Shown: piece by piece, positions 1-64,000 of the stretch
How positions within the stretch are numbered: the stretch's first letter is position 1
How the letters are laid out: each line of letters starts with the position of its first letter
Assembly: GCA_002794785.1 (NCBI GenBank)
Contig: NBBA01000011.1
Location: 1,364,001 to 1,428,000 of the forward strand
Direction: 5' to 3'
From: Coniferiporia sulphurascens
Lineage: Eukaryota > Basidiomycota > Agaricomycetes > Hymenochaetales > Hymenochaetaceae
Length of the DNA stretch: 64,000 bases
Program-made: the position numbers and the translations under genes
Notes under the pieces: model-generated
The model's input: the letters and a program-made list of their open reading frames with translations, nothing else
What the model was told of the DNA's origin: nothing
The model's database searches: none

Positions 1-1784
1 GGTCGTGAGTTGACAGATGGGATGCAGCTAGCCACCGGGCTATGGAAGTGCGCAAGCCGAGTAATTAGCGTGGCCAGGGAGAAGAAAGGGTGGAATATTT
101 TGAATAAATAGGGAGAGCTAGCAACGAGGTGCAGCGAAGTAAATTTTATGTGAGGGGAGATGTGAGAATGAATGCATGAAAGGAGGATATGTGAGTCTAG
201 TTGAGCATGCTGGTAGGAGAAAGAGAAGTTGGGATGACTCGATTCCCGAATAACGCCGGTGCTGAAACGGTCGGCCCATAGACTCCGTCCGTCGCCGCGC
301 GTTGGGCTCTCACTGGCAGGGACGACGTCGACGGCCTGCGGGCGTGTTCCGGGTTCCTCCTTCCGTCTTGGCTGTTCCCGCTCCGCCGCATGCCTCTTCA
401 GCCTGCAGGTGCGACGGCCGGTAATGCCAGTCGCCGTATGTCGCCCAAGGCCGCCGACACGGACGGCTTTTATCCTCGACAATTATTGCCTCGTTATGCT
501 GGCACCCAGGCACAGTCTATTCAGACATAGACTACTTAATACCAACGGCCATTACGCGGACCCTTTCCCTGCTTCCGTCCATTTCTAAGCACCGCCGACC
601 TCGCGCCCGACCCAATCGGCGTGCTTTCCAGCTTGGTACACACCGCCCGGCCAAACCTATCAGGGGCGCGTCCGCGATTCCGTGACCGGACCATCAAGTC
701 CATGGCTGTCTCCTAGAGGCTATATCGGGCTCTCTCTTATCGGATGGCCACCGTGGGCCGCTCGGCGTCATACTGATGATGCCCAACGGTGCGAGTCCCA
801 AGGATAGCGTTTCCTCGTTGCAAACAGAAAGATTGCGCCCTGAACGCTCAGTGAGAATATCCTCGTCTGTCCCCTAATTTCATAATCGCCTTTCTCCTGC
901 GCCCGTGCCCGGGGCACTGCTCACCACTGCAAAGCCCGACGCGACTGGCACTGGCAACACCCGCCGACACCGACCGACCGACCGACCCGACGGTTGGCGG
1001 GCACCGGCGCAGCTTAGCGATACTGCCTTCGGTGCCTTGTGCACCGCCTGGGCCCTGGCTCGCACCATGCTGTGCAGCTGCAGATTCTGGAATGGATCAA
1101 GTGCAGAAAAGGGCAACCATGAGGCGGTCACCAGGCACAGGCCGCCAGGTACAATACACCCCCTCCTCGCCTTCTTCTCAGGTAAGCAATCATAACTTTT
1201 CATCTCAGTCCGAGACGGCATTTGAATTTGGGCTTCGTTACTATATGGATCTGTATAGCTCTGTGCCTGACGTCTCTAGCATCTTTGTCCCGGGCTTGCT
1301 TAAGCTGTCGCTAATCAGGCTTAGAAAAAAGAAATCAGGACAGCCCTCCTGGAGTACACCGAGCATGAGAATTATTAATAGAGAATAGAAAAGCCAGTAG
1401 ATTAATAAAATAAAACTGCTGCGGAGGTGAGAAAGAAAAAAGTCTAATTGGATAGCGATTGATTGACTTGGGTGAGTGAGTGAGAAACCGTATAAGCCGG
1501 TAATCGCTATATGGCAGGTAGCGCCCTCTCCCCCATCCTCCTTCCGCGGACTCTTCACAAGCCCTCATTCTCCCCTTTGCCTCCTCTCGCCGCCATCCTG
1601 GACGCCCTTCTGTAAAGGACGCTGCCCTCCAATCCATTCCCAAAGTCGAACGCTCGCCAAACTGGCGGACCGCCGCGCCAGCTATTCTGGCAAGGAGGGC
1701 TTCGGGTACTCGAAGGACAGCTATAGCTCAGGCGCCAGCGGCAGTAGCTCCAGCGTAAGCGGCTTCGCAAGCTTGTTCTTCAGC
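1..1784. other. Gene-free leader upstream of the Galpha gene
   Basis: No coding region can be supported here. Open frames are short and lack splice logic or family motifs. A (CGAC)n tract lies near 971-990. The frame of the Galpha gene stays open back to about 1476, but the stretch before 1785 is Ser/Gly-rich and unlike the family, so it is read as 5' leader. Confidence 0.5.
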
Positions 1785-4111
1785 ATGCCCTCCCGCAATA
1801 TGAACGATGACCCGTTGACGTTCCTCTCCGCGCCCCCGTCCGACGAGACTCCGGACGAGCAGGCGCGTCGCCTCCAGCGCGAGGAGGAGGACCGACGCAT
1901 CAGCGAGGCGATCGACGAGTCCCTGAAGCGTGAGCGCCAACAGCAGAAGAAAAGGAAGATCGTCAAGCTGCTCTTGCTCGGGCAGAGCGAGTCGGGTGCG
2001 TCCGCGATTCGACTGTGTACTCAGTATATGGTTAATTGACACTGCATCTTTCTTTCTTTTCGTGCAAAAAGGAAAATCCACGACTCTTCGACGTGAGCGC
2101 TAGCCCTTCCCCGTGCTTCCTCGTTCTGAGCTCACACTACCAACCCCACTTAGAATTCCAACGGCTATACACACCCTCCGCGTTCCGCGAGGAGCGCATC
2201 CTCTGGCGCTCCGTCATCCAGCTCAACCTCGTACGCTCCGTGCGCAAGATCCTCGACGCGCTCGCAGACCACACCGACGTGATGTTCGACAACCTCTCAG
2301 GCGGCGAGGGCGACTCCGACGGGGACGAACAGCAGCAACACCAACAACAACAGCAGCAGCACCACCAGCACCCTTTCTCCGCGGTCGAGAACCTCCACGA
2401 GCTCGGTATGCGCCTCCTCCCGCTGCGCCACATCGAGCAGCTGCTCATCGCGAAACTCGTGCCGCCCGGCGAGGACGAGGCGACGCATTTCGGGCGCTTT
2501 GCTGACGGCGGTGGCGGTGCGAGCGGGAGCGTCGGCGGTAGTATTAACGGACGCGGGGCCCGTAACCAGGAGATCTTTGTCCGTCCTGGGGCGGCGTGGA
2601 AAGGGTTCGTGGCGCGGGGGAAGGACCCGGGGGGACACGCGCGGCCGCAGAGTTCTGGCCCGTCGTCGAGCATGGACCTCCAGGACGAGCCGACGGCGGT
2701 GCTGCACGAGTGTCGACACGACTTGATGGATCTCTGGCGGAACCCGATTGTCGATTCGTTACTCCGGAAACGAAAGATTCGGCTTGAGGAACAGCCTGGC
2801 TTGTGAGTGCCGTTACTGTTTACTTCACCGCCTCCCCACCGGCGGATCATTCGGTTGCCTTGGATCCATTTCAGACCTTTTTTCTTTTTTTAATTTTAAT
2901 TTAATTTTGGTTCGCTCGTTTCCGTAGCTTCCTCAACGATCTTGAGCGGATAGCGTCGCTCAAGTATATGCCATCGGACGGTATGTCTCGCTTCCTGCAG
3001 GGATCAATCATATCACTGTCCGGCTGTCACTGACAAGACCCCGAACCGCCCATGTCCCATGCCCTTCCCCGCAGATGACGTGCTGAAAGCGCGCTTAAAG
3101 ACGGTCGGCGTCTCGGAATACAAGTTCGAAATGGAGACCGCCGCAGGGAGGGAGAGTGGGACAGAATGGAGGATAACAGACGTCGGCGGATCAAGATCGC
3201 AAGTTAGTCGTCGGAATGTTTTGTCATGGCATGGTCCCCATCGCTAACCACTTGACTGACCGTTCTCTGCGCGCCCGTGCTTCGTTTAGAGACGTGAGTA
3301 AACCCGGATTGTCATTGGCTCATGGGCTTACGCGGACTGCCTAACGTTCCCCCCCCGCTCCAGCTACATGGATCCCGTTCTTTGATGATAGTGAGTGTTG
3401 TTTCCCAATTTGGGTTATCTGAGGGGCAGACGTATTCAAAAAGACCCTACTGTTATCAGTGGATGCGATCATTTTCTTAGCCCCGATATCAAACTTTGAT
3501 CAAGTGCTTGCTGAAGACCGCAGTGTCAATAGATTGGTGCGTGGCGGCGTACCATGAGGCTTTTTCTCTTTTGTTTTGATTTTAGTCTAACGCTACGTAC
3601 AATTCACAGGAAGATAGCGTCCTCTTGTGGAAAATGATTTGCTCGAACAAGCTATTGGCAAACGTCGAGCTTGTATTGTTCTTGAACAAATGCGATATCC
3701 TCGATCGGAAGTTAAAATCTGGCGTGAAACTCTCGAGGTATGTGCGCAGCTTCCAGGATCGACCAAACGAATCGGAGTCGGTGCAGAAGTGTGAGTCTTC
3801 AGACCGACGGCGCGCCATTGTTGAGAAAAAAAGTAAACCTGACATTTCGTCGTAGACTTTCGAGCAAAGTTCGCCGCGATACAGCGCGAGTACTCGCCCA
3901 ATCCGAGGAAGTTCTACGGGTTCTGCACATCGGTAACGGTAAGGACCCGTCTTGCACCGCACCACATATCTGTGCACTCCTCAGATCCCAGATCTCAGAT
4001 AGCTCATCTCATTAATACTATAAACAGGAAATCACGACGACCTCCGGCATACTCGCCAGCGTCCGCGATATGGTTGTGCGGGAACATCTCAAGCGGTCTA
4101 AACTTCTTTGA
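1785..4111 (+). CDS. Heterotrimeric G-protein alpha subunit, long-insertion type
   Basis: GTP-binding alpha subunit that relays signals from membrane receptors. Exons: 1785-1995, 2072-2092, 2154-2802, 2928-2980, 3075-3202, 3290-3293, 3364-3390, 3460-3536, 3610-3790, 3856-3938, 4028-4111; 1518 nt, 505 aa. Motifs in order: P-loop GQSESGKST (about 66-74, split by intron 1), DVGG switch II (347-350), FLNKCD (NKCD 416-419) and a C-terminal CTSV box (about 474). The N-terminus MPSRNMNDDPLT is a style seen in basidiomycete Galpha paralogues and lacks Gly2, so no N-myristoylation is expected. A low-complexity insertion of well over 100 residues (Gln/His tract, Gly/Ser, Arg/Pro) sits in the helical domain, making the protein much longer than the usual 350 aa. 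Exon 6 is only 4 nt. The start was chosen by family resemblance; an in-frame extension upstream exists but looks non-coding. Confidence 0.93.
2331..2366 (+). repeat. CAG/CAA/CAC codon repeat in the Galpha insertion
   Basis: A trinucleotide-type tract encodes a Gln/His run inside the helical-domain insertion of the Galpha gene. Such tracts are length-variable and mark this part as unstructured. Confidence 0.8.
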
Positions 4112-4250
4112 CGGGGGGAGACAGACGCCTTTCGCCCAGGTCTGCAGCACTTCTATCACTCCCCTCCCCCACGTGTATGTAAATAGGAGCGGGCGTTTTT
4201 TGACAGAACACGATGTGCTGACATTAGTATTCCGGCCGTTGCTCTACAGA

Positions 4251-4305
4251 CCGATTGACCGATTGACCGACCGACCGGCAGTTATTTGGTTGGTTGGTTG
4301 GTTGG
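4251..4305. repeat. (GACC)n and (TTGG)n simple repeats
   Basis: Back-to-back short tandem repeats, GATTGACC/GACC followed by TTGG repeated about five times, just downstream of the Galpha gene. The two units are near reverse complements and could form a short hairpin. Confidence 0.75.
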
Positions 4306-4717
4306 TCGAGGCTGAATACCGAACATGCATCATGCATATATACACAAATCCGCTACGTGCGGCGCTGTCGATAGCCTCCGAAGAGCTCGGAAGCTTCTCT
4401 GTCTTTTTCTCACCCCCCCCCCCTCTTTTTCCATTTTCCGTTTTGTTTCCCCCCCCCTCTCCTCCCTCCCTATGTCAAATTTCAATTCCGCGCTCGCGTA
4501 TATCATCCTGCGTGAATGTCGATCGTCTCCGCGCTGCACGATCTCCCTTCCCCTCTCTGGAGGAACCTCTCTGACGACTGTGCTTCCGGACTTAACGGAG
4601 ACTGACGTCCGCTGCCGCCCGCAGTGGTTCGTCCCTCCCAGCATCCCCCGGCCCTCCCCTGCTTTTCCGCCGACTGAGCAACCGATATGTATCGTCCGAA
4701 CGATCTCAGTATCTCTT

Positions 4718-4792
4718 GTCTTCCATCTCCCATCTTCCGTCTTCCATCTTCCGTCTTCCGTCTTCCGTCTTTTATCTCTTGTCTCTTGTCGT
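4718..4792. repeat. CTTCC(G/A)T-type pyrimidine minisatellite
   Basis: About ten degenerate copies of a 7-nt unit of the type CCATCTT/CCGTCTT. The surrounding 4400-5350 is strongly pyrimidine-rich on the plus strand. Confidence 0.75.
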
Positions 4793-5287
4793 ACCTCTCA
4801 CCGGCTCTCGCTCTCGCTCTCACACTCTCCTCCCAACTTTTAGCTCTCTTTCCTTCGCACGACGTTTTCTCATCTCGTCTCCGCTTCACTCTTTCCCCTT
4901 TATGCACAAATAACGCCCGTGACGACTCTCTCCGGTAGATGCTATATGCTATTCGTAGGAGGCGGCCTGTGACCGTCGGGGACGCGCGCGTCTCCCCGGC
5001 ATGTTCCATGTTCCATGTTCATGTTCGTGTTCTGAGATGATCAGCGGCCGGACTCCTTTTTCTAGCGTTTTTTCTTCTTTTCTTTCCGTTTTCGCTTTAT
5101 TTCATTCTCACATTCATATCCATGCCCGATATTTCGTTCATGTTCATGTTCAAAGACCCTCTCCCCAGCTCTCTTCAACCCTGCTTTCCACTCTCTATTT
5201 CTCTATTTCTCGTCTTCCCGATTTCCGATTTCCCGTCTTCCCGTGTTCTGTGTTCCGATTTCCGTGTTCTACTCCCATTTTTACTTT

Positions 5288-5312
5288 TACTCTCACTCTC
5301 ACTCTCACTTTT
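5288..5312. repeat. (CTCTCA)n microsatellite
   Basis: Short CTCTCA/CTCACT repeat within a pyrimidine-rich stretch; non-coding. Confidence 0.7.
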
Positions 5313-5718
5313 TTCTTTTTCTTTCTCCGTTCTCTTTCCATCTCTGATCATATTGGGTTACCGTGATAGCAGCAAAACTTATAAGCCGTGTTTGTTTGTA
5401 TCAACGGGTTTTGGGGTGGGGGGGAGGAGGGGGGCATACAAATTGTTGTATACATACGTATAGACGCATCACCAAATTACCGAATTACCGAATTACCATC
5501 ATTACTCGCCGCGTTGTTCTTTTTTTACTCTTCATCCTCCTCTTTTAGTGGACAGTTGAAGTTGGGAAAAACAAAAGTGCAGAAGTAAGAGGTAGGAAGT
5601 AAGAAGAGGCCTCCTTCCTTCTTCCCTCTTTCTTTTTCTTTCGGTGCGCGCTCGCGCTCGCGCCGCGCACGAAGTCGAAGTCGGAATGGAAATAGAGATC
5701 GATAAATCGAGATACTCC

Positions 5719-5741
5719 TATTCGATTCGATTCGATTCGAC
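5719..5741. repeat. (GATTC)n microsatellite
   Basis: About four tandem copies of the pentamer TTCGA/GATTC in non-coding DNA. Confidence 0.75.
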
Positions 5742-6020
5742 GCGCCGCGTGGGGCACCAGCGCCCGCGCTCGTATCCCACGCGTGCATCGGCATCCAAGT
5801 AGGCGGGACGTCATGGTCATGGTCACGGTGCGTGGCGGTAGGAGGACGTTAAGTCCACCGGGGGTCGAAGCCTGGGAGAGCCGGGAGGTGCGGAGGGTAG
5901 GGAGGGAGGTGGGGGGGAGAGGGGCGAGCGAGGTCGCGCGGGATCGCACGCCCAGCCCGAGTTCGAGTTCGAGAACTGGCAGCGCAAGGCTATCAGCCAC
6001 AGAATCCGGCGAGTCCACAT

Positions 6021-6055
6021 GCGACTCGGACTCGGACTTGGACTCGGACTCGGAG
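6021..6055. repeat. (GACTCG)n/(GACTTG)n minisatellite
   Basis: Five to six copies of a 6-nt unit with one variant. It is translatable as an Asp/Ser run, but no gene context supports coding. Confidence 0.7.
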
Positions 6056-8197
6056 GTAGACACCATTACTGTTAATTTGAATTTGCTGGGAAGACTGATT
6101 GATGGTGCTGGTGTTACTGCATGTAGTGACAGTAGTAGGCGGATCACAATCATGATGCACAGAGCCGGAAGAGGTATGTATGTATATTTAAGTGCGTATG
6201 CTGCGACTTAAAGCGCCCAGGCTCGGGCTGGAGGGTGCACACGCGCATACACGCACATGCACGGCGAGCTTGATTGAATATTTGATTGTTGATGTATTGA
6301 TGTGTGCTGTATTTGGATGTGGATATGCAGCAAATGCGCGATGCGTGGCGTGTGGCGTGTGGTGTGGTGAGCCGCCGGTGGATTCCAACGTCCCCACGGG
6401 CCCGCGCTACCGCCGTGAGCGGGGCTTGATGTAGGAACAGACGGATAAGAGCTGCGGCAGCCGCTGCCGCTGCTGCGCGCGGGCTCGGAGCGCCAGCAAA
6501 GAAGGGCGGATATGCGGATAGAGTCACAAGTCAAAACCGGGAACCAGTGGAATGGAAGGAAGGCAGCCTGAGAGGGTGAGGGGCTTAATGCGAGTGTTGC
6601 AATTACTACTACTGGCAGACTTTTCATCCACAGCCAAAGGATGGCCAGCACAAAAGGATATGGGGTCACCACAGCCACAAAGCACTAGCCCCCCCCGTTC
6701 GCCGAGGCAAAGGCTGCGTCTACGCTCAGCCTGAGGCTGGCGTTTATTGACTAGGCACAAGAAGGTTCAAGTTGCACCGTGACTGGCAGGCCCGGGACAG
6801 GTAGTATTGACTTGCTTTGGCAGCGGACTCAGTCGTGCCTTGCGCGAGTCCCGCACCAACACACTACCAGTATTAGGCTCTTCAAATTTCAGCGGACGGA
6901 GTCGGGCGATTCCATGTTCAAATTCCCCAGCTCAATCCGGGAAGGCCGGGCCACAGGGCGAGAGTGCAGAGTGTTGATATGGTCTCGCTGCATGAGGCAT
7001 CAGGATATTAAGGTCCGCCAGCCTCATTCAGACGTGCTTCTCCGTCAATGACATGCAATATGATAGTAGGGTTTTTGCGTCAGTGCCCCTGTATTGTGGC
7101 ATCAAATCTCCGGGAGAAGCGCTTGCAATAAGTAATCTGATATTGATTTTGGTGGGGAGCATGTACTAGTTCGGGAGTGATGACAGGGGCCGATAAGTCG
7201 ATATGAAAATAGAATCCAGGGGTATTGGCGAGTGGATCAGTACCGGCGAATACTCGTGCTCGTACCTGAAATGTGGTCCCTGCTTCAAGCTGTAGTAAGT
7301 CTTTTCACGAAAAAATGAATCGGAACCAGAGCTGAACTTACTGTGGGAATCAACTCGGCAGCTCGACGATCGGCTTCATTTAGAAATTCTATATATAAGC
7401 TGGAAATATGCTGCATTACAAATATGGGGTGGGGGGGCACATATTCTGCGCCCCGGATGTTGCTCTGCGGCAGATTGAGCCAGTTACCAAACAAGAAGCC
7501 ACAAGAGCCCGGGCTGAGACCACTAAAAGGCAATTTGATCGGCGTGGCGGTGCTTTATGATCGGCGTCAAAAAGTCACGCGAATCCCGTGACCTCTACGC
7601 GGGACGCGAGCGGCGAGCGTCAGTAAATGCACCTGCACAACCTGTTCTAGACCTGACTGATCTCCGCGGGTACTTTCAATGAATGTTCGCACATTAATTG
7701 GCCGTCAGGCACACTAAGGCGTACGTTATACATGTATGCGGAAATAGCTTCATTGCTGTCGCCCCCTATTTCAAATTTGTACATCCCTCATATCCGAGTC
7801 AATACTATCGTTGGTTCGCCCTGAAAGTCAATAGTACTTATGGCTTTTGAAGGTCACAGCCACGGTAGATACGTCCGTGCTTGGTAACCTTTACCAGGTC
7901 CCCGATCCATATTAAGTGAGGATACTCGTGGATCGCACTTAAGTTGCCTGTCACCCAGTTTACGTATTTGAGCAGCGTACATCATAAGGCTCACTGCTAT
8001 TTATGCCACGGCATTGCGAACTCGCATATCAATGTGAACCGTGACCAGATGCTCTGCCGAAATCTTCTCACATTTGCAGCATAGGCAAAAGGTCTAAATA
8101 CATACCTTGTCAAGCGCCTTCTGGTGCACAAAGGTGGATTCGCGCGGCCTTAGACGCGTCCGGTTGGAGATCCCCGTTAGTATCTCGGGTATACTAT

Positions 8198-8221
8198 GGG
8201 TGATGGTGATGGTGATGATGC
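8198..8221. repeat. (GGTGAT)n microsatellite
   Basis: Four imperfect copies of GGTGAT/GGTGATGAT in the gene-free block. Confidence 0.75.
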
Positions 8222-10229
8222 CGAGATACGTACACTCAGGGCCGACAATAGCAGTAAATTAACGCGGGTACGGAGGTCCCAGGAAGACCTCCCCCTGATT
8301 ATCATAGAAGTCGGATTTTGAGTTCCTGTGGAGCAAGAACGCGTACACGGCACTAATAGAAGGGGGTCCTGCTACTGAGGCCTTTACGTTCTACCCTCTA
8401 AGTGGCCCACTCTGTGTTCTCTTCAATGTTCAGGCACCCAATACCCGAGAACGATCGTAATTGCACTGGTGGAGCGGTCCTACTTAACCAGCGGAGAACC
8501 GTGAGACTCGGAATGCCTGACAATATAGTCCCGGTTTTAGAAGACTAAAAAAAGAGTGGCAGAAAATACCGGGCTTTATAAGCTACCGCAGGATAAAAGA
8601 TCATGCGCCGAACCCCTTTCTTTTTCACGACGTGGTGGACTGCCGCATGTCGTGGACATGACCTTCGTTCATAGTCTGTTCGAGTAAGTCGTGGATGCTA
8701 TCCGAAAGGGATTCTTCAGCATTAGCTATAAAGTTTTTTTAACGTTTTTACGGTCTCTGATTCCTAATAACGAAGTTCTTGATTATAGTAAATATTATAA
8801 TGAATCGTCTCGCATTACAAATAAATGTAAGAAGCTCCGAAAATACATTGGTGTTACTTGTCTCCTGACCCGAGAGTACACGATGAATATGGACAACGCA
8901 TGCTAAGAGGAACTGGTCGGAACTTGAACATATACGGACCAGTAACTAAGCTCAGTCTTTCCCCTATCCGCATATTCTAGCCTGGGTGAAAACGATCGTT
9001 CAGTATGGGGCCACTGGCAGTTCTACAGGCCAGAGTTTGTGGTCCCTCCTCCCCATTAATATTGAACTTAATTTAATAATACAGCACGCGGTCCGTTGAA
9101 TCCCCAGCCCCTTACTATAGAATTATATTGTACTTCAAAGTATGTTGATAGGGGCAAGTTTGAGCTCAAAATATCGGTTTGTCGATTGTGTGTGTATGCG
9201 GCCCTGTAAAGTGCGTATGTATGTCCGACAGACTTAATAAGCCAGGGCCCAGGATTTCATAAGACATTACATATATGGGTCCCTATGGCACATCGATAGT
9301 AGCGCTCAGATCAGTTTTGTTGCCGATAAACAAAGGGAAAGTTGAACAAGCGGCATAAGCTTCCAGTTACTAATTGAGGAAAGTGCTCATCGCTTATCAG
9401 ATTGGAAGCTTGACCAGTCACGTGACTACGGAACCTAAATGATTCTGCCCGAGCCTCCGAGGCCTTCTTCCGTCTTTCTACTCGACGATTCAGCCTGCCG
9501 ACAAGACCGACTCCCCGCTGTACCCTTGAACGTTTGGCTCCCGTTAAAGAAGCCACTGCCTTCCTATCAGACTAACTAAGAATCGTTTAATCATGATTAT
9601 ACGGGTCTTTGATAAAAGTCCACGCTCCGCGTTGCTGGCCCGCTGGCACTTTACATTAATATTGGCTTACTCGTCCTAAACGAATGCCGAAAATTCTGCC
9701 ACTACCAGTCTGGAGCTTGCTAAAAATCTCAGCCTGGTCACCTTGCTGGCAGCGCGTCGAGAGGTGTCCTTTTTCTTTTCTCTCGGTCGTAATGATTCGA
9801 TGTCTCTCCGCGAAAACATGCATATCTTCTCCCCTTACCCAATTTGGAAGCCCCGCTGCAGCAACATGATGTCTGAGGCCAAAGCGTGCGCACACGCTCG
9901 GGCCTACATACACTTGCGCTTGGGCCTCCGGCACTGCTCCTCGTACCCGCTGAGCATGTCCGTCACTACCCCGGGACGGAGTAAAGAATGGCTCGTCAAA
10001 GGTATAAAGGCCCAGGCTGAAAGAGGGGAACGGGAGGTTTTGCTTAGACATAACCCTCCTTCTCCCCCTACGCTTCTCTTAGGCCAAAGACTGGCTACCG
10101 CAAGTCTCTCTGCAAGACGTAGTACCTTTCATCACTTGTCGTAAGCTTATTTTATCCTCACGTTGTAGGTCATGGTACTCATTTTATGTCCAAGACGCTT
10201 CCTTAGTGGTATCGCAGTCGACCGTCCCG

Positions 10230-11821
10230 ATGACATACTCATCCGCTCAGACCAGTGGGCCTGAATCGTACTACCAATACGAGTACGCTCGACCTTTTCA
10301 GCCCTTAGGCCTACCGGCGGGAATGTCAGCCCCTGCCCCAACTCCCAATTGTGCCTGGCGGCCCCCGACGCTTGCACCCCCACAAAGAACTCCGAAGGTC
10401 CAGTATATTGTTGGGACGCCGAATACCATCCCACAGCGCTCACAGACTCTCTTAACAAGGCAGAGATCAAAGCACGTTCTACAGGGCGGAATCTCGCGGC
10501 GCGCTACACATCCCCCACGCAATGCCAGTGTGGACAGGTATCCAAACGCAACTACGACGCCGTATGAGCTCTCCACCTACCCTAGCCAAGCGCCATATAC
10601 CTCCCTCATCCCACCGCAAATCCCCTTCCCAGAGCCCCAAAGATATCTACCATTTCTTGCCTCTCCTCCCCCATATTCAGGCGAAAGTGTTATCTCCGAG
10701 CTTCCAGAGTACTCACCTACTCCTGCGTCCCCTGCTCCGTCGTACGCAAGCCGAGTTCGCCCCGGGATCACGGCAGACGACATTTGGCTTGAGCCCAAGC
10801 ACTGCGAGTTTCTCGTAAATGCGGTCAGAGAAATGGAGATCTGCGCAGGCCTATTCTCTACGTGGGTTGAAGAGCTGAATCGGTTGGTAACCTCACACAT
10901 CGCGGATCGTCACTTAAACTGATAAATATTTAATCGCTCTTTTCAGAGCTGACCTGGGGAAGAGAGACAGAGTCGAAGCGAACATCACCAGCACGATCAC
11001 TAGTCTCGCTGAGGACGCAACAAGCGCTCTTACCGCCTCCTGCAACATCGTGCGCTCGTACCAGGACCTCGCACGGCTCATGGACCGTCGTCTCTCCGTA
11101 ATCGAGCTCTCTCCACGCGGTGGGGACCTCTTCGCTTCCCCGTCGGTCTCAAGTCCGGGGGCGCGCCCGGTACGCGCGAGCGACGACTTCCAGACTCTCG
11201 CGGCGGACGTACGCATACAGTCTACCGAGATCTCGGCGCACGTACAGCAGATGCACGACAGGCTACACGGGCTCGTGCGCGATGTCATGCGTACGCACGA
11301 GAAGTACTCGTTCCGCAAGAAATTCTGGGGCTGGATGTGCAAGGTCTTTAAGGCGATCGGGCGTGCACTTACGCTGGGCGGCGCGATCACCGCGCTCGCG
11401 CAGCCGATCGGACTCGTCGGGTCTCTTGCTATGCACGCTGGTTCGGGGCTCGCGCTGGTAGTTGCCTCTGTTTGCGAGAAGATCAAAGAAGGTGTGTCTT
11501 CTTCTTGTTGGTATAAATCCGTGATGTACTCAAGTCTCGCCAGCTTACGACGACGAGAATACCAAGATCGACGACGTGCTCAGGTTCCTGCGCGGGCAGA
11601 TACCCAAGAGCGTGAAGGTGGCAGAGCACTCGCTGACGCAGTTTTTGACCGCGCACGAGCTGTTCCAGATGTACTTCAACGTGAAGCAGGGAAAACGGTC
11701 CGGACATATGGCTCCGGCCGAGGCGGCGCGAGCGCGCGTTAATTGGCACAAGGCGTCTAGCAAGCTGGATTTGTCAAATGAGATGTTTTTTGAGCTGAAT
11801 ATCGACAGCATGTCTTGGTGA
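10230..11821 (+). CDS. Helical protein with Pro-rich N-terminus and central hydrophobic hairpin
   Basis: Function not recognised. Three exons, 10230-10882, 10947-11491 and 11544-11821, give 1476 nt, 491 aa. The first roughly 170 residues are Pro/Ser/Tyr-rich and probably disordered (PPPYSGE, LPEYSPTPASPAP). Long amphipathic helices follow, then a hydrophobic Gly/Ala-rich stretch (ALTLGGAITALAQPIGLVGS, continuing GLALVVASV) bounded by positive residues (SFRKKFWGW) and a C-terminal helical part. The join at 10882/10947 uses donor GTTGGT because the stronger-looking GTAACC 4 nt downstream breaks the frame. The first in-frame ATG is at 10230; an upstream exon is possible. The layout resembles the module genes at 56514-64000, and the intron after WVEELNR falls where those genes split after W-x-x-L-x-x, so it may be a distant member of that family. 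Confidence 0.75.
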
Positions 11822-12167
11822 TGCATCAACTTGCTGCATCTTTGCTTCCGTTTTATTTTAACATGTTAACATGTATTGTATCATACCCACCCACTTTCGC
11901 CTTCGTTCTTTCGTAAGGTCGCGGCGCTCTGTTTTCGTTATCCGTTCTCACATTTGACCGGCCGCATTTTTCCCCCTTTCTCTTCATACCCAATGTCTCT
12001 ACCATCCCTTTGCCACCCCTCTCAAGAAGTGTTGCCTTTAGGGCACATTTGACATGTCCCTGAAACTGTAAATTAAAGTTGTCCCACTCGCAGATTCACT
12101 ATATGCACCAAAATAATGTTCATAAAATCGATACACAAATCCCTACTCGCTATCCGCCTCATGTGCT
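11822..12167. other. Convergent intergenic region
   Basis: The 346 bp between the ends of the helical-protein gene (plus) and the dehydrogenase gene (minus) must hold both 3' ends. No further gene is seen. Confidence 0.6.
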
Positions 12168-13799
12168 TCAAGTCCGGCTCGAAAGCTCAAGCTCTGCAGG
12201 CATCTTCTCCCCCAGCACGCCCCTAATGAGATTCTTCGCAGCCAGCGTCGCCATGCCAAGCCGCGTCTCAAACGTCGCGCTACCAATGTGCGGGAGGATA
12301 ACACACCTTAATAAACAAACACCGAACCAGTACATTCAACATCAGCGCCTGCTGCGAAGGACATAAAGGGAACACAAACAAACGTACCTAGGCTCCTTCA
12401 CCAGCGGGTGGTCACTCCCGACTCGCGGCTCGCCCTCTACGACATCCAGACCAGCCCCCCATATCCAACCCTCATGCAACGCGCGCGCAAGCGCGTCCGA
12501 GTCGATGAGCGTACCACGGCTTGGGTTCACAAGCACCGCGGAGCGCTTCATGCGTCGCAGGAAGCTCTCATTAACGACGTGACGCGTCGCGGCGCCGCCG
12601 GGCGCGAGCACGAAAACGATGTCTGCCTGCGCGGCGAGCTCGTCCAGCGACACGCGCGAGATAGAGCCCTGCGGGAGGGCCAGGGACGCTGCGAGCGCAT
12701 CGTCGCGAGCGGAGGGCCCCGAGGGGGAGGTGGGGGAGGAGGAGGGGTTGCCTGTGTAGATGCAGCGCCGGACACCGAAGGGGATGAGCCGAGCGAGCGT
12801 GGCTTGAGCGATACGACCGAAGCCGAGAAACCCGACGACCTTCTCTGGGGAGGGGGAAGCGTCGGACTCGGGGGAAGGCGAGGTTGTTATTTTTGGGAGA
12901 AGGCTTGAACTAAGTTGTGGTCCGCAGAACGCAAAAGGCGCCCAGGTGAAGTTGGGCCACTGTTTAATCTTATGAATATCATTTTAGTGTCAAGGAGCTG
13001 GATAGGGACGTACCTGGCCGTCATCGACGAGCTGCATCGTCGCCCTTGCGTTTCTGCTGGCCATAAGTGCAAGCATGACGGCTATGTCGGCCACTATGAA
13101 AAGCTATCAATAGCATCGAATTCCGATTATATAGAATGATAAATATAGCTTGCCTGCATCGGTCAGAATATCCGGTGTATAGCCCAGGCGAATGCCCCGT
13201 TTCGCCATTGAAGGCAGAGAAACATGTTCTATCGTCCAATAAGACGAATAGTTCTCACAGAGATGAAGAACCGCACGTACCGTAACCGACAGACATGGTC
13301 GATACGACTTTCAACGAGGGTCCCGCTGACGATATGAATGTAGTGGATGAGGACGTCGAGAATTATACTGATTTAAAATATTGATGCATGCCTTTGTCGA
13401 GCAACTCATCATTGACCTTTAAGTAGACATGAGTAACTTCTGCAGCACGACTATAACGAAGTCCACGCACCTGTTCAGATAGCATAAGGATGACTCCCAC
13501 AGCACCGGGTATGTTCTCCAGCAGCCAACTGCGTTCGCACTGTCTGTTCTCAGGCCATACTACTAACTGTCGCAGTAATCCAATCAGTGAAAAGGGGACA
13601 AAACCAAATGCACACAAACATCAAGTTCCTCCCGCTCTCCCAGGATAGGCATGACATCGGGGCCCAGGTCGCGACATACGACGATTTTGTGCCTGCGCTG
13701 GACCGCGCCTGTGCTTGCTTTGAGGTGGTTAGTGACGGCTGCTAACCGAGAGGACGCCGAGGCGAAAAGGGCGGACTGTTGCGAACCAGCAGATGCCAT
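12168..13799 (-). CDS. D-2-hydroxyacid dehydrogenase, glyoxylate/hydroxypyruvate reductase type
   Basis: NAD(P)H-dependent oxidoreductase expected to reduce glyoxylate, hydroxypyruvate or a related 2-oxoacid. Exons: 13799-13620, 13566-13471, 13416-13392, 13325-13281, 13228-13154, 13093-13014, 12959-12388, 12306-12168; 1212 nt, 403 aa. Family landmarks: [35 protein letters not shown], the Rossmann motif [11 protein letters not shown], and the catalytic triad Arg315 (VNPSRGT), Glu344 (VVEGEP) and His364 (LPHIGSA). Introns 3 (donor at 13391) and 5 (donor at 13153) begin with GC instead of GT; frame and family similarity require them. The N-terminal 40 residues ([20 protein letters not shown]...) are Ala/Ser-rich with few acidic residues and could target mitochondria (inference). 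Residues near 225-240 carry a Pro/Ser insertion. It is divergent from CSN5, with 240 bp between the start codons. Confidence 0.92.
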
Positions 13800-14039
13800 T
13801 GATGACCGGTCACTCTCAGGTTCGCACTTGCGTTCACGTCCCCAAAGTCCTCATCCCCAAGAGTCATCGAGCCTGTTAAATATACAACCCGACCCTCAGC
13901 TGCCGGGCCGCCGGGAAGCACGCAGGAAAACACCCGCAGTGGGCGAGGGCACAGGCAGACACGTGGGGTCGACGCGTCACGCCGGCGTCCGTTCACTGGC
14001 TGCTTTACTATTTACACGCTCGTCCAGCGAGCAATAATA
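13800..14039. promoter_or_regulatory. Divergent promoter of dehydrogenase and CSN5
   Basis: Only 240 bp separate the two start codons, so both promoters must lie here or overlap the genes. No single TATA box or known operator stands out. Confidence 0.5.
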
Positions 14040-15639
14040 ATGGCGGCCGCGTCGGGCTCCTCGATAGCCTTCAAGACGTTCTCCCTGGAGAACAGCGTCC
14101 TCGACATCCCACCGCAGGACGAAATCTTCCGCTTCGATGCCGAGGCAAACCAGCGGATCCTCAAAGAGCAGCCGTGGAAGAAGGAGTGGGTCCGAGTGTG
14201 TATATGCTGGTGACTACTGACTCAATCAGGTCCCGATTCACTCATGAAGCCCTCATTACTTCAAAACATGCAAAATATCCGCTGTCGCGCTCATTAAGAT
14301 GGTGTGTGCTTCGTATATGCTCCCCCGAACCGCATTCCCACCATACACAGGTGATACATGCGCGCTCCGGCGTGCCTTGGGAGATCATGGGCCTCATGCA
14401 AGGCAAAGTAGTCGGCGACGCGCTTGTCATAATGGACTCGTTCGCATTGCCCGTGCAAGGCACCGAAACGCGCGTCAACGCTGCGGAAGCCGCGAACGAG
14501 TACATGGTCGAATATACCAGTGGGAGCGAGAAAGTCAGACATTATCTCAACGTGCCTTTGTCCGAACACAGCTGACTGCCTTTGTACATGCTTCCCCCGT
14601 CTCTGCGATGGCCCACTCCACTTTACCGGGTGCAGGTTGGACGCAAGGAGAACGCGATCGGGTGGTACCACTCGCACCCGGGCTACGCATGCTGGCTATC
14701 GGGTATTGACGTAGACACCCAAATCACGAATCAAAAGTACCAAGACCCCTTCGTCGCCGTCGTCGTGCGTCGCGTCTCCAAGTCTCCGCTTCCCACCCTA
14801 CTCTAACATTTCTCCCTTCATACACCTCCGCAGATCGACCCTAATCGCACGATCTCAGCCGGCAAGGTCGACATCGGCGCGTTCCGCACATACCCCGAGG
14901 GGTACACGCCGCCAGGCGCCGGTGCCGGCGAGTATCAGTCGATCCCGCTCGAGAAGATCGAGGACTTCGGCGTGCACGCAAACCAGTATTACGCACTCAC
15001 TGTCGAAGTGTTCACGTCGCGCCTCGATGCGGATCTCCTTGGCCGCCTGTGGAACAAGTACTGGGTTAACACGCTCAGCACAAGTCCGCTAATTTCGGTA
15101 GGTGATACTACGCCTCTCACTCTGGAGCAGCCCTAACACGCTTCGTCCTCACAGAACCGCGCGTACGCAGCGTCGCAGCTTTCTGATCTAGCACAGAAGC
15201 TTGCCAAGGCACAGTCATCCGTCTCGAATACACGCGCGACCTTCCCAAAGCTGCCCAAAGACGAAAAGGACAAGGTAGGATGTGCCTTCTTGACTCACAG
15301 CACGATATTAACGTCATATGATAAATTACGTAGGGGAAACAGGAAGAGAAGAGAAAGGAAGACAGTCAACTATTAAAGAGCGTTAAAGACAGCACGAAAC
15401 TCGCAATGGAGGCGCAGCACGGGCTTATTGCTCAAGTGCTAAAGGATGTGCTGTTCTCTTCCCGACCAGGGCAACGGCCAGACGGTGCAGCTGCACTGGC
15501 GAGCGCAGTAGCAAGTGCGGCTGGACCTCCGGTGGATGAGACTAAGTCCGCAGCGTCTGTCAGTGGAACGACGGATGTGACACAAGAGTCAAAAGAAGTA
15601 GTCGGAGGGTCGGAGGATGCACCAATGGCGCTGTCGTAA
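14040..15639 (+). CDS. CSN5: COP9 signalosome subunit 5 (JAMM metalloprotease)
   Basis: Zinc isopeptidase of the COP9 signalosome that removes NEDD8 from cullins. Exons: 14040-14185, 14250-14301, 14351-14533, 14636-14764, 14834-15097, 15155-15274, 15334-15639; 1200 nt, 399 aa. The MPN+ domain is intact: Glu77 in WEIMGLM, and the JAMM motif His139-x-His141 ... Asp152 in [17 protein letters not shown]5-specific blocks follow: [20 protein letters not shown], the dityrosine NQYYAL, and the helical C-terminal [14 protein letters not shown]. The last about 100 residues are Ala/Ser-rich and look disordered. The GGTAC-rich promoter region is shared with the divergent dehydrogenase. CSN5 rather than Rpn11 is chosen because of DPHYFK and ALIKMVIHARSG. 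Confidence 0.96.
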
Positions 15640-15910
15640 ATATAATACATGTTTGCTTGTAGATTTCAGTGTACTTCTAAATGCCGTCGTACCCACATTT
15701 CTTCTGTTACACTAGCTCAAATTCTCTCGCAATGAATCTTGAAAATAAGAGGTGCATGGTGTATACCATATGCATAAGAGCAACGAGAATGCAGAGGAGG
15801 TACGATACAAGCATGCGTGCATATTTTTCGTTGGTGCCGCTTCTTCTCGCAGCGCTCAACCAATCCAAAGGAGTCAACACATAACAACCCAAAATCTCCT
15901 GCACATGCGA

Positions 15911-16478
15911 TCAGAAGGTGGAGGGTCTGTGGGCGACGAAAAGCGATTTCGACTTGGCGACGCGGTGGGGGAGAGGGAAGCGCAGTTTCGGGGTGATCAT
16001 CTGCTTGATATACGGGCGGCGCACATCCTCCGCCTTGGCGATTTCGACGACACGGAGAATCTGTCTCACAAAGTCAGGACTAACGTACCGAGAAGTACTA
16101 ATATATTAGACATACGTGGATAGAACGGAAGCGGGCACGGTGGCGCGCTGCCATGTCCTGGTAGAGGCTTCGTACAGCATCCGCACGGCTGAGCTCACGG
16201 AACTCTTTGTACATGTTGTGCGTGCCGCTGCGCGAGTCGTAACGGATCCAGATACCGAAGTTTTTAACCTTCAGCGGGCGGCGCTCCATGATCTGGTTGA
16301 CACCGATAACCTCGCCGTTCGCCTTCTTGACTTTCTTGAGCTTGCGCAGGAAGTACCAGAAGCGCGACTTGGCGACGACTTCGTTGGGCGCGAAAATGCG
16401 CATGCGGTAGAGCTTGGGCGCGGGCTCCGCCGTTGTGGGGAGGTGCCGGCCGACGACCTGGAATTCCTTCAGAGCCAT
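15911..16478 (-). CDS. RPL20: 60S ribosomal protein eL20 (L20/L18a)
   Basis: Structural protein of the large cytosolic ribosomal subunit. Two exons, 16478-16116 and 16060-15911, give 513 nt, 170 aa, the normal family length. Recognised blocks: [69 protein letters not shown], then across the intron RRPYIKQM and [10 protein letters not shown], ending in RPSTF. The acceptor at 16061 was chosen because it restores SIH-ILRVVEI. The gene is convergent with CSN5 (271 bp between stops). Confidence 0.96.
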
Positions 16479-17262
16479 CTGCAGACAGAACGAGGTGCGA
16501 ATCCGTCAGCCATTGGACCGATCCAACGAAAAGAACGATAACGACGCCTGGAAAACGAGCAGAGCCGGTCCTGCTACGTTCTGACAGGCTATTCGTGCAG
16601 ATTACGGGGGTGAATACTGACCAGAGCGTCGTTGTCGTGTTCTTGAGGGCTGTTGTCGTTGCGTCTGTCGTACTCGACGAGGCTCGACCGTGACCAGCTC
16701 GGTGGCGCGGTTCTGCGCTTTCGATTCACGCCTCGGGCACTAATTCTTCATCGATTTAATCCGTCGGTTGCTCCGGCAAGCACCGACGCAAACTTACATA
16801 ACCCATCATGCGATTACTTTATCACTTGACTCCAGCCTGAGTGTTCTAACTGACCTCTATTTCCTACTACTACTACTACTGTTACCTCCGAGCTCGGGCC
16901 CGACTAAATATACTTCAGAAGCATTGAAAATGGCAAAAAATATGCCAACGCATAGACATCTTTCTATAGCCTGATTCCTGAAGCTCTGGAACCTGCTCGC
17001 AAGTTTGATCCTCCAGAACTTACTGCCGAACATTCAAGTATATGGCTCCAGAAGAACGTATAAAAAAGACATCCTCATGATTGGAAGGCATCTCTCGGCC
17101 CGCCATAGTCAAGTTGAAAATTCTCTCCTCTGAGAACTCTGAAGAAGCAGCAACATGTGCTCATGAATCGGTCATGGGATTCATGCAGGTTGCAGGTTTA
17201 AAGGGACTGGAATCCGTTGACCGGAGGACTTTTGAAAATCGTACTGCAGCCCCGCAAAATAA
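16479..17262. promoter_or_regulatory. Divergent upstream region of eL20 and carboxylesterase
   Basis: This 784-bp spacer carries the promoters of both divergent genes. A (CTA)n tract sits at 16864-16880. No coding sequence is supported. Confidence 0.45.
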
Positions 17263-19738
17263 ATGGGTTCCGGAAACGCGCTGTATCTTTTATTCCTACT
17301 TTCTCTTTCGCTGCCGTCTCTCGCAGTCTCGCTACCCGAGCTTTCTTCGCCCCTTGGACCTGTAGTCAACCTAGGCTACGCTGCGTTCGCTGGAAACTCT
17401 ACTTCGCCAACTGGAGAAGCCAATGGCCCAGTAACGTTCTTTGGCAATATCCCTTATGTACAGGCACCCGTCGGGGATCTACGTTTCCGCGCCCAAAGCA
17501 ACTGGACGAGCAAGTCGTCAACTCAGGTAACGTGCCCGTCACAGACGCACGGAACTGGGGCTCTGCGTGCATACAGCAGCCTGCAGTGGTAGGCGCCGGG
17601 TCAGAGGGTGAGTGAATACAATTGTATTACCTATATCCTATCCTGAGCCGGTGACCTCGAGATTGCCTGAAGCTGAATATCTGGAAGCCGAGCGACGCGA
17701 AAGAGGGCGACAACCTTCCGGTCATATTCTACATTCATGTGGGCACTGCCATCCTTATCGAAAATCTGCCAATTCAATTAAACGTTATTATGCAATCAGG
17801 GTGGAGGTTTTATCTACGGAGTATGTCCCCTTTACCCGGGAACTCGTTTTGTTCCCGCATCCCTGACCCGATTATAGACACCTCAGGGTTTCCCGCTCTA
17901 TGACTGGGTCAACCAATCCGCGCAAAGGATTGTCGGTGTATCCATCGGCTATCGCCTCAACCTACTCGGCCTCCTCTCTGGAAGTGAGATGCTCGCCAAC
18001 GGCGACGCCAATGCCGGCTTACTCGACCAGCGCGCCGCGCTCGAATGGGTGCAGCGCCACATATCGCGCTTCGGCGGCAATCCGGACGAAGTGACGATCG
18101 ACGGCGAGAGCGCGGGCGCGGCGAGTGTCGTGATGCAGATCGTCGCGTACGGAGGTAAGGGGGCTGTGCATCCCTTGTTTTATGCTTTATGCTTTATATT
18201 CTTTTGAGGCGAGGGTATTGATTTGGGTGGGTTGCGTTTGACAGGAACGAAGCCCGCCCCGTTCAAGCGCGGTATAGTCCAGTCAATCGGCTACGGCCCA
18301 ATGGTGACATCGGAGGAGGCTGAAAGTACATTTCGTGAGCATAAAAGGCACACAATCCATTTCGCATCTAAAGTTGACATTCGGAGGTAGAAAATGTAGC
18401 GGCGTTCGTGGGCTGCCCAAGTTCCGGATCGCAGGCACTGTCATGTCTGCGAGAAGCTTCCGTTGGTCTGCATCTCCTCGGGATCCCTCTTCCGCTCTTA
18501 CTCAGACTCACCCCATACTGCAGGCGCGCTAGTGGGCGCAATCAACCACCCAGGACTCGGAAGCTTCACGACCGTCGTCGACGGGCCAGAGGGCTTCCTC
18601 CCCGCGCTCCCCTCCGACCTCATCACATCAGGCAACTTCAGCACCGTCGAGTTCCTCGGCGGCCACTGCACGAACGACGGACGCACCTTCGTAGGTGGCA
18701 CTCCGGACGAGTTCGTCACAGACGCCGACATCGCACGCCTGGTGTTCGCGCGCTGGGGATCGCACGTGGTACGTGTTCATTTTTCTTTCTTCTCTTCTCG
18801 TACACTAGCCGGTAATATTAACACTGATGCCTGCGCTTTGTTTTCAGACGAGCGAGCTGATCCAGGCGGCACTCGCGCTGTACCCCGAACCCGGTGCGCC
18901 CGGCAGCCCTTTCGCAACGCAGTACGACCGCGCGTCGATGATGGCCCAAGAGATCGTGTTCAGCTGCATGTATGCGTTACCTCCTCTCACATCTTTAAGC
19001 CACTCATGCTCCGTTCCCTTTCTCTCTTTCGCACTAAGGGACTGGTACCTCGCCGACCGCCTGCAAGCAAGGGGCGTGGTGAACGTCTTCACGTTCAGGT
19101 AGGTTTACTATGTCTCGTACCTTACCGACATACCCACCCACACTCCCATAGGTTCAACGCCCCCGACCCCGTCTTACTAGCTGAAACTCCATATGAAGGC
19201 GTCATGCACACATCCGACCTTTATTTCCTATTCGATGGTACGTCATCTTAGAAATCGACTTGACACGCCCCGAGCTTACTGTCAACTACGAACGCTCACA
19301 GGAACGAAGTGCGTAAAAAGAGCTCTAACACACTTTCCCTAGTTTGACGCTCACTTACCCCACTCGATAATCCAGCAAAGCAGCCAATGCTGGCGTAGTC
19401 TTCAGCCCATTTAACGATGTACGCACGATTCATGCCTCATCATCCGCGTCTAAGTTCGGTTTTGCTCAAAATGCGTTATAATGAAGACCGAAGCTCCGCT
19501 TTCCCAAGAATCGGTTGCATTCTGGACGTCTTTCATTTCTTCTGGAGACCCGTCGACCGGCAAAAAATCCTTCTCCCCAGAGTGGGCGGGCTTCGCACCC
19601 GGCGGCAGGATGGTACTTACTCAAAATGTCTTGAACTCATCCGGGACCGCGTCCGCAATGGAAGTGACTCCAGCAGATGAAATTGAACGATGTAAATTCT
19701 GGATGTCGCCAAACGTCACAGCACAAACAGAGCTCTGA
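17263..19738 (+). CDS. Secreted type-B carboxylesterase (possible frameshift)
   Basis: Alpha/beta-hydrolase of the carboxylesterase/lipase/cholinesterase family, predicted secreted: MGSGNALYLLFLLSLSLPSL is a signal peptide. Landmarks: FFGNIPYVQAPVGDLRF, DCLKLNIWKPSD, the oxyanion loop GGGFIYG, YRLNLLGLLSG, the nucleophile elbow GESAGA, the acid region GGHCTNDGR, and the His loop MHTSDLYFLF. Exons run roughly: 17263-17607, then after introns from DCLKLNIW (about 17671), GGGFIYG, TPQGFPLYDW (about 17879), GTKPAPFKRG (18245), NVAAFVGC (18395), ALVGAINHPG (about 18526), TSELIQAAL (18848), DWYLADRL (19041), RFNAPDPVL (19152), a small GT(N) exon near 19305, KAANAGVVFS (19376), and TEAPLSQESVAFW (19485) to the stop. 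At 17491-17494 the frame must shift by one base (GCCCAAAG where GCCCCAAAG would continue LRFRAPKQLDE). This is either a sequencing error in a C-run or a real disabling deletion. Confidence 0.85.
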
Positions 19739-19880
19739 TAAAAACTAAATGGTATCCGGTAGGTATGAATTCGTCGCTCGTTCGTGGAAAATACTACGCC
19801 GTGACTAACAGACAGCCCTTTTAATGGAAGATATTACAGGAATCTAGAATCTCGGTCGTTGAAAGTGGTCATGAACCCGT

Positions 19881-21802
<1,922 letters not shown>

Positions 21803-22785
21803 GATGAGAAGGAGAAGACGAGCGGGGGAAAGGGCTAGGACGTGGAGGGGAAAGAGACGGGGAAAGGGAAAAGGTTTTTGAAAGGCAAGATGGTGGTTCG
21901 ACCTCAAGCCAGGACGTCCTCAACGCAGTCTTGTGGATGCGCCCTTTCTCGGGTTGTAGGGCAAAAATGTGGCGTGGGAATGACGCGTCCGTACTCGTGC
22001 TTAGCGCGTTTTCTATCGGTCGGAGTTGAATCCGGCTGTAGCTTGTCGGCTAATAATAATATTATGTATTATTCTACGCTTGAGCCGCACGACCAGAGAG
22101 CCTTGTTCAAATCAGAGAATAGGGGTAACAAAACAAGATGAAGTGCCGTTGCTATAGACCTATATATGACGGTCCGGAAGAGAGAACTCCTTCTCGCGGT
22201 CCTTCATACATGCCAATAATAAAGTACTTTCAACGGGAGGAAAGGATCACTTATAGCTCGCGACTTTATAATGTATCTAGACAAAGACCCAGGAGCTCTA
22301 GTCCAAGAAGTTTCAATGTAGTGGGATATGCTGTCCATGCTTCAGCTTTGTAGAGTCCAATTACACTAGCGTTGGCCTACCGGAAAACATTGTCCATAGT
22401 AAAGATCCCCTGTACATCTTTACGTCCAGGATAAATTAAAACATTTGTGAGATGATCTGCGAAGTATAGTGAACGTTTAGGGGGATGCCCATTTTTCAAT
22501 AACTTCCAAGTGACGAGCTGCAGGGTGGCCTGGCGGGGGGACACCCTTGAGGCGCCCAAAATCATTTTTCAGGTGTGCTCTGTCCTAAGGACGATAATAT
22601 GAATGGGACAAAACACAAGAAGTTGATACCAAACTCAAAGTCGCCACGTCGGCAATAGCCCGGATTGACAGCCGAGGGACGGAGAGGCGGCCAGAGCTTC
22701 CAAGTGCATCTTCCCTTCTCCATTTCCCGTCCTCACCACGCTCTTTACGCTCTCCCTCCGCCCTCGTCCCTCGCCCGCAAAAAAA
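21803..22785. promoter_or_regulatory. Divergent upstream region of beta-tubulin and GPI-type protein
   Basis: A 983-bp spacer with the promoters of both genes. A CT-rich stretch directly precedes the ATG at 22786, typical of strongly expressed fungal genes. No coding sequence is supported. Confidence 0.45.
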
Positions 22786-23625
22786 ATGGTTGCCCGCCTC
22801 GCACTTACTGTCGCCGCCGTCGCCGGCCTTGCGTCTGCCCAGCTCCAGGTCCTCGCACCCGGTGGACCAAACTTGTGGTGGGGTACGTATCTGCCGAGCT
22901 CTTTCCCTAACGCACATTTTCCGCTCATCACCTCCCGCCCCGCCGTATTTGTTCTTTCTTTTTGCAGTTGCGGAGTCCGCGAACAACATCGTCTGGAACT
23001 GCAATGAATCGCAGGTCAACAACTTCACCGTCCTGTGAGTAGTCCTTTTTTTCTCCGTGTCGCGCAAGGAAAACGCGTTCCCGCCGCCCCTATCGAGCCG
23101 AATGATTATTTTCATATTCTCATTATATTACCAACCCTACCAGGATCGCGAACTCCAACCCAGACATCCTCGTCTCGGCAGAGGCTATCGTCGGCATCCA
23201 AGAGAACTTCGACTGCTCCGAGACGCTCACAACGCAGCAAGTCAACTTCACCGCCGCGACCGGTTACACGATCATACTCGCTAACCCGCTCAACTCCACC
23301 GATGTCCGTCCTCGCCTTCACCATCCCCTTTTGTCTCTACTTTGTGCACTATCATTGACCACTGACCCGTCCATTTTCACAGGTCTACGCAACCTCCGCG
23401 GCCTTCGAGATCAAGCCGCTCGGCTCTACGTACCCCGCGACCTCCGCGACGCCCGTCGCGTCGAGCACCGGCTCACAGGGCTCGAACTCCGGCTCCTCGA
23501 CCGGCTCGGGCTCGGGCTCGCCCTCAGCTACTTCCACCAAGAGCGGCGCGCTCGCTGTCCTCCCAAGCGGTGCAGGTGCCTTCAGCGTACTCCTCGCCGG
23601 CGCGTTCGCGCTCCTCGCTTTCTAA
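22786..23625 (+). CDS. Secreted Ser-rich GPI-anchored surface protein
   Basis: Small cell-surface protein of a type common in Agaricomycetes (Kre9/KNH-like beta-sandwich is the probable fold, from recall; no biochemical role known). Exons: 22786-22882, 22968-23034, 23144-23303, 23383-23625; 567 nt, 188 aa. It has a signal peptide (MVARLALTVAAVAGLASAQ), a domain starting LQVLAPGGPNLWW with several N-glycosylation sequons (NES, NFT, NST), two Cys (in WNCN and FDCS), a Ser/Gly/Thr-rich stalk, and a C-terminal hydrophobic tail after a small-residue omega-like site, as expected for GPI attachment. Confidence 0.88.
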
Positions 23626-24407
23626 GCCTGAGCACAGGACACCCCACGTTACTACACCCATCGACACGCGACCATGCACCACAAGCGAGAGTATGATTTT
23701 TAAGGGATTTGCACGGCTGGTTTTGTTTTCTGGACTCGCTCCGGACTTTTGTTTTCCTTTCTCTCTGCGTTCTGTTTTGCCACGCTCCACTTTTTAACTA
23801 AGGCTTTTGTTTTTTGTCTTTGCTATTTGTTAGTTTCCAACTCCTACGTCGAGTACCCGGATTCTCTGCTCACACTCGGGACGCTACTGACCGCGATGTG
23901 ATGCCTGTCGGCTGGCAAAGCACTGATCCCCTCTGTTTTTAATAGTATGCTGGGATAGGACATGTGCAGCTAGTCTTCCTCCCCACCCCTCTATTTGGTA
24001 GCACGCGTTGCACCGTTCCGCTCTTTTACACAATGCCATTCATTATCCTGAAGTTCTGCCTGCGTAGAGGGGATGCACATCGTACTCTGATTCGTATTCA
24101 GCGTCGGTACGACCACTCCAGACCACTATTCCAATCTCCCGCCCCGTTGAGTGATTAGTTGCGTCCAGAGCGTTCGCATGTTCCCCGAGGTTACCATCGG
24201 CATCGACGAACAGGACTCCGCAACTCGGGAGCCCAAGGTCGTCCCAGACGGCTTGGGCCGCGGCTTTACGCTACTGGGGCCGCCAGGTCAATTAGCGTCT
24301 GACTTGAATTTTCGGGTTTTATCAGTGGCAAAAGGGAAAAATGAGAGTGGATGGGAGGAAGTGAAAGTAGTGAAACAAGGGAGAAAAGCTTTCCCCTGAG
24401 TTGAGAC
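23626..24407. other. Convergent intergenic region
   Basis: The 782 bp between two gene ends must hold both 3' UTRs; it is T-rich near 23700-23850. Short frames on the minus strand here have no supporting features. Confidence 0.5.
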
Positions 24408-26955
24408 TTAAAGAGGCGAAGACCTACGGACATTGAGCATTGCCTCGCGAGCGCCCTGGTAGGAGCGTACGACGTCCGCAACGTCAAACGCGATAGAGAT
24501 GTCGCACCCATCGTTAGAGTTCTGCGACGGCGCTTGGGACTTACACGCAGCAACCGCAGACTTGGATTCGGGATTGGAACAACAAAGTGTCACGTCTGAG
24601 TCGCCGCTGCCAGTGGGTGTGGACTCGAATTCCTCAATGCTAGAGTGTAAGCCTCCACTTGCGTCGTTTTGAACATGGCGCCGGGAAGTAGGTGCGTCTT
24701 CATGAAGCTTGAGCCCTGGGACTTTCGCATATAGTCCCGGTTTAGCGCCTGTTACGGGGCGCCCATAACCAAATCTCTTGATCGCCCACTTCGAAACTGG
24801 CCTGATTTCCGGACCCGCAGTCTCTTTATCAATATTGCAGACCGTCTCTTTCGGACGACTCTCGTGATCCACAACAGCCGTATATGCCGAGCTCTCTACA
24901 TTCCGTGGCGGTGGTAAATACGTGATTACTCGCCTCTTGGTTTGCTGATTACTTGGAGGCGGAGGAAGCGCGATGGGAAGCCTGAACCTCCCAGACTGTT
25001 TCATTGACTTCGCGCCACCTTTCGCGCCGCCTGCCATATCATTGTCTTTCCGAGACTTCTTGCGTACAGGAAGTGTTGACCAATCTGCATCGACGTCCTG
25101 GAACGCAGAATATGCATCCTGCGTCCGGTCAGACCCAGGCCCTGTTCTCGTGGTAGTGACAGCTGAGGAACGCTTTGAAGGAAAAGGAAGGCGAGGCGGT
25201 GATGAGTCGGGATGCTCAACGCGGGACCGCGGATGTGCGTAGGATGTAAGGTTTGGCGCAGGGACAGGCGGAGAGTCGTCGGATTCCTCGAATTCGTTCT
25301 CCTCGGCTCCGTCTGCGTCGTAATTGCGACAATCACCTCCATCGACTACTTGCGTATGTAAACTGTCTGAGGTTATGATAGAGGCTTCGTGTATTGAATC
25401 AGATAGCCAGGAAGGTATGTGCTGCTCAGCGGCGGCGGAATTGGGCGCCCCTTGAGGACGAGAACGCTGATTAGATGTCTGGTCAATGCCCACCCCTTGC
25501 CCAAGTAATCCAGAAGGCGTAAGCCCGAGTGCCGCTCTCCCAGACATCCGTTCGTCTCCCATCACAGGATGCGTTGCCTCGGAATGGTATTGCCCCAGAG
25601 AAGAAAACGTCGGATCGCCAGGATGGATGTGTGGGTCGAAATTTGCCGTTGGCAATGGACCCAGACGGGGGATACCGACGTTGGGTGTGGATGGAGGCCT
25701 ACAAATGAATGCATTAGTGCTATAAGGCAGCGGCGACGACCGCGGCCCTTGTGTTTGAATTCCCTGCGACCCTAACAGTCGGAAAGCGGTTTGTGAGCCA
25801 AAGGGCGCTGTTTTTGACGCATATAGTGAGTTTCAAGCTTGTGATAATCGCACAAAAGGAAATTCTAGTACTGGTACCTTGAGACCTTGAAAACGCCCTG
25901 TGGCCCCCAATTAGTGGGGTCCGGGAAGCATTCGTGAAGTGGTTCGGTTCGGGAGGATAGGATGCTCTTGGTGGTGTTAAATAGTCAATGAGTTGATCGT
26001 CGAGAGTCTCCGAGTCGACAGTGGCGAGATGTTCCAAAATGTTTTCAGTATGAGAATCAGTACTGTTGGTTTCAATTTCATTGAGGTACTCATGGTCCTG
26101 AGAAGTAGCAGAGCCATTGTACTGTTCGTTATGAGCAAAAGAAGGAGCATCAGCAGCAGTCACAGGGTCCGAAAATCCATTAGCATTATGAATCATTTCC
26201 ACGTTTTGACGTTGGTGATGGAGGTCAATACTTTCTGTTAGCACAGGAGAAGGCTGAGTTTGCAAAGGGGAAGAACCGTTAGACAGACGAGGCATAAAAT
26301 GGGTGGGTTTAGTAGCAATGACGCTGGTGTGCTTGGTACTGGCATTGGCATTTGCGGTTATCTTCTTTTTGCTCGTATCAACTTTCTTAGCGATAAAAAA
26401 CCCTTCAATATTCCTATCCACCCCAGATTTTGATCCTGTCTTCTTCCAATTACTCGCAGCGGCAGGGCCGGGGGTCGCACCCCCTCGACGTTCGCCGGAA
26501 GGTGTGTCGTTCACACTCGGTCCCACTTGAGCGTTCGCATTAACGACCACATTCGGGGCAGGGTGTTGATTCGCCGTAGTATTCGGCACACGAGACGCGG
26601 CGTTGACTCGCGCAATGCTCCATGGGTTCGCCTTGAATTCAGCTGCGTCTTCCTCAGCGCGCGTCGCGATGTCGAGGTCGCGCAAGAGTTGCGCGTCGCT
26701 CGAAAGAGCCTCTCTCGCCTTCACGCATGTATCGCTCTCACTCTTTCCTCCGTTTTCACGCTGATTCTTGTCCTGAGCACCACCGGTATCGATTTGGGTG
26801 CTGACTGGAATGGTGCGGTCCCTACAGCCCTCATCACCAGAGTCAGAGTCAGACTGGTAGCCGTCGCGGAATGAGAATGTCCATTGGTAATCGGCTTTCG
26901 AGCTGCATGGGCGTTTTTGTGATAGACCGTCGTTGTTGAGCAGGACGCCGGGCAT
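24408..26955 (-). CDS. Large disordered protein of unknown function with PIP-like motif
   Basis: Function not recognised. Exons 26955-25878 and 25807-24408 (70-nt intron) give 2478 nt, 825 aa. The second exon joins in frame as G|CG and reads straight through 25807-24408. Composition is Ser/Thr/Pro/Asn-rich, so most of the chain should be disordered. Local features: an N-terminal FSFRDGYQSDSDSGDEG acidic patch; DRNIEGFF at 180-187, which fits a PCNA-interacting box apart from Asp in place of Gln, followed by a Lys-rich segment; several basic patches (VRKKSRKDND, TKRRV); and a possibly ordered segment SKWAIKRFGYGRPV. It could be a nuclear adaptor or a DNA-repair scaffold, but this is inference only. 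Confidence 0.75.
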
Positions 26956-27290
26956 AGCATGCAGTAATTAGCACGCAGCAACGTCGCTTGGTGCTCGCAG
27001 CGGTCGATCCCTGCACCAACTTGTATTCCCACGACAGCAGTAGGCATATAACCAGCTGCACTCCATTTCGACACAAATACATACATTCTAGTTCGGCTAT
27101 AAAAGAGTACATGGGGAAAGCATGACACTCGATAATTGAGGGTGAAAACAGAGGACTAGAGAGAACATTACAGAGGCTTCTAAAAACAGGAAACAGCAAT
27201 CTGGAGTCGCAATTGAAACACAACTAAACAGACAGAAAGCAACGAAAGTTGAGGCGGCATCCTCCCTTAGAACAATCTATGAGCCGATCC
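26956..27290. other. Intergenic spacer
   Basis: 335 bp between two minus-strand genes; no coding sequence or clear regulatory motif seen. Confidence 0.5.
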
Positions 27291-28821
27291 TTAGCGTATA
27301 ATGGTCCGAGAAAACATGTCTTCGCTGCGAAGGTCGATCTCCTGCTTTCCGAACACTTTGTAGATCCTGATCGAATCATCTGAGCCGCAGGTCACGAGTC
27401 GTGTCCCATCGGGGTTCAGGCAACTATGCGTGATGCGTCCATGGGGCGCGTCGAACACCTTGCCCGTCAGCTCGCCTTGGGGGTAGCTATGCACGAGTAC
27501 GGACTGCTTTCGCGGCGCGGGCAGCACTGCGCCGACAGCTGGGGCAAACGCGTATCCGTGCGTCGACACGATTTCGCGGCAGCTCTGAGCGAAATGCAGA
27601 GACGTCACTTGCGAGTAGGTATTGATCACGAGCTTCTTCGGTCGCCCGCGCGCAGCGTCCCAGAAGCGAATCGCCCCGTCCTTCGTTCCTCCGCCAGTCG
27701 CGAGCAAGTCGGGAGACCAAGGACACCACGCAAGTGCCTTCACAGTCGAAAGATGCCTCCGCGCACGCCACCTACACCCAAGGCTCCCTAGGTCAGTGTT
27801 AGGGGATGAGTCTTTTGCGCTAGAACTCCTTGGGCTCGAATCTACGCTTGGTGAGGGGTCAGGACTTGAGAACAGGGGTGGTTCAAATCCGAATGTCGCA
27901 AGAGGTGCTGACTTGCTCGCTCGGGCGTCCCAGCAGACGACGACACCGTCACCGCCACCGGTTGCCAAGAAACGACCGTCCGAATTCCATTCAACACCAC
28001 ATATTCTTGCCCTGTGCGACCTGATGGTCCTGCCACCTTTTTGCTCGCGCATGTCGAACTGCCGCAAATGCCCAGTTTGGTATCCCACCGTCACCACATT
28101 CGCGTCTTTCCAGCAGAAATCCCCTACGAAGTCCTTCTCATTGTGCGGAGTAAATTCACGCATAAGGGTGTGCAATTCGGGCTCATAGATGCGTACGAAG
28201 CCCCAATCATTGCCAACTGCGAGTACAGCTGAATCGGGGTTCCAACCAACGCATGTCACACTCTCATTTGCTCCGATGTGCACCACGCGCCCGATAGTTT
28301 GTGTCTTCATATTTCGGAAGACAACGGAAGAGTTCATTGCGACAGCCAGAAGGTCTTTGCTGCTCCAAGCCGCAAGGCGTGAATAGAAGTCGTCATCGAG
28401 TCCCGGTGCCCCGAGACATGTCTCCGGCTGTGCGCAGAGGTTTGTAGAGGCCGATGTAGCAGATGGAGGCGCGGGTATTTCGTAAAGGCTTCTTATAAGA
28501 CGTTGCTGTTCTTTGCGGAACGGCACAACATTTCGAGGTTCATTGGCAGGGTCAACATTTTCTTGTGAGTGAAAGTAAAGACGCTTGTCTCCGGCCTCGC
28601 CTATTGCCTTCGCAAGACGTCGGGATCGTGGTGTTGCGCACATGGGAATAGTATGTTCAGCAGAATTAGCTACAAAGCGATCGCGCTGTAAACACACACA
28701 GTTCAAAAGGCTGAATATAAGGAGATGGCGGGGTAAAACGCACTGAAGACTTGGTCTTATGTGACACGCGCTGTTCACTGGGCCCAGCCAGCTCATCCTG
28801 CGCGATCGCGAAGCTCGCCAT
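27291..28821 (-). CDS. Cdc20/Cdh1-family WD40 APC/C activator-like protein
   Basis: WD40 propeller protein of the family that activates the anaphase-promoting complex. Exons 28821-28744 and 28685-27291 (58-nt intron), 1473 nt, 490 aa counted from the first in-frame ATG. The frame stays open upstream beyond 28923 through a Lys/Arg-rich segment, so a further 5' exon is likely. Family marks: repeats with IRSHRARICGVEWNSDGRFL, LATGGGDGVVVCWDARA, VKALAWCPWSPDLLATGGGT and RLVTCGSDDSIRIYKVFG, and the C-terminal Ile-Arg tail (TIIR), which in this family docks on the APC/C. The expected C-box (D-R-[FY]-I-P-x-R) is degenerate: DRFVANS directly after the intron. An acidic/Ser insertion interrupts one blade (PSPSVDSSPRSSSAK). 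It may be a diverged or meiotic paralogue. Confidence 0.85.
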
Positions 28822-29586
28822 CGAGCTCCGCCGTCTCTTCGCGTGCCCATTATTTTGGATTCTGAAGGGTAAAAATTTCTTGTCGAATTTGCACTGTACA
28901 CTCTCGTCGTCTGAGCTGCTCAAGTGGTTGCACAGTGCATCAACACGGTTGGTGAAGTTTAGTAAGAAAATCTTGGTAATTACCTCATTGCCATCGTTAA
29001 TAACCCAAGTTCCTCTTGTTATGTACTCAGCCAGTCCGTTAGTATAAGATTATATAGAGATTGTGCGATAAGCCGAAGGTATCAGTGACAGGACCGTAAT
29101 GGTTGGAGCAAGGGTTACACGGCGACGAGGCACCAACGCGTGACGTAGATAAGGCGCGTCTCGCAAAGCACTGGCATAGAGTCATCAATTGTCCGACATT
29201 CGTACAATGACTTGGAAATTTGCACAAAAGCTTTCCACTAAATTACACATAGCTTCTCTATTGTATTACGAAAGCACGACATGCCGTGAAAGAGGCAAAC
29301 AAAACAAGAGACATGCCCATGTTCAGGGCCGTCGGGCGCAAGCGACTTCCATTCACCCGAACATGCAGCAGGAAGGATATAACCGACAGCCCCATTCTGA
29401 CGAACAGATGTGATTTCGAGCTTAAACATGCCAGCATCTCATACGTTCACGCGGCGGAGATATCCAAGTGCTGCGATATGACCTAAACTTAGGTGTCTAT
29501 AAGAGATGGATTTTGTGAGAATAACACATGGAATGGCAACAAGTACAGAGGAATTGAAGGATGAAAGACGAACTCATATAACTGAC
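28822..29586. other. Upstream region of the Cdc20-like gene
   Basis: The part up to about 28940 is probably coding or 5' leader of the Cdc20-like gene (open frame, basic residues KRRRSS). The rest, up to 29586, shows no supportable gene. Confidence 0.4.
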
Positions 29587-30381
29587 CTACACTCCAGGGG
29601 CCTTAGGTGCAAATTCCCGCGTTTTCTCCGCTTCTTGCAATGACATGAGGCTAATAACGACAGCATCAATGCCATCTTTCACAGCATCCAGATCCTCTTC
29701 CGGGACGCGTGCAAGAACTGTCGCCAGCTTATCTGGATGCCATCGCAGAAGAGACATACGAAGACGCTCCTTGCGTGTTGTCGTACATCCTTTAATACTC
29801 AGCGACTCGAAGAGAAAGTTCGCGATACCAGAAGGGTCACGCAACTCCGACACGTCTTTCGGCAGGTCGGTGAGCGGCCATGGCAAGCTCGCAAATGTGA
29901 CCGGTTCATTTGTTGACGTCGTCCTTCCCCATGCACTCTCGTACGCTGCCCAGCGCTCTCGTATGCGGCGCTCGGCATCTTCCTGCTTGACGAGTAACCG
30001 CACCTCCTCCGTTCTCTTGTAGTCACGTCGGCCATCGGCATCGCGTAGCACGCCGCCCTGCCTGACCCAATGCTTCTCGCCGATAAGTGCCTCTTCCCGT
30101 TCGCGCGACTCGCGCGCGTGTCTGCACTCAGTCTCGAGTTTTAGCCGTTCCTGCCAGGCCTGCTCCAGCGACAGACGCGCCCGCTCGGCCTTGGCAGCAG
30201 CACCCCTCAGAGATTCTTGCCCTGCCTCCGCCTTTTGGCGATCAAGTAGCGTCTGCTGTTCAAGTGTTCTAAGCCTTTGTTCCGGGGTCAGAATATAGCC
30301 TGCAGGAAATGCTAAGTATCCTTTTCCTGGAGCAGTGATAGGGGACGTCTCTGGTTTGACCGACCGAGAGAAAGAAAACAT
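29587..30381 (-). CDS. IkBL/J-domain-like protein with RWHPDK motif
   Basis: Intronless frame, 795 nt, 264 aa from the ATG at 30381 (another in-frame ATG at 30414 is less likely). The middle is a long charged coiled coil with many Arg/Glu/Gln (LEQQTLLDRQKAEAGQESL ... SREREEAL). The C-terminal part ends with RKERLRMSLLRWHPDKLATV, which contains the HPD tripeptide. This arrangement resembles the C-terminus of NF-kappa-B-inhibitor-like protein 1 and its fungal relatives more than a full J-domain, because the preceding J helices are not obvious. A chaperone or RNA-splicing-linked role would be an inference from the family. Confidence 0.75.
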   Translation of the reverse strand: MFSFSRSVKPETSPITAPGKGYLAFPAGYILTPEQRLRTLEQQTLLDRQKAEAGQESLRGAAAKAERARLSLEQAWQERLKLETECRHARESREREEALIGEKHWVRQGGVLRDADGRRDYKRTEEVRLLVKQEDAERRIRERWAAYESAWGRTTSTNEPVTFASLPWPLTDLPKDVSELRDPSGIANFLFESLSIKGCTTTRKERLRMSLLRWHPDKLATVLARVPEEDLDAVKDGIDAVVISLMSLQEAEKTREFAPKAPGV

Positions 30382-31099
30382 GAAGATGCTAGAAGTATAC
30401 TTGCAGAAGACCAAAGCGTCAAACTATTCGAGTATCAAGAGATTAAACCAAGCAAAGTCGTTGTACTACACGTTCGACGCCGAATCGACGTGACGCGGCG
30501 TGCACGTGCAAAGTGAAGATACTTCACCAAATTCAAATCGCGGGCCCGTCACACACCCAGCTAAAGTACAGGCTGCAGTCAACCCATCAGCCCAAAATTT
30601 CATCAGCACACGGTAGACGCGCAGCACAACAATTTGTTACAAGGTCCTGACTTTCAGGTTCAAAAGTGCTTTCAATTAGTATGGATTACGACAGCAGTGC
30701 TACAACTTGAACTTAATAACTATATACCTGGACCATAAAGAAACACATCGGCGTCCACATGCAGGACCAGATCTAAGTGCGAACAAGTGTGGTGAGGTTG
30801 ACATAAAAAGGGCTGTGAGGAAAAGGTCTCGGAACAGCAGCTTCAGGGTGGAAATCCGGCAATAATAAGCAACGGACGGTACAGTTCGGGCGTGAGAGGT
30901 CAATTGTGGATGAGTATCGCATGTAAGGAGTAGGAAAAGAGGGAAGGAAAAACGAGAGCTGGGGGCAAACAGCGATATAGAGCAACATAAGAAGAGTATA
31001 AAGTAACGAGAGCAACGAGGAAGAGAGACTGGACGATACTGAGCTGGCAGAATGGGCCGAGGCAGGCCATGCGCTCGTATCTCAAGAGGATATCCCCCA
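30382..31099. other. Intergenic spacer
   Basis: 718 bp between minus-strand genes: promoter of the IkBL-like gene and 3' end of the repeat-finger gene. No gene supported. Confidence 0.5.
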
Positions 31100-34000
31100 T
31101 TAGACCTGAACCGGCGTTGATTTTCCCACGTCGGCATCCCTCTCCATACGCATTTCCACGTCTTGGACGTTGAACTGGGCGGCAGGCTTAGGTAGAGGCG
31201 CAAGTTGCAACACGCCCGGCTTCACGGGCTTATAGTTGAGGTTTTGCGGAGGCATAGTAGCAAAGACTGAGGAAGAACACGTTTCTCGACTCTCCGTCGA
31301 CTTCATTACGGTGTCCCCGTACGATGAGATCGAAGTCATAGGCTCTTGGGCCGGCGGGTAGTTAGGAGCGTATGCGGGAGCACACTGGGATCCATCTTGC
31401 GTTAGCGAGGCCATGTACGCAGGCCGGAAGTGAGTGACAGAGTCTGGTGCAGGTGAATGGGCAGGTGAACCTGTCGGGTTTCCAGGAGGAGTGGGTAGTC
31501 CGGAGCCCGGAACTGGCAAGGCAGAAAAGACAGATGGGGTAGGAGGCGTAGTGGAGGGCAGAGACGATGAAGGAGACGCGTGAATATGACCGTAGACAGA
31601 GGTCATCGACTTCGGGAGCAAGTGAGGAAGCATTCCCATGACAGGCATTAGCTTCGGTTCAGGCGACACCGCTGGATAGACAGGAGTCGGGGTGTTGATG
31701 TTCGCCATCTGCTTGTTACCGAGGAATGGAGAAAGCGAGTTTGTCATGTGGGCAGGCTGAGTCATCGTCGACATTGGACCGATTGGCATTGGACCTGGCG
31801 GAGTCAGCACAGAACGGATGAGCGGGACGGTCGTAAAGGGTGTCGGTGTTGACGCCGATGGTGATTTTGAAGGCTGCTTCCTCTGTCGTTTCGCTGGGGC
31901 GGGAACATTCGGCCCCGAGTTACCACCCACGTCTCTGCTTGTATGCGGGAGCGCTAACAATGCAGGGATAGTGGCGGTGTCCGGCTCTTTGTTGTTCAGT
32001 GACGTGCTATTCAAATCATACGGCTCCTCCGATTTTACTGGTGCAGGTGCAGAAGTCTCACTTGGTGTCGGCAGGGGTGCCATCGGCAGTGCCGCTGGAA
32101 GCTCTGTAGTAGGGAGAATAGCCGGACTCAAAACTTCTTCCTCGTCATCAGAGAAAACCACCTCTTCTTCCCAATTAACGGGTTTGAACTTAGGCGCTAA
32201 AGGTCCGATCGGTTCTTCATCTACTTCCATATGAGTCCGTGCGTTGTATGGAAGCGGTTCCTCATCTTCGTTATTGATAGATTGGCTGACTGATAGAACT
32301 CCTTTGGGAGGACTTTTGGCTTTTACATTCTGAAGCCAACTACAGCGGCAAGACTGGGTCAGGACAACCAAATACAGCCAGACAGATCCCCACTCACCCC
32401 GACCGCACTTCACATATCCCTGCATGTTTCAGCCAGTTCTGCGCACTATAGGCAACATCGCGACGCATTTGTATCCAGCGACCGCACATTCCACAGAGGA
32501 TCTTGTCCGGTAGTACGATGTTTGTCCGTGGGTCATTCTTCAACTCCTCCTTACGAAACTCCTCCGTGCGGTGCATGCGCTTGCCATCCTCAGTAACTTT
32601 TGGTTCAGAATAGACGTGAGATGGTAGCGTTGGAGTATTGGTCCGCGCGCGAAGCGTGGGTATATTAAACGTGGGCGTCTCTTTCCGCGCCTCCTTGGCT
32701 TCTGGAGCCTTTGGAACCGGGCCGTAGTCCGTTGAGGAGACAGAGGGCTCGAGAGCGCTTATCAGATGGCCAAGTTCAACGTAACCGAACACGCCATTGT
32801 CCGGGTCTTCCAGCTCAAGGTCGATGACTTCTACTGCTTGAAGCTCAGGGGACTCGACATCATTCGAAGGCAAACCTCCTTTCCAGCTGGAAATGGTACG
32901 GATGAGAACTTAAAGACAAGAGAGAAACAAAAGAAATGCCCACTTCGTCTTCCTTTGGCATCGCTGCGCATGTCGTTGCCAGTTACTAGAAAGGTATCCT
33001 GTAGCAGCATTGAGCTTGATCCAGTTATTGCACATCCTACAATAGACACGCCCGGGTTCCACACCAGCCTGTCGTGGATCGGCACGCAACTGAGCCTCAC
33101 GTTCCTCATCTGCATTCCTGCGTGGCCCGAACACGTGGGTCAGGTTAATTGCGACAGGCTCTTCTTTCACTGCAGGAGCTGTAGGATCAGGATCGTGAAT
33201 TGGAACGTCCGAAGCTTCCGTGCGAGTGAGTCTTAACAAAAATTTACAAATCAACGATCGGCGATTGCCAAACGGTATCAAAGGTACGTACCCGTGCTTC
33301 CTTTCGCACTTGCCCTTATGCTTGAACCAGTTATACGGGACATACTGCTTTCCATCCCGGAGCTTGATCCATTGTTGGCAAATGCCGCAGAGGACACGGT
33401 GCGGTTCGACTTCAACAGAACGAACATCGTTGACCAGAAGTACACGCCTATCTTCAACACTGCTGACAAAAGCAGCGGAGACACTACATGATGCGGACTC
33501 CGAGTCATTCTGGTCAGAAGTAACAACACGCTCAGGCGCCGGTGCACTGATCGCTTGAACACGTGTGGAACGTGGTCCCGAAGGTCTTCCAGATTCACGT
33601 AAGTGGAGGATCAGGAATGCAAAAGTTAAAATACAAACGCACCTCGATCTTAATTCACATTTCCCGACGTGTGCTAGCCAATTATGCGGATCGTATTCGG
33701 TCTTGTTCTGAAGCTTCACCCACTTCTCACAGAGTCCGCACTGCGCCCGATGTTTTTCGATCGTCTTGATTCGCGAATCCGTCCGTAGCCGCGCGAGGCG
33801 CTCTGCAGCCGTGTGCCGCTTCCGCGCGTCTTTGACGGAATTAGATAGTGTCTCTATTTGCTGCTCTTCAGGTGTCTGTTCTCGCGACTGCACCCGCTCC
33901 GCTTCTTCCTCCTTCACAATTATCGGAGATGCAGATGTACCGTGACCATGGGTCCTATAGGAAATTGAGGTTATGTCAAAAAAGGTTCTCCCCCGCACAC

Positions 34001-36647
34001 ATCGCTGTAGGCTGAAAATATTCACCTAGTTCTTCCCTCGCATCGCTGGATGTGCTTGTACCAATTATACGGTGCGTACTCCATGTCATTGCTCAGTTTC
34101 ATCCAGCGCTGGCACAACTTGCAATGCACACGGTTTGGCTCCACTCCATCAACGCGCGGGTCTGCAAGCAGTTTAAGCTTGCGCTCTTCTGCATTCTTAA
34201 GCTGTGTGGCAGTGTATACAGAAGAGGTATCCTGTCTGCTAGTTGTTGGCTCCACAGGCAACGTCAGGTCAGTAGTTTCGGAAGGGTCTGGTACCGCCGA
34301 TACTGATTCCGGAACCGATTTAGCGGGCCTCGAGATCCCAAGAGCAGTAAGCGGGGTCTTTACAGCAACCTTCGCAGGCCTGTGGCAAACGTCAGAAAAT
34401 AAGCGACAGGAACCGGTTCCTTACGTACTTTGTGTTCGCAATCTTACTGCTGCAACTCGCAACGTGCTTGTACCAATTCGCAAGCGAGTAGTCTTTCTTG
34501 GTGTGAAGACCAATCTGGCGAGTACAAAGCTTGCAAACGACCCGATGCGGTTCTATGCGCTCGCAACGTCCATCACGCATAAGCTCGTCACGTCGTTCCA
34601 ATGGAGTGCTTTCGTCTTTCGCTTTCGCGGTTGACTGAAGCTTCGGAGGAGCAGTCACTTGAGGGCTGCGTACCGGAGGCGTCTCAACAGGTGTCTCAAC
34701 AACAGGCGTCGAAGATCCAGCTTCCTTTTTCTCGTGTTCAAATCCAGCATTCATGAGTCCTGTGCCCCGTTGCGAACTGGTAAGTATCATCAGCGTTAAA
34801 AGCATTGCGGCGTATGAATTAGCGGGAGGAAAGGACAATATAACGTACCAATGTCGTTGTTCGCAATGCAGGATATGTTTTCGCCAATTCCAGGTATCAT
34901 AGTCTCTATACACCTGAAGCTTGATCCACTGGTTACATAGCCTACAGAGCACCTGATTGGGTTCAACGAGGCAGGTACGTTTATCTTCTTCTAGCTCCTG
35001 GAAACGCTCCTGACTCGTTTTTAAAGGCACGCGCTTGCTTGCTGCGCTTTCGCTAGCAAGAGGTGCAGAAGTGAGAGCGAGCGCAGTAAGTGGGGTTGGG
35101 ATCGTAGGCCTCGAGGCGCTGGAGGCGCTGGGTCCACTTTTGGACTTGCCTCTAAAGAAGCGCAAGCACAGCACCTTGAGATCAAGAAGACGATTACATA
35201 AGGAGATAAAGACGAACCTTTGAGCGTTAGTACGCAAACTGCACCGCTCCGCGTGGCGGGTCCAATTCGATTCAATGTATGCAACATCCTTGTAAAGCTT
35301 TATCCATTTCTTGCACATGAGGCAAAATACGTCATGTGGGCGGACCTCGCCGCATCGCGGATCGTCTATGAGAGACTGGCGCCTTTCTTCCAGGGGGCGC
35401 CCTTTCTTCCGCTTGGCGCCTATGGTCGTTGACACGCTTTCTTCTTGCTCGTTTTCCGCGGAGGCAGGGTAAAGAAGCTCAAGGTCATCTGGCTCAGGTT
35501 TGACTCGCAGCGAATCCGAAGCTGAAAAACTGGTGGTGCTGTGTTGAAGTTAGTTATTTTTGGCAACAGACGATTAGTATAAACGTACCTTTGATTTACA
35601 GCGTGATTCCTTGTTTCATATTTCCGAGGGTTCGCCATATCGTCCATGATCATATCAATCTCTGGCTGCGCAATTACGGAACTGCCCAATGTCTCAGAAG
35701 TAGAAGCTCGAGACGCAAGTCCAGCGGGTACATAAGCGGAAGGCGAGACGACAGGATTTTCCGCAGCAGAGGCCGGGTCGTCGATCGCCGCAGCAGTGGC
35801 AGAAGGAAGGCCAAATTTCAGTTCACACTTCTCTGCATGTCGTTGCCAGTTCCACAGATCGTACTCGCGTGTGTTGTGCAATTTGACCCAAATACCACAC
35901 AGTGCACAAAGGACACGGTGCGGCTCTCGCATTTTGGCGCGCACGTCCAAATCCAGAACTCGTTGTCGTTCCGCGGTGGACTTCACACTGCGTCGGGACG
36001 TCGATGCCGCTCCCGATTCAAGTAGCTCCTTTGAATGTAATGCAGATACACTGTGGGAATTCTCCTCGGTTGTGGTCGTAGTGGCGGGCGGAGCGGAAGT
36101 AGAAGCGGAAGTAGGTGCGGGAATAGTGAGAGTGAAAGTGTCCCCCGGCTCTTTCTGAACACGAGCTTTCCACCTAGGACCACGAGTCAAAGCATATGCT
36201 TCAGCTCCCATCGCAGCAAGGTAAATAAGACAGCAAAAGTACTCACCCAGTGCGTAGCTCGCATTTCTCCGCATGGGTGCGCCAATTCGCAGGCGAAAAG
36301 TCGGTATGTTTAAAGAGTTTAACCCAGTGTCCACACATCCTACACATGACCTGCTGCGGCTCAACTGCACTTATGCGCGAGTCCTGGAGGAGTATGAGTG
36401 CTCGCTCCTCCATCGTCGACTTTGGCCCTTTGCTCGTTTTCTTCCCGTTCTTCTTTTTCTGCCAACCGGGCGGCGCCGATATTGATGACGATAGCAACCG
36501 ACCTTCATCGCCCAGGCTGCAGGAGTTATTAGCATGAGAATACACACACATCAGCAATTGCATATAGTCTTACTCCTGCTCCAGCTTGATACGTTTTGTA
36601 GGAGGTGCCTGCAGGTCGGCGCCAGTATCGTTGAGAGCGTTTTTCAT
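31100..36647 (-). CDS. Protein with ten exon-encoded C-x2-C-x19-H-x3-C finger repeats
   Basis: Function not recognised. Twelve exons: 36647-36574, 36516-36247, 36173-35589, 35538-35218, 35151-34849, 34776-34429, 34379-34026, 33954-33643, 33585-33292, 33231-32944, 32886-32398, 32339-31100; 4878 nt, 1625 aa. Exons 2-11 each carry one finger; all eleven introns are in phase 2. Finger positions (first to last Cys): 83-110, 204-231, 382-409, 486-513, 599-626, 720-747, 824-851, 922-949, 1018-1045, 1181-1208. Consensus: a helix ending D-x-R-x3-VEP-x2-V, then C-x2-C-x2-WIKL-x5-Y-x3-NW-x2-H-x3-CE-x-R. The fifth finger lacks the Trp (TRQIGL). Basic nuclear-localisation-like segments (KRKKGRP in exon 4, KRQRKQPSK in exon 12) suggest a nuclear protein; the C-terminal 413 residues are Pro/Ser/Thr-rich and probably disordered. 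Nucleic-acid or protein binding by zinc-bound fingers is inferred from the Cys/His pattern. Confidence 0.88.
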
Positions 36648-37199
36648 GGTGAGTGACCGTAACCGGGAGTCGCGCGAGTATCAAACAAGTTTTAGCTGGA
36701 GCCCGCAAAGGGAGCGAACCCAGAAAAAAGCAGTGTGTGTATCTTCTCGCGGCAGATTACGCTGAAGTCGAGGGCCAGCGTCCGAGAGAGGGAGGGAAGG
36801 GAAACGGATGAGTGATGAATCTACTCAGTCTTGATGGCTTGCGTGACATTGTTCAAACTTTCGGCGGAATGATTAGTCATCAGGAGCGGTGGCACTTCCC
36901 TCCTGTCTCTCATTGCTTTCGTGATTCAGGCCTCCGCATAGAACGGGTGGTGGCTATTTTTTCTGCAGAAACTCTGCATCTTTGCAAGGCGCCTTCAAAA
37001 AATTATTCTCTTTCATATCTTTCAGAGACTACCAAGTCTACAACCCTTGCTCCGTTTCGGTCTGCATCGGGCTCGGGCTCAAAACGGGCGCCCCCGCGCA
37101 TATAGCAAGTAGAGTTATTCGCAGACAACAGAAATCGTACACTAAAACTCGGTTTCTTCTTCCATCCATACGTCTTATCAACAAGTGGAACTGTCAGGT
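36648..37199. other. Intergenic spacer
   Basis: 552 bp, holding the promoter of the finger gene and the 3' end of glucose-6-phosphate isomerase. No gene supported. Confidence 0.5.
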
Positions 37200-39016
37200 T
37201 TACTCTTTTCGGAACTTCTGGTAGTAGTGGATGAGACCGGTCGTCTGTATTGGAGGTAGTCAGCAAGGAGATCGGCAACGGTAACAGTAAACTTGCCGAG
37301 CTGTCGTGGCCGGTCACATCCGACGGTCTCTCAAGCTGCGCAAGGATGGCCTTCGCCAGCACTTTGCCGAGTTCAACACCCATTTGGTCTTATCTCGCAA
37401 TCAGCACCAATCGCGCGACCAAACGGAGGAAGCTTCTCACCATAGGAGTTGATGCCCCACACCGCTCCCTGGACGAAAATCTTATGCTCATAAAGCGCAA
37501 CGAGTGCGCCGAGCGTCGATGGTGTTAACAGCGGGAAGATGATACTGTTGCTCGGACGATTACCCTCGAACACCTTCGACTTTACGAGCGTCTCTGATGC
37601 ATTCGGGCCGAGCTCATCACGCACTTGCTCCTCTGTCTTACCGAACGCAAGCGCTTCGGGCTGCGCGAAGAAGTTACTAAGCAGGATGCGGTGGTGCTTA
37701 GAGTTGGCAATCGGATTATGCGTCGTTGCGGGCGCAAGGAAGTCGGCAGGGATGAGTTTCGTGCCCTGGTGAACAAGTTGGTAGAACGAGTGTTGACCAT
37801 TTGTGCCGGCCGCTCCCCAGATAATCGGCCCTGTCTGGTAATCTACCCGACGACCATCTTTGGTGATAAACTTGCCGTTGGACTCCATGTCACCCTGCTG
37901 GAAGTAGTCGGCGAATTTATGCAAGTACTGGTCGTACGGAAGCAGGGCATGAGTTTGCGCCCCGTAGAAGTCATTGTACCAAATGCCAAGAACGGCAAGA
38001 ATAACAGGTAGGTTGTTCTCCAACGGCGTCTCTCGGAAGTGTTTGTCCATGCCATGAGCACCCTTAAGGAGTGCCTCGAAGTTGTCATAACCAATGACAA
38101 GCGCGATGGAAAGGCCGATGGCCGACCAGAGTGAGTATCGTCCACCTACCCAATCCCAGAACTGGAACATGTTCTCTTCAGCGATACCGAAGGCGGTGAC
38201 GGCTTTGGTGTTGGTGCTGAGCGCGACGAAGTGCTTCGCGACGTGAGCCTTGTCCTTGGCGTGCTCGAGGAACCATGCGCGCGCACTTTCCGCATTCGTG
38301 ATCGTCTCCTGCGTCGTGAACGTTTTGCTTGCAACGATGAAGAGCGTTGTTTCGGCGTTGCAAACGCGGAGCGTCTCGGCGAGGTGCGTGCCGTCAATGT
38401 TGGACACAAAGTGCGCGGTGAGGTCGCGCTTCGCATACGGCTTGAGCGCTTCAGTGACCATGACGGGTCCGAGGTCGGAACCACCGATACCGATATTAAC
38501 GATAGTGTCAATCGTTTTGCCAGTGTAGCCCTTCCATCTGCCACTGCGAACAGCATCCGAGAATTCGCGAATGTGAGCGAGTACTTCGTGAACCTCCTCC
38601 GTGCCGGACTCGGGGATAGACCATTGACTGAAGTTTCGGAGTGCGATGTGCAGTACAGCGCGATCTTCGGACGTGTTGATGTGCTTGCCGCTGAACATTT
38701 CATCGCGAGTCTGTTCAACGCCGGCCTCCCTGACTAGCTCGAAAAGCGTGCTCAGTACGGGCTTGGTGACGAGGTTCTTGGAGTAGTCGAGCAAAAAGGT
38801 CGTTGCGGGGTCATCCTGGGAGGTGTACTCCTTGCTGAAGTTGGCGAACCTGTCTGGATCTTGGGCAAAAAGATCCTTGAGGATCAGTGTTGAGTGTTGC
38901 TCATCGTAGATCTTCTGGAGCTTCTTCCACGCGGGGTACTCTGAATCTTGGCTTTAGCGACAACTATGAGGCAGCTCCTGGGTACACCTCGTACCAGATG
39001 CAAGACTTCCGGGCAT
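37200..39016 (-). CDS. PGI1: Glucose-6-phosphate isomerase
   Basis: Interconverts glucose-6-phosphate and fructose-6-phosphate in cytosolic glycolysis and gluconeogenesis. Exons 39016-38995, 38940-37441, 37388-37297, 37244-37200; 1659 nt, 552 aa, the usual length. Recognised blocks: [36 protein letters not shown], the sugar-phosphate region [48 protein letters not shown], and [19 protein letters not shown], ending [12 protein letters not shown]. Exon 1 is only 22 nt (MPGSLAS). The third intron (donor at 37296) is GC-AG (TCG|GCAAGT) and its removal restores [12 protein letters not shown]. Confidence 0.96.
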
Positions 39017-41294
39017 GCTTTCGGGATTGAGTGTAGAGACTTGTGGCGACGCGGTAGAGCTCGATGACCTGCTTAAATGCACTCAGGCCTGAGGTTCCCA
39101 CGCTCGCCATTTCGCGCCCGGGACGGGCGTGCCGTCAGAGGGTTTTGTCCGTCGACCGTTGTCGTCGTAGGCATTCTGTCAGCCGAAAGGTGGTATCCTT
39201 GGTCGATTTTGTGGGACCTAGCGACGAGAAATGCCTGCAATTGCCTAAGGTCGCGTTTCATTTCGTCCCTGCTAGAAAATCTCCTGAGAAAAAGTTGACA
39301 AATTTGGTGCTTCTCATAGGTAAAACACAGCAGGAGTTTCAATGCACACCATAAAACTCCCAGCCGTGGTACATTTTGTATGGTCTCACAGCTTTTGCGT
39401 GAGTTCATAAAGGCCAAATACATACTTACTTGGTTCGCGCGCTCAGTCAATCAAAAACCTCGGAATGGCTCGATTCCAGAGCTTTGATCATAGACGGAAA
39501 GTTTTGCTCATGACGTGCCTTCATGAAAAGTTACAGACTCATCGACTGTAGTCAAGGGAACGCGGACTACGTGTGTAGTTCCATGATGCGCGCCCTCTCT
39601 GCAGTCTCTTTTCGCAAGCCTTGTCGTCTCTTAGATTGAAAGCCAATGTTCCGCACGTCTTACTGCGCGGAGACCATTAATGCACTGTGTATTATTGACC
39701 TTACAGGCCCTGTCTGCCCTACTGGTCATACGTGGTTCAGAATATGCGATATGGTCCGTGGGGCTACTTGGTGCTTTATCAGCCACGTCTAGCTGACTTG
39801 TTCTCATGGCCAATCAAGGGGCTTGATTGACTGGGACACGTTCATCAAAATCAGGTATCTCCAGGCAGACGCAGACAAACTCTCCCAAGCCTTAAGGTCA
39901 CGTCCTCCAATTGAAGGTTTAGGACCTGCCTCGTTCACACAATCTTCCCGATCGCGTCATGCAAGGTCCGTAAAATGTCAACGTTCACAGTTGATAGCAG
40001 CCGCAGCAAGCTGGTTCCTCAGGCACAACTCATACGGCGTCCCACAGGACGACCACGACTGCGCTAGCCCGAACCTTGAAGGGGGTGCCAGGATTCTGCC
40101 TAGCGCTACCGCCTGGATAGAATGGAACGACAAGCCAGGCGACTTGTCCCTTTCAGAATCCGGAAAACGCCGCAGCGCAAGGCAAAGTGCCTTTCAGCCT
40201 CTGAGTTTTGCATGTTGTGGACATTAATTGCGTCTACATTATCCACGATACGAGTCCCGGGAAACTGAATGACACTGCTTTGAATGGGCGACTGCTAGGC
40301 GGCCTTTATCTCAGCACTATACAAGATCCTGTCCGCTACACCCCGAAAGGTCTGACCGGACGAACACGAGCCTCTCTTTGTAACTTCACCGGAAGAAACA
40401 CGGCTAGGACCGACGAAAACATCGCACTGGTGACTCACGATCGCCGATAGGATCGCGATTCGGGTCCAGTTAATCAATTAGTCTGGGTTGAAGCACTAAC
40501 GCAATCTGCTGGTGGTCCGATGCTGGTGGTCCGGGGACGATCGGTCTGAGCGGGACCACTTGAACCCAAACGCCCCAAACCATCGTCAATCAAACGTCAC
40601 GGCAGGCACGCGCCCAGCGACCCCATTCACGTCAGCGCAAGACTAGAAGACTGTTGACTACTGGCTTGCCAGTTCGATATACCTTCCTGAAGCGTTCGTA
40701 GCATACTTAGATGAGCGTCGACGCCGATGGAGTTATGCATGTACTAATGTATTTGTTTGTTTTTACGTTTGCACACCGAGGAAGTAAACATTGCAAGGCA
40801 GCAGGAACGGGTGAGCTATGTGTATGTGTGGAGGTGCATTAAAAAGAAAGGGCATATCAACGTATAGATTCGTGAACCCGTTGATAGGTAACTGAGATAG
40901 GGCGAGCAGGCAAAAACAAGAATCGAAATGCCGTCTGCACATGCGCAGATCAAGGCTGGAACACCAGATCAATCCGAGAACATGGGTCATAAAGTGTAAT
41001 AATGTACACGAAAGGGGTGGGAGAGCGAGAAAGCAGAGATATAGGTTTCGCATGGGAATGTAAGTCGGAACGAGGGAACACGCACAGTATGTGCAATCCG
41101 AGATACACGTCTGCACATGGACGTTAATCGTTGACCGGGAGCACTGTCTGATTTGTCTATGAAGCTATAACCATACTTGATAACGTAGGACGGGGTTATC
41201 TAAAGATATAATAATGAATCCCTCGTGATCGATGTTAGGAAATAAGGAGTAACTTACTTTGAAAAAACTGTGTAAGGCAATGGTAGGCCCACAC
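39017..41294. other. Gene-free spacer of 2.3 kb
   Basis: No supportable gene on either strand. A 14-bp unit (tgctggtggtccga-like) is repeated twice in tandem at about 40507-40533. The block starting at 39017 contains the isomerase promoter. Confidence 0.45.
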
Positions 41295-42353
41295 TTAAAC
41301 AAACAGCCTCTTCGGCGGCGTAACGTGTAAGTCATCTTCATCATCACTGTCGTTCCACTCGTCATCGGAATGATTTGAAGGTATCGCAGCTGTAGAGCGC
41401 TCAGCGCTCTTGCTCTTACCGGCACGCGTAGGCGACGACGGAACACGCCGCTTACGCGCGCCAGCGAAAAGAAGCTTAGGAGGACACGCCGGATCGGGTG
41501 AGTAGTCCGGGTGCTCAACGGGAAGCAAAGAACGTTCGTGCACATCTGGTGGAAGGTTGAACATCGGGTTGGCGAACGTGGCTCGTACGCCGCGGCTGAA
41601 GAATGCAATATATCAGTCATGAAAACCCAACCTTACGTCACGTCAAATAAGCACGACATACAAAACATAGGCAATAGTGGGCTTTTCGGCTTGGGCAGTA
41701 GGGGTGCGCGGCTCAACAGGATCCCCGGCGACAGACAAAGGTGAATCGTCGTCGTCTAGGAACGGGTTGTTGGGCGAGTCCCGCACTGGCGAGCGCCCCA
41801 TCCGCCGCTTGCCTTTTGGTGTACTTGGCAAAGGAGGTTGTTCGACAACATCAACAACATCGACAACAGCGGGCTTCTGCCTATGTGAGGGAGGAGGCGA
41901 AACAGGAGCCTTCCCACGAAAGTGGACAAGTGGTGGCGACGCCGAACGGGCACGCTCACTCTTTTTCTCTTCGTCTGTAGGTTCGGCGGTCTTGGAAGGT
42001 CCAACCCAGAAAGGGTTTTCAGAGTCTTCCCCATCGATTGATTCTATGAGTGCCTCCAGTCTCTCGTCCAAGTCGCCCAAACGCCGTTTCTTGTGACCGA
42101 AATCCAACCGTCGCCCGCCACCCGATCCTATTTCCGCGTCACTGTCCGTCACCTCATGGTCTGTTTCACGCTCCGAAACACGCGACCGAGACTTGGCGCG
42201 ACGACCGGCCTTCTTGACAGCACGGCTGATGGTACGTGGGGGTGTGAGCAGCGACGCGGTTGATGCTGAGCGTTTGAGGCTCCGTTTCGGCGACGACGCG
42301 CGAACGCTACTGTCGATGGGTGCAGGGGATGAATCAAGCACAGCAGGCGGCAT
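41295..42353 (-). CDS. Hypothetical nuclear-type protein with YVFRGVRATFANP motif
   Basis: Function not recognised. Exons 42353-41662 and 41595-41295 give 993 nt, 330 aa. The chain is Ser/Pro/Arg-rich with many S/T-P sites and basic clusters (AVKKAGRRAKSRSR, GHKKRRLGD, KGKRRMGRSP), so it is probably nuclear, disordered and phosphorylated. Two NPF-type motifs (ENPFW, NNPFL) and the segment TIAYVFRGVRATFANPMFNL, formed exactly across the intron, are the most ordered-looking parts. The C-terminus is acidic (DDEWNDSDDEDD) then basic. I have a recollection of the YVFRG...NP pattern in basidiomycete hypotheticals but cannot attach a function. Confidence 0.75.
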
Positions 42354-43102
42354 GATGAAAGTAAAAGGAAAAGGGAAAACGAGGGGCGTGGTCGCTAGAA
42401 GTTGGATATATGCCGTGCTGCGCGGCCTGAGCACGATAGTGAGATGCGCCCGTAATGGTGGTCAATGTCTGAGAAACAAGAGAGCGCGTGGCCGCCGCGC
42501 GGAGCCACAACAGGCCTAAACACAATAGGTCACAGTGGGTCACACCACCGTGTGGCCTCGGCGCGCCGGCGGCAAAGCTCTGCAACTTGGACTTGAACTT
42601 GCTTGAAGGCCCCTACCGAAAACTCTGCACTATGGTTTCTCATTAATCCTATTTTGCGTGTTGGATTGGAATATCGTCTTCGCAATCCCCCTTTAGAAAT
42701 ATCCCCTGGGGCTCTAGGTCGTGACTGCATAAATAAACACGGAGCGGTAATCGGACTGTAAGCTTGTATGTTTAAGCTCAGGATCTCAAGACTCAGGACC
42801 ACCACCTCCCGCAGAGCCTCTTTGAAAGTTCACATCAAAATGTGGCCATCTGGTATGTGGCGTGACCTATGTTTTTTAGGAGCTGCTTGAGCCGCGGGAG
42901 TCGGTACCAATTCCCTCTCACCACTTCCGACTTCCGAGCCACATGAAAGAAAGACGAGCCTCGACTTACCAAGACAACAACTCTACACTTCGTAGCGCTC
43001 GGACATCGGTCACACGCCATTGTAATGGTACAATACAGTTGCAGGCTCAGCCTAATGAACGAAATACAATTCAGCGCCCGCGCCTTCTTTCCCTACCCGT
43101 CT
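42354..43102. other. Intergenic spacer
   Basis: 749 bp without a supportable gene; promoter of the YVFRG protein gene and 3' end of the next minus-strand gene. Confidence 0.45.
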
Positions 43103-43613
43103 TCATGTTTCGCCCAATTTTGCAATCTGAGTCGCCGTCTCGTGAAGGTCCTCGAGCACGCGTCGTTCTTCCCTCCGCCGGAAGGCAAGCTCCGCAGAAA
43201 ACTCCGAGATGCCTCTATTGATACCGAGGCGACAGTTAATTTCCGTCTGCCGCGTCCTCATCGCGCCGAGTGCCCGTCTCAAATGCTCAATACGCGCACG
43301 TACGCGCCCAAGGATCATCATGAGGAACAAATATGCCCCCTCGAGCTTCTGAAACATAATGAGCAACGTTCTCCGGCGGTGCGTTTGCGCCATCGAGCCG
43401 TCGGTCTCCGCGTAACATATGCGCTGGTAATGCGTTCTAGTAAAGAAAAGCTCATCAGTATTTCTGAAGCGCGGGATTAAGTAAACCACACAAGGGTATG
43501 ACATACCGGAGGAAACGCAGCGACTCCCACTCGTCCCTCTCATGCGCAGTCATACGCTTGAGTCCTTCTACATGCCCGCTCGAGACCAATAATAACCGCG
43601 AAGAGATGACCAT
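43103..43613 (-). CDS. Small coiled-coil hypothetical protein (5' end uncertain)
   Basis: Function not recognised. Exons 43613-43507 and 43463-43103, 468 nt, 155 aa from the first in-frame ATG. The 43-nt intron (GTATGT ... CTTCAG) joins ESLRFLR to NTDELFF in frame. The second exon is rich in Arg/Glu/Leu heptads (RARIEHLRRALGAMRTRQTE) and a hydrophobic stretch (GAYLFLMMILG) and should form helices. The frame remains open upstream to about 43833 without an ATG, so an additional 5' exon may exist, perhaps the frame at 43957 that starts MSGDALLLVWPG. Confidence 0.5.
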
Positions 43614-44345
43614 CTTTAAATCCTGTGATTTCCGAGCTGGTTCACCGAAAATGTCTGTGCCGATAGATGGCAAGAGAGCGACTAGATTGAATGATTGAGT
43701 GCCAGATAGAATGGTTGAGTGTGAGGGGGGCGAGGAATCCAGCCTGAAGTCCGTGAACAGCGGGCTTGTTCTTTTATCTGTAGTTTGTGGTCTGTGGGTC
43801 CAGTTGTGATCACGTAATGCGCCAGTGCCTCAGTGGGTAGTGGCCGCGATGGATGACGATTGCGGAATTCAGCCAACCATTGTGCCCGTCTTATAATTTC
43901 CAAAGCCAAGTCTAAGAGGAGTCCCGGCCACACTAATAGCAAAGCGTCACCGCTCATATTTCCCCGCCGGTGTGATACACTTAGAAGTTGATCAAGCGTA
44001 GATAGAGCACATGAATGCTTTGGCCTTCGAGAGTAAACCGCTTTGATTATGGCCCAAGCGCAGTAGCATGGTCAGAGCCAAGGAACCCCGTCTCCGTAAT
44101 TCCGGTGACATCGAAAAAGTAAATAAAACAAAAGAGGAACACCATAGACGAAGTGAGACGATGTGCAGACATAGGTAGTGCAGAACGATACGGATCCGGA
44201 AAAGCTTATACAGTAGAAGATAACAAAGGAAGGCAGACAGAAATTTCCAGTGACAGACGAAAGCTGGCTAGAAGTCGGTAACACAGAGATATCACAGGAA
44301 TGTGTCGAAATGACTGGTGGCTTCATGCAGTTGATCATAACTTAT
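43614..44345. other. Spacer with possible 5' exon
   Basis: No confident gene. The minus-strand frames at 43614-43957 could contribute a 5' exon to the small coiled-coil gene; the part from 43960 to 44345 holds the 3' end of the membrane-protein gene. Confidence 0.35.
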
Positions 44346-45604
44346 TTAGAGATACGCATGTTCGGTGGATGAGTCGTCTTCCGCAACGGCCGCGGCCGCA
44401 GATTCCACGCCGGGACCGCGCGCTGGAACTCTTGAAGCTCCTAAAAATGATTTTCTACGGGGCGCAAACATAAGGCGTGCATATTGGACTGACGGCGAGA
44501 TCCAAGATTCCGTCCTAGCCGTCCGAGTCGTGCGTTTGCCACTAGACCTGGGCCAGAAGCGCACTTTGGCGGGGAGCGTGAGTGGGTTGTTCTCTTCACC
44601 TGGGGAACCCGCCGCCATTATCGTAGTCGTCGCGGAAATATTCGTTCGAGTATCAAAGTCCGCCGATGCGGCAGGGGTTCGGGGCTGACGCCGGCGGGGC
44701 GAGAAGACGGGCGTTTGCGCAAACGGATGAATAGTATCGCTATTAACATTGTCCGAAGTGAGGCCGAAGCCACCTACGCCGTCCGCGCACGGGTAGCTGC
44801 GCACGTGTGCGGGGTCGGGAGGGCGGGGGAACTCTTTAATCACGTCTGCCCAGTCAGAATCGAAGTCGCTAATCCAGCCTTTTTCGGTATCAATCTCCCT
44901 GTCCCAGTCATCGTAGTCATCCTCGTCCCCGTTTTCACTTAGGGTCCGTTTGGGTACGAGGCTCCGAAGGGAGGGCTCCCTCATCGTCATGAACCCCTCC
45001 GACCTCCGCGGAAGGCTGTGCAGATATGCGAGGATGCGCGCGAGCGCGTTGCCGTCCATGCCTCGATCTGCGGCGCCCTTTTCCAGGTCTTCGACAGTTA
45101 TGTTCCAGGACTTCCTTGCAATAAGACTGATAGGCCAGAGGGTTCCATCCCTCCTCACGTAAGACCGAGTTTGGTACTGGGGTCTGGACGCAGCGGACTT
45201 ATAGTTGGAACGGCCCCGCTCGTGCTTGAATAGTAGGACAACGAGATAGATAACGGCACTGATGATGACCATCTCAATGAGGATAACGAGGGCTAAGACA
45301 CAGAAGTGGTGTCAGCAGGGGCGGCTGCATGTATTCAAATGGAGCGCGGCTACTTACCGTGGTCCGATACTTCCATAATAATTACAAGTACCTGACAGAG
45401 GCACAAAAGGAGGGGCAAGGGGACAGGGGGTGCTGTTGAGATTTCCGGTATGAGAAGCGCCGCGGAACCATGCAGAGGTAACAGATGTATTGATAGTTGA
45501 ACATCGTGCGCTTGTCTTATACGGCAGCCCGAGCAGGGCTGGAGGAAACTTGGGGGCTGGACACTGGCAAATACGCCTAGCTCTATTTCTTTCGACATAG
45601 ACCA
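44346..45604 (-). CDS. Single-pass membrane protein, N-terminus ambiguous
   Basis: Function not recognised. The main exon 45292-44346 is well supported: a transmembrane helix at its start (ALVILIEMVIISAVIYLVVL), a basic stop-transfer KHERGR, then a long hydrophilic tail with an acidic stretch (ENGDEDDYDDWDREID), Ser/Pro-rich parts and basic segments. The upstream exon lies at about 45604-45358. Two frames are possible: ATG 45604 ending at donor GTACTT, giving a Cys-containing, N-glycosylation-rich ectodomain (NTS, NST); or ATG 45598 ending at GTAAGT (exon end 45358). Both give the same phase at the junction. The first looks more like an extracellular region. Probably a plasma-membrane protein with a cytoplasmic tail. 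Confidence 0.6.
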
Positions 45605-46102
45605 TGTTGCGGGCAGTCAGCCCAATTGTTGGACCCGGATCCTTTAGATGCCGTAAAACACCCTAGCAATAGTTGAATAGTTCGATCAGCACTATACGGT
45701 CGAAGATGATCGAGTTCCCAGACTTCGAGTTCCCAGACTAAAGCTAGAGATGACACCCCCATGTAGTCTTGATGAACTATGGCAAAACATTTTACCCATT
45801 GTTTATGAGAAAGCTGAAATAAAGCAAGGTCCCCCATTGACATGTCTTTCGTAGCGCAACAAGAGTTCAAAAAACACCCCCAACTCGAACGTCAGCCTTG
45901 CAGCCCGGGCCGAACCGCGGCCCGGTGCCATACCAGGCCTCGTTCGCTAGTCAGGATCACGCCCCCTGCCTACAACCAACGGATATCGATCACAGCATCT
46001 TCTTCACGAAATTCAGACATAGAAAACAACAGAACTGCGCGAATTAAGGGAAATAAAGCTCCACGGCAATATCGTGCTCCCGAGCGTTCCGAGAAGTGAC
46101 CC
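45605..46102. other. Intergenic spacer
   Basis: 498 bp without a gene. A 15-bp unit (cgagttcccagact-like) occurs twice in tandem near 45708-45738. Confidence 0.45.
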
Positions 46103-48034
46103 CTACTGGTAATTCGAATCAAGAGTTACCCGGGCGCGTGTCTCGCCCTCTTCAAGGCGGATCCACGTATCGAGCGGTCCGAGCGGGTCCGGCGTTGAGA
46201 ACACGATGTTGCGCACGCCATGCCCCCAGCCATCGCTCGAATATCCTCCGTAGCTGGGGAATAAAATGTCACTCGAAAGCACCCTCAAAACGATGTATAG
46301 ACAAAATCAACCCACCCAGAGTGCTTGTCGAAACAGAAAATCACATTCTTAGTGGGCTCGCGGATGCACCACTCGTTTCCGTGGTCTGCAACGGGCAATG
46401 GTAGCTTACGTGGGTGGGGACGTATTAATCGATAGTCGATTAGAGCTTACCATGCCCGGAGATGACCGCGTGGAGATTCTTGACATTGGCATTCAAGGAG
46501 TTCCAGAATGGGTCGTCGTTCCCTGCGGAGGACGCAGCGGTCGTAGCCTGCGTGGATCCGGAACCAAGAACGTCGGCTACAAGAAATATCTGTTTAGCAT
46601 ACGGCCTACGATGCGGGCTAGATATGAGAGGGGTCTAATGTGAACGCTCACCGTTAAGTCCAGGATCCCGAGTGCTATTTAAATCGGTCTGGAGAGGCTG
46701 AATGACATGCCTACATGTAGCAAAAGGTTAATATACAGCTGGTCTTCGCACATGAAGCCGAACGATTAGCGTACGGAGGTATATGGACAAATGCCAGAGC
46801 GGCTCTGTCCTCAGGAGAGCCCCAGGCTTCATTCATTGCAGTCGTCTCGCTTTCAATCCAGTCGGCGACGGTATCGTCGACCCAGTCAGGAACCGCAACG
46901 GTCCCCGTCCCTTTGTTGAATCCGCCTGTCACATGGAAACAAAGGGAACGATTAAATCATAAATCATAAGAAATAAAATATTGTTGGGCTTGCCTCGGGA
47001 ATCGAAAAACCACAGAACCAGTGAGGGTACGGTATCTGTAGACCGAAATTAACAACCTTCCCTGCGTGATAACTAGACTCAAGTAAACCTGATTCTTTTG
47101 TGTATACCTTCACATCGGGAAATAAGAATCGGGATGCTTCATTCCTCTCTCTCTATCGACTCACAGGAACCCAATAATTTCCGGGGCCTTCCTCTCCACC
47201 TACGCCAGGTGGAGCGAGTCGAGTATAACTCCGAGGGGCGACCTCTAGTTCGCGCTTAATCTCCTCGAAGTGAGTTATGTTCGCCTCATTATCGTGATTC
47301 TAGCGCGCTGTCCATTAATCCCATGCGATTGTGAACGACGCGGAGAACATACATACCCCGTAAGTGGATGAGAACTTGACCTGCGCCTCATTAATCGGTA
47401 TCATAATTTCGTCGATGAGTTTCGTGGAGTTTTCCCTAAAGGTGTCTACATGACGTGCTTAGTCGTGAAGGTGGTATCATGTCGGGCTGTCCGTCTTACT
47501 TTCGCCCGTTATGAGGTCACCGTTTAACACGCTACTCCAACAGAAGCATTAACACATAAGTAAGCAAGTAGTAATAAAAAACCAAGCCGAATCCACTCAC
47601 ACATAGTCTGGCTTCTCATCGCCGAGGACTGTGCGCATAAGTCGTGTACTATTTACGTCCTGCTCAGGTCCCCAGGCGTCCCATGGGTTTTCTCCGAAGT
47701 GCAAATCAGAGAAAACAGTCTAGAGATGCAAGTCCGACAGACTACGCTGAATTTCAACGCCACATGCTTATGCAATACGGACACGCACAATCTTGAAGGT
47801 CCCATCTGGCTTGAAGGTAATGCGAGGTTTTCCGACATACGGGTCTAGGTCAACCGCAGCCCTCTGAAGTGGTTCTAGAAGCAGAAATGCGATTAGTAAG
47901 CCATACGGTTGAGTTGCGCGACAGGCCCTTGATGTTTATCACTCACCATTAACGACTACCAGCGGCCTGGCAGCCGGAAGAGCACCGACGAAACAGCCTC
48001 GCACAAGCGCCAGCAGTGCCAAAGATGATAACAT
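46103..48034 (-). CDS. Secreted calcineurin-type metallophosphoesterase
   Basis: Binuclear-metal phosphoesterase of the fungal secreted/Dcr2-like group, probably hydrolysing phosphate esters outside the cell or in the secretory path. Exons: 48034-47947, 47874-47789, 47719-47601, 47531-47500, 47445-47357, 47299-47161, 47035-46994, 46925-46775, 46710-46652, 46576-46451, 46385-46316, 46253-46103; 1152 nt, 383 aa. A signal peptide starts MLSSLALLALVRGCFVGA. All metal-binding motifs are intact: FSDLHFGENPWD, NGDLITGEN, GNHDNEAN, the His of HIPPHV, and SGHDHGNEW. The tail GYGGYSSDGWGHGVRN is also typical. The intron after DSRG (donor at 46993) is GC-AG. At 47161 I chose donor GTCGAT, because the better-looking GTGAGT 4 nt upstream breaks the conserved LVLWFFDSRGG frame. 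Confidence 0.9.
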
Positions 48035-49493
48035 GGCAGTGCACGTCGAGTATGTACCTGGTGTTCGTATAAAGCTTCATGCCATTTGGAGGCATTATGC
48101 CCGCCTAAAACGCACGTTGGTCCCGCTTGCTGGCACATGGCCCGCCACTGACCTAGTGGAAGCCAATAAGCTCTCGCTTCGAAGAAAGACCACGCGGGCC
48201 CGAGTTTCCCAGAACGTTCGCGTCCGTAATCACGTAACCCACTTTACCTTTTGGACCCAACGTCTACCACAACGGATGTTTTTTATTCCTACTCTTACCC
48301 GGGCTCATCCGGTTTTTTGTAAACGGGTTTCTTGGCTTGCACTCAAAAGCGCTTGAACCGGTTCAATCACTTGCAAGAATGTGTAATTTCTGGAGTTTTG
48401 AGGAACCGTAACGTACCCCACATCATTCTGATCCAGTCCCACCTTTGACTCGGCGCGCCCCGTAAAGGTATCCGGAAGGCGTATGTATTTGTGTTCATAC
48501 TACGGGGCTTCTACATGTGGATCGAAGGCGCTACATGTATTGTTATGCGCTTCTGTTAGGCTCATAACTCCTCGGCGACGTTCTGCACAGGCTGGAAAAG
48601 CAAAAATAGGGTGGTTAATTTGCTTCTGTGCGTAAGTGTGGTGCCATCCTTATGCAATTCAACTTTCCTTACTTCGATTGGCTCGTTGGTCATCATCAAG
48701 GTTTCCCTTTTCAAGACCTGCGAGGGTCCGTGCGATGCAACCATACTTCTGATGGTGACGATGCACTCGGTGCCTCTAGCGCCTGTAACGCGGCTCACGC
48801 AACGGTCCCTACTCTTGGGGTACTTCTTTAAATTTCTCTAGTGATGCGCCGAACACGAATATGGATGTTGACAAGCGCGCGCAACTCCAATCTTCCGGAT
48901 CTTTCTCCAAGGATGAATATCACGAAAAGCATTAGGCTTTACGCATACGTCTGCTAGAACGCTTTGGGGGGTCGACGGGGTAACTGACTCCAATGGCCGC
49001 CTGGCTGTTTCCAGGCACGATGCAACTTAGGGAGATCCAGGTTTTGGTGGTGTTCCTTGAAATTAAGACACTCAATCCGCGTTCAATGTCCCCGCTCCAT
49101 GACGTTTATGGGGTAGTATACCAATCGGGCCACCGTGAAAATAATCTTTCTCCCCTACTTTTCTTTTCTGGGAAGACTGGGGCTAAAACACAAACCACGG
49201 CGCGAGTGACGCTCTTCTTATTTCTATTCGGGGTCTCGTACTCATGCATAGCCAATGCATACGTGGGAGACTCTTGTATTTTACGAGGACCGTGCCACAA
49301 TTGAAAAGAGCCCCCGGCGACCGTATATGGAAATGCCTCGTGGTCCGTCCTCATCTGATTAAATCAACTCCAAATCCGATTGAGATCATCTCCAAACGTA
49401 GACTGCTGCAGTGGCAGGGAATAAGAATCGGGGGCTCCCACTTTTCCCTTACCTTCTTACCATCACCATCTCCCCCACCGTCATCCGAACACC
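48035..49493. other. Spacer with a weak minus-strand frame
   Basis: No gene can be supported with confidence. A minus-strand frame at about 48798-48562 (with TECIVTIRSMVASHG) ends with a possible intron and the short tail PVQNVAEEL, and another lies at 49354-49106, but no start, splice chain or family match ties them together. The upstream region of cyclophilin is CT-rich just before 49494. Confidence 0.35.
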
Positions 49494-50255
49494 ATGTCGA
49501 ACGTCTACGTGAGTGTTATGTGTCCATTTCCCCCTGCATTCAGCGCAGGTACAGACCAGGTACTGACGCATATACCCTGCATTTGCTACTCTATGTATGG
49601 TACAGTTTGACATCACGATTAACGGCCAGGACGCTGGCCGCATCGTGTTCAAGCTCTTCGACGACGTTGTCCCGAAGACGACCAAGAACTTCCGTGAGCT
49701 CGCTACGGGCGTGCACGGCTTTGGCTACGCCGGCTCGGGCTTCCACCGCATCATCCCTCAGTTCATGCTCCAGGGTGGCGACTTCACGCGCCACAATGGC
49801 ACTGGCGGCAAGTCGATCTACGGCGAGAAGTTCGCTGGTAAATCTCATTTCCTTGGTCCTCGAGGATTTTGCGTTGATACGAGGATTGTCACAGACGAGA
49901 ACTTCAAGCTCACGCACGACCGCCCTTACCTCCTCTCAATGGCAAACGCCGGTGCGAACACCAACGGGTCGCAGTTCTTTATCACCACCGTCGTCACGTC
50001 TTGGCTCGACGGCAAGCACGTCGTTTTTGGTATGTTTTTAGTGCATCTTTTGCTGCCTCATCCACATCCATACGTGCTTGTTGATTATCGATGGCCCCAT
50101 CTTATCTTGATTACGTAACTCCTGAGACTGACTGATAATTATTTATAGGTGAGGTCATTGAGGGCCAGAACCTTGTCAAGCAAATCGAGGGCATTGGTTC
50201 CTCTACCGGTACACCTAAGTCGAAGGTCACCATCGCAAAGTCAGGCACACTCTGA
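49494..50255 (+). CDS. Cyclophilin-type peptidyl-prolyl cis-trans isomerase
   Basis: Cyclophilin A-like folding catalyst, cytosolic (no signal or extra domain). Exons 49494-49508, 49606-49837, 49895-50029, 50149-50255; 489 nt, 162 aa, the standard single-domain length. Active-site landmarks are complete: [16 protein letters not shown] with the catalytic Arg, the [17 protein letters not shown] block, and [12 protein letters not shown] with the cyclosporin-contact Trp. Exon 1 encodes only MSNVY. The protein ends [12 protein letters not shown]. Confidence 0.95.
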
Positions 50256-52607
50256 TTGTCAACAAAGTTTTGCGAGGGCTCAATAGCAAGGGGAAGGCAG
50301 GATGAAGAAAACAATCAATTGTAAATATAGTAAATCCGGTCTTGTTGCATTCGGCTGTTCATCCCGTGTACTGCGTGAATGTTAATGTATGCGCGGCGTT
50401 CTTCGATCATCAAAGCTTGCAGTGCTGGAAAGTTAACCATTCGCATGGGAATCAGTACAATTCGCGCACTTATATGAAGTTGATTGGTCGATTCAGTGAG
50501 ACCATAAACAAGAGTCTACGCGCGCCGGGTTTCTTCTATTCCAACAGCGTTCGAGGGTGCCCGCTAGATCATGCATAATGGATGGTTACCATCAACACCC
50601 CAAGGGAGGACCCAGATGTCAGAACGTGATCCAGCTGTATGCATCGCATGGCGCGACGACTGCTCTCCATTCTGGGAGAAGGTAGCGCCTCGGCGTTTAC
50701 ATGCATCCGTATAAGTAAGCATTACGATCGTAGACCCCAGCACGATGGATCAGAAGCTTGGTATAGACCGACGGCGAAGTCTACACCCGGTGCCAATGGA
50801 TCATTTGCGACCGTTCACAAGGTTCTTGATTTGTCTCTTTAGGACTCTGGGAGGACTAAGCTGTCTAAATCCCTAAAAATGTCGAAAGGCGGGCGATGAG
50901 TGGCTGATTGACTGAGAATGTCCCCCCTTTTTTTTTAAGAGACGGGGATTCACGGGAAAAATGGGTGATGATGGCTCAGATTGCGGTGCGTTATAAGGGG
51001 AAGCGCAGGCACGACTTCGGAGTGGAAGCTGCGCAAAAATGTAGCTCCTGTCCACGCAGGCCATTTGTTCGACTTTTTGGGTAAGTAAGTATCAATCCTG
51101 GAGGGAAAGCTCGAAGATGGAAAGCGTGCGCATGGTAAGGGGTCAAGCGTAGAGGTCTTGGCATAATATTGTGTGGGACTAGTACTCGCCTAGCCAAGTA
51201 CAGGTATTCCTCTCCCCGTTTGTTCGGTCAGATCTCAACAGCCTGAGGCATGCGTATACCTTGCAACGGAGCCGTCCTTGTTCAGTTTTTGGTTACAGCA
51301 TGTGGAGTTTGTAAGGCACATACAGTAACCATACAATTGGAATCGGGGCGTGGTAGATTGCACCGTCCTGGGCTGTGCGGACGCCTGTACTCGGACTGGG
51401 ATTCTACCGCCGGATACTCCAGTGTACCTGTTTTTCTGCCGCCGTAGTAAACGTCGCAGCATTTCGACTCGCACGTCACCTTCTCACTGGCTTGTTTACA
51501 TTAGACCTGGACCTGACCGAATCGATCCTAATAGTTCCGAATCGTACTTCGCAAGTGTGGCCGAGATGAAGTTGAGCGAGCATATGCAGCGCGTGCCTGA
51601 GTGCCCACAGATCTATTTGCGTCTGTTTGGGTATACACAAACACGAGCGCTTATTCGAAATTCGGAAAGCGCCCATTCTGCGGGTTCTGCTAATCGGTAG
51701 TTGTATCTGTACCTTCATCAACTATGAGCCCTGAGTCGCTGTCCTTTTTAAGTAGCTGGCGCTGTTCATTTCCTCGCAACTTCACGACGTCCTGTGAATT
51801 GTGATTCTGGAGAACCGAGTTTCAGCTGCCAGTGGTCTGATTGGATTAACGCTTCTTGAGGGGTTTATGCTTCATACCTCATCGGATCTATTATGTCTTT
51901 GAAACGGCTAATTAGATAAAAAATCACATATGGTTTTTCCATCTAGGCAGTATGAGAGTCCTGAATCTTATATGGTTTCTTTTTTTCTTTTTTTGAGACA
52001 CGAGCCATGCATATACGCATTACACAATACAGATATTCGATTTTAATCCGGCGTGCTGGCCTACATGTATCATCTCATTTTTCTCTTATATGGGGGTACC
52101 GAGTTCGGATAACACTGCTCTGTAGCATCATAAATACCACGAATCACCATTAATGAGCGAAATTAATCCGCGGTTCAGAGGCGGCGATGGCGGGCTGCGG
52201 AGATTACTAAAAAGGGAACTATAGGGGTTAGGCGGTGCTGCTTCAGATAACGGGTGCCCATGCTGCAGTTACAATCATCTTGGTGAAAGCAGCAGTCCGC
52301 AGTCCACAGCCAGCCAAGGTACCTCTTAAAGAAAAGGGCGGCGAAGCAAGATGGGCCATCTGTTTTCCCCAACCACCAATTGCATCTCCTTCTAAGCGCT
52401 GGTCTACTAACCGTCCTGCAGCGCCTTCCGAAGAGATCTATCTGCACGAACTTCGGAGTACTCGAGCATCTCGAGTCTCAACAGCCTCGCCGTCCCTGAT
52501 TGACGAATTTTTTCTCGTCGGGATTCTACGCCGCGCTAAAAGACCTGATTACGCAGACGGTCCGGAAGAGTGCTTTCGAAAGCTTGTGGCGTAGAAATTG
52601 AAGCCGG
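50256..52607. other. Gene-free spacer of 2.35 kb
   Basis: No supportable gene. It is AT-rich around 51850-52150 with poly-T runs. One plus-strand frame (52235-52594) has no domain signal and is taken as chance. Confidence 0.45.
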
Positions 52608-53761
52608 ATGATTATCAAGGAGGACAAACTCGCGCAAGTCGAGCCTGTACGCATCCTTGCCCCCCTTACTGACCTCAGCTTCGACGTTTGCTGACAAGAC
52701 GCAAAAAACTTGCAGGAGCCGCTCGTAGAGACCCCACCACCTTACTCGCTCGCGCCTGATGGGACAACTAACAGCGTACTTACGCTCGTCACAAGCGCGA
52801 ATACAAATGGAGGCGTGTCGGCGTCAGTGCCTCCAATCCAATCGTCTGCCGTAGCCTCGGGGTCCACACGAACCGCGGTAGCCACGGTGGTGGCTGCGGT
52901 GCCCCCACCTCCGCCAAATGTTCCACGCACAAGTTGCGTACACATACACCGCGAGAATCGTCAGCTCGCGGGGCGTTTCGTCATTGACCCGTACCTGCCC
53001 TTTCCGCCAGCCTCACACACGGGCTCTGAGGGTGCCGACGACGATGACGATATGGGTGTTTCACTGGGCGGCCGCGAGGAAAGTGCCGGACAGGGGCATG
53101 ATAGAAGACCAAACTTACGGCTGGACTGCCAGGGCGGGAGCATTGACGCGGGCGTGTGGGTCGTTGGCGGCGAAGCGGAAGGTCCGGACGGCGCGCCGAG
53201 GAGAAAAAAGGCCAAATTGGACGTGCGCGCGAAGGATGGCTATGTCATTGTCAAAATCGTGCGTCACTTGCTCATTGCTCGCTCATTTACATTTACTTCA
53301 GGCTCCGGCTGACCAGCTGCATCTCCTTTGCTACATAGAACACCTCAGAAGGTTCGCCTGCTTTCGCTTTGCGCATCGGCGCATGCAATGGCGGCGTCCG
53401 TGTGGGCATTCCTCGGTCATTCGTGGGTCCAGTTACAACGCGTACACATAACGGCTGGGTGCGCCTCGATCTCGCGCTCGCCGCATGCACGACGCACTTC
53501 AGCGAAGTGAACGGCACGCGCAAGGGCTTCGTGGGTGACTTCGCCAGTTCCGGATACGGTGCGTCGGTTTCACGTTAATCGGGTGTATTATCCCACTTTA
53601 CTAATTTCATAAAATACTGTTTCTGTATTCATTTAGGCGAAGGCGAGTGGCACGGCTCTTCAATCGACATCAACTGCGAAAACGGGCGCATTAAGCTGTT
53701 CTACCTTGACGAAGAAAAAGTCGCCAGTGGTTGGTTTGAGCGTCTATTTGGCACGAAATAA
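52608..53761 (+). CDS. DUF7330-like protein A
   Basis: Agaricomycete protein of unknown function, resembling the DUF7330 family from recall. Exons 52608-52637, 52716-53258, 53339-53558, 53637-53761; 918 nt, 305 aa. It has a short first exon (MIIKEDKLAQ), a low-complexity Pro/Ser/Thr part with a PPPYS motif, then the domain opening HIHRENRQLAGRFVIDPYLP, beta-strand-like segments (LDCQGGSIDAGVWV), NGGVRVGIPRSFVGPVTTRT, and the end SGYGEGEWHGSSIDINCENG with IKLFYLDEE. Several acceptors were possible at the second intron; TAG at 53338 was chosen because it keeps frame and the ALRIGACNGGVRVG strand. It faces the related gene at 54175-55721 tail to tail (413 bp). Confidence 0.85.
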
Positions 53762-54174
53762 GGTGTTTGTTATCGCTGGTACTGCGGCAACCTTTTTCTA
53801 GACTGCTGTCCCTTCTCTACAAATACAAAGGTACTTGTAACAATGTATAATATAAATTCCATCTGCATACGGAGATGCACCGTCCTAATGTAAAGTTACG
53901 AAGCGATTATAATTGTACAGTCTACACATCGATGCCATCCGAACAACGCAAGTGACAGATGGGCAATGGGTGATTTTGGGGGTAGGAAGAGCATAAAAGA
54001 TGAAGCTAGGCTGAAGTATACATATTGCAAAGAATAAGGAAATATCGGTCAATCAATCTTACATCATTAAGGAACACACACGTCCATCACATAGCCCTAT
54101 AACCCAAGCAAAACGTATATTAAGGGAACACAGATGGATGATGAGAACCGGGAGATATAAGCACGGCGCAACGG
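53762..54174. other. Convergent spacer between DUF7330-like genes
   Basis: 413 bp, AT-rich, holding both 3' UTRs. No other feature seen. Confidence 0.55.
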
Positions 54175-55721
54175 TTACCACGCCTTGTTAAGAAGTTTGG
54201 TGATGAGCCCGTTTTGCTTTTGCTGCGGAGGTTCGTCGTTGAAGAAGACGCCGATAGCTCCTGTACGACTCTCAATATGCAACTCGTCCAAGTAGCGTGC
54301 ACCCATGTGTTCAGAAAAGACTAGAGATAGCCGGATCAGCACAATGTGTCGTCGTTCGAACAATGGAGGTGGAGAGGTGAATTGGTAGAAATACGTACCT
54401 TCGGTAGGGTTAGTCCCAACGAAGTAACTGCCCCTCGCGTTTTTCCGTTGCTCGTACACCGCAGTAACGACTCCTTCCATCTCCTCAGAGAATTGAACTG
54501 GATGACGCGATGTGAATGCCAGATGGCCATCTGTACTCGTCCCCGCCGCACTACCAGCACTCTTTTCGGTATTCCATCCACTGGAACTGCCGCCGGCCGG
54601 GAGGTATATACTAGATGATGACGCAAACGTCGCGCGAGCCGGAGAGTCTGCAGAATCTGAGCGTGTAGGTGAATTGGCGAGCACAGATCCCACAAAGGTG
54701 CGCGGGATCCCGACGGAGATGTTCCCATACTTGGAGCTTAGGTGTATTCGCAGTCGCTGATGCGATTGTGCATGCTTAAAGTGTGCAAATTTGGCGTTTG
54801 AAAAATGACTGCAGATAGGGAAGGAGTATACTCACTATTCGAAGGGTGATAGAACCACCCTCGCTTCGAATATCAATGTCTGCGAAGGATTTGGTTTTTT
54901 GCGGCCACGAGAGCTCAGGGGGAGGGGAAGTCCAGCCATTACTCCAATAATCGCTGTCTTCATCCATCTTCATAAATCCGCCTTTGTAATGTTCACCCCT
55001 GTCCCCATCCTGACTCCCGCTTCTGTTTTTGCCCCTCGCCCTCCGCCTTCCACCCATTGCGCACCCTTCTCTCACCCAAACATCAACGCACACATCTCCG
55101 CTGCGCGTCACCAGACATAAGTTCGTGCGTTTCCCCTTGCCCTTTGCATTTCTCTTCCCGTCAACGAGGAGCACGTCCGGATCGTCCGGGAGAAGACAAT
55201 CTGGGACCGAAAGTTTAGGGTCGATCGCGAAAGAGCCTGTGATGGCAGCGGCGCCGCGTTGCACATATACATTGTTCGCCGCGCGTAAGTGCGATGGTGG
55301 ACCTTGGCGATGTAGGGGAAGTGAAGCTAGTGTGAACATAGGTGTTGTGGATCCGGTTGGGATGGAGAGCTGGGAGGTAGATGGGGATGGCACGAGAGCG
55401 GGAGATATTGGGCCATGGGGGACAAGCGTCTGTGTTGACTCGGAATACGAGCTGCCGAGGGCGAATGATGACGTTGAGGACTGTACACTGTGCGACGGGA
55501 ACGCAGCAGAGCGCGGCTGGTGATATGCTTGGACGCGCAAAGTGCTTGCTAAAGACAGAAGGCTGTCTGCAGCTGCAGGCACTGAGCCCCGCCTAGGCGA
55601 ATACGGCGGTAGAGACTCTCTCTGTAAAGTAGCTAAGTCAAAGAAAACCCCTTTTGTAAATGCTTGACGGAATGCGCACCCTGTCTTTTTCCTTGACATC
55701 AATCTCGTCCAAGAGGATCAT
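54175..55721 (-). CDS. DUF7330-like protein B
   Basis: Paralogue of protein A, same layout. Exons 55721-55680, 55621-54836, 54756-54399, 54320-54175; 1332 nt, 443 aa. The short first exon (MILLDEIDVKEKDR) joins RESLPPYSPRR, then a Ser/Pro-rich low-complexity part, then VYVQRGAAAITGSFAIDPKL, TRSGDVCVDVWV, a Lys/Arg and acidic insertion, ADIDIRSEGGSITLRI, SSKYGNISVGIPRTFVGS, and the end LHIESRTGAIGVFFNDE. It shares with A the G-x-F-x-IDP and N-x-[SR]-VGIPR-[TS]-FVG signatures and the intron after the ...I(V/T)(K/L)(I/R)I strand. Function unknown. Confidence 0.87.
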
Positions 55722-56513
55722 TGCTTTGTGTCCACCGCGAATTCTGTGTTGTACTGCCAAATGGCGCAGACTTAGTGAACAACTGCATCGTAGGGGGAAG
55801 AGTGCGTTAGCCGGGTATACACCAGAATTTTTATATCCTTAAATGCTTACTCCTAAGCGAGTCGGTCGGAGGAAAGATGGGAACGAGCAGACTCATTCTC
55901 GCCGCCGTGGTCACTGGCTAGCCACAAGCACTGCCGTCGGCAATTCGCCTGAGTTATTGATAGACCGTCACGCCGCCTCGAGTCGGGAGTCGGGATCGAC
56001 CATCCCTTTGCTCAATGCCCACAACAGCATTTCCTCTTAACTTCACGAAACAATTACGAAGCCATCTCTTTTCAAAATTAAAGTCACTTTCCGACGGCCC
56101 TTGCCTGATATTACCTGCTACTGGAAGTGTGGGTTACACGGGTTAAAATATCCACTGGGTGCCAGTCGTGCATCGTGCCCTGCGTCCTGGCACAAAACAG
56201 TGCTGCAGTCTTTGTAAACAACCTCCAGACATGGCTTTCCACTTCAACAACAAGCATAATGAGGACTGTGCGAGGCAGCCTGCAACTGGGCAGAGGTCAC
56301 AGTAATCACCAATAATGCTATAGACGGACTTTCTATAAAGACAATGAGCAGTCCTCGTGTGTGCCTTCCTGAACCTCCGAGATAGAGGAGTATGAAAAGT
56401 GTCTGAATCGTCTTCTAGCGTGAAGCACTAGCACGTACCTCGACTCCCCTTCACCCAGTTCGTTTCTACGGTCGACCTAAACTCCCTGTTGACCACTTTT
56501 TCTTTCCCCGAAA
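55722..56513. other. Divergent upstream region
   Basis: 792-bp spacer between DUF7330-like gene B (minus) and the single-module helical gene (plus); promoters of both. No gene supported. Confidence 0.5.
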
Positions 56514-58247
56514 ATGATCGCTTCCGGTACCCCCAGACGCTGGACTCAACCACCTACAGACCTCAGTGGACCAGATGCTCTGCCGTCATATGGTGCTCCT
56601 CATTCTATGCCCGTTTTCCCGCCAGATTATGCCCTACCAAGTAAACCGGAGCGTGAAGATACCATCGACTCCGACAAACTAATTCAGGATATCCGTGAAA
56701 TGTCCCATAATGTATTCACGACGCAGCAGTTGCTCGACAAGGTTTCCAATGTCCTTATTGAACTAACCCGGTACAATAACTCGGACAAGAAATTGCTAAA
56801 CATCCGTTACGGGTGGGACAAACTGGCGAAGGTATTTGTTTTATCTGAGTGATTACAGTTGAACCAATAAATCGCCCCCTCTCAAGGATTTCGCTGTGAT
56901 CGTCCTAAAGACAAGAAGACTAGCATCTGCGGGAGCTCAGACGATAGCAGGTCAGTGACTCTTTTAGCAAGAATGGACGACACCAACAGTCGTCCAGATT
57001 TCACCCAGAATCTAGGCCCATTTCTCGGGAGCTCTGAAGTCTCCGCGAATGACAAAATGGGTGAGATAGCGGATTACCGCGAGGTGCGTCCATCGACGAC
57101 TTACCTAATTCTCAAGCTTACCCGTATATCTCATCGCCTAGGGTATTAGAGAATCTAAAGGCTACAAGGAAGCTGAAGTCCTACGCTCAGAATTGCACGC
57201 AGTCATGCAACAAGTCAAAGCCTTTGAAAGCTCCTGGACGGCTTACACGGCACAAACGGCACATTCGTTAAGTTTGGCCAGTTCGATAAAGGATATACAG
57301 CAGGACGTGAAAATGTAACTATATCATTTATCAACTTGTAACGTATAGTTCCCGGCATGCTTATTTGACACCCAAATTTAGAGCAGGAAACCTAGTACGC
57401 TAAGCAAGTTCCAGGATAGACCCTCCGGACTGATCATCGGTCTCTTTGCTTAGCTTCTGCAGCTCGCAGCACGAACTGTGACCGAGGGGGTGGGCGCTGC
57501 TTTCATAATCGCAACGGGCGCCCTTTCGAAGAACATCCCCCACATCGCAACGGCCATCCCGGTATGTCTTACGGCATGGATCCACGCTTCCTAATCAAAC
57601 TCACATTTTCCTTTCTCTTTTCTTCCTCACTTACGATCCCGCTAGTTGGTGAAATTAATGGGCAGCGATTTCGTTGATACTTGCAGAGCGTTCAAGGAAA
57701 GGCGACGTGAGCGTGCTTTGGCTCAAATACTTCAGGTAGCAGCTTAAAGAAAGCCGACATTTTGATATCACAGATTTGAAGAAACAACTACGCGCAAAGA
57801 CGGAGCTCCTGTCGCAGGACTTCGACAAGAAGATGAGGGGAAAGAACGCAATATCAGGCTGCGATCCCAAACTCGCTTCGCTGCAGATGTCACTGGACGT
57901 TTTCGCGGGAATCTGGACTGCCGTACGTATTTTCTTTTCAGCTTTTACCCATCCCCCGCTAATAAATGCGACAGATGATAACGGACCTTGATGCATTGCA
58001 TCTGTTGTTCGAACCCGCTCAGAGCGAGGATGGTCACCATTCAGTAAGCCTCGTCCTCACCTATACCGAGTTCTTGCGCCTGATCGCGTATCCTGTGTGC
58101 TAGCATCTTGACCGACAGCTCGAGGAGATATTCGACTCGTACACCCACATCCAGAAGGCATTGAATCTGTATGCGCGAAACATGTCGTCTTTTGGCTCCG
58201 GATCCGCATTTTTGTGTGAGATCGAACACTCACTTCACCTCGCATGA
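56514..58247 (+). CDS. Single-module helical protein with conserved exon architecture
   Basis: Function not recognised. Ten exons: 56514-56831, 56887-56950, 56998-57083, 57142-57314, 57382-57394, 57463-57561, 57646-57706, 57774-57922, 57975-58043, 58104-58247; 1176 nt, 391 aa. A Pro/Ser-rich N-terminus (DALPSYGAPHSMPVFPPDYA) precedes long helices, a central hydrophobic segment (TEGVGAAFIIATGALSKN), and a C-terminal coiled coil (HLKKQLRAKTELLSQDF ... GIWTA). Exon 5 is a 13-nt micro-exon. Exon lengths and borders match the minus-strand modules at 58887-63620: WDKLAK|DF (64-nt exon), IAG|DF (86 nt), GIWTA| and a 69-nt exon. This shared structure fixed several ambiguous joins. A helical-bundle protein that contacts membranes is possible but unproven. 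Confidence 0.82.
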
Positions 58248-58886
58248 AGCCAGTCTACGCGCTAGACATTTGAAAGATGTAGGGTTAGTACTACTCTCGT
58301 GCTTTCCGAATTAACGGCGTCTGCGCCGGTCATCTACTATATTCCGAGCACGCAGGCCGTGATTGTGGGATCCTGACACGGGCTGTCCTAGGCTTTTCCG
58401 CACTCGCGCATCATTTATTTGCATTGTCTCTATACTCTGTAATTTTATACGTGTACCGATAAGGAGTAAACGTGGACTACCTGCGCGTTGAACACAGCTG
58501 ATATACAGAGAACAAGAATGAGGTACACGGCATTTGACGGATGAGTCAGCCACAAAGTTCAGTTTGCGTTTATGTGATACCGTAAGTTATAGCTTCTCAT
58601 GCCCGAGTGACACTGGGCTTTGTCCAATACAACATGAGGCATACGGGGATAGTTTTGAGCAGCACGGTGTGTTGCAGCGTTAATGGTTTCATTGAGGCTT
58701 CGTTTTACTCAACATAAGTAATGACTCCGATTCTATAAGTACCATTAGGGAAAAGATATCACTTTAAAACGCATGCTCATTCTACAACGAAAGACCTGCT
58801 AACAAGCAGCAGTGTCGCACCGTCTGAAATGGCGTGTTAAAAAAAAAGAAGACGATATATCACTGGTACAAAACGTGAAGAGCAAA
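58248..58886. other. Convergent spacer
   Basis: 639 bp between two convergent module genes; 3' ends only. No gene supported. Confidence 0.5.
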
Positions 58887-61800
58887 CTAATTTGTGCATG
58901 AACGGGCTTTACGAAGTAATCCCCCGAAAAAGCTGGAGATCTTCTCGGAAGCTTTTTTAAATATTCCGGCATCGCGACTTCGGGGCAACAGCTGATTGCT
59001 GGCAGAGTGCATTGTGTCATCCGACGGCACCTCCGCGTGCGTAATCGCCCACAAAAGATCGTACAGGAATTTATACAACTCCTGCGTAGCTGCTACCCTC
59101 CTGTTAAATAGCTGGATTATGCATTAATAATCCAGTTAATATGTGGAAACAGGCTGCTGAACAACTAACGTCCTCGTGCATGCCCTTTTCCGTGACAATC
59201 CTCAATTGAGTTTCGAGTTCGACGGTGTCGGCGCACAGCTAACTTGCATTCAGATTTTTTTTGGAAGGATTAATAAAGTGCTTATATCTCACCGCATTCC
59301 ACACAACCGAAATGGCTGCAAGCTGTTCAGAAATTTGTTCAATTTCTTCGCTACACCTTTCGGTATGTTCTCCCCAGGCATTCTCTCGCTGCGTCGCAAC
59401 TTTCCTCTTCCTGGCTATGTCTTCTTCAAGTCCTAATTAACTGGTGGTAAGCGTGAGATGACACGCTGATAGCTGTTTACTTACTATGTGCGTTCGCACT
59501 TTCCGACTAAAAATGCGCTCGATTGAATACGGCGCTTCCGCTCCAGGTTTAAAAAAAGATTGAACATACCGACAAAGCCTCGACAAACTTCTCCAAAACT
59601 TCACGTTTGCCCCAGAAGAGGCCTAGCACGGTGACGATTCCTACCTCTACACGACTACCAACTGGGTTCACTTTGTTGGGTTCTATACAAATACCTGCAA
59701 GCTAAGATCCGGTTAGAGTGCGTACTGCATAATGCAACACACACGACGCCATACCTTCATCCTGGAGGGCCGACAATTGTCGTTAATTTTTAATTGTTAA
59801 ACAGTCGAGAGTTACTTACCCCTTTAGTTGATCCTCCAGGCTCTCAATTTCTTCAGTCAACTTTTCTTTCCCCGAAAAGTCGGTAATCGAGATATCGAAG
59901 CTGAATTTCTGTACGTCCTTGCGTAGGACAAATATTTCCCTAGCAAGGGCATACATATTTTCAGAGTTGGGACCGAATAGTCTGGAACTCTCCACGTATA
60001 GCAGCTGAATAGAGACGCCCATCAGTACAGCTCACGGTGGGGTCGCTAACACCTACTGCTCTAAACTCGGCCAGTTGGCGTAATTTTATTTCCATACTAG
60101 AATCGCCTTTGCTCCCAATAAAACCGCAGAAGTTGTTGGCAAAGTCTGAAGTCGGGTATTGTTAGCGTCCATATGGGGTAGGCTACAGGACCCCCGAACG
60201 TAAAAAGAACACGAGCACAGAACTGACCATGTATTCGCCGCGCACTGTGTGATACTATGAAGTTTATCCTTAGCACGATCTTCTCAAACGTCTTTTTGAA
60301 CAAGCTTCAGTACTCAGGCTCGCACCCGATACAAAAAAAATACCTACCTCGCCCAATTCCGACCATGTTGTATAATATTGACTTATCAACACCTTATCAG
60401 AACCAGGTGGTGGGCTTTTCCAACGCGCTTGGACGGTCCGGAAAGAGGCTCTGATAGTTTTAATCCTCTCGGGAAGTTGGCGGGCTTTTTCAAGACTGTT
60501 GTGATGATGTTCCTTAAGACCTTGTGCATATGTTTCGTGGTCGTTATCGGCTGCAGCTACCGAATCTACGGCGCTGTGGGTGTCAGGCATGTCGTTCGAA
60601 CGATCTGGCCTGTCAACGTCTGTTGGTGCGGCACCAGATTGGCTCGACTTGGTGGTCCGCCTACTTGTCGTGTGGCCACTCGTGCTATGTTTCGTCCCAC
60701 TGCTACACTTTTCCTCCAATGGCTTATCCGTCTCAGCCTAGAGTCAATCCATCAATTAGATATCGTTGGCAAGCCGGAAATCTTCGCTACGAGAATTCGA
60801 GTTACGTACATGCGGAAGCGGAGGCTGCGGTTGTTCGGAATAAGGAATGTCGACATTGCTCCTACTGGGGGAAGGGCTCCTTTCCTGATGTCGAATAGTA
60901 GTAAATCCAACGCCTCGACGCTCTAGTTACGGGACGAACTTACATTATCATTTGATGCCGCCGGGCTCGGGGCATTGCCGGTGTCAGGCGTGCCGTTCGA
61001 GTGGTCTGGCCTGACGGCATCTGATGGCGTGGCGCCAGAACGGCTGGACTTGGTGGATCGCCTACTCGGCGTGTGGCCGCTCGTGCTATGTTTCGTCCCA
61101 CCGCTACGCTCTTCCTCCATTGGCTTATCCGTCTCAACCTAGAGTTAATCCATCAAATTAGATATTGTCAGCACATTGGAAATCTTCGCTACGAGAATCT
61201 GAGTTACGCACGTGCGGAAGCGGAGGCTGCGGTTGTTCGGAATAAGGAATGTCGACATTGCTCCCATTCGAAGAAGGGCCCCTTTCCTGATATCGAATAG
61301 TAATAAATCCAACGCCTCGACGCTCTAGTTACGGGATGAACTTACATTATCATTTGATACCGCCGGGCTTGGGGCATTGCCGGTGTCAGGCGTGCCGTTC
61401 GAGTGATCTGGTCTATCGGCATCTGTTGACGCGGCGTCAGAACGGCTGGACTTGGTGGATCGCATACTCGGCGTGTGGCTACTCGTGCTATGTTTCGAAA
61501 CAGGAGGGTCGTCACCATCCGTTTGCGATGTGCCAGTGCCGGTTTGAAGTTCCGGTATTTTACCGAATCCCCCGACTCCTGAGTGGTCAGACCTTAGTGA
61601 ACGGACTGATGCCGCGGGACTGTGGAAAATGATGTCGGGGATATCACTCGGTTGTTCATGTGCAAGCTCCCAAAGTACTTCTCGAAGGCGTTTGTACACA
61701 TCAATCAAAGGTTCAAGCCGTCTTTGGAATATCTTATAGAAATAATGATAGTCACAAGAACCACCTTATCGAGTATTCGTGTGACTCACTGTTTGGTGGG

Positions 61801-63616
61801 AAGCTCTACTGGTCACTAGTTGCAGCCGCATATCGAGTTCAACAACATCTGCAAAAAGCTACAAGACAAATCTCAGAAAAACCTCATTCAATGTTAACAT
61901 ACAAAAGTTGCTCACCGCCTTCCATACAATGGAAACTGCACGCAGATGGTCGGAAATACAGGCAGTCTGCTTCTCGCAGGTTTCCAGATGATCGCGCCAG
62001 ATTTTATCATTTTTTCCAATCCGCTCATCCATCTTCTGCTTCAAAGTCTTCTTGTGCTCTAAGCAAACGCATAAAGGGGCGATTTGCTTTCAGCAGTGTT
62101 TCCGAGAATATTCAAATAACTTCCACCAACCTCGTACATTTTGCATCAGTTTGCGGCGTCCATCCTCTTGGAAGGACTGTAAAAAAGGCATGAAACAATG
62201 ATTGAATTGAAAGATGAGCTAGACGTACAATACCGGTGGGTAATAACCTGAGATCAGTTTTGCTCAAAGACGGACTTCCTTGTCGACTATCGATCATGGT
62301 TAGTACAGTGAACATAGTATAAGCCAATCATAATTTGTCGACATACCCGATTTCTATATTCGCGACCTATATACTAATAAGCCTGAATCCACAATGCTAA
62401 ACTCTGTGATTAATACCTCTTCCTCAAGTCTAACGCATCCATAGTGGTTCGGAAGTGAGTGGTGACTACAGAGCTGGTAACAATCGTGAAGAACGCACTC
62501 TTTAACTTTCGCCTCAAATATTTTCATCTCTTGCGATAGATCCCGCTTGTCAAAGATATCGTTTGATCGCATCGAGAATTCAAGATACAGGACATCCGTC
62601 CGAAGCCGATTTATTTTCTCCAAGGGTGCATACATAGCTCCCCTCCCTGTTCCAAGCGTATCTCGGCTTCCCGCGTTGAAAAGTTCCTGCAGTACTATCA
62701 TTGTGAGACTCAGAAAGATAGTGCGTACGAGAAATACTCGCACATATCTGAACCTATTCAGTTGTTCTTGCTTTTGCTCTATGGTAGCTTCGTCGTCCCT
62801 CAAAAAGTACAAAAAGCTATCGGAAAAGTCTGATATGGGATCAAAGTAATATCAGTGTCCGGAACAACGCGCATGCGTAAGGAAACATTTACCGCTTATA
62901 ATTGCCACTTCTTGAGCAGCCAATCTACTCATTTCAAGGGCCGTGTTGTTAAAATCCTAAACCGCAATGCCGTTGGGATAAGTCTCATTGATTATGAGGC
63001 TCCTGAGGAGGGAAATCACCTCATGCAGTCGTTTCCAGTCGGTGTAATACCTTCCGACCTGTTCCCGATCGAATCTGGGCACGTTTGACAGTCTCGACCA
63101 ACTCATCTGGTTATTCTCGAAAGCCTTCCTTATCTCCACGATTCGCTTTACAACATCACGTGCCTCGGATATTCTGGAAGAGAGGCTTTCATTTCGGAGA
63201 AGATTCTCGGCGGAATCCAAACGCGCTTCCATGGCTGTTGAGACAAATAATGACTGGGCGTGTTGGTTATACCGCATCCTGTCGCTACTAGAGTGGTTCC
63301 CGTTCCCAATAGACTCGTCGGAGGATGATGAAGAGAGCGTAGCGGAGTTCCTTGCCAATGGCTCTGTGGATGACGTGGCTTGTCCGGGAGAGGAGGGAGG
63401 AGACTTCCTTGAAAAGGAAGGATCCGTTCTCGTAAGGGTTACTTTCCGGAAGATTATAAGCACCTGGTGACTTACTGCTCTGGTGAAACTTACAAAAAAT
63501 TGGCTGTACTCTTCGAAACTAACGATTGGTGTGTGTTCCAAGCTTTTAGAAATTGAGGTGGGCAGCGTATAATCGGTATGATGGATCACGAGGGTGATGA
63601 GGTATACGGTACTCAA
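58887..63616 (-). CDS. Two-module helical protein (5' end uncertain)
   Basis: Function not recognised. One reading frame links two copies of the helical module. Module 1: exon ending 63020 (open to about 63616), 62956-62893, 62829-62744, 62686-62499, 62429-62417 (13 nt), 62366-62347, 62286-62229, 62176-62131, 62058-61916, 61858-61790, 61732-61346. Linker: 61286-61212, 61138-60944, 60884-60810. Module 2: 60737-60348, 60291-60228, 60145-60057, 60004-59820, 59761-59755 (7 nt), 59701-59570, 59506-59485, 59432-59293, 59238-59170, 59111-58887. All phases agree. Each module ends with VWKA| or VWNA|, a 69-nt exon and a [IL]F-x-RR helix. The linkers are Ser/Thr/Pro-rich. Module 2 keeps a hydrophobic stretch (VGIVTVLGLFWG); module 1 lacks a clear one. 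No ATG is found in the first open exon before the Met near 63276, so a 5' exon between 63620 and 63777 is likely. Two adjacent genes instead of one fused gene cannot be excluded. Confidence 0.72.
60570..61497 (-). repeat. 402-bp tandem exon-pair repeat, about 2.3 copies
   Basis: A 402-bp unit is repeated head to tail inside the linker of the two-module gene. Anchors such as cgtgctatgt occur at 60681, 61082 and 61484, and the block gttcggaataaggaatgtcg at 60834 and 61236. Each full unit contains a 75-nt exon (ending ...EQPQPPLPH), its intron, and the start of a Ser/Thr-rich exon (KHSTSGHTPSRRSTKSSRSG). Intron sequence is also conserved, so the duplication is recent. The copies nearest 61100 and 61400 are the most alike. 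Confidence 0.85.
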
Positions 63617-63777
63617 GTGCGAAGAGACGGGCTTTTTTTTAAAGGATCTTGTTAAGAAAAAGCGTAGGTTGCAAGATGGCCTGCACGTAGCCTCAAGGGA
63701 GCTTTGGTCCTACTACCGTCCTTGCGACTTCCTCGATGCAAAGCCTAGACCCCATATTCCCCCTCTTCCCCTTAGAA

Positions 63778-63980
63778 TTATCTGAGCTTCAAAGTGTCAC
63801 GATGTATGGGCACGGACTCGGCAAAGCATTCAATCTTCGGAAGTACGTTGACTTTTAGCGCCAGATGAACATGATACTCAGGGCACTCTTCCGCTATTCT
63901 CCTCGGAGGGCCAGCCAGTAAAAGCGTGTTCAGTATAGACCCTAGGGAGTCGAGGGTTTCCTTTACATATTTCTGAAAAG
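63778..63980 (-). CDS. Last exon of a neighbouring module-type gene (partial)
   Basis: A splice acceptor (TTTTCAG) at about 63981 opens a frame that starts KYVKETLDSLGSILNTLLL and runs about 66 residues to a stop at 63778-63780; the rest of the gene lies beyond the window. Its opening helix resembles the terminal exons of the modules (RR-x5-[LY]-YK-x-L...LLW), so it is probably the end of a third tandem gene of this family, but similarity is weak. The 160 bp to the next gene would be very short for a promoter. Confidence 0.45.
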
Positions 63981-64000
63981 AAAGACTGATATCAATTCGC

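Follow-up and report, generated by a model that had tools for sequence, protein, structure and literature searches.

A tandem family of predicted helical modules with a fixed exon plan in Coniferiporia sulphurascens, one copy of which resembles XaxA

The window, a stretch of 64,000 nucleotides of Coniferiporia sulphurascens DNA (contig NBBA01000011.1, positions 1,364,001 to 1,428,000), contains a plus-strand gene, termed gene A, and a minus-strand gene with two modules, termed M2 and M3. The exon models were rebuilt from the DNA sequence alone, and the junctions given are predicted junctions. The features are as follows.

56514..58247, plus strand: gene A, 10 exons, 396 amino acids, one module; introns GT-AG, with homology to the other modules
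56514-56831, 56887-56950, 56998-57083, 57142-57314, 57382-57394, plus strand: exons 1-5 of gene A
57454-57561, 57646-57735, 57782-57922, 57975-58043, 58119-58247, plus strand: exons 6-10 of gene A
57382..57394, plus strand: gene A micro-exon of 13 nt, running from phase 2 to phase 0 in the hand-made model
61640..63277, minus strand: M2, the first of the two minus-strand modules, type 2, ends approximate; exons of 258, 64, 86, 188, 13, 138, 46, 143 and 69 nt and a terminal exon
62417..62429, minus strand: 13-nt micro-exon of M2
62287..62346, minus strand: possible 60-nt intron of M2 (GTATGT...ATAG, with a TACTAAC branch-like site), putative
60579..61497, strand not given: linker between M2 and M3, a 402-bp tandem repeat of 2.3 copies with 88% matches
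58887..60536, minus strand: M3, type 3, second module, open throughout
60536-60348, 60291-60228, 60145-60057, 60004-59820, 59761-59755, minus strand: exons 1-5 of M3
59701-59570, 59506-59485, 59432-59293, 59238-59170, 59111-58887, minus strand: exons 6-10 of M3
59755..59761, minus strand: 7-nt micro-exon of M3 (17 nt with the same start in one alternative alignment)

The automatic aligner placed a 17-nt exon elsewhere in gene A in place of the 13-nt micro-exon. Exon 6 of gene A encodes the hydrophobic stretch VTEGVGAAFIIATGALSKNIPHIATAIP. The hydrophobic tip of M3 is VEVGIVTVLGLFW and its C-terminus is FKKASEKISSFFGGLLRKARSCTN. Damage in exon 7 of M3 was considered and dropped, as this exon is an intact 22 nt and keeps phase. 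An exon read in the linker encodes many Ser, Thr and Pro residues. The minus-strand open frame had been started at 63616; its first codon there is TTG, and the 5' end of the gene is provisional.

The first-pass annotation had proposed that these modules share almost no sequence identity while their exons align one to one. The rebuilt models reproduce the alignment of the exons. Gene A, M2 and M3 each contain a 64-nt exon, followed by exons of 86, 86 and 89 nt, exons of 173, 188 and 185 nt ending in phase 2, micro-exons of 13, 13 and 7 nt, exon ends at W-[TKN]-A (WTA, WKA and WNA), a 69-nt exon and a last segment that is helical in character. Two of the proposed motifs hold in part. The motif W-x-[KR]-L-x-[KE], continued as DF across the junction, is present in gene A and M2 and reads WSELGE and then TF in M3, while LA-x-[RI] is present in gene A (LAAR) and M3 (LAGI) and is replaced by VANI in M2. 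The low identity applies to gene A versus M2 (17%) and fails for M2 versus M3, which are 30% identical overall (with the earlier M3 model) and share 10 of 23 residues in the 69-nt exon.

Gene A, M2 and M3 belong to a family of at least 17 modules in the genome. Fourteen form a 63-kb array that starts inside the window, one degenerate module lies 0.13 Mb past the array, and a module pair lies on another contig. The 13 modelled copies beyond the window follow the exon plan of the three within it. Among all modelled copies, the 69-nt exon was found in 16 of 16, the 64-nt exon in 15 of 16 and a micro-exon of 7 or 13 nt in 16 of 16. For five modules (M3, P1458, P1463, P1430 and C2b) the initial models gave 73 nt and seeds reaching further gave 69 nt. 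Two types are distinguished; the micro-exon is 7 nt in type 3 and 13 nt in type 2 and gene A. There are three type 2-type 3 units in total, and at least one is a fused reading frame. The helix share of the module proteins is approximately 70% by propensity. The view that one largely helical module is repeated in tandem, with the exon plan as its identifying mark, is supported; judged by sequence, the modules are paralogous members of a single family of predicted, mostly helical proteins of approximately 330-400 residues. The array also includes a retroelement as well as broken and fragmentary copies. These are compatible with turnover but do not show the self/non-self or effector role that had been suggested. 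Among the damaged members of the family, P1468 has a frame break, C11b has a stop and missing exons, and P1456 is a fragment.

Strong divergence at fixed exon structure had been taken to suggest fast evolution, and this was not upheld. In eight of nine chosen paralogue pairs the gene-wide dN/dS, a measure that is blind to a few positively selected sites and for which gene A has no close relative to pair with, was 0.13-0.48 at dS of 0.16-2.8; the ninth pair was saturated. These values indicate old copies under purifying selection in the eight pairs. Positive selection across the whole gene is rejected in the pairs tested.

In all 11 proteins the most hydrophobic 15- and 19-residue segments fall within either exon 6 or the W-x-A helix, and the W-x-A helix outranks the tip in several copies. 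The best 13-residue hydropathy of exon 6 was 1.1-2.4 in 12 of 15 modules. The hydrophobic stretch of exon 6 is kept in gene A, eight type-3 copies and three stand-alone type-2 copies; it is interrupted in M2 and P1432 and lost in P1438. In type-2 modules an Arg/Lys cluster comes after the stretch, as P1483 illustrates with ERRKLKRSIREHK. The excerpted text of PMC6086661 describes conserved R290, K291, K293, K295 and K301 after the hydrophobic band of XaxA, which is the same order of hydrophobic and basic residues as in type-2 modules. AhlC, likened to YaxA and XaxA in the excerpted text of PMC6602965, inserts 16 hydrophobic residues into one leaflet. The predicted combination of hydrophobic tip and Arg/Lys cluster fits membrane insertion.

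Similarity to XaxA was found with the NF033928 model. P1473, a type-2 copy, matched at E = 2.9e-9 (36.7 bits), with residues 111-320 collinear with positions 108-309 of 339 (210 residues). P1468, queried with X typed over its frame break, matched weakly (E = 0.17, 11.1 bits, 148-324 on 139-307) in approximately the register of P1473. Collinear similarity that covers the stalk, the tip and the return helix is seen in P1473, weakly in a second copy, and in no other module: 11 of the 13 modules scanned, including gene A, M2 and M3, gave no match (E <= 1 for P1458, E <= 10 for the other 12). None of seven controls (five reversed, two shuffled) matched NF033928, and the best control match to any model was that of a reversed control at E = 1.4e-4, nearly five orders of magnitude short of the P1473 match. 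The best score falls well short of the curated cut-off of 125 bits, and NF033928 also matches six of 14 control genomes at E <= 1. The genome of C. sulphurascens itself gave no match at E <= 1, in a search whose sensitivity is lowered by exon splitting. NCBIfam includes an XaxB model, which was absent from the 25 families matched (E <= 1, all matches listed). PADLOC gave three weak matches, including ZorA at 1.8e-4; set beside the reversed control, this is a false match of the kind that arises with helical proteins. Kinship with XaxA is supported by one strong profile match. The earlier description of the module as undescribed holds in that no Pfam match was better than E = 0.0023 among the matches listed, and fails in that one member is distantly XaxA-like.

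Other searches returned no relative. In a set of 5.8 billion proteins, none was found with gene A (5928 candidates, E <= 0.001) or with an 11-member alignment (the 7992 candidates with the most shared words, E <= 1); gene A and this alignment were the only queries. The set does contain fungi, as a neighbouring gene gave 11 matches, the best in Coniferiporia weirii (88% identity, 86% coverage). Among solved structures, sequence queries with gene A, P1473 and the 11-member and type-2 alignments found no XaxA, YaxA or ClyA chain; the best match was a designed protein (7e-6, 11-member alignment), with assorted other chains. Viral contigs gave 13 pattern matches, none confirmed. Among the papers listed, no title or abstract shown described XaxA- or ClyA-like proteins in fungi, and literature searches found none on tandem alpha-helical pore-forming or ClyA proteins in basidiomycetes or on the expansion and domain architecture of basidiomycete tyrosine kinase-like proteins. 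Xenorhabdolysin, ClyA and HBL are absent from the main text of a paper on fungal NLR effector domains (PMC9815663).

The modules are probably distant relatives of XaxA/ClyA-like alpha-pore-forming proteins. That they are helical relatives of this kind with a membrane-inserting tip is the best explanation as a whole, and one for which we consider the balance even. The helices would most likely pack into a bundle from which a two-helix stalk extends, with the hydrophobic stretch of exon 6 as the tip of the stalk. After a trigger, the tip may enter one membrane leaflet and the Arg/Lys cluster may anchor it at the lipid head groups; assembled copies might then disturb or perforate the membrane, as a stored defence protein or an intracellular effector. 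XaxA/YaxA and the modules are both approximately 340 residues long and have helices around a short hydrophobic stretch followed by a basic cluster, with the 210-residue collinear match in one copy. However, the modules score under the curated cut-off, are fungal, intron-rich and multi-copy, have no recognised B subunit and join types 2 and 3 in one frame at least once. Nhe, Hbl and Ahl resemble the predicted general plan of the modules in their helical bundle and central membrane-inserting stretch (excerpted text of PMC6602965 among the sources), and show no sequence match to them. For the Hbl family, PF05791, one match in the C. sulphurascens genome (E = 0.7, another contig) fell under the cut-off, and it was absent among the families listed for the profile scans (25 of 43; 25 of 62).

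A kinase exon lies upstream of P1463, with a 266-codon open frame continuing into the module; among the stretches fetched, P1463 is the only copy beside a kinase. It is quite possible, although we lean against it, that the modules are a lineage-restricted coiled-coil scaffold or signalling family unrelated to pore-forming toxins and that the XaxA match is a helical coincidence. P1463 may then be joined to the kinase, with the module serving localisation or oligomerisation. Weak matches to helical proteins in several libraries and the basic C-terminal tails read in five of 12 copies examined agree with such a family, as does the kinase arrangement. However, this arrangement involves just one copy, the XaxA match, over 210 collinear residues, is nearly five orders of magnitude better than the best control, and a plain scaffold has no need of the hydrophobic stretch kept in exon 6.

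Exon 6 of M2 (62366-62229) contains an in-frame TGA adjoining the hydrophobic stretch. Splicing of the putative 60-nt GT-AG intron would remove both the TGA and the tip in frame; the matching DNA is coding in stand-alone copies. We consider it somewhat unlikely that the M2-M3 gene, though it belongs to a genuine family, is itself a pseudogene. This would account for the TGA and for the branch of M2 (0.54 versus 0.15 for P1468 and P1483), and the breakage of P1468, C11b and P1456 gives it precedent, but M3 is open throughout with its phases kept, and each of the three type 2-type 3 units combines an interrupted or degraded type-2 tip with a type-3 module that stays open. This pattern would fit selective tip loss.

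Intracellular effectors of cell death or incompatibility, held inactive and then entering the fungus's own membranes in the manner of HeLo or MLKL, are an unlikely explanation, although such a role and the XaxA-like pore-forming explanation can both be true. Gene A begins without a hydrophobic leader (by eye), copies may turn over within the array and a kinase is a neighbour, as such effectors would suggest. HeLo-type, HeLo-like and MLKL-type domains are also helical with possible membrane action; they are approximately 200 residues long, whereas the modules are approximately 340, and none of them appeared in the profile-match listings (25 of 43 and 25 of 62 families).

Within the explanation by XaxA/ClyA-like relatives, a more specific proposal, which we regard as improbable, is that type 2 (XaxA-like) and type 3 are partners in a fungal multi-copy two-component alpha-pore-forming system. 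Three genes would fuse both in one chain, each having lost its type-2 tip, twice by conversion of coding sequence to intron, which would leave a tip-less helper beside a tipped partner. The system would have another component in gene A, whose hydrophobic stretch is the longest. If the XaxA link is true, a bacterial protein family has a diversified, intron-rich basidiomycete branch, subunits encoded separately in bacteria occur as single-chain pairs, and the tipped, tip-less and fused forms are a natural series for asking which alpha-pore-forming parts are needed.

Lastly, the first-pass judgement that the agreement of the exons is hard to obtain by chance was borne out. Gene A, spliced-aligned to a profile of ten other modules (leave-one-out), scored 158.8. 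The 54 control stretches, each 2 kb long and drawn from both strands of the window's first 55.5 kb, averaged 33.5 (SD 4.2, maximum 44.4). The protein of gene A matched the ten-module profile at E = 3.1e-17, and the best of 1000 shuffles reached 0.11. That exon-length agreement is a chance product of splice-site choice is thus largely refuted and close to inconceivable: the sites were initially picked by eye, short introns allow many choices and later seed proteins already contained these exons, but the leave-one-out and control tests contradict it, as does the recurrence of the plan in 13 copies beyond the window. The 7- and 13-nt micro-exons and the fixed 64- and 69-nt exons persist although synonymous divergence is large and in part saturated. 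Gene-prediction programs would find them a demanding test, and this may be one reason why the two protein searches found no annotated relative.

Gene models at 55.5-64 kb of the window were made by three-frame reading and exon assembly. They give gene A, which has one module, and M2 (type 2) and M3 (type 3), which are modules of a minus-strand gene. The window features concerned are as follows.

54776-55702, minus strand: DUF7330-domain gene adjoining the array
56514-58247, plus strand: gene A, 10 exons, 396 aa
60536 to 58887, minus strand: module M3, exon assembly, final model
63277 to about 61640, minus strand: module M2, exon assembly
62287-62346: putative intron over the hydrophobic tip of M2, a possible case of coding sequence turned intron

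The first-pass annotation had aligned the exons of A, M2 and M3 one to one. Its exon lengths were confirmed (64 nt in all three, 86/86/89 nt, 173/188/185 nt ending in phase 2, a micro-exon of 13/13/7 nt and 69 nt in all three), as were the exon ends at W-[TKN]-A (WTA in A, WKA in M2, WNA in M3), while its motifs contained small errors. The claim that this agreement exceeds chance also held. Spliced alignment of the A locus to a profile from the ten sequences other than A in alignment A2 scored 158.8, whereas 54 control stretches of 2 kb had a mean of 33.5 (SD 4.2) and a maximum of 44.4. With the same profile, A reversed or reverse-complemented scored 31-32. The A protein matched this ten-sequence profile at E = 3.1e-17 among 1001 sequences, against 0.11 for the best of 1000 shuffles. 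Pairwise identity is 30% for M2-M3 and 17% for A-M2. A, M2 and M3 are homologous.

The family comprises at least 17 modules in the genome (39.3 Mb, 31 contigs), which was searched with M2 and with one copy per type, in addition to local searches. A genome search with A as the sole query matched A itself and no other module. Modules outside the window are named P plus their contig 11 kilobase, with C11b, C2a and C2b as further copies.

Contig 11, 1.4205-1.4830 Mb: array of 14 modules, from genome and local searches (A, M3, M2, P1430, P1432, P1436, P1438, P1454, the fragment P1456, P1458, P1463, P1468, P1473, P1483)
Contig 11, 1431726-1431802: putative intron in P1432, a possible coding-to-intron case in the same exon as in M2
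Contig 11, about 1461.4-1463.3 kb: kinase exon, then a separate open frame into P1463
Contig 11, 1.613 Mb: C11b, a degenerate single copy
Contig 2, 567.8-572.1 kb: C2a and C2b

Open frames of a Copia-type retroelement (RVT_2, rve, Pol_BBD) lie within the array at about 1474.8-1478.1 kb of contig 11.

The exon plan was read in 16 modelled modules, leaving out the P1456 fragment, with an aligner biased towards these exons because its seed proteins contained them. The 69-nt exon was present in 16 of 16, a first-pass alignment having put 73 nt in five modules. The 64-nt exon was present in 15 of 16, with 12 straight from the aligner and three (P1430, P1483, C2b) by hand re-reading with a GC donor; in the exception, P1468, this exon measures 63 nt and the frame is broken. 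Nine copies of type 3 have a micro-exon of 7 nt, and A and six copies of type 2 have one of 13 nt, although one aligner run put 17 nt for M3 and A, where other models give 7 and 13. Exons 5-7 are the least certain splice choices. Phases are 0,1,0,2,0,0,1,0,0 in ten modules other than A, and A departs from them only after exon 7. GC-AG type donors (GCAAGT, GCGAGT, GCTAGT) occur at the ends of exon 1 or 2 in P1430, P1454, P1468, P1483 and C2b. In eight of nine chosen paralogue pairs dN/dS was 0.13-0.48 (dS 0.16-2.8), the ninth being saturated. These values support the modelled exons as real coding sequence and argue against the fast evolution proposed earlier, as far as whole genes are concerned.

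In a tree of 15 modules (exons 1-4 and 8-10), the eight type-3 modules group with support 100/100; firm support is limited to three of the 12 inner branches, and the branch leading to A is long. Type 2 is followed by type 3 in three neighbouring units, M2-M3, P1432-P1430 and P1438-P1436. In P1432-P1430 the last type-2 exon and the first type-3 exon are connected by a single open frame, so this unit reads as one protein. We infer that the other two units are joined across a linker, which in M2-M3 includes a tandem repeat of 402 bp. A hydrophobic stretch in exon 6, the tip, is present in 12 of 15 modules (best 13 residues, mean hydropathy 1.1-2.4): A, eight type-3 copies and three stand-alone type-2 copies, one of which, P1468, is broken in exon 2. 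In each of the three fused units, the tip of the type-2 module is compromised. In P1438 its hydrophobicity is gone (0.26), in a stretch where exons are uncertain. M2 (1.37) and P1432 (1.85) still encode the stretch, with a TGA beside it in M2 and a stop met by the frame there in P1432. Putative GT-AG introns of 60 nt (M2) and 77 nt (P1432) would excise it in frame; the rival reading of these two tips is decay instead of a coding-to-intron change. Type-2 branch lengths are 0.54, 1.22 and 0.97 in fused units versus 0.15, 0.15 and 0.34 in stand-alone copies, in keeping with relaxed constraint.

About 70% of module sequence is helix by propensity, and in several copies hydrophobicity peaks in the W-x-A helix, not in the tip. 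Among the Pfam matches listed, none for any member was better than E = 0.0023. P1473 matched NF033928 (NCBIfam; XaxA, subunit A of a bacterial ClyA-like alpha-pore-forming toxin) at E = 2.9e-9, with residues 111-320 aligned to model positions 108-309 of 339, and P1468 matched in nearly the same register at E = 0.17. The other 11 of 13 modules scanned had no NF033928 match, nor did any of seven controls (five reversed, two shuffled). Against kinship, false matches occur among helical proteins, the best control match to any model being 1.4e-4, and searches of solved structures found no XaxA or YaxA chain. Published structures of XaxA and YaxA (PMC6086661 and PMC5935710) show a stalk whose short hydrophobic tip reaches into about half of the membrane and is followed, in XaxA, by conserved basic residues; parts of PMC6602965 and PMC6162564 give 16 hydrophobic residues for AhlC and a five-helix bundle common to ClyA-like toxins. 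The fungal modules show the same arrangement: a long helix, then a short hydrophobic stretch and an Arg/Lys cluster, followed by another long helix and a W-containing helix. Distant kinship with XaxA is somewhat favoured, and the chances of a putative membrane-inserting mechanism are about even. Both ratings are held slightly down because basic C-terminal tails occur in five of 12 copies, not most. The modules are not filed in the XaxA family because P1473, at 36.7 bits, falls below the curated cut-off of 125 bits. In the fungus they may act as a stored defence protein, an intracellular effector or a scaffold.

These C-termini were read from the last exon to the stop, with no extra introns. 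The basic, often aromatic tails are FFGGLLRKARSCTN (M3), IRRFLFFLR (P1430), FRKIFRFLR (P1436), RIRKRDRAYDTISKALHFEPRARIQDQ (P1454) and KKKPWWRRWRRLFCF (P1483). Direct reading gave no basic tail in A, P1458, P1463, P1468, P1473, C2a or C2b; for P1458, P1463 and P1468, similar tails are present downstream in other frames, where an extra intron could reach them. Upstream of P1463, one of three open stretches searched matched protein kinases (Pkinase, E = 1.5e-9), and the other two had no match at E <= 0.001. One of these, a 266-codon frame, continues into the module, and its first part looks by eye like a kinase C-lobe. A kinase-P1463 fusion is possible on these readings; a second such kinase was not found in the stretches searched.

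The adjoining DUF7330 gene matched a Coniferiporia weirii protein (88% identity over 86% of the query), and its other named matches were from Phellopilus, Fomitiporia and Sanghuangporus, which belong to the same order as Coniferiporia. From this one gene, the genome is placed close to Coniferiporia. The protein database holding the C. weirii match gave no relative for A or alignment A2. Either the distribution of the family is narrow, or annotation has missed its genes with their micro-exons. Further left, open frames of CDC20/Fizzy-type WD40 and phosphoglucose isomerase genes (27291-28901 and 37373-38794, minus strand) are ordinary housekeeping. Upstream of M2, an open stretch, KYVKETLDSLGSILNTLLLAGPPRRIAEECPEYHVHLALKV..., lies at the window's upper edge (about 63800-63995, minus strand).
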